Shown here: positions 1-22,040 of the stretch, piece after piece
Layout: the number at the start of each line of letters is the position of its first letter
How positions within the stretch are numbered: the stretch's first letter is position 1
DNA from: a virus
DNA: 22,040 nucleotides
Reading direction: 5' to 3' (one strand)
Virus record (IMG/VR): IMGVR_UViG_3300021963_006227
Span: 1-22,040 of that record
Program-made: the position numbers and the translations under genes
The notes under the pieces: model-generated
The model's input: only the letters and a program-made list of their open reading frames with translations
Told to the model about the DNA's origin: nothing
Databases searched by the model: none

Positions 1-741
1 CGCCTTAACGCTGTTTGCTAGTAGCTGCTCTAGGTTTACGCCAGTCGGATCGACCTGAGCGTCTAAGGCATCGTGAGCCCCGTCCCGTGTTGAAGTCTCC
101 TTTGGGAGCGATAAATAAGTCTTGTTCGCCTCGTCAACCTTCTCCGCTGGGATGTAGTTTTCGCTTATGTAAATTAATTTTGTGCCAGCTTTGGCCCCGT
201 AAAAGAGGTTGGGCACCTGCGTGGCCCTGATATCAGACCCAGGAATCTTTTTTGAGATTTCGCGGGTAAACCACTGGTAGAACCCCGTATCTATTATTTC
301 TTTACCTAGACCAAAAACTAGACGGAAGCGGGGCCAACCGTCCTCGCTGCTTGGGGAGTAGTAAGCGAAACTTAAATATTTACGGCAAATATCGAGTTCT
401 AGTGCTTGCTGTTCATTTAACTCTTGCTTTTGTATTTTGTTTCCATCTTTATCCTTACCGTCCGCTTGATTATCAACGTCGATAATTATTAATCCAGCTT
501 TTATACATCCCGTTTCGTTTCGCGATCTTTTCCCGTCAACTAAATGCCACGCACATAAGCCATATCCTTTTTCGACTTCTTCACTAATAACCTGAGTGTT
601 ATTTTGTAATGCTTCCCAGTTCTCGTTGAACGCTTTAAAGTTACCGCCTGCCGAGATCTTGCCGGTTCGGGGATTGACGTGCTTCTGAACCTCTTGATTC
701 CGGCTGTAGTAAAACTTCATCGGTGAACCCCGCGCAGACAT
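1..741 (-). CDS. Primase (PrimPol/AEP-like) N-terminal part, runs off left edge
   Basis: Open reading frame with no stop before the window edge, so the C-terminus (probably the helicase part of a primase-helicase) is missing. Counting from the second ATG (position 720), residues 76-83 read GLIIIDVD, the hydrophobic DxD metal motif of archaeo-eukaryotic primase/PrimPol domains. YYSPSS (120-125) and PRFRLVF (130-136) fit the next conserved block of phage primases. GSDIRATQVPNLFYGAK (161-177) resembles the later D...FYG block. The role would be RNA or DNA primer synthesis for phage replication. Two in-frame ATGs exist (741 and 720); neither has a good ribosome site and the longer is listed. The gene follows the exonuclease gene in the same frame, with one TAA and 39 nt between them. 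Family assignment is by motif only; the helicase part cannot be seen. Confidence 0.75.
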   Translation of the reverse strand, partial: MSARGSPMKFYYSRNQEVQKHVNPRTGKISAGGNFKAFNENWEALQNNTQVISEEVEKGYGLCAWHLVDGKRSRNETGCIKAGLIIIDVDNQADGKDKDGNKIQKQELNEQQALELDICRKYLSFAYYSPSSEDGWPRFRLVFGLGKEIIDTGFYQWFTREISKKIPGSDIRATQVPNLFYGAKAGTKLIYISENYIPAEKVDEANKTYLSLPKETSTRDGAHDALDAQVDPTGVNLEQLLANSVKA

Positions 742-780
742 TGTGGCACGCCAGAGCCCCCGTGGCCACCGAAAAAACCC

Positions 781-1560
781 TTAAGGGGGAGTTTGTTGAT
801 TGTAAAACTGTTTGACGACCTCCAGCCATTGTTTTTCGTGTTTTTCTACATCATTTTTACCAAAGGTGAATACTTGAACAGAGAACTCGGGGATTGCTGT
901 TGAAACAATAATCTGTGTTTTATCGATTGAAATACCTAAGCAACTTTCGGCTGCAAGTTTATAAGCTGCTAATTGAAGTTGTGTCTTTTTTAGTTTGAAT
1001 ACTCCGGAAATTAAAGCCTTTCGTAGTTTGTCGTCGATCTTTTGATCTGCTCTTGGAAACTTATAACTGTAGGGGCCCACTGAAGTTTTAAAATCTCCCA
1101 GAATAATCTCACCGTTGCCGTCGACGTAAATAATGTCACAACAACCCGCGTAACCGTGACCGGTTTGCTCGTCGTAATAATGAATCCGTCCTACACCATC
1201 TTCTCCTATGTATTGAGACCACTGGGGTTGGTTGTACGGTTTTTCGGACCATAAAACTTTTCCGTTGCCCAATAACTCTTCGAGCTTCGTAGGCATCCCG
1301 TCCCAGTAAGGCTGATATTCTTTTGGGGGTTCAACTCGTAGACCCCGTATCCAATTCTCTACGGCGTTATGGATAAATGAACCTCTTGCCGCTGCGTTTT
1401 CTAAAGCGCCTGGATTCATCAGATTCCAGTGCGCTAATTTTTTACGAGTTTCTTCTGTTTGCGTGGAGGATAAAACGCTCGTAACAGATGCTAGCGGTTT
1501 AGGTACACCATAGCAGTTGTAATGCCTTAAACCGTTAATAGTTAATCGTGTTTGGGACAC
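781..1560 (-). CDS. PD-(D/E)XK exonuclease, RecB/Cas4-like
   Basis: A 259-residue protein with the ordered motifs of the PD-(D/E)XK nuclease superfamily in its RecB/Cas4 branch. ARGSFIHNAVE (58-68) holds the N-terminal His. VLWSEKP (102-108) holds an acidic residue. GCCDIIYVDG (139-148) supplies the metal Asp, GDFKTS (155-160) is the (D/E)xK motif with Asp in the variable position, and QLQLAAY (194-200) matches the QxxxY motif. In phages such enzymes act as 5'-3' exonucleases in recombination, replication-end processing or host DNA degradation. The length is normal for a stand-alone phage member. It sits between an HNH gene and the primase on the same strand, so it is probably transcribed with them. 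No ribosome site is obvious. The fold is well supported; the exact substrate is inferred. Confidence 0.85.
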   Translation of the reverse strand: MSQTRLTINGLRHYNCYGVPKPLASVTSVLSSTQTEETRKKLAHWNLMNPGALENAAARGSFIHNAVENWIRGLRVEPPKEYQPYWDGMPTKLEELLGNGKVLWSEKPYNQPQWSQYIGEDGVGRIHYYDEQTGHGYAGCCDIIYVDGNGEIILGDFKTSVGPYSYKFPRADQKIDDKLRKALISGVFKLKKTQLQLAAYKLAAESCLGISIDKTQIIVSTAIPEFSVQVFTFGKNDVEKHEKQWLEVVKQFYNQQTPP

Positions 1561-1586
1561 TTTTTTTGTGTCTAATTAAAAGGATT

Positions 1587-2171
1587 CTACAGCTTCTCTA
1601 AAAAATGGTGAAGTTTATCTAATACTTTAGCACTTATAGAAGTACTTTCTCGTAACCAAAAGGCTTCTTGAAAGTTTTTTTTGTAATATTTATTTTCTGG
1701 GAACAATATGACTGCTGCTATATCGTGAGCTATTGCAGCATGTTCTTGTAGTTTATAATAACCTAGATGAACTCTGCCGTATTTAGGATACATGATGTAC
1801 GCGTAATAACTTTCATAGTTATTTAGTTTTGATACTCCTCTGTATTTACACTGACCCCAGCTTCGTCGATTTTGCAGTTGACTCAAACTATCGGCTAAGC
1901 GTAAATTATCTACTGAATTGTTTAGACCGTTATTATCTATATGGTCTACCGTTTTGTTTAAAGGAATAATCCCATATTTTTTCTGCCAGATTAAATTGTG
2001 TACGGCATATTGTCGTTTATTAATCTTTTGTCGCCAGTATTTTTTATCTGCCGTTAAATAACCGAATATATTTCCTCTTTTGTGCCTTTTGAAATCCTTA
2101 GACCATAAAGCCCCCGTGGGCGACTTATCCGATAACTCCACTAACTCGTAAACAATTAAATCTTCAGTCAA
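1587..2171 (-). CDS. HNH homing-type endonuclease with AP2 domain
   Basis: A 194-residue protein. The centre carries an HNH core: AVHNLIWQKKYG (56-67), TVDHIDNNGLNNSVDNLRLA (74-93), with His77 as the likely general base and Asn90 and nearby residues completing the beta-beta-alpha metal fold. Residues about 109-157 (YRGVSK..., HLGYYKLQEHAAIAHDIAA) match an AP2 DNA-binding domain. This HNH plus AP2 layout is typical of free-standing homing endonucleases of phages. The start overlaps the stop of the preceding gene by ATGA. Like the second HNH-type gene it is more AT-rich than its neighbours, which agrees with its being a mobile insertion within the operon. No intron or intein boundary is visible. 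Confidence 0.85.
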   Translation of the reverse strand: MTEDLIVYELVELSDKSPTGALWSKDFKRHKRGNIFGYLTADKKYWRQKINKRQYAVHNLIWQKKYGIIPLNKTVDHIDNNGLNNSVDNLRLADSLSQLQNRRSWGQCKYRGVSKLNNYESYYAYIMYPKYGRVHLGYYKLQEHAAIAHDIAAVILFPENKYYKKNFQEAFWLRESTSISAKVLDKLHHFLEKL

Positions 2172-2527
2172 AATGTCAAACTCGGGTGTCGAGGAGGATT
2201 GTAGTCATCGTCGTCATCATCTTCCTCAATATCATCTTCTTCGTCTTCTTCATCCTCATCAATAAAAAATTCAGATTTCTGATATTCGAATTCCTTGCTC
2301 CGCGAGTTCAGGTCTTCGTTGAGGCACATGCCTGCGCAAAAACTTTCAGTAACAATCTCCGCGCAGTCGACGGCAGAGCGGGCCTCTCCCTCAGGGGATA
2401 CGCACTCTTGCAGGAGCTGATTGGATACCAGAAGAGCACAGATCTTGTCGAGTTTGGCATTTGTTGCTGTTAGGTGATCTAAAACAGAACGCTGAAAATT
2501 CTCAAACTTTTGTGATTTTGATGTCAT
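2168..2527 (-). CDS. Hypothetical protein with very acidic C-terminus
   Basis: A 119-residue protein not recognised. Residues 1-45 are probably helical (LDHLTATNAKLDKICALLVS looks amphipathic). Residues about 88-112 are an almost continuous run of Asp and Glu, followed by a short YNPPRHP tail. The start overlaps the stop of the methyltransferase-like gene (ATGA) and its end overlaps the start of the HNH gene (ATGA), so it is translationally coupled on both sides. Acidic tails of this kind can mimic DNA or bind basic proteins, but that is only a suggestion. The low-complexity tail creates a long antisense open frame that is not a gene. Confidence 0.65.
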   Translation of the reverse strand: MTSKSQKFENFQRSVLDHLTATNAKLDKICALLVSNQLLQECVSPEGEARSAVDCAEIVTESFCAGMCLNEDLNSRSKEFEYQKSEFFIDEDEEDEEDDIEEDDDDDDYNPPRHPSLTF

Positions 2528-3066
2528 CCTTCGAGCGGAGGTAAGGGATCAACGCGGTCCCAATCTAAGCCGAATGTCACTTGAGTGCCATCGCGCCAGT
2601 TTTCGGGACGCTGAAAAACAAACCAGCAACTTGTTACTGAATCTCTAGTGCTACCAAGTGCTCTGAACTTGGGGCGTGGATTCAAGACGATCATATTTGT
2701 GAGCTTATTTGCGAGCAAGAAAGTCTTGCGGCGAGCCACCGGTTCTATAAACGACAGTCGATCCAGGACCGCAATACCTTCTTTTGCGATCTGCATCCCG
2801 TACTCCAGGATGTATTCGCTGTATTGGGTGAGACCCATAGTGGACGCGATCACCCAGTCGTAGTTCTTTTGTTTCTCCGAAACCCACCAGACCGGGTTTG
2901 TCAGGTTGTCTTCGTCTTCGTTCCTTGTAACTTTGTAGTTGTGTGATCGAAGTTGATCCGTGAGCACACCCAGAGGATCGTGCGGGACCAGAACAGTTCC
3001 GGTAATGAAGCTGTGCTTGATCAGCGCGTGGGTGACACCCTTCGGGATACTGTAAAAGTCAGTCAA
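2524..3066 (-). CDS. Methyltransferase-like protein with degenerate motifs
   Basis: A 180-residue protein that lines up by eye with phage N6-adenine class I methyltransferases but lacks the key residues. GTVLVPHDPLGVL (23-35) sits where the SAM-binding (D/E)PxxGxG motif should be, and DWVIASTM (70-77) sits where the catalytic NPP(F/Y) should be. The later scaffold is preserved: AKEGIAVLDRLSFIEP (94-109), LNPRPKF (128-134) and CWFVF (147-151). It is therefore probably a pseudoenzyme kept for binding or regulation, or a decaying gene. The only in-frame start is TTG at 3066, as an in-frame TAG lies upstream with no ATG or GTG after it. It heads the leftward unit with the acidic protein and HNH gene and is divergent from the NblA-like gene. 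Confidence 0.6.
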   Translation of the reverse strand: MTDFYSIPKGVTHALIKHSFITGTVLVPHDPLGVLTDQLRSHNYKVTRNEDEDNLTNPVWWVSEKQKNYDWVIASTMGLTQYSEYILEYGMQIAKEGIAVLDRLSFIEPVARRKTFLLANKLTNMIVLNPRPKFRALGSTRDSVTSCWFVFQRPENWRDGTQVTFGLDWDRVDPLPPLEG

Positions 3067-3133
3067 AACGTAGCTGGTGTCAGGCTTTGCAGAGCTTAGC
3101 TAGGTGGCGCGAGCGCGTCCAGTAAATAGTGAG

Positions 3134-3139
3134 TATAGT
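3134..3139 (+). promoter_or_regulatory. Candidate -10 element for the NblA-like gene
   Basis: TATAGT lies about 23 nt before the ATG at 3162 in the divergent gap between the methyltransferase-like and NblA-like genes. No matching -35 box is visible, so this would be a -35-independent (type 2 cyanobacterial) promoter at best. It sits inside the region that the alternative GTG start would translate, which favours the ATG. Confidence 0.25.
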
Positions 3140-3161
3140 TAGCACATACGCTCTAAAGATT

Positions 3162-3407
3162 ATGTTAAATCTTGAGTGGATGAGCCCTGAGCAGAACTTC
3201 ACGCACCAGCGCGTGATGATGGACGCTCGCAAATTAGATCGCGATGACCTTTTAGAGATTTTTGAAGCGGTCCACCAGCAGTATCAAATTCGCGGCAATT
3301 TATTCTCTCGTCTTATTTACTGGTGCGCTAAGAGTGGCGTTGAACTTCCGCCCTTTGATGAGCTGTTAAAACCCAAATCGGTTGACCATCCTGTTGAACA
3401 CGAATAA
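3162..3407 (+). CDS. nblA: NblA-like phycobilisome degradation protein
   Basis: An 81-residue protein resembling the NblA family, small adaptors that bind phycobiliproteins and deliver phycobilisomes to Clp proteolysis. Visible pattern: an N-terminal LEWMSPEQNF, then KLDRDDLLEIFEAVHQQYQI and RGNLFSRLIYW. This matches the two-helix layout of NblA, where a (S)xEQxF start is followed by a LxRxxLLE helix and a RxNLFxxL helix. The C-terminal 20 residues extend beyond the usual 55-65 length. Phage NblA is thought to free amino acids and reduce light harvesting during infection. A GTG at 3129 could add 11 residues; the ATG fits the family start better. It is one of only two plus-strand genes, and its 3' end overlaps the convergent minus-strand gene by 80 nt. 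The identification is by eye. Confidence 0.6.
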   Translation: MLNLEWMSPEQNFTHQRVMMDARKLDRDDLLEIFEAVHQQYQIRGNLFSRLIYWCAKSGVELPPFDELLKPKSVDHPVEHE

Positions 3408-3729
3408 AACCTAATCTTTCTACGTACTTAGAAAGAGTCTGGGCTTTGATAAAGTCATTCTCTATAAATATATGATCTTGTATCGGTATACGTTTTATGA
3501 GCTTAGTTACGTTTTTATAGCACGCCCTCATCTGAGCGAGGGTTTTTAGTTTTCGTTCGGTGCGTACTTTCCGCGACCGTTTGTTTCTTCGGCGTTCGAA
3601 CCAGTCGTTACTAGCCCGCTTGGATTTGTTGATTACCAGTCCGATAATCCAAACCCCCGTGGGCATCTTGCAGGCGTAAACGGAGCACCAATAAGCGTCT
3701 CTTTTTGATCGCTGAACAAGTCTTTGCAT
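3328..3729 (-). CDS. Small basic protein, possible GNAT-like C-terminus
   Basis: A 133-residue, strongly basic protein (RRRNKRSRKVRTERK at 46-60). The C-terminal half, DHIFIEND...AQTLSKYVERLGFIRV, has the A..LY.RLGF shape of the last strand and helix of GNAT acetyltransferases. The acetyl-CoA loop (Q/RxxGxG/A) is not seen, so this is a weak hint only. The ATG follows directly on the T-tract of a terminator hairpin and has no ribosome site. Translation from an internal Met (residue 22, in CKMPTGVW) or by an unusual route is possible. The 3' end overlaps the NblA-like gene tail to tail by 80 nt, so both transcripts would be antisense there. Confidence 0.6.
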   Translation of the reverse strand: MQRLVQRSKRDAYWCSVYACKMPTGVWIIGLVINKSKRASNDWFERRRNKRSRKVRTERKLKTLAQMRACYKNVTKLIKRIPIQDHIFIENDFIKAQTLSKYVERLGFIRVQQDGQPIWVLTAHQRAEVQRHS

Positions 3730-3754
3730 AAAAAAAGAGCCCCGGTCGGGGCTC
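3730..3754 (-). terminator. Strong rho-independent terminator
   Basis: On the minus strand a perfect 7-bp stem, GAGCCCC with GGGGCTC, and a GACC tetraloop are followed by seven T residues. It lies 17 nt after the stop of the 274-residue gene and ends that leftward unit. The last T directly precedes the ATG of the next gene. Confidence 0.85.
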
Positions 3755-3771
3755 CCAGCTTGGTTGGTTAA

Positions 3772-4596
3772 TTAGTCCAGGTCAATGCCGAGGACTTTTG
3801 CCTGTTCGGCTGTCAGCTCTACCGATTTTTTGACTTGAGGAGGGGCCGACTGAGCACCCTTTTCGCTGTCATCCACAGAAGCAGATTTGAGAGCTTTAGC
3901 AGGGGCGGCAGCAGAGGCGAAAGATCTCTCGCCCACTGGGCCACGCGTTGCAGCAAATTGGGCCTTGATTTCCGAATGATCTGACCCAAGTGGTAACTCA
4001 ACCAAATCCGATCCAGGAATGTGAGACTTGAGCGCCGCTGTGGTGAGGGACGCCCCTCGATCGGATAACCAAGCATTGACATCCTCAATCAGAGAGGTTT
4101 CTTCTTCATTTGAAGGTGGACGATCCGCAAATTCAAGAGCATTGAAATTAATCTTTGCTCCGTCAGCGCCCGTCATAGGGTCGCGTTCGTTAAAGCTTCG
4201 CGTCACAAACTTAGTAGTTGTGACCACGGAAGCGCAGTTAATACGGTTGTTATAAAGAGTCTGGAAGTAACTGATAAAGTTCTTCTGAGACGACTTACCC
4301 GAAATCATCGAAGTCGTCACGCAGCGAGGAGGCAGCAGCCGGTGGTTAGGGCTGACGCCGATGTACGCAATGCGTAAGAACTCCTCTTGGTTACGAAGAC
4401 CGAGGTTTCCGAAGTAAGGAGTGAAACCCAACAAAACGATCTCGATGGGAATACCGTTATCGTTTTTATCTACGATTGCGCTGTCAGGGTCAACATCAGA
4501 CTTCCAACGGCGAGCTTGAAGATCGATTCGGAGAGTGTGAGGAGGGACATTGCAGAGAATTTCGTCTGCGGAAAATTGGCCAGCGATAAAAACCAT
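3772..4596 (-). CDS. Hypothetical protein, probable partner of the OB-fold protein
   Basis: A 274-residue protein not recognised. Residues 1 to about 170 look like a compact domain with many beta-type segments (THTLRIDLQ-like strands, IEIVLLGFTPYF, LRIAYIGVS). Residues about 205-255 are rich in Ala, Ser and Lys and probably disordered. The end, QAKVLGIDLD, is a short acidic-hydrophobic tip like those by which ssDNA-binding proteins recruit partners. It begins 8 nt after the stop of the OB-fold protein and is followed by a terminator, so the two form one unit. A role in DNA replication or recombination is inferred from the neighbour and the tail only. Confidence 0.65.
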   Translation of the reverse strand: MVFIAGQFSADEILCNVPPHTLRIDLQARRWKSDVDPDSAIVDKNDNGIPIEIVLLGFTPYFGNLGLRNQEEFLRIAYIGVSPNHRLLPPRCVTTSMISGKSSQKNFISYFQTLYNNRINCASVVTTTKFVTRSFNERDPMTGADGAKINFNALEFADRPPSNEEETSLIEDVNAWLSDRGASLTTAALKSHIPGSDLVELPLGSDHSEIKAQFAATRGPVGERSFASAAAPAKALKSASVDDSEKGAQSAPPQVKKSVELTAEQAKVLGIDLD

Positions 4597-4604
4597 GGTC
4601 GTAA

Positions 4605-5249
4605 TCAGAGCGAGAAATCAATAGAACCGAGAGCGGCTGCAGTCACTGTTCCCTTTTCAGGATCAGCGGCTTTTTTGGGAGCAACCTTCTTTGTTTTAGG
4701 CAGGTACAGGATTTTGTCTACGTTGTAGTTAAGGTACATTTTTTCGTCTTTCTCACTTGTTGACACCTTGCCCACAGCGATAGTTGGAGTGCCTGGTGCC
4801 AGTTCAGCGAGCTGTTTCGAAAGTTCAGCCCAAGCGGTAATTTTCGCCCAAGCAGTTTCGCTTTCTTCTGTCTGCCACGCAAGAGACCTATTAGTCACCG
4901 TGGTGTCAGAAAGCTCAACCTCATCGACCTTAGGTCCGAGACCGCCGGTCATCATGAAGAGGTTAATCGCCAGAAGATCGTCGAAGTTATCTTTTTGAAC
5001 GATCAGCATCGGCTGCATCTGGATTACTCCGTCAGGCGTTGGCCGTGTGGGACCGATCGCAAGCAGAGTTTCTCCCTCTTCGAGCTTTTCTAAAAGCTTT
5101 CCAACGTAATGGTTTGCTTTCTGAAGTAGTTGCACTTTCGTCGCAACTCGCTTCTCAGAATTGGGGAGAGCTTCAGCTAAAACGTTGATCGTATCCTCGT
5201 TTTTTTGAGCTTTTGCGGTGACCCTAAGGCCAAGGACAAATACGTTCAT
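4605..5249 (-). CDS. Putative single-stranded DNA-binding protein (OB fold)
   Basis: A 214-residue protein. Residues about 110-184 read like an SSB OB fold: VELSDTTVTNRSLAWQTEE, then TAWAKITAWAELSKQLAEL, TPTIAVGKVSTSE and YLNYNVDKILYLP. This follows the SSB order of a W-x-x-x-x-W strand, LA..L helix and G.V/L strand ending in a D.I..L strand. The first half (MNVFVLGLRV..., ETLLAIGPTR..., MQPMLIV) could be a second, more divergent OB fold. A basic linker (KTKKVAPKK) leads to the end GSIDFSL, similar to the acidic-hydrophobic tip of SSBs. It would coat single strands at the phage fork. It lies directly upstream of the 274-residue gene. Sequence similarity to SSB is modest. Confidence 0.5.
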   Translation of the reverse strand: MNVFVLGLRVTAKAQKNEDTINVLAEALPNSEKRVATKVQLLQKANHYVGKLLEKLEEGETLLAIGPTRPTPDGVIQMQPMLIVQKDNFDDLLAINLFMMTGGLGPKVDEVELSDTTVTNRSLAWQTEESETAWAKITAWAELSKQLAELAPGTPTIAVGKVSTSEKDEKMYLNYNVDKILYLPKTKKVAPKKAADPEKGTVTAAALGSIDFSL

Positions 5250-5376
5250 TTACGGAACTTTAGGGGGTTTGGAGAACGCTGTAGCTTCAGGTAAACCCGA
5301 TGCTTACGGCCCCATTATGTTATCAGCTTTGCTTAGGAATGCTTGTTTCAGTTTTATTTGGAAGAGACTCAGTTCT

Positions 5377-5922
5377 TCAAGTTTCTTTTAGCTTTCTGTA
5401 AATCGTTGCTCTATGTACGTTAAAAACCTCAGCTATTTGTTTTACAGTGACTCCCTGTTTTTTATAGGCTTTCAGCAGCTTTAAGTCCCCTTCAGTCAGT
5501 TTCGAATTTTTATTTTCTAGATACGTAAAGTGATATGGGTTTACGCAACTTTTATCGTTACATGTAGGTCTTATTACTGAATCATCTGGGATGTCAAGAT
5601 ACTTAAGAATCAAATTTTTTACGTAAATTCGCTTACCGAATACATAAACACACGGTAGATCATTACTGTATTTCCCTTCCCACTTGACACATTTTTCATG
5701 AGTATACGTATTAAAAGCTAAATCTTTAAATAACTCAGATAAAGGATTCTGTCTACTTATACCGTACGTCAGCTCAAAACCCGTGCCGTGCAAACCTCGG
5801 CAAATATCCGCCGCTTGAGCCTGCGCGTGGTTACTGTCGTTTGCGTGAATTGTCAGCGTTATTTTCTTTTTATTTTTAGTCAATATAAGGTTATACGAGT
5901 CTATAAACGCTACCTCGCTCAT
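5377..5922 (-). CDS. HNH-like protein with C-terminal helix-turn-helix
   Basis: A 181-residue AT-rich gene. Cys78, Cys121, Cys126 and His131 (TCNDKSCVNPYHF) reproduce the zinc-ribbon HNH pattern C...(H)xCxxxxCxNPxH of small phage homing nucleases, and YVFGKRIYVKNLILKYLDIP fits the strand-helix before it. The position that normally holds the catalytic His (RHTC) is Pro119 (RPTC), so cleavage may be lost. Residues 157-179 (GVTVKQIAEVFNVHRATIYRKLKE) form a clear helix-turn-helix of the resolvase/Hin type. It may be a homing endonuclease that has lost activity, or a DNA-binding regulator. It is flanked by a 127-nt gap on its downstream side, where no gene is visible. Confidence 0.75.
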   Translation of the reverse strand: MSEVAFIDSYNLILTKNKKKITLTIHANDSNHAQAQAADICRGLHGTGFELTYGISRQNPLSELFKDLAFNTYTHEKCVKWEGKYSNDLPCVYVFGKRIYVKNLILKYLDIPDDSVIRPTCNDKSCVNPYHFTYLENKNSKLTEGDLKLLKAYKKQGVTVKQIAEVFNVHRATIYRKLKET

Positions 5923-5958
5923 TACGTTTTAGGTTTAATGTTGTCTTAAGTCTGGAGT

Positions 5959-6744
5959 TTAGCGCCCGGCAGCTCCATACTTCTGCAGATATTCCGGTGA
6001 TTGCCGGAAAGCTTGCTGCAATTGTTGATATTCTTCAGAACTAATAGAACGATCAGCCGATCTAGGGTCCTTTGTAGTCCAATATTCCAAACCAGCGACA
6101 TCAGGTTCGCGACCTAATTCTTCTCTATAAAGTTTTTTAATGTTGTACTCAGGAGACAGCATAAAGTCGCGTTCAAGGGTGTTCCTTTCCTCTCGGGTGA
6201 TCCCTCCCGCTGCACGACCTTCACTCATCCACGACTTAAGTCCCGCTTCTTCTGGTTCGCGACCCAACACGTCACGATACAGTTGAGTGATTGTTTCTCT
6301 AGCTTGTTCTTCAGGAGTTTGAACTTTTGGGGGCGGAGGAGTAACTGTCTGCGGCTCTGATTTTTTCTCTTCAGGCTTTTTCTCGCTCAGTTTACGTAAA
6401 ATGTCTGATTGACTAAGTAAAGTTTGCTTTAATCCTTCAATTTGACTGGTGTAATCCGGAGCCTGTGCTGTTTGAGCAGGAGGCGTGGTGATATTAATAT
6501 TTGTCGGTGTTCCTCCTTCTCTTGCCTGCACCATTTCCTTCGGAGTATATTTAACTTCCTGCTCGGCCATTTGCGGTGCGCGACCCAAACGTCCGCCGCG
6601 AGCACCTTTCGCGGAAATACGGAGACTTAACTCGGGAAAATATTTAGCTAATACGGACTGGCTTTCTTCGACTTCACCCGCCGTGGTAAAGCCCAGGATG
6701 TCCCCAGCGATACGCTCTGGCACAGAAGTTCTGCGAGGAGCCAT
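5959..6744 (-). CDS. DUF4214 domain protein
   Basis: A 261-residue protein. Two DUF4214-like repeats occupy about 152-200 (TQLYRDVLGREPEEAGLKSW) and 201-253 (KKLYREELGREPDVAGLEYW), each ending in an SPEY motif. Before them lie a Pro- and Gln-rich linker (about 75-150, with TPPPPK) and a charged region around residue 115 that may be coiled coil. The N-terminal 70 residues are unassigned. DUF4214 is common in cyanobacterial surface and phage virion-associated proteins, but its role is unknown; here it stands among replication genes. Virion or scaffold function is possible but not shown. Confidence 0.8.
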   Translation of the reverse strand: MAPRRTSVPERIAGDILGFTTAGEVEESQSVLAKYFPELSLRISAKGARGGRLGRAPQMAEQEVKYTPKEMVQAREGGTPTNINITTPPAQTAQAPDYTSQIEGLKQTLLSQSDILRKLSEKKPEEKKSEPQTVTPPPPKVQTPEEQARETITQLYRDVLGREPEEAGLKSWMSEGRAAGGITREERNTLERDFMLSPEYNIKKLYREELGREPDVAGLEYWTTKDPRSADRSISSEEYQQLQQAFRQSPEYLQKYGAAGR

Positions 6745-6779
6745 TATGAGTCACTTAACTTCTTACAGTGTAGCAGCGG

Positions 6780-7277
6780 TTAATTAGCTTCGACAAAATA
6801 CCGACGCAGTGTGTGACCCGTTTTGACCACACGATCAAGAGTTTTTTGATAATCGGATGCTTCTTCGTAAGTTTTAAACGTACGTGCCTGATCTTTTTTT
6901 GAACAATAATCTACCACCTTGTTTCCTGAAAGTACAGTTTTTACGTACTCTCCTTTAGGGTTTAAAATAACCCACGTCTCACGAAACCTCAAATGGGTTA
7001 ATGAAGCCACTTCGGTTTCGGTGTAGAGCTTTTTGACTCTGCGTATTTTAGTCTGGATAGCCGTATAATTCACATCACTTTTTTTCTTAACAGTTCTGAT
7101 AATTTTATTTTCCCGCTTTAATTTTCTAGCTGCGTTAGCGGCTTTTAAAGGCGATTCAAAAGACTCTGCTGTCACGTAAAGATCACGATCACCCACAACC
7201 ACTCCGTGGTAAACCTCATTAATTTTTACCGTATAAACTTCCCTGTCATCGTTTGTAGCTAACTTTACAAGTGCCAT
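6780..7277 (-). CDS. Hypothetical basic protein with two related halves
   Basis: A 165-residue protein not recognised. Residues about 13-63 (EVYTVKIN...VTAESFESPLKAANAARKLKR) and 104-160 (ETWVILNPKGEYVKT...ARTFKTYEEASDYQKTLD) share a layout of beta strand, hairpin, a (T/A)F.(S/T) turn and an EEA or PLKAA helix. This suggests a duplicated small alpha-beta unit as seen in several phage accessory proteins. A basic linker rich in Lys and Arg joins the halves, so nucleic-acid binding is plausible. It follows the polymerase gene after a 74-nt gap holding a candidate promoter. Confidence 0.7.
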   Translation of the reverse strand: MALVKLATNDDREVYTVKINEVYHGVVVGDRDLYVTAESFESPLKAANAARKLKRENKIIRTVKKKSDVNYTAIQTKIRRVKKLYTETEVASLTHLRFRETWVILNPKGEYVKTVLSGNKVVDYCSKKDQARTFKTYEEASDYQKTLDRVVKTGHTLRRYFVEAN

Positions 7278-7298
7278 TGATCTTAAAAATTCACTGTG

Positions 7299-7325
7299 AT
7301 ATTAGCGATCTTTTGACCGTTGCAA
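7299..7325 (-). promoter_or_regulatory. Candidate promoter after the polymerase gene
   Basis: On the minus strand TTGCAA and TAATAT are separated by 15 nt, slightly short of the ideal 17. They lie in the gap between the polymerase stop and the start of the two-repeat protein. They could restart transcription of the DUF4214, HNH and SSB-like unit. Confidence 0.3.
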
Positions 7326-7351
7326 CAGAGGAAAACCGTATAAACAGCTGT

Positions 7352-9244
7352 CTACTTGGCAGCCCACGAGTCGCCAACACTGGCATCAGCCGATGCCGGG
7401 ACTGTTTTCAAGACGGTTTCCGCAGCTTCTTTCATAATCTGTTCCAATTTTATTTTGTAGTCTTCGGCCTTTTCTTCTTTTACTTCAAGCACAATTTCGT
7501 CATGCACACAGGCCACTAAATAAGCTTCATGGTTTAAATACTCACCCAGTTTAGAAATCGCTATTTTCAGAATGTCAGCACCAGATCCTTGTATAAGCGT
7601 GTTAGCGCTACACATCATTGTCGCATCGTCATAACTGAGTAATCGTCTCCGACCACATGCCGTCCGTGTGTACGCCCAACCATCCATTACAAGAGCGTTT
7701 CGCTCCTGGTGCCAAATTCGAAGCCGAGGATACGCCGCGTGGAAAGCTGAGTGCGCCACTTTCGCTTCGGACAAAGAAAGTATCTTTCCGCTTTGCGCCG
7801 CGTAGGTTTTGTACTTTCGATAGCCCATGCCATACAGCAGAGCGAAATTCAAAGTTTTTCCGTCTTGGCGCTCGTCTTTTGTGACTTCGCCAATGTCTTT
7901 TTTGTAAATAAGGCTCGCAGTCAATGTGTGTAAATCAATGTCGTCTATAAAAGCTTGTCTCATCTGTTTGATATCGATCAGTTCCGCACCCAAGCGCAGC
8001 TCGATTTGAGCCCAGTCACAGATAACAAGTTTGTACCCCGGCGTGGCAACAAAGAGTTCCCGGAAATCTTTAGAGCGCGGCACTTGCTGAATGTTGACCG
8101 CAAACATCGTTTTCTGTTTAGTTTTCGATGTTTTCGGTGCACCGCTACTGGTGAACCGTCCCGAGTTCGCGCCTACTTGGTTGTAACCCGAGTGCAGCCG
8201 GTGGGAGATTGGGTTGATGTTCTCTAGTAATTTATTTACGTGCTCCAAACGAGTTTCAATTTTTGCTCTTTCGCGATAAACCATTAGCGTCGGATCCTCG
8301 CTATCGAATTCCGCTAACGCAACTTGGTTTAAGGTCTTTTTATCTGTTTTCCCGTCAACCGGAAGCTCGATGCCGCAGGCTTCAAACGCTGCGGTCAGTT
8401 GCGCTGTGCTACTTGGATTGAATTCCTTTAATCGTTTTTTACCGATAGCGATTGTCTGATCCTCCCTTCTAGGAAGCTTCCTATCATCAGGCAGTCGAGC
8501 ATCGAGATCGTAAACAAACTGCTCAGTCTTTTTATCTAACTCGTTTTCTATTTTTACTTTAAGTTCTTTTAATTTGTTTACGTTTATGTTGAATCCTCTG
8601 CGGCACATCTTTGCTACAGGACGTATGCACTTACTCTCGATTGAGTAAATACCAATAAGGTTTTCTTCTTTAAGTTCTTCATACTGCTGCTTTGCAATCA
8701 GCGGCAAGATCTTCACGTCTTTAGCGGCGTACTCAAGTTGGCTTTCGGATAATGCCTCTGCTCCCCAGTCACTAACCTGTTCCTCTTTAGAGATCTCAAG
8801 GTTGAGCCTGCGTTCCGCAACTGCTTTCAAGCCACAAGAAACGTCCGCGAAGTAAGGTTTCTTAGTTTGAGGGGCGATCCTTTTCTCTTTAAAACCAGCA
8901 CGCAGAATCCTTTCAGCTATGTAAGTACAAAAAATATTGCCTTTGAAATCGCAGTCAATTGAATATAAAAACTGCAGATCGAAGTTGGCGTTGTGGGCGA
9001 TCAACGTCTTTCTACTTTCTATATATTCACACACAGGTTTTGTATCGATCTTAAATGCGTCGAAGATGTAGACCGGATCTGCGAGATCGTCTACAGAAGC
9101 GGAGCAGATCTGAATCAAACGAAGCTTGGCAACCCAGCTGTCCAAGCCCGTGGTCTCTGTGTCTAGGACGATCTTGTCGTACTTCTGAAGGGCGTCTAAA
9201 GCCTCCGCGCATTTAGCGTCTGTGTCGATCAGGAGGAAGTTCAT
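7352..9244 (-). CDS. polA: Family A DNA polymerase with 3'-5' exonuclease
   Basis: A 630-residue replicative polymerase of the phage PolA type, without a 5'-3' nuclease domain. The exonuclease motifs are intact: LDTETTGLD (27-35; Asp28, Glu30), AHNANFDL (83-90; Asp89) and YAAKDVK (172-178; Tyr172, Asp176). Polymerase motif A is VICDWAQIELRLG (407-419; Asp410). Motif B is RQDGKTLNFALLYG (459-472; Arg459, Lys463, Phe467, Tyr471). Motif C is VHDEIVLEV (580-588; Asp582, Glu583). The residue equivalent to E. coli Phe762 is Phe467. The Gln-Ile-Glu-Leu-Arg of motif A is unchanged; the usual Ser-Gln before it is Trp-Ala-Gln. No intein or frameshift interrupts it. It starts a few bases after a terminator and has no visible Shine-Dalgarno sequence. 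Confidence 0.97.
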   Translation of the reverse strand: MNFLLIDTDAKCAEALDALQKYDKIVLDTETTGLDSWVAKLRLIQICSASVDDLADPVYIFDAFKIDTKPVCEYIESRKTLIAHNANFDLQFLYSIDCDFKGNIFCTYIAERILRAGFKEKRIAPQTKKPYFADVSCGLKAVAERRLNLEISKEEQVSDWGAEALSESQLEYAAKDVKILPLIAKQQYEELKEENLIGIYSIESKCIRPVAKMCRRGFNINVNKLKELKVKIENELDKKTEQFVYDLDARLPDDRKLPRREDQTIAIGKKRLKEFNPSSTAQLTAAFEACGIELPVDGKTDKKTLNQVALAEFDSEDPTLMVYRERAKIETRLEHVNKLLENINPISHRLHSGYNQVGANSGRFTSSGAPKTSKTKQKTMFAVNIQQVPRSKDFRELFVATPGYKLVICDWAQIELRLGAELIDIKQMRQAFIDDIDLHTLTASLIYKKDIGEVTKDERQDGKTLNFALLYGMGYRKYKTYAAQSGKILSLSEAKVAHSAFHAAYPRLRIWHQERNALVMDGWAYTRTACGRRRLLSYDDATMMCSANTLIQGSGADILKIAISKLGEYLNHEAYLVACVHDEIVLEVKEEKAEDYKIKLEQIMKEAAETVLKTVPASADASVGDSWAAK

Positions 9245-9248
9245 GAGT

Positions 9249-9282
9249 AAAAGAAAAAGTGCGCCACCCAGAGGCAGCGCAC
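9249..9282 (-). terminator. Rho-independent terminator before the polymerase gene
   Basis: On the minus strand a 10-bp stem beginning GTGCGC and ending GCGCAC, with two internal G-T pairs and a TCTG loop, is followed by TTTTTCTTTT. It lies after the 58-residue gene and its T-tract ends 4 nt before the polymerase ATG, so it may act as an attenuator of polymerase expression. Confidence 0.8.
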
Positions 9283-9292
9283 GTGGATACTA

Positions 9293-9469
9293 CTACGATT
9301 CTGAAACTGCGTTATAGATATCTGTATACTTCTGTAGAACTCCAGTGTAGTGTTCTACGTCTTGTCGTAGAGCTGCTTTCAGACATTTGATAATGGTTTC
9401 AGAGTCCAAAAACTCTGTAGCCACACAAAAACTGTCAGCCAACGCTTCGATTAAGTCTTGTTCTGTCAT
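9293..9469 (-). CDS. Small hypothetical protein (58 aa)
   Basis: A 58-residue acidic protein starting MTEQDLIEALADSF and ending TDIYNAVSES; it appears fully helical (DSETIIKCLKAALRQDVEHY looks amphipathic). The ATG overlaps the stop of the winged-helix candidate by ATGA, so it is translationally coupled to it, and a terminator follows 10 nt after its stop. Not recognised. The coupling and clean spacing are the main evidence that it is real. Confidence 0.6.
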   Translation of the reverse strand: MTEQDLIEALADSFCVATEFLDSETIIKCLKAALRQDVEHYTGVLQKYTDIYNAVSES

Positions 9470-10260
9470 CCTGCCGCCTGGATTTCGAAGTTCTTCATAA
9501 TGTACTCATCCAGATCAGCCCACATGTCGACCAGCTGTTTGCCTCGTTCGGAAGCGCTGATCTTGTAGTAGATGCGCCGAGTGCTGTCACTGTTCTTGCT
9601 CGGTGATTGCGCATACGGAGCACCCACCGAAAGCATACGCTTTTGCTCCACAAGCCCGTGAGTTTTGCAGTACACAAGCCCTTCGCGCAGTGCGATGTAC
9701 ATAGGCGACACGTGGAAGGTGTGCCTCCGCTCTAGCCCGCTGCTCATATCGACGGGGCTAAGGCCACCGTTCATGACCTGAAAACCCCGCATGAACTTTG
9801 ATGCGGGGTGGGCTTGGCGCTGCTTGAACAGCTCGTTAGCGAAGAAGGTCGCTGTTTCCCGCAGAGTCACCCACTGCTTAGTGTTGGTGGCCTTAAGCAG
9901 CATCGCTACACCGAGCGACGCGTACGAACGACTCTTATTGAGGTGATCGATTATTTCCTCAAGCTGCGTGGCTTTAGTTGGGCCTTCAACCAGCGTCAGC
10001 TTGCGATTCGGTTTGGCGAAGCTGGTAGCCGCGCTCACCTTGTTCTGCTGCATGGATACTTTCCAAGCCAGCGAAGCGAGGTCCTGCTGTTTGTTGGAGA
10101 CTGCCAGTTCGAATAGCTTCGCAGCATCTAAGTCCTTCGGATCAATCAGAACTCCAATATCGATTACAGGAGTCGTTGCTGCTCCCCGCGTGGCCTTGAG
10201 GAGCGCTTCGGCTTCTGCCATCTCGATAGGGATGCCTGCCAGAGCAAACTGAAAGTTCAT
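9466..10260 (-). CDS. Hypothetical protein with winged-helix-like C-terminus
   Basis: A 264-residue protein not recognised as a family. Residues about 186-255 (MYIALREGLVYCKTHGLVEQ, then TRRIYYKISASERGKQLVD) have the order of a winged-helix domain: a recognition helix ending HGLV, a variable wing, YYKIS strand and a long helix, as in MarR or PadR regulators. Residues 95-147 (ATQLEEIIDHLNKSRSYASL...) may form another helical domain. A transcription-regulator role is inferred from this alone. The gene begins with TTGACATG across the start, and its coding sequence holds an unusual terminator-like hairpin. It overlaps the next small gene by 4 nt. Confidence 0.65.
   Translation of the reverse strand: MNFQFALAGIPIEMAEAEALLKATRGAATTPVIDIGVLIDPKDLDAAKLFELAVSNKQQDLASLAWKVSMQQNKVSAATSFAKPNRKLTLVEGPTKATQLEEIIDHLNKSRSYASLGVAMLLKATNTKQWVTLRETATFFANELFKQRQAHPASKFMRGFQVMNGGLSPVDMSSGLERRHTFHVSPMYIALREGLVYCKTHGLVEQKRMLSVGAPYAQSPSKNSDSTRRIYYKISASERGKQLVDMWADLDEYIMKNFEIQAAG
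9781..9808 (-). other. Terminator-like hairpin inside a coding region
   Basis: Minus-strand CCCCGCAT and ATGCGGGG form a perfect 8-bp stem with an 8-nt loop, followed by TTTT. It lies in the middle of the winged-helix candidate gene, encoding residues around 151-160. It has the form of an intrinsic terminator but with a short T-tract, so strength is uncertain. Confidence 0.4.
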
Positions 10261-10361
10261 GTCAAGTGAAATGAATGACCTGATCAGCGTAGAAAGGCGA
10301 AAAAGAAAGGCAAGGCTAAAAGGTGTTTCTTTAGATTATCTTCAGCTTTTCGTTACTGTTG

Positions 10362-10805
10362 TTATGTAGTTGCCGAGAATACCAACTCAACGTTTTGACA
10401 CCAAGCGTCTATATCCTTTGTTATGTTATCGCTCACTTCTGTCAAGTCGTCCTTTAATAATCGAACAGCTACTTTTAAAAATCCTAAGCGGTCGACACCG
10501 AAGCAGTCTTTCAAGTACGGTTTTACACTGAGCGCAACATCATAAGTTATTCCCGTATAATTACCTTCAACGTCAACTTCACTCTTTATTATGGAAAATA
10601 ATAGTAGGTCTGCAAAGTACTCTATACTACAATTGTTATAGTAAAAACTACTAACGCTCTCTTCGTCAGTTAAACCTATACTTCGGTGAACGCAGGTCGT
10701 CACCCACTTGTTAAGGTCTTCAACAGTGGTTAGTTTGTCACAGTATAGATTCTGTATTTCTGTAATCTTAGTGTGAATGTTGTAGACGAAAGAGGTATAG
10801 TTCAT
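10362..10805 (-). CDS. Hypothetical protein (147 aa)
   Basis: A 147-residue acidic, probably all-helical protein with no recognised motif. Segments such as KITEIQNLYCDKLTTVEDLNKW and VAVRLLKDDLTEVSDN look like surface helices, and EYFADLLLFSIIKS is a more hydrophobic one. Its ATG follows immediately on the stop of the 72-residue gene with no base between them. A 101-nt gap without a gene separates it from the winged-helix candidate. Confidence 0.65.
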   Translation of the reverse strand: MNYTSFVYNIHTKITEIQNLYCDKLTTVEDLNKWVTTCVHRSIGLTDEESVSSFYYNNCSIEYFADLLLFSIIKSEVDVEGNYTGITYDVALSVKPYLKDCFGVDRLGFLKVAVRLLKDDLTEVSDNITKDIDAWCQNVELVFSATT

Positions 10806-11024
10806 TCAGTGTAGACCCGCTGGGTTAACTTCTCTCCACACTGCAGAGCCGTTTATGCGCCCGCAGCAAATGTGAAGTACGTTTGTTTCTGGATTGTACC
10901 AGAGATCACCTAAGCGGCCCTCTTTAGTTATTCTGTATTCGTCCTCATCCGTTCCCGTCTCTTGTCGCTCTTCGTACTCACTTATGAGTCGAGTTAAATC
11001 TTCAGCGAGCAACTTGTCTTCCAC
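10806..11024 (-). CDS. Small hypothetical protein (72 aa)
   Basis: A 72-residue protein with a GTG start. The N-terminal 30 residues are acidic and helical. The C-terminal part, RLGDLWYNPETNVLHICC, then WREV, matches a short beta motif (GDLWYN..TN.L) often met in phage proteins; its function is unknown. Unlike most genes here it has a good ribosome site, GAGGTGA, eight bases before the GTG and overlapping the stop of the VWA gene. Confidence 0.6.
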   Translation of the reverse strand: MEDKLLAEDLTRLISEYEERQETGTDEDEYRITKEGRLGDLWYNPETNVLHICCGRINGSAVWREVNPAGLH

Positions 11025-11031
11025 GACTAAA

Positions 11032-11038
11032 TCACCTC
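11032..11038 (-). promoter_or_regulatory. Shine-Dalgarno site deciding a GTG start
   Basis: Minus-strand GAGGTGA lies 7 nt before the GTG of the 72-residue gene and contains the stop codon of the VWA gene. It is one of very few clear Shine-Dalgarno sequences in the window. Confidence 0.6.
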
Positions 11039-12582
11039 AGACATTTTTGAATCGCGTCTACTGTACCGTCCATGTTGTATAGATTTACCGAGTAAATCTC
11101 ATCGCTGAATTCCCGACAAACGTCAGATACGTCTGTGTTAATACAGATAGTTCCCCACTGCACGCCGGTTGCCTGTTTGAATTTATTTAAACGCTTAATA
11201 AAGTTGTCGTGAACCTCGCTGTTACCGTCTGTAATCATTAGCACGTCGGCACGCTCGGGTATCTTCGCTTTATCCAACGCGTGGCCGATGACTGCGTTGA
11301 AGCTTGTGCCACCGCCTAGGGTCCACGTACAAACGAAATCGATTAGATCACCGTTGTTCTTACGCTCACCCTCTAGTTTTACAGACCCATTGATTTGAGT
11401 ATCGAACAGGTGAATTTGAACTCCTCTGTTCTCAGCAAGAGCTTCCTCAGCGACAACAAAGGCAATAGCTTTACTCCAGATCTCTGCTTCTCCGCTCATC
11501 GAACCTGACACGTCGATGTACATAACGATCGGACCTTTACCAATATCTTTTCGAGCGGCTGTGTAATCTTTTGTAAGTATAGTTTTTTGAGAATACTTTA
11601 AAGCAAATAGTGCGCGACCTTCAGGCGTTGCAGCTAGTGCAACCTCAGCAGGAAAAGCTTTGGTTACATCATCTCCAAACTTGGCGCCCGTAATTGCTTC
11701 GTAATTGCTTCGAGTCCAGCGAGCTTTCTTCCGTTCTTGCCAGATTTTACGGAGAGCACCGAGTTTTTTAATTATACTCTTAAGCTCTTTATTGTTTTTA
11801 AGCTTAGCGGCTAATTCTTTTTTAGCTTGTAAGTCCACCCCGTGGGAACCAACGCCAGCTTTATTCCCGTGTAAATGGTTAATTGCGTCATTTACATCGT
11901 CGTTATTTTGTACTGCCTTATCGATAATTTTATGCGAGTGACTTTGGATTTTAGTTTTAGCCTGCTGAATCGCTTCGTTAATAGCTTGACCCAGTTGCTT
12001 ACCCTGCTGTCGAATAGCGTCGGCAGCTTTAGTGTCTCCGTTCTGAACCGCTTGATCGAAAGCATCGCGAAGTTCTTGTAGCTTTTGACCCGAGGCTGTC
12101 AGAAGTTGTACATCGAATTGGCTCTCTTCGATTGCCTCTTCAATTACTTTGGACAGTTCGTTAACAATGTTGATTGCGTTATTACCAGCGTTGAACTGAT
12201 CGCCTACAGATCTCCTGAGGAGTTCTGGCCAAGCGGCAGCTTGACTCAGGTCACTCATGATCGAGTACCAAATACCATTTTCAGGCTTATAACCTTCTGG
12301 GATTGCTGTCTTGTCGCCGTCACAAACTTTCCGGAAGTAATCTTCGTAAGCGTTTTCTGTAACTAACCACGTGACGTTATCTCCGGTATAGAGCCGTTCA
12401 AACAGTTCTTTTCCGAAACGAGAGAGCTGGTGGATCTTGTAGTGATCGATTAAGTAAGTGACTGTCGGGCGAGCATCACGAACAAAATCTTCCCAAAGAA
12501 AATCGACCAGGGCTGAGCAAGCAAGCGTAAGAGGCTCGCTATTAACGAGCCTGATGATCTCAGAATGAGTTGTTAGTTTCAT
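11032..12582 (-). CDS. VWA-domain protein, ViaA/CobT-like
   Basis: A 516-residue protein with a C-terminal von Willebrand A domain from about 350. The metal-ion-dependent adhesion site is intact: DVSGSMS (357-363), GGGTSF (423-428, Thr426) and ITDGNSE (450-456, Asp452). Before it lie about 130 residues of Lys- and Gln-rich helices (155-290, probably coiled coil) and an N-terminal domain. This is the layout of ViaA-type partners of MoxR/RavA AAA+ ATPases. The ATPase gene ends 20 nt upstream, so the pair is a cotranscribed chaperone-like module. Such pairs use ATP to remodel or insert cofactors into target proteins; the target here is unknown. The leader reads ACACACAAAAGCATC before the ATG, with no Shine-Dalgarno sequence. 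Confidence 0.88.
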   Translation of the reverse strand: MKLTTHSEIIRLVNSEPLTLACSALVDFLWEDFVRDARPTVTYLIDHYKIHQLSRFGKELFERLYTGDNVTWLVTENAYEDYFRKVCDGDKTAIPEGYKPENGIWYSIMSDLSQAAAWPELLRRSVGDQFNAGNNAINIVNELSKVIEEAIEESQFDVQLLTASGQKLQELRDAFDQAVQNGDTKAADAIRQQGKQLGQAINEAIQQAKTKIQSHSHKIIDKAVQNNDDVNDAINHLHGNKAGVGSHGVDLQAKKELAAKLKNNKELKSIIKKLGALRKIWQERKKARWTRSNYEAITGAKFGDDVTKAFPAEVALAATPEGRALFALKYSQKTILTKDYTAARKDIGKGPIVMYIDVSGSMSGEAEIWSKAIAFVVAEEALAENRGVQIHLFDTQINGSVKLEGERKNNGDLIDFVCTWTLGGGTSFNAVIGHALDKAKIPERADVLMITDGNSEVHDNFIKRLNKFKQATGVQWGTICINTDVSDVCREFSDEIYSVNLYNMDGTVDAIQKCLR

Positions 12583-12602
12583 GATGCTTTTGTGTGTTCG
12601 AG

Positions 12603-13793
12603 TTAATCTGAAGTGATTTCGCTGATGGCTCGTGCCAGCGTATCGCAGTGATTCTGCAGGTTTTGTTGAAGTTTCACCCCGGAAGCCCGCGTGGTAACAG
12701 ACATACGGAAGCGTGTGCCGTCTAGGATTTCACCCACTTTATCTCGGACAGTCTGCATGTCCTTGTGATATTTACGCAGGTTGACTACAAAGTCATTAAG
12801 GTCTCCGAGTCCTTTGGCCTTGTACTTGTGAGAGTGGCTGCTGTACTCAGCCATAATCCCTGCGGCTGCTCGTTTGGCGTCGTTGAACACACGATCCGCC
12901 GTTGGGATTTCTTGCTCTAGGACTTCGATAATTACATCCTGATCCTCTTTAGTTTGGTACACAATGTGTACGATGCTGTTGTGAAGATGCTCGGGGTAGA
13001 GTTCATCGTCACCTTGAACCAAGGCCCACGCCTTAAGGAACTTAAGGATCTGAACGCGCCTCCGATCACTGACCGTGATGTTCCGGCTGGCGAGCATCTC
13101 CCACACGCTGCCGAAACGATCCAAGAATTCCTCTGAAGCACACACTTCGCTTGCAGCATCCTGAAGCTGATGCAGCTCCTCCAGAGTCAAATGCTCGCCC
13201 ACCTGTGGCCGCTCAACCAAACCCAGCGCCCACTCATCGAGCCGCCTCTTAGAAACGGGTTTCTTAAGCAGGTCCACCGTGGGGCGGAACAGAAAGCGAT
13301 CAGCAAATGCCTGCAGAGATTCCTCATCCGGCCAGCTGTTTGTCGCAGCAACGATTGATTGGATTGGAGTTTTTACAATCGTTTTACCGTTATTAAATGT
13401 GCGCTCGTTAAGCAGAGTGAGAAGGGAGTTGAGGATTGCAGAGCTTCCCCGAAACAGCTCATCGAGAAAACCGATGTGGGAATCAGGGAGGTAACCAGTA
13501 ACATCACGTGTGTACTCATCCTTCAACAGTTTTGTAACTGCGACCGGACCGAACACTTCGGATGGATCGGTTGTTGGAGTCAACAAATATCCGAAATAGT
13601 TAGCTGCTGTAATACCCTTGCAGATGTTTCGCACAAGGTCAGATTTACCTGTGCCAGGGACACCCAACAAAAACGCATTCTGTTTGCTCAACAATGTTGC
13701 AAGCAGACCGTCAATCACAAACTCACGTTCAAGATTGGAAGCGTTAAGGGCGCCACGAAAATTCTGAAGTTTAGTGAAAAGAGTGTCGTTCAT
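12603..13793 (-). CDS. MoxR/RavA-like AAA+ ATPase
   Basis: A 396-residue AAA+ ATPase. Walker A is GVPGTGKS (44-51), Walker B GFLDE (108-112), sensor 1 AATNSWPDE (149-157, Asn152) and the arginine finger ADRF (164-167, Arg166). A sensor 2 region, VSDRRRVQILKFLKAWALVQ (241-260), resembles RavA. The TPTTDPSEVFGP insert (72-83) and NSLLTLLNERTF (122-133) are typical of the MoxR/RavA branch. The C-terminal 100 residues are helical and may contact the VWA partner encoded directly downstream. It would form a hexamer that works with the VWA protein on an unknown target. The coiled-coil and 75-residue proteins lie directly upstream on the same strand. Confidence 0.92.
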   Translation of the reverse strand: MNDTLFTKLQNFRGALNASNLEREFVIDGLLATLLSKQNAFLLGVPGTGKSDLVRNICKGITAANYFGYLLTPTTDPSEVFGPVAVTKLLKDEYTRDVTGYLPDSHIGFLDELFRGSSAILNSLLTLLNERTFNNGKTIVKTPIQSIVAATNSWPDEESLQAFADRFLFRPTVDLLKKPVSKRRLDEWALGLVERPQVGEHLTLEELHQLQDAASEVCASEEFLDRFGSVWEMLASRNITVSDRRRVQILKFLKAWALVQGDDELYPEHLHNSIVHIVYQTKEDQDVIIEVLEQEIPTADRVFNDAKRAAAGIMAEYSSHSHKYKAKGLGDLNDFVVNLRKYHKDMQTVRDKVGEILDGTRFRMSVTTRASGVKLQQNLQNHCDTLARAISEITSD

Positions 13794-13823
13794 GGTGTTG
13801 TCGAAGGAGTGTTAAAGCGAAGG

Positions 13824-14051
13824 TCAAGGCTGCAGCCTTGGAAGAGGAGGAGCGGGGTTTGGACGTGGGAAGGGAATGTAGTTTGCCTGCAGCCAACAGT
13901 CTGTAGTCAATAAGCCACTCACAGCTGCGATCCGTGTGCACGCGGCCTCAAAACTTGTAAAAGTTACAGCTTCAAGGATGTCGTCAGTGTGTTCTTCGAT
14001 ATCCTTTAGGAAACCTTTCGGTGTATCGATGGTGTAAACAAGTCGTTGCAT
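13824..14051 (-). CDS. Small hypothetical protein (75 aa) within the AAA+/VWA module
   Basis: A 75-residue protein with a soluble N-terminal part (MQRLVYTIDTPKGFLKDIEE, AVTFTSFEAACTRIAAV) and a Pro-rich end (YIPFPRPNPAPPLPRLQP). It was not recognised. Its ATG shares one base with the stop of the coiled-coil gene (TGATG), so translation is coupled, and it sits between that gene and the AAA+ gene. The stop lies at the edge of a perfect 16-nt palindrome. Position suggests a small subunit or regulator of the module. Confidence 0.6.
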   Translation of the reverse strand: MQRLVYTIDTPKGFLKDIEEHTDDILEAVTFTSFEAACTRIAAVSGLLTTDCWLQANYIPFPRPNPAPPLPRLQP

Positions 14052-15253
14052 CAGAAATCAACCTCCGTTGTTGAACCCACCGTGGTTGTAGCAATGTCTG
14101 AGATTAACTGATCAAGGTTCTCACCAGCAGCGCCAATAAGTTCCTTTCGTTGTTCAATAAGTTTGTTCAGATGTTTTGAGCGTTGAGCATAAACATCGAT
14201 TTCCACGTTCGCATCTTTGATCAACAGATTAAGAACGTTGGAGTTCTCTGCTGCTTTGATGCGATCACACAGAGTCTTGTAGGTCGAAGACAATGCCAAC
14301 GATTGTTTGAGAGTCTGAAGACCTTTTGAATCATCCCGAGTGTCGCAGATCGATGAAAGCTCAGCACGAATCTCATCTTGGACGGCATAGAAATCTTCGG
14401 TTCCTTTCTGCCGTACGGGTCGATCATTTGCTTGAATGTCGTTGCCAGCTTTAAGAAGTCTTTCTGCAAGCTCGGCCAGTTGTTCGAAGCCAGGCACGCT
14501 GTCGCTGATTAGTTTCAGTTTCTGTGCTGTGATCTGCCAGCTACCCCGTTTCTTGTCTCCGCCTGTTTGTTGACGGCCAACCTTAGCTACATTCCGAACA
14601 TCAAGATCATCCAGCAGTTCTGCACTAATCTGTAGTGCACGATCTGCAGCATTGTTACGTGCTGCTTCGAGAACTTGCTGAGTGTTAATCTGGTTCTCGT
14701 AGGCGATCAGCGATTGGAAGTCTCCTTCGATAGGTTTGCTGACCCGCTCCATCGATACAGGCAAAGGCCCCAGAACAGATACCCTAATCGGTGCTTTGTA
14801 CTCTTCCTTCGTGGGGAAGAACTTCATGTAGGCATCGAAAGCCAATTTGAACTCATCCGAATCCTCAAACAGAGGTTTCAAGATCCCCTCAGCTGTACCC
14901 TGCCAAGCTTCAAACTCTTGATCCCACAGATCCTTAAGTCTGTCGTTGGCATCCTTGGCAGCTTTTCGAATGTCCCGAATTAGTTCATTAGCCAAATGAA
15001 AGTAGGAAGAAGTGACAAAGTGAGCGTCACCACTGTGAATGCAATAGCTGTCATAAAGATCGCGCTGCATGACGCGAAGTGAATCAAGTTCTCCTTTAAG
15101 CGCATTTGAGAGATTAGGGCGGAGGCTTACAGTGTTGTTACGTTGTAGCGTTTCAACAACTGTTTTAGGTAGTTTAAGATCGTCGAACTTGATCTGGACA
15201 GATTGACGCACATCAGCGGAAATGGAGCACGTCAGGAGGTAGTGTGAAGTCAT
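14051..15253 (-). CDS. Coiled-coil protein of the AAA+/VWA module (DUF3150-like)
   Basis: A 400-residue, mostly helical protein. Long heptad-like stretches appear at about 85-120 (ANELIRDIRKAAKDANDRLK) and across 215-395. A middle block, FFPTKEEYKAPIRVSVLGPLPVS (about 146-168), looks like a beta element conserved in proteins found beside phage and plasmid MoxR-VWA pairs, such as DUF3150. That assignment is from memory of the pattern and is tentative. It is encoded first in the module, overlaps the 75-residue gene by one base, and is probably the third partner or substrate adaptor. Its start follows a terminator by about 30 nt, so the module probably has its own promoter, although none is clear. 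Confidence 0.7.
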   Translation of the reverse strand: MTSHYLLTCSISADVRQSVQIKFDDLKLPKTVVETLQRNNTVSLRPNLSNALKGELDSLRVMQRDLYDSYCIHSGDAHFVTSSYFHLANELIRDIRKAAKDANDRLKDLWDQEFEAWQGTAEGILKPLFEDSDEFKLAFDAYMKFFPTKEEYKAPIRVSVLGPLPVSMERVSKPIEGDFQSLIAYENQINTQQVLEAARNNAADRALQISAELLDDLDVRNVAKVGRQQTGGDKKRGSWQITAQKLKLISDSVPGFEQLAELAERLLKAGNDIQANDRPVRQKGTEDFYAVQDEIRAELSSICDTRDDSKGLQTLKQSLALSSTYKTLCDRIKAAENSNVLNLLIKDANVEIDVYAQRSKHLNKLIEQRKELIGAAGENLDQLISDIATTTVGSTTEVDF

Positions 15254-15285
15254 TTCGGTTAGTTACAAGAATTGTGAGGAAGGTT

Positions 15286-15314
15286 ATAAGAGAAAACCCT
15301 CTCGATTGAGAGGG
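15286..15314 (-). terminator. Rho-independent terminator ahead of the AAA+/VWA module
   Basis: Minus-strand CCCTCTC and GAGAGGG form a perfect 7-bp stem with an AATC loop, followed by TTTTCTCTTAT. A second 6-bp hairpin (CAGGGG with CCCCTG) lies just upstream at 15331-15347 but has no T-tract. Together they separate the small-gene array from the module. Confidence 0.8.
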
Positions 15315-15354
15315 CACCTCACTCCTTCGTCAGGGGTCGTCCCCCTGCGGAACT

Positions 15355-15516
15355 TTAGCGCGTTTTGCAGGGAGCGTACACAGCTTCAGCATCTTTACAG
15401 ATTTTGTTGGTATTGCTTGATACGCCTGGTTCGACTCCCAGGAGACCTTGGAACACCATGGCACAGCCGAGGGTGCCAATACTGAAGCAAATGAAGTTGT
15501 TGACGGTGTTAAGCAT
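15355..15516 (-). CDS. Small membrane protein (53 aa)
   Basis: A 53-residue protein. Residues 7-27 (NFICFSIGTLGCAMVFQGLL) are hydrophobic and form one likely membrane segment or uncleaved signal. The rest, EPGVSSNTNKICKDAEAVY, is polar with two or three Cys and would be periplasmic if the N-terminus is inside. The TLGC sequence resembles a lipobox but lacks the usual Leu at -3. It starts 12 nt after the stop of the preceding gene and ends before two hairpins. A role in the host membrane is possible; the family was not recognised. Confidence 0.6.
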   Translation of the reverse strand: MLNTVNNFICFSIGTLGCAMVFQGLLGVEPGVSSNTNKICKDAEAVYAPCKTR

Positions 15517-15527
15517 GATTGGTTTGA

Positions 15528-15950
15528 TCACTTGATACGAGTAAAAGCGAGAACAATCTTATCCGTGATCTCATCGCAGACTCCTGCTGTTACTAGCTGT
15601 TCTGCTTCGTGTTTCAAACACAGCTTTGCCAACTTAAGTTCGCTCTCAAGTTTGGAAACTTTTGCCACGAGCTTTTCGAGCTTCGTGTGCTGCGTGGGCT
15701 TTCTGTGAATACGAACGACGATGTTCGTGTTGAAGTTAGGGAATCGGAAGCGGCTCTCTTCGCCGGAAAAGAGTCGGAGATCCAATCCCTCTGCCTCTGC
15801 GATAGTCACATCGCGAAGCAAATTATCTTTGGCGGCGTTATAAGGAACACCGAAAGAACCGTTTAGTTCTTGCTGCGCAGTATCGAATTCGTTGAAAGCT
15901 TCTGCAGCTAGAGAACCTAGAGAAACAAGTTCTGAAGTTTTAATTGTCAT
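15528..15950 (-). CDS. Hypothetical protein with C-terminal coiled coil (140 aa)
   Basis: A 140-residue protein. MTIKTSELVSLG is taken as the start because an upstream in-frame ATG would translate through a promoter and a folded RNA element. Residues 1-90 are mixed alpha-beta. Residues about 88-122 (KLEKLVAKVSKLESELKLAK) form a clear heptad-type coiled coil, suggesting oligomerisation. The start region carries the CAAACTCC motif (TCAAACTCCTATG) shared with other small genes here, and a good promoter lies upstream. The family was not recognised. Confidence 0.7.
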   Translation of the reverse strand: MTIKTSELVSLGSLAAEAFNEFDTAQQELNGSFGVPYNAAKDNLLRDVTIAEAEGLDLRLFSGEESRFRFPNFNTNIVVRIHRKPTQHTKLEKLVAKVSKLESELKLAKLCLKHEAEQLVTAGVCDEITDKIVLAFTRIK

Positions 15951-16016
15951 AGGAGTTTGATGTTGATGTTTGGTAGGCGCACCACGTTTGGTCGGGCCGG
16001 TGCCGCCCGTATACGC

Positions 16017-16045
16017 ACTGTATAGTATTGGGAGTTTGGTGTCAA
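16017..16045 (-). promoter_or_regulatory. Promoter with consensus -35 box
   Basis: On the minus strand TTGACA is followed after 17 nt by TACAGT. The leader to the ATG of the 140-residue protein is about 60 nt. The spacer itself contains a copy of CAAACTCCC. It is the best sigma-70 type promoter seen in the window and would serve the 140-residue and membrane-protein genes up to the terminator. Confidence 0.55.
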
Positions 16046-16053
16046 TAGGTGAG

Positions 16054-16131
16054 TCGGGACTGGGGGAATCAAACCCCACACATGCCGCGCTCAAACTCCC
16101 ATAAAAACGCGGTAGCCGTCAGGCGTCCCGA
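16054..16131 (-). other. tRNA-like branched RNA element
   Basis: On the minus strand a 7-bp closing stem (TCGGGAC with GTCCCGA) encloses three hairpins. The first is a 3-bp arm GCC-TGAC-GGC. The second is a 5-bp arm CCGCG/CGCGG with an 18-nt loop. The third is a 5-bp arm TGGGG/CCCCA with loop TTTGATTC, which resembles a T-arm. The order is that of a cloverleaf, but the oversized second loop and 8-nt third loop exclude an ordinary tRNA. It lies between the 60-residue gene and the promoter. The large loop holds ATGGGAGTTTG, the complement of the CAAACTCCCAT start-site motif. It may be a 3' UTR-derived regulatory RNA, a decayed tRNA or chance folding. Confidence 0.35.
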
Positions 16132-16162
16132 GGCTCAACTTAAGTGTAGCTAAAAATACAAG

Positions 16163-16345
16163 TTACCTTTTCGGGTAAACCGCTAGTTGATGCTTCTGTA
16201 GTTCGATGTGCTCACGCAGCACAAGTTCTTTTGCGTGGGCCTCGGACTTAGCTTCAACTGAACACTTATAAGACCATCCAGATTTACCTTTGCAAGCAAA
16301 AATGTCAAATCGCTTTAATTTCGTGTTGCTTAGCTGGACGGACAC
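16163..16345 (-). CDS. Small basic protein (60 aa)
   Basis: A 60-residue basic protein with a GTG start. RFDIFACKGKSGWSYKCSVEA suggests two beta strands, followed by a helix EAHAKELVLREHIELQKHQL, an alpha-beta layout seen in small phage proteins. No Shine-Dalgarno sequence precedes it, but a 219-nt AT-rich gap with paired direct repeats does. Not recognised. Confidence 0.55.
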   Translation of the reverse strand: MSVQLSNTKLKRFDIFACKGKSGWSYKCSVEAKSEAHAKELVLREHIELQKHQLAVYPKR

Positions 16346-16403
16346 GGGAAAAAATTAAATCCGCACGAATTTAATCAGTTTAGCGTGTCGGCGTCACGTC
16401 ATC

Positions 16404-16453
16404 TAATGTTTGTTTAATGTTTTGCATAATCTTACGTAACAAACACTTACGTA
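16404..16453. repeat. Two pairs of short direct repeats in a promoter-like gap
   Basis: TAATGTTT occurs twice with an 11-bp period (16404 and 16415), and CTTACGTA occurs twice with a 15-bp period (16431 and 16446). They lie in an AT-rich 219-nt gap upstream of the 60-residue gene. A weak minus-strand promoter, TTGTTA and CATTAA with 17-nt spacing, overlaps them, so they may be binding sites for a regulator. Confidence 0.4.
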
Positions 16454-16564
16454 TTTATTTAGATAGCTTGGCTGTCAGCGTTTTAATAAAAATCTTTTGT
16501 TAACTTCAAGTGCTTAACGTGAATTTCAAAGTCTCTGTGAAGATAAATTCCTCTCTGTAGGATT

Positions 16565-16759
16565 TCAAAAGGTCCTATCATCAATCTTCTCTATCTGGGT
16601 TTCTAAGACGGCGCCTTCGTGCGCCATAGCAAACCCGTTAGCGAAACCACTAGCGAAGATAAAAACGTCAGTTTCCGTGTTGAAGTTTCTATGGGTTTCG
16701 AGAATCATTTGCTCTCCATCGTTCGACTCAATCTGAACTTTGACTTTGTAATACTTCAT
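16565..16759 (-). CDS. Small hypothetical protein (64 aa)
   Basis: A 64-residue protein beginning MKYYKVKVQIESNDGEQMIL and ending EKIDDRTF. A beta hairpin, then a helix (VFIFASGFANGFAMA), then a strand is likely. The last codons (IDDRT) recur as an out-of-frame remnant about 2 kb to the right, indicating a past duplication. A copy of the covarying hairpin repeat lies just upstream. Unrecognised family. Confidence 0.65.
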   Translation of the reverse strand: MKYYKVKVQIESNDGEQMILETHRNFNTETDVFIFASGFANGFAMAHEGAVLETQIEKIDDRTF

Positions 16760-16770
16760 GATGTTGAGTA

Positions 16771-16799
16771 GATTGTGTGAGTTGGCCTCGCGGAGCGAG
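16771..16799 (-). repeat. Intergenic hairpin repeat, copy 1
   Basis: Begins (plus strand) with gattgtgtgagttggcc and ends in the hairpin CTCGC-GGA-GCGAG. The hairpin ends 6 nt after the stop of the gene upstream of it. Copies 2 and 3 keep the same layout with different but still paired stem bases. There is no T-tract, so it is not an ordinary terminator. Confidence 0.7.
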
Positions 16800-16805
16800 A
16801 GCGGA

Positions 16806-17048
16806 TTAGCCCGGTTCGCGTTGGATAAACGCCACCTGTGCCATCCCGCGTGGCCTCAACTCTACTAAGTCTCCACAGTCCTGACGGTCACACCGTACAC
16901 CATTCCAACCAATCTCACGTTTAGCTCGTCTTACTGCTGTAGCGTCTGTCGCTTCGATACAATACTTTTCGACCCAGCTGTAGTTAGCTTGGCCGCCAAA
17001 GGTGTCGGTGACTTCGATGAAGTAAAACGCTCTGGAGTTTGTGCTCAT
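16806..17048 (-). CDS. Small conserved cyanophage-type protein (80 aa)
   Basis: An 80-residue protein with AFYFIEVTDTFGGQANYSWV near the N-terminus, a motif I associate with small proteins common in cyanophages and other marine phages, followed by a YCIEATDATAVRRAKREIGW strand-helix. Function unknown. The ATG chosen (MSTNSRAF) lies 16 nt after the preceding stop; an upstream in-frame Met would overlap that gene. The first codons contain CACAAACTCC, the motif seen at other starts in this array. Confidence 0.7.
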   Translation of the reverse strand: MSTNSRAFYFIEVTDTFGGQANYSWVEKYCIEATDATAVRRAKREIGWNGVRCDRQDCGDLVELRPRGMAQVAFIQREPG

Positions 17049-17064
17049 GATTAGATGCTTGAAT

Positions 17065-17388
17065 TTACTGTTGAAAAGAAGGAAGTTCGGGCTGCGTGGA
17101 TACCTTTGTGATCTTGCCGGGTTCAAATGATTGCCACCGATTGAATTCGGAGACAGTTACGTTAACCCGGACAGAGTGACGGTTGGTCCAACTGGCGAAG
17201 TCTTTGTCGAGTTGGTACAGCCCACCCCAATCACATCCTTCCTCAAAGAGTGCAACGATGTGACCGTAAGATCCCAGGCAAACGATTAGTCTGCGGGGAT
17301 TACCGTTGGCGTCATTGGATGTGCAGATGTGCAGCACGTTGTTAACGCGCCGAACGTTTGCGTTTTCGTAATGGAGAAAGTAAGTCAT
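17065..17388 (-). CDS. Small protein with NGNPRR motif (107 aa), paralogue 1
   Basis: A 107-residue protein. VLHICTSNDANGNPRRLIVC (about 17-36), then GHIVALFEEG, is shared with the 89-residue protein near 20.9 kb (IQHLCTHNDRNGNPRRLYAL, then RIAVWDEG), so the two are paralogues. The NGNPRR motif is one I associate with small phage proteins of unknown function. The start overlaps the stop of the preceding gene by ATGA. The C-terminus (KDFASWTNRHSVRVNVTVSE) is unrelated to the paralogue. Confidence 0.7.
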   Translation of the reverse strand: MTYFLHYENANVRRVNNVLHICTSNDANGNPRRLIVCLGSYGHIVALFEEGCDWGGLYQLDKDFASWTNRHSVRVNVTVSEFNRWQSFEPGKITKVSTQPELPSFQQ

Positions 17389-17624
17389 TGTTGTTCGATA
17401 AGATCGAGTTTGTTGCGCAGCCGAGCCACACATTTACCTAAAGGTTTGGGATACATCATCTCTGCGTAGAGGCAGAGTTGTTCAGCTGCGATTAAGTGTC
17501 GCTCCTCCCAATCATTTACAGTGTCGTCGTTGAGCATCGTTTGCCGCTCGATAACTTGCTGTAGTTGTGAGGGTGAAAGAAGGTCCAACACTGATGCTAC
17601 ACTGTGTGTCAAGTGTCCGATCAT
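17385..17624 (-). CDS. Small helical protein (79 aa)
   Basis: A 79-residue protein, almost wholly helical (SVLDLLSPSQLQQVIERQTM, then ERHLIAAEQLCLYAEMM). It overlaps the start of the NGNPRR gene by 4 nt. Copy 2 of the hairpin repeat lies in its leader. Unrecognised. Confidence 0.65.
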   Translation of the reverse strand: MIGHLTHSVASVLDLLSPSQLQQVIERQTMLNDDTVNDWEERHLIAAEQLCLYAEMMYPKPLGKCVARLRNKLDLIEQQ

Positions 17625-17645
17625 GACTGTTCAGAATGTTGAAGT

Positions 17646-17673
17646 GATTGTGTGAAATGGCCCCGCGAAGCGG
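17646..17673 (-). repeat. Intergenic hairpin repeat, copy 2
   Basis: Begins gattgtgtgaaatggcc (plus strand) and ends in CCGC-GAA-GCGG. It lies 6 nt after the stop of the 55-residue gene, the same place as copy 1. It is the most divergent copy and has a 4-bp stem. Confidence 0.6.
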
Positions 17674-17679
17674 TGTGAG

Positions 17680-17847
17680 CTATACGAGTCGACCTGAACT
17701 CATGTCATCCAAGATGCGCTCGCAAACTTCATCATCGACGTGCAGCAATAATGCTCGGGCGATAAACAATTCGTGCCCGTGGAGATCTATAAGTTCGCGC
17801 AGTTTATCCCGCGCATCTTGTCCATCGTATAGTTTGTAAATGTCCAC
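17680..17847 (-). CDS. Small acidic protein (55 aa)
   Basis: A 55-residue protein with a GTG start two bases after the preceding TAA. It reads DIYKLYDGQDARDKLREL near the N-terminus and ALLLHVDDEVCERILDDMSS later, so it is mostly helical and acidic. Unrecognised; the tight spacing on both sides supports it as a gene. Confidence 0.55.
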   Translation of the reverse strand: MDIYKLYDGQDARDKLRELIDLHGHELFIARALLLHVDDEVCERILDDMSSGRLV

Positions 17848-17849
17848 GG

Positions 17850-18011
17850 TTAGACGTACAGATTGGGTTTGTAGTTAGTTAGCTTTTCGAGTTTGCACTC
17901 AAGACTATCGGGATCCTGCAGCCACGAATCCAACCACTGCAGTAGTTCTTCGCGGTCCGCTATACCCTGCAGACCATAATCGTCTGACGCTTCGAGTTGG
18001 TGCATTGTCAT
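17850..18011 (-). CDS. Small acidic protein (53 aa)
   Basis: A 53-residue protein, MTMHQLEASDDYGLQGIADR at the start, with LLQWLDSWLQDPDSLECKLE forming amphipathic helices. It stands 14 nt after the stop of the 125-residue gene and directly before the 55-residue gene. Unrecognised. Confidence 0.55.
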   Translation of the reverse strand: MTMHQLEASDDYGLQGIADREELLQWLDSWLQDPDSLECKLEKLTNYKPNLYV

Positions 18012-18025
18012 GGTGTTAGTTAACC

Positions 18026-18403
18026 TCAGTTGTTGTGTTGTTTGTCGGCGTACTCTTTAAGAATCGCGTCCAAAGTTCGCGGGGAGAGTACAGGTTTGGC
18101 GCGATTAACTTGCGCCTTCCATTCATCAGCGCGTGGCCACTCCTTAGCGTTAGGTTCTGGGCCTGACAGTTCCTCTGCGAAAGTATCGTCCCACGCTTTA
18201 GCTAACTGGATTGCTTCATAGATTGGACCGAAGAACCGACCAGCCATAAGTTGTGACTCAATATGAGTGATCGTCCAATTGCACTTCTCCTTATAGAAGC
18301 CATCTGTTTTGTAGGGTCGATGTACCGCAAGGGCTTTACCTTGCCACTTCACTTCTGCGGCAATCACACCGTGGTTTGTGTTGATTGTGATTGTGTTAGC
18401 CAT
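18026..18403 (-). CDS. Small hypothetical protein (125 aa)
   Basis: A 125-residue protein. MANTITINTNHGVIAAEVKW is chosen as the start because the leader ACAAACTCCCATG, with the array's recurrent motif touching the ATG, precedes it; an upstream Met would add 14 residues of low-complexity sequence. N-terminal strands (TITINTNHGVIAAEVKW, ALAVHRPY), a central helix (PIYEAIQLAKAWDDTFAEEL) and a charged C-terminal helix are seen. The loop of the branched RNA element is complementary to 11 nt across its start. Confidence 0.65.
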   Translation of the reverse strand: MANTITINTNHGVIAAEVKWQGKALAVHRPYKTDGFYKEKCNWTITHIESQLMAGRFFGPIYEAIQLAKAWDDTFAEELSGPEPNAKEWPRADEWKAQVNRAKPVLSPRTLDAILKEYADKQHNN

Positions 18404-18428
18404 GGGAGTTTGTGTGTTGTGTTGTAGT

Positions 18429-18662
18429 TTATGAGTTGGCTTCAAGCATAAAAACGGGAATGTCTTTATCGTCTTTAAGTTCGGTTGGAGTTAACTTAAT
18501 TAACCCACGAGCCTCCAGCGATAAAGCTATTCTCATGTTTCGTTGAGTCAGTGCAACGTAATTCGGGCCAGGATTGTGACGCAGAAAGTTAAACCAATTG
18601 CGCTGAAGTGCACCTAGCGGACGGTTGCCAAAGTTAGGTGGTGTTGTGCTGGCGTCTGTCAC
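18429..18662 (-). CDS. Small winged-helix-like protein (77 aa)
   Basis: A 77-residue protein with a GTG start and an AAGGA ribosome site nine bases upstream. GALQRNWFNFLRHNPGPNYV, then LTQRNMRIALSLEARGLIKL, looks like a compact winged helix (helix, turn, recognition helix ending in RGLI.L). This suggests DNA or RNA binding. I associate the RN.RIA.SLEARGLI pattern with small cyanophage and cyanobacterial proteins, without a known role. Confidence 0.6.
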   Translation of the reverse strand: MTDASTTPPNFGNRPLGALQRNWFNFLRHNPGPNYVALTQRNMRIALSLEARGLIKLTPTELKDDKDIPVFMLEANS

Positions 18663-18674
18663 AGGCCCTGATCC

Positions 18675-18704
18675 TTAAGTCCTATCATCAATCCGGTCGA
18701 TCTT
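18675..18704 (-). pseudogene. Remnant of a paralogous gene 3' end
   Basis: Out of frame after the stop of the 115-residue gene, ten codons read KIDRIDDRT and stop. This matches EKIDDRTF at the end of the 64-residue gene, with 15 identical bases (GATTGATGATAGGAC). It is either a leftover of a duplicated gene or the true end of the 115-residue protein reached by a frameshift in the GGGGG run. Confidence 0.4.
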
Positions 18705-19050
18705 ACCCCCTGACGAAGTTGTGCTGACTTTCTAGTTCGATCTCCCAGTCTTGTTCTTCGATTGCGTGACCGTACCACTTACGGTTCTTCTGATAAATAC
18801 CAGCGCCACATAGTTCGCGCAGGATTGCATTTAGGCGCGACTTGGTTGTAGTTGTTTGCCAACCACAATCACAGATAGATACAGTGTCGTGTGTGATCTG
18901 CGCGATGCGATTGTTGTGCAGATAAACGTTGATGCGCTGGATTGGTTTGTCAGCGTGGGCGAAGTAAGTTACCTGCACTCGTGTGTTGTTAGACTTCCAA
19001 TCTTTGTGATCAAGAATGGCAGCCAACATCTGGCGTTCGATGAGTCTCAT
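18703..19050 (-). CDS. Small conserved cyanophage-type protein (115 aa)
   Basis: A 115-residue protein. RLIERQMLAAILDHKDWKSN, VYLHNNRIAQI, then DCGWQTTTTKSRLNAILREL match a pattern I associate with small cyanophage proteins (DW..NT, VxLHxxxIA, GWxTxTTKSRLNAIL). Function is unknown. MRLIERQ is taken as the start; the leader carries ACAAACTCCCAAACC. The C-terminus reads NFVRG and stops in a G-rich run that could allow a frameshift into IDDRT. Confidence 0.7.
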   Translation of the reverse strand: MRLIERQMLAAILDHKDWKSNNTRVQVTYFAHADKPIQRINVYLHNNRIAQITHDTVSICDCGWQTTTTKSRLNAILRELCGAGIYQKNRKWYGHAIEEQDWEIELESQHNFVRG

Positions 19051-19072
19051 GGTTTGGGAGTTTGTGTTGGGA

Positions 19073-19078
19073 TACAAT
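19073..19078 (+). promoter_or_regulatory. Candidate -10 element for the 68-residue gene
   Basis: TACAAT preceded by GGGA lies 27 nt before the ATG of the only plus-strand gene in this arm. No convincing -35 box is seen at the right distance. Confidence 0.35.
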
Positions 19079-19104
19079 GAAGGGACAGCACACAGGATCT
19101 ACCC

Positions 19105-19311
19105 ATGCGCTTCGCTGGTGAAACATTTACCGCCGAGGAGAATGATCCTGCGATTGCGGCAGACTATGGCGATAGAGTCCGGCAACGTGAAGAAGCCAAG
19201 ATACTATACAAAATGATTATGGAAGGTGCGCTAGGTGATCCTTCGCAACACAAAGAAACTTTGTTGAAGTTACAGGATCAGATCAGCGGCGTGGGTTTGC
19301 GTGGGGTTTGA
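19105..19311 (+). CDS. Small plus-strand protein (68 aa)
   Basis: A 68-residue protein, MRFAGETFTAEENDPAIAAD at the start, then a helix RQREEAKILYKMIMEGALGD and KETLLKLQDQI. It is unusual in being the only plus-strand gene in the small-gene array, divergent from the 115-residue gene and convergent with the 75-residue gene whose stop lies 6 nt beyond. A fair -10 box precedes it. It may be separately regulated; the family was not recognised. Confidence 0.5.
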   Translation: MRFAGETFTAEENDPAIAADYGDRVRQREEAKILYKMIMEGALGDPSQHKETLLKLQDQISGVGLRGV

Positions 19312-19316
19312 GTTAG

Positions 19317-19544
19317 TTACGAGAAGGGATAAGGGATTGCGGTTCTAAGTAATGTCCAGAAGGTAATACGTTCGCGCCGCCATAGAAGGAAGCCACGCTC
19401 GGGGTCACCATCGTTAAAGTGTTTGTGTGCGTCCATCATACGTTGTCGTGCACAATGTGCGACGTTGTACCAATCCAGACTTGTCATAACTCCGCTGGGT
19501 TCGTACTCAACTTGGACGCCATAGATTGTTTCGGTTGGGTTCAT
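19317..19544 (-). CDS. Small hypothetical protein (75 aa)
   Basis: A 75-residue protein (TIYGVQVEYEPSGVMTSLDW, then FLLWRRERITFWTLLRTAIP). It overlaps the preceding gene by ATGA. The C-terminal half is basic and aromatic and might contact membrane or nucleic acid. Unrecognised. Confidence 0.6.
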   Translation of the reverse strand: MNPTETIYGVQVEYEPSGVMTSLDWYNVAHCARQRMMDAHKHFNDGDPERGFLLWRRERITFWTLLRTAIPYPFS

Positions 19545-19735
19545 GATTCAGCCTCAGTAATCTGTTGACGAAGGTCGGCAATCAATCCCTGTAGGGTATA
19601 AGAACGTGCCGCCGTGGTTGCATCATCAAGCGCACATTCAAGCTGCCACAGTGCATCCTTAGCATCTTCGATTGTTAGGAATGTGTCGGTGACATAGTGC
19701 ACACCGTACTCATCGCATTGTGTGAGTTCAATCAT
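19541..19735 (-). CDS. Small hypothetical protein (64 aa)
   Basis: A 64-residue acidic protein (YGVHYVTDTFLTIEDAKDAL, then YTLQGLIADLRQQITEAES). It resembles a strand-helix-helix unit. Copy 3 of the hairpin repeat lies in its leader and it overlaps the next gene by 4 nt. Unrecognised. Confidence 0.6.
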   Translation of the reverse strand: MIELTQCDEYGVHYVTDTFLTIEDAKDALWQLECALDDATTAARSYTLQGLIADLRQQITEAES

Positions 19736-19746
19736 GATGTGAGTGT

Positions 19747-19775
19747 GATTGTGTGAGTTGGCCCAGCGGAGCTGG
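19747..19775 (-). repeat. Intergenic hairpin repeat, copy 3
   Basis: Its first 17 bases are identical to copy 1 (gattgtgtgagttggcc on the plus strand); it ends in CCAGC-GGA-GCTGG. Two stem pairs differ from copy 1 with both sides changed. It lies 2 nt after the stop of the 87-residue gene. Confidence 0.7.
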
Positions 19776-19777
19776 AG

Positions 19778-20041
19778 TTACCTAACGTATGCGATTGTGA
19801 TGCCACGGCAAAGACAAACGTCTTCGATAATGTCACGCTTAAGTGTTTCCTCCGCGATGAACTGTTGAGTCTGTTCAGTGTCACGATCTACGCTGTTAGA
19901 AAGTGCACGGATCGTGATGATGCAGTTGTCGTGCCACTTGCGCAGTTGATCATCAGTCAACATGCACACGAATGAGTGAAACGTTGTGATGATTGTGTCC
20001 ACTGATTCTTTACAGATGCGATTGCGAAACGTGCGGTTCAT
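19778..20041 (-). CDS. Small helical protein (87 aa)
   Basis: An 87-residue protein rich in Cys and Ile (ESVDTIITTFHSFVCMLTDD, then IIEDVCLCRGITIAYVR). It is probably helical with a C-terminal CLC-containing strand. The start overlaps the preceding gene by ATGA. Unrecognised. Confidence 0.6.
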   Translation of the reverse strand: MNRTFRNRICKESVDTIITTFHSFVCMLTDDQLRKWHDNCIITIRALSNSVDRDTEQTQQFIAEETLKRDIIEDVCLCRGITIAYVR

Positions 20042-20226
20042 GATGCGTGATACTCCACGTTGTAAGTGATGGGGATTGAATCTGTGCGTTGATTCTTGTT
20101 AGCATTGCCCACGTTCATCGCGTGGCAATAATCCAATGCGCTGTAAATGTTATCGAAGGAGTTGTACCAGGTACACACAGGATCTTTGCCATCGTTATGA
20201 TGGACAGTCTGGATGATGTTGTACAT
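20038..20226 (-). CDS. Small hypothetical protein (62 aa)
   Basis: A 62-residue protein (MYNIIQTVHHNDGKDPVCTW, then SALDYCHAMNVGNANKNQR). The ATG is preferred to an upstream TTG. A strand, helix, strand layout similar to other members of the array is likely. It stands 5 nt after the stop of the 43-residue gene. Confidence 0.55.
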   Translation of the reverse strand: MYNIIQTVHHNDGKDPVCTWYNSFDNIYSALDYCHAMNVGNANKNQRTDSIPITYNVEYHAS

Positions 20227-20231
20227 GATGA

Positions 20232-20363
20232 TCAATCTTCCTCAGGTTCGTTTGTGTAAATGAAATCATCCCAGAATGTTTCTGTGAATGTGTCACTCAT
20301 GCAGTCAGAATCAAGCCAGGGATACAATGCAGACTCCTGCGCAAGTTGTTCAAAGTCAATCAT
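20232..20363 (-). CDS. Very small acidic protein (43 aa)
   Basis: A 43-residue, very acidic protein (MIDFEQLAQESALYPWLDSD, then FWDDFIYTNEPEED). The ATG overlaps the preceding stop by ATGA, which supports translation. Its charge would fit a DNA-mimic or protein-binding role, but that is a guess. Confidence 0.5.
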   Translation of the reverse strand: MIDFEQLAQESALYPWLDSDCMSDTFTETFWDDFIYTNEPEED

Positions 20364-20569
20364 GGTGTGGGTTTAATTAGTTTGTACTCTTGAATGTCAT
20401 AGTAAGCAACAGTATCTGCACTGTAACTGCGCAGACGTTTGATCTCATTCTGTGCACCACGATCAGATTTAAACCACTGATGATTCCAGCGGCCACGAGT
20501 CTTAACTGCAACGCAGTGCGTGGCATCCTTAACAACTTGGCGACCAGTTGCGAGAGTAAATGTGTTCAT
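20360..20569 (-). CDS. Small basic protein (69 aa)
   Basis: A 69-residue basic protein (CVAVKTRGRWNHQWFKSDRG, then AQNEIKRLRSYSADTVAYYD). Strand, loop, strand and helix are likely. It overlaps the next gene by 4 nt and starts 2 nt after the preceding stop. I associate the pattern with small cyanophage proteins of unknown role. Confidence 0.6.
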   Translation of the reverse strand: MNTFTLATGRQVVKDATHCVAVKTRGRWNHQWFKSDRGAQNEIKRLRSYSADTVAYYDIQEYKLIKPTP

Positions 20570-20571
20570 GA

Positions 20572-20742
20572 TTAGTTAGATGTGGACCAGTTAGAACGTG
20601 CAACTCGTGAGACGTAATAGTAAGCACGACCGTGCTCACTTAATTGATACTCGCTGCGCATACGTTCAGCCTCAGAACGTGATGCAAACTCGTCGACCGT
20701 TTCGTGATAACGGCCAGCCTGACGGTTGATGTAGTAAATCAT
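20572..20742 (-). CDS. Small conserved cyanophage-type protein (56 aa)
   Basis: A 56-residue protein: MIYYINRQAGRYHETVDEFA, then SRSEAERMRSEYQLSEHGRA and YYYVSRVARSNW. The YYxxNxxAGxxxETVDEFxSRxEA pattern with a terminal YYYVS is one I associate with many cyanophage genomes; its function is unknown. It begins 2 nt after the stop of the NGNPRR paralogue. Too short for ordinary gene-calling limits but well supported by the pattern. Confidence 0.7.
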   Translation of the reverse strand: MIYYINRQAGRYHETVDEFASRSEAERMRSEYQLSEHGRAYYYVSRVARSNWSTSN

Positions 20743-20744
20743 GA

Positions 20745-21014
20745 TCACAGATAATCGCGGAGGTGAGCATAACCAGGCACATCATGTGCGTGATCAGGTG
20801 AAGGTAACTCGCGGCGCAGTTCGTAATACAAACCGGGCTTGATGTTTATACGCTCAGCGTTATAGGCTGCGTCTCGAAAGATACCGGGCACAGCATGATG
20901 GCCCAGGTATCCTTCATCCCAAACGGCAATACGTCGGTTGTCGCTGATGAGAGCGTAGAGCCGACGTGGGTTACCGTTTCGATCGTTGTGTGTGCAAAGG
21001 TGTTGGATGTTCAT
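20745..21014 (-). CDS. Small protein with NGNPRR motif (89 aa), paralogue 2
   Basis: An 89-residue protein, first gene of the leftward array. IQHLCTHNDRNGNPRRLYAL and RIAVWDEGYLG are shared with the 107-residue paralogue near 17.2 kb; the C-terminal half (YNAERINIKPGLYYELRREL) differs. The ATG at 21014 is preferred to in-frame GTG and TTG codons just upstream, which lie inside a leader hairpin. A structured leader of three hairpins precedes it. Confidence 0.7.
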   Translation of the reverse strand: MNIQHLCTHNDRNGNPRRLYALISDNRRIAVWDEGYLGHHAVPGIFRDAAYNAERINIKPGLYYELRRELPSPDHAHDVPGYAHLRDYL

Positions 21015-21022
21015 AACATTCA

Positions 21023-21090
21023 CCAGCAATAGAGCTGGCAGCTGACAACAAGTGAGGGTGAATCCCTCAGTCTGAGTAACAAGAACTCAG
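21023..21090 (-). promoter_or_regulatory. Three tandem hairpins in the leader of the small-gene array
   Basis: Reading on the plus strand: CCAGC/GCTGG (21023-21038, 6-nt loop), TGAGGG/CCCTCA (21053-21069, loop TGAAT) and CTGAGT/ACTCAG (21072-21090, 7-nt loop). All stems are perfect. They lie directly upstream of the first gene of the array, on its presumed mRNA leader. Confidence 0.5.
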
Positions 21091-21228
21091 AGGGAGAGAA
21101 TCTAACTCCATGATCAAGAATGATCAATGTTGATCTACACTAGAACTTGTATGCTGACAAGTTACAACCAATGTGCTCCCTCACAGAGAAGATCTGTTCG
21201 GAGCAAAGTAAAACAAATTGCCGGGCAT

Positions 21229-21385
21229 GTAGTTAGTTACAGTGCACAGAATGATCATCGGTGTGCAGTAAGTCCCGCCATCGTACGGATCGGCGCCGAC
21301 GTGGGGGACAAACATCCAATGGCCAGAGTATCTGCATCAAAGACAGGTACGCTGGACAAGGTATCTGTGACCTGTAACTAACTAC
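21229..21385. repeat. Perfect 14-bp inverted repeat with 129-bp spacing
   Basis: GTAGTTAGTTACAG at 21229-21242 and CTGTAACTAACTAC at 21372-21385 are exact reverse complements. The enclosed sequence has no gene. The pair could be two sites for one dimeric protein or the arms of a large loop. Confidence 0.6.
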
Positions 21386-21417
21386 AACCGGACAAGTTGG
21401 TTGTATTAAGTTACAAC
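21383..21417. repeat. Two mutually exclusive hairpins
   Basis: TACAACC (21383-21389) and GGTTGTA (21399-21405) form a 7-bp stem with a 9-nt loop. GTTGTA can instead pair with TACAAC at 21412-21417 across a 6-nt loop. The middle arm is shared, as in an attenuator. Confidence 0.45.
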
Positions 21418-21845
21418 TGGGCGAGGGTTGCTAACATTTAGCGCCCATACTTTGCCTTAGTTAAAGACAAGATGCCCACTGACAAACAGTGCAGAGTGCT
21501 TATCCAATGGCCTACTGTTGTTCGGCTGCATTGTCCACACTGTTTGTGAAACTATTTATCAGTGTCAGAACAGTTGGGCCATAAGGGTTGCCCAATTCAC
21601 ATTGCCCTTGCGGGATGTTACTCTCTGTCTCTGTCTTTAATTGTCGAGGTTCGTCAACCTTGAAACCTTAAGGATTCCGCTGCTCACGTTCGGGCACACC
21701 ATGCCTGCCATCGCCTACACTTCGGGGATGTGCTCCCTACCATCGGCGGCACGCGTGGGGCCCGTTCGGCCATCGCGGATTCCTATTCGGCTTTCAAGGT
21801 TCAACCGGGGGTCGGGCAGTGCCCTTGCCTCAGTGATCTAAAGGT

Positions 21846-21876
21846 AAGGGGTAGGTGGTTCGCCAGTCAACCCCTT
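21846..21876. other. Long hairpin with a nested TTCG loop
   Basis: AAGGGGT pairs with ACCCCTT over seven bases, and inside it TGG-TTCG-CCA forms a second short stem with the stable TTCG loop. No T-tract follows on either strand. It may be a structured RNA element. Confidence 0.4.
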
Positions 21877-21950
21877 CCAGCCGGTCTCTGAATTGGCACA
21901 GTGCGCACCGGGCTCACCACGTGCGGCCCCGCTTGAAAGGAAACGCGCGC

Positions 21951-21958
21951 GCGATCGC
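21951..21958. other. HIP1 octamer GCGATCGC
   Basis: GCGATCGC is the highly iterated palindrome of many cyanobacterial genomes. I found this single copy, so it hints at a cyanobacterial setting but does not show HIP1 enrichment. Confidence 0.6.
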
Positions 21959-22040
21959 ACGCGAAATAACACAGGGCCCGCCCCCCTGTCAATCTAATTT
22001 ACAAACTGTCACAATTATACTTAGGGCGCACCCTGATGAT

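Follow-up and report, generated by a model that had tools for sequence, protein, structure and literature searches.

A tRNA-like RNA element of a cyanophage lineage carries a loop that co-varies with the start site of the adjacent gene

Introduction

Antisense RNAs of the C4 and CI type have been described in a few temperate phages of enterobacteria, and post-transcriptional control in cyanophages of the kind considered here has, to our knowledge, been little studied. The CI RNA of phage P4 acts through premature termination of transcription and serves to maintain immunity; its single antisense segment matches two sites of the unit from which it is transcribed. A different principle is that a tRNA body stabilises an insert placed in its anticodon arm. 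The C4 RNA of phages P1 and P7 (RF01695) is an antisense RNA of about 80 nt lying just upstream of the gene it controls, with one target site directly 3' of the RNA and a second near the start region; in the P1 record, c4 spans 48343-48419, a2 48423-48429 and b2 48452-48459, and icd begins at 48470. Host RNase P frees C4, the loop of which masks ribosome-binding sites (PMC5320573).

The element described here resembles C4 in size, in its position and in the placement of its two target sites, and resembles the CI RNA in having one putative antisense segment with two matching sites in its own unit. C4, however, has a long closing stem and two hairpins and pairs via two separate segments, whereas the element folds as a cloverleaf in which D-like and T-like arms accompany a single loop of antisense character. 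Termination and immunity are traits of CI; the element is proposed here to block translation. The acceptor stem, the T-arm and the contact between D-loop and T-loop are shared with phage-encoded tRNAs and the tRNA-like stable RNAs of T4, from which the element differs in lacking a 7-nt anticodon loop and CCA and in having a D-arm of only 3 bp. The engineered tRNA scaffold for RNA inserts in E. coli (PMC3753655) is artificial, whereas the insert of the element would be a natural antisense loop. The element is best read as working like the C4 RNA of phage P1 while standing outside that family.

Results and Discussion

The locus and its tRNA-like element

The window analyzed is the whole stretch of 22,040 nt of virus record IMGVR_UViG_3300021963_006227 (IMG/VR, positions 1 to 22,040). 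Its DNA has no match among isolate phages, and the cyanophages concerned are without an isolate in the collection searched. The central features are as follows.

16163..16345, minus strand: 60-aa gene, upstream of the element
16050..16131, minus strand: tRNA-like RNA element (the "branched element"); cmsearch match of 95 bits, with the window in the training set of the model
16090..16107, minus strand: putative antisense loop UUUUUAUGGGAGUUUGAG, 18 nt
16017..16045, minus strand: sigma-70-like promoter of the 140-aa gene, TTGACA-17-TACAGT; a similar promoter occurs in aligned relatives
16029..16038, minus strand: S1, CAAACTCCCA, 10 nt complementary to the loop, about 17 nt 3' of the element
15947..15960, minus strand: S2, TCAAACTCCTATGA, spanning the 140-aa start codon; can pair with the loop over 14 bp, two of them G-U
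15528..15950, minus strand: 140-aa gene, the conserved neighbour of the element

The element consists of a 6-bp acceptor stem, the D-like arm, a long middle arm, a T-like arm and the tail ACUCA, the anticodon loop being replaced by a loop of 18-22 nt. This fold is proven by covariation: in the alignment of relatives, 98.0% of 350 pair cells are paired (versus 40-53% in slid controls), 15 of the 21 pairs have changes on both sides, and none of 500 shuffles equals this support. At the elbow contact of D-loop and T-loop (columns 13/65), 8 genomes have A-U and 7 have G-C; an alignment gap displaces two more rows.

These tRNA traits do not make the element a real tRNA, which we reject given the missing 7-nt anticodon loop, the 3' end reading ACUCA or similar instead of CCA, and the lack of any tRNA call by ARAGORN at the element or of any Rfam match at cut-off in the window. 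(Weak matches to miRNA precursors in the region are due to chance, and the weak tRNA-Sec similarity of L016 and L057 lies below threshold.) Membership in the C4 family was rejected too, for none of 14 genomes reaches the Rfam cut-off of 45 bits for RF01695, a model that gives 68.8 bits for P1 c4 as positive control; conversely, the model built from the element fails to detect P1 c4 and has no match in P4. Covariation yields a cloverleaf rather than the C4-type architecture of two hairpins inside a long closing stem (P1), whereas the layout is that of C4 by comparison with the annotated P1 record, with distances of about 17 nt (S1) and about 90 nt (S2) downstream of the element.

Searches with the model built from relatives recover a homologous element in about 20 distinct contigs, where it adjoins the 140-aa gene on the upstream side; it is absent from several relatives, a point against the mechanism favored below. 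An exact scan of viral contigs for the loop found one true relative, L082, the remainder being unrelated, and a scan for loop plus T-arm returned previously known members together with unrelated tRNA-like matches. Loop length varies from 3 to 22 nt among elements. In about half of them, which likewise tells against that mechanism, the loop is unrelated or very short and does not match S2, and the scaffold must therefore do something besides loop-S2 pairing. A second loop family, with the core AGAAGCCA, is present in L016, L227 and L262; in the sequence examined, no conserved start site is complementary to it.

In relatives such as L018 and L019 the element begins a few nucleotides past the stop codon of the upstream 60-aa gene. 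This closeness in relatives suggests that the RNA is probably made from the 3' region of that gene. The same closeness would also suit a fold that is only a processing signal, excised by tRNA-processing enzymes so as to part the 140-aa gene from the transcript upstream, with the loop match a by-product of C/A-rich leaders. Such an explanation is helped by the C/A-rich composition of the leaders and by the retention of the scaffold with loops of 3-14 nt that match nothing (L013, L014, L134 and L051). We nevertheless consider it unlikely, because loop and S2 co-vary, S2 matches its own loop better than dinucleotide-shuffled loops in most core genomes and extra targets occur above chance, as detailed below.

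Loop and start site of the 140-aa gene

An earlier note on this DNA had proposed that start sites pair with the loop of a folded RNA. The covariation of the fold and the co-variation of the loop with the start of the 140-aa gene uphold this core idea; the mimicry of tRNA and the spacer site S1 had been missed.

The loop can pair with the start-codon region of the 140-aa gene in nine relatives. Matched pairings of loop and S2 average -16.7 kcal/mol in the nine core genomes versus -15.0 kcal/mol for permuted ones (P = 0.0018), and across 14 genomes the same comparison gives P = 5e-5, values that overstate independence since the core genomes are mutually related. Loop and S2 change together in L003 and L004 (UUUGA/UCAAA vs UUUAA/UUAAA) and in L019 and L018 (UUUGAU/AUCAAA vs UUUGGG/UCCAAA), L007 retains the pairing via G-U, and L119 has GGGGUUU/AAACCCC. 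S2 ranks first among 107-426 candidate starts in four genomes and within the top three in three more. In 7 of the 9 core genomes with a GGGAGUUU-type loop, S2 pairs with its own loop better than with about 99% of dinucleotide-shuffled loops (P<=0.012), which is not the pattern of a start motif kept while the loop drifts freely, named by the earlier note as fatal to its proposal. Where the loop is unrelated the start motif is mostly missing, the exceptions being L051 and L009, in which the element is altered or decayed; the loop of L006 has no matching 140-aa start. We counted against pairing the weak S2 matches of L142 (P = 0.10) and L119 (P = 0.07).

Two further observations were entered on the same side. 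A duplex of 14 bp is impossible for an 18-nt hairpin loop unless the stem partly opens. Moreover, G/U-rich loops match more easily in these genomes, in which leaders are C/A-rich.

The loop could also be taken for a minigene, since it reads AUG GGA GUU UGA in the window, GUG GGA GUU UGA in L007 and L019 and AUG GGA GUU UAA in L004, a frame thus retained in several sequences. No such frame exists in L018 (which has UGG), L142 or L119, and we regard this explanation as scarcely credible.

The spacer site S1

S1 is located within the promoter spacer. Its core AACTCCC is found in all 8 genomes with the GGGAGUUU loop, and among core genomes specificity for the own loop was not found (P = 0.32), which we also counted against the mechanism favored below. 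Operators often sit in promoter spacers, and CAAACTCC might accordingly be the DNA site of a regulator, of which the loop would be merely an inverted copy; the invariance of the S1 core in eight genomes, between the -35 and -10 hexamers, fits this possibility. We judge it quite improbable, as the copies at gene starts overlap start codons and not promoters, the loop belongs to an RNA fold proven by covariation, and outside the core L004 and L018 show joint changes of loop and S2 that S1 does not share.

In minimum-energy folds of the read-through RNA the loop pairs with S1 (window, L003, L004 and L142). These folds, and the fact that S1 and S2 are nearby and the sole conserved sites, would agree with a switch acting only in cis, in which the loop of a single read-through transcript alternates between its S1 and S2 and has no targets in trans. 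The promoter between element and gene, which would yield transcripts devoid of the loop, and the strong lineage-specific start sites kilobases away argue against this restriction; we hold it to be rather unlikely, its probability overlapping with that of the interpretation preferred below, with which it has the loop pairing in common.

Other candidate targets

The motif CAAACTCC occurs 8 times in the window, compared with a mean of 0.65 and a maximum of 3 in 100 shuffles; two copies, at 788-795 and 6314-6321, lie away from gene starts. All four start-site copies reported earlier were recovered in place. Besides that at S2, they are the following.

18402..18412, minus strand: lineage-specific candidate target, 125-aa gene start (gene 18026-18403); -19.1 kcal/mol, P=0.010
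19055..19064, minus strand: lineage-specific candidate target ahead of the 115-aa gene (Kyano_Gp96, 18703-19050); -16.6 kcal/mol
17034..17041, minus strand: weak 8-nt match within the 80-aa gene (16806-17048); -12.3 kcal/mol

The lengths of complementarity to the loop were likewise reproduced, namely 11 nt for the 125-aa start, 10 nt for the site preceding the 115-aa start, 8 nt within the 80-aa gene and, at the 140-aa start, 12 nt including one G-U, which the duplex calculation extends to the 14 bp given above. Exact-match counts at starts are too weak alone on a genome-wide scale and were replaced by duplex energies assessed against dinucleotide shuffles. The 140-aa (-19.2 kcal/mol), 125-aa and 115-aa starts are the top three of 134 candidate ATG starts for the window's own loop, and three starts at <= -16 kcal/mol are reached by only 0.8% of dinucleotide-shuffled loops in the window.

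The broader claim that one loop controls several small genes holds in conserved form for the 140-aa gene only. The 115-aa orthologues are without the motif, the one orthologue found of the 125-aa gene lacks the site, and the 80-aa site, which is not outstanding among candidate starts and is absent from orthologues, is probably incidental. At best, therefore, these three are lineage-specific targets. The 125-aa and 115-aa matches do exceed chance (P = 0.01), and extra early targets beyond S2 give a combined Fisher P = 2e-5 over eight genomes; in G002, a 14-nt exact extra match tracks an insertion in that genome's own loop. Extra targets differ between relatives, and we counted this non-conservation of trans targets against their role.

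A possible regulatory mechanism

On balance we favor the interpretation that the element is an antisense RNA on a tRNA-mimic scaffold, directed against its neighbour, the 140-aa gene, and against a few early genes particular to a lineage; it would probably be a built-in RNA switch that blocks translation of the neighbouring small gene. We infer that this structured non-coding RNA of a cyanophage lineage is co-transcribed with the upstream 60-aa gene and that host tRNA-processing enzymes such as RNase P probably trim its tRNA-like ends. The large loop would then pair across the 140-aa start codon and block ribosome entry. Read-through RNA would be subject to this action in cis, and RNA from the gene's own promoter, which begins downstream of the element so that its transcripts carry no loop, would be subject to it in trans. 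Small early genes that acquired a matching start site, one or a few in each of several lineages, may be further targets of the loop. S1 would be present only in unprocessed read-through RNA, where it could capture the loop and might hold the precursor silent until cleavage.

More tentatively, and with appreciably less confidence, the element may represent an undescribed class of phage regulatory RNA, with a natural tRNA scaffold and an exchangeable antisense anticodon loop that is re-targeted between lineages, one neighbour gene being the constant target, and with activation by the tRNA-type removal of an inhibitory 3' tail (S1). If our preferred interpretation is true, the antisense principle of C4 and CI extends to cyanophages, on a different and far more tRNA-like fold, and a virus has put the tRNA elbow to use as a handle by which a regulatory RNA is stabilised or processed. 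The variation of the loop on a scaffold that stays offers a natural experiment in the re-targeting of antisense RNA.

The putative target protein of 140 aa has no match in isolate phages and no relative in species genomes. Its predicted model is mostly helical (pLDDT 92.5) and has no match among solved structures; Pfam matches to SKA1 were discarded, being weak and resembling those of a coiled coil. The leader of its gene contains one further conserved feature.

15978..16010, minus strand: conserved 5'-leader hairpin with complementary tail, GGGCGGCACCGGCCC...AACGTGGTGC

This hairpin and its tail could possibly form a pseudoknot.

A tRNA-like fold upstream of the 140-aa gene

Our evidence is comparative throughout, drawn from related viral contigs that are mostly fragments and whose gene starts were computed. 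The features concerned are the following:

16050-16131 (-): the tRNA-like element
16090-16107 (-): its 18-nt antisense loop, in place of an anticodon loop
16029-16038 (-): S1, CAAACTCCCA, a loop-complementary site ~17 nt 3' of the element, inside the promoter spacer
Promoter: TTGACA-17-TACAGT, spacer containing S1
15978-16010 (-): leader hairpin and tail, GGGCGGCACCGGCCC ... AACGTGGTGC, very conserved, in the 5' leader of the 140-aa gene
15947-15960 (-): S2, the start site of the 140-aa gene

The element combines a 6-bp acceptor stem, a D-like arm (3 bp, 4-nt loop), a long middle arm, a variable region of 5 nt and a T-arm with a tRNA-type 7-nt loop. About 20 distinct relatives have a homologous element directly before the 140-aa gene. 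Across 17 sequences, 98.0% of 350 pair cells are formed and 15 of 21 pairs show two-sided changes, with a covariation score of 0.57 versus 0.26 in shuffles. As a control, the pairing partners were shifted by 1-3 columns, and pairing fell to 40-53%. The contact between D-loop and T-loop, which makes the tRNA elbow, is A-U in some relatives and G-C in others. By its fold the element is a tRNA mimic. A genuine tRNA was rejected, the element having neither anticodon loop nor CCA, and neither ARAGORN nor Rfam called it. Its 5' half has decayed in L009 and L010 (37.6 bits), and one group of relatives is entirely without it. In the distant relatives L025 and L033/L034, a degenerate tRNA-like sequence with a good T-arm and a reduced D-arm occupies this position, immediately before the 140-aa homologue (L034 3424-3492), below the model's significance.

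Loop and start site

All four start sites claimed by the earlier note are present where it placed them, complementary to the loop over 11, 10, 12 (one G-U) and 8 nt; S1 is an additional site absent from that note. The motif CAAACTCC occurs 8 times in the window (expected 0.65). The sequence CAAACTCCC at 781-830 (-), right in front of a terminator-like hairpin (CCCTTAAGGG-TTTTTT) after the 259-aa gene, is probably incidental.

Nine distinct relatives, window included (hereafter the core genomes), carry a long loop that contains GGGAGUUU; in L119 the loop has GGGGUUU instead, facing AAACCCC in S2. Two sister pairs are compensatory (loop/S2): UUUGA/UCAAA in L003 versus UUUAA/UUAAA in L004, and UUUGAU/AUCAAA in L019 versus UUUGGG/UCCAAA in L018; L007 preserves the long duplex via G-U pairs. 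Own loop-S2 combinations surpass permuted ones in pairing energy (core P = 0.0018; 14 genomes P = 5e-5, the genomes being related). Against dinucleotide-shuffled loops, S2 gives P <= 0.012 in seven of the nine core genomes, the match being weak in L142 (P = 0.10) and L119 (P = 0.07). When all candidate ATG starts of a genome are ranked, S2 comes first in the window, L003, L004 and L007; it is second in L019 and takes third place in L018 and L119. The duplex of loop and S2 extends over the start codon. The start motif is absent where the loop is unrelated or very short (L006, L013, L014, L016, L120, L134, L262); L051 and L009 are exceptions, keeping a AAAACCCC start without a matching loop. The covariation across related phages that the earlier note had proposed as a check is thus found in both fold and loop-S2 pairing, and these comparisons indicate that loop and 140-aa start change together.

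L016 (2654-2731), L227 (11234-11311, minus strand) and L262 (5245-5322) share a second, conserved loop family, which has a AGAAGCCA core and uses the same scaffold. Within their available sequence this loop has no conserved complementary start site; its target may lie elsewhere.

S1 and the leader hairpin

All eight genomes with the GGGAGUUU loop have the AACTCCC core of S1; it is missing where the loop differs, L119 having a partial match (AAACCTCT). Own-loop specificity was not found for S1 (core P = 0.32), as expected if S1 and loop are both invariant. Folded at minimum energy, the read-through RNA of four genomes pairs the loop with S1 and does not form the middle arm. The promoter starts transcription after S1, which therefore exists in read-through RNA only.

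The leader hairpin co-varies in its stem (CGGGC/GCCCG, CGGGT/ACCCG, AAGGC/GCCTT, CCGGT/ACCGG), and its loop GCACC may pair with GGTGC in a pseudoknot (A-U in L119, C-G in L016, L262 and L266). The hairpin is kept in distant relatives without the element (L294, L295, L049); Rfam gave no match to it in the window.

Further targets

The earlier note envisaged one loop controlling several small genes. As a conserved feature this does not hold: the window's sites at the 125-, 115- and 80-aa genes are absent from orthologues, the motif being found neither in the 115-aa and 80-aa families of nine relatives nor in the single 125-aa orthologue. In other genomes the best additional site falls at another early gene: G002 has it at an 86-aa gene (an exact match of 14 nt spanning a base inserted in its own loop), G006 at a 57-aa gene and G004 at a 65-aa gene. 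The proteins of these genes have no meaningful mutual similarity, and where the 86-aa and 65-aa genes have orthologues elsewhere, those do not have the site. Against shuffled loops, the best early-cluster extra site gives P = 0.010 in the window, 0.002 in G002, 0.022 in G004, 0.030 in G006 and 0.045 in G003 (L004), with a combined P of 2e-5 for eight related genomes. From this pattern, targets in trans seem to have been recruited lineage by lineage, on evidence weaker than that for S2.

Proposed mechanism and known RNAs

In L018 and L019, among other relatives, the element starts a few nt past the stop codon of the upstream 60-aa gene; its likely source is therefore the transcript of that gene, from which tRNA-type processing would release it. 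In the reading we prefer, S1 would hold the loop until processing removes S1; once free, the loop would pair with S2, covering the start codon of the 140-aa gene and blocking its initiation, and also with additional targets that differ between lineages. Since even elements with a tiny loop conserve the scaffold, it must also matter by itself, perhaps in processing or stability.

The closest functional relative of this putative antisense RNA is the C4 antisense RNA of P1, which is released by RNase P and lies just upstream of its target (PMC5320573, PMC11143913). The position is alike, with target sites in the P1 record immediately 3' of the RNA and near the start. Sequence and fold reject membership of the C4 family, and we therefore class the element as a putative phage antisense RNA of a new variety, outside RF01695. 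No phage antisense RNA that is built on a tRNA-like fold and has its anticodon loop exchanged came up in a limited literature search.

Genome and host

The 22,040-base viral record codes for a family-A DNA polymerase, a MoxR-type ATPase and a VWA protein, with many small early genes on its minus strand. The host is likely a cyanobacterium, since the 115-aa protein matches Kyanoviridae Gp96 and the closest isolate polymerases are from Pseudanabaena phages (29% identity); isolate phages gave no match to the window DNA or the 140-aa protein. An integrase-family gene is present in L004 (G003:C1:35618-36073) and absent from the window and seven other relatives tested, so most members of the lineage look lytic, or their genomes incomplete. 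Upstream of the 60-aa gene, a long non-coding A+T-rich stretch (16345-16560, minus strand) could be a promoter or replication origin site. A 41-base repeat, 88% identical, lies at early-gene boundaries at 19732-19772 and about 16756-16796.
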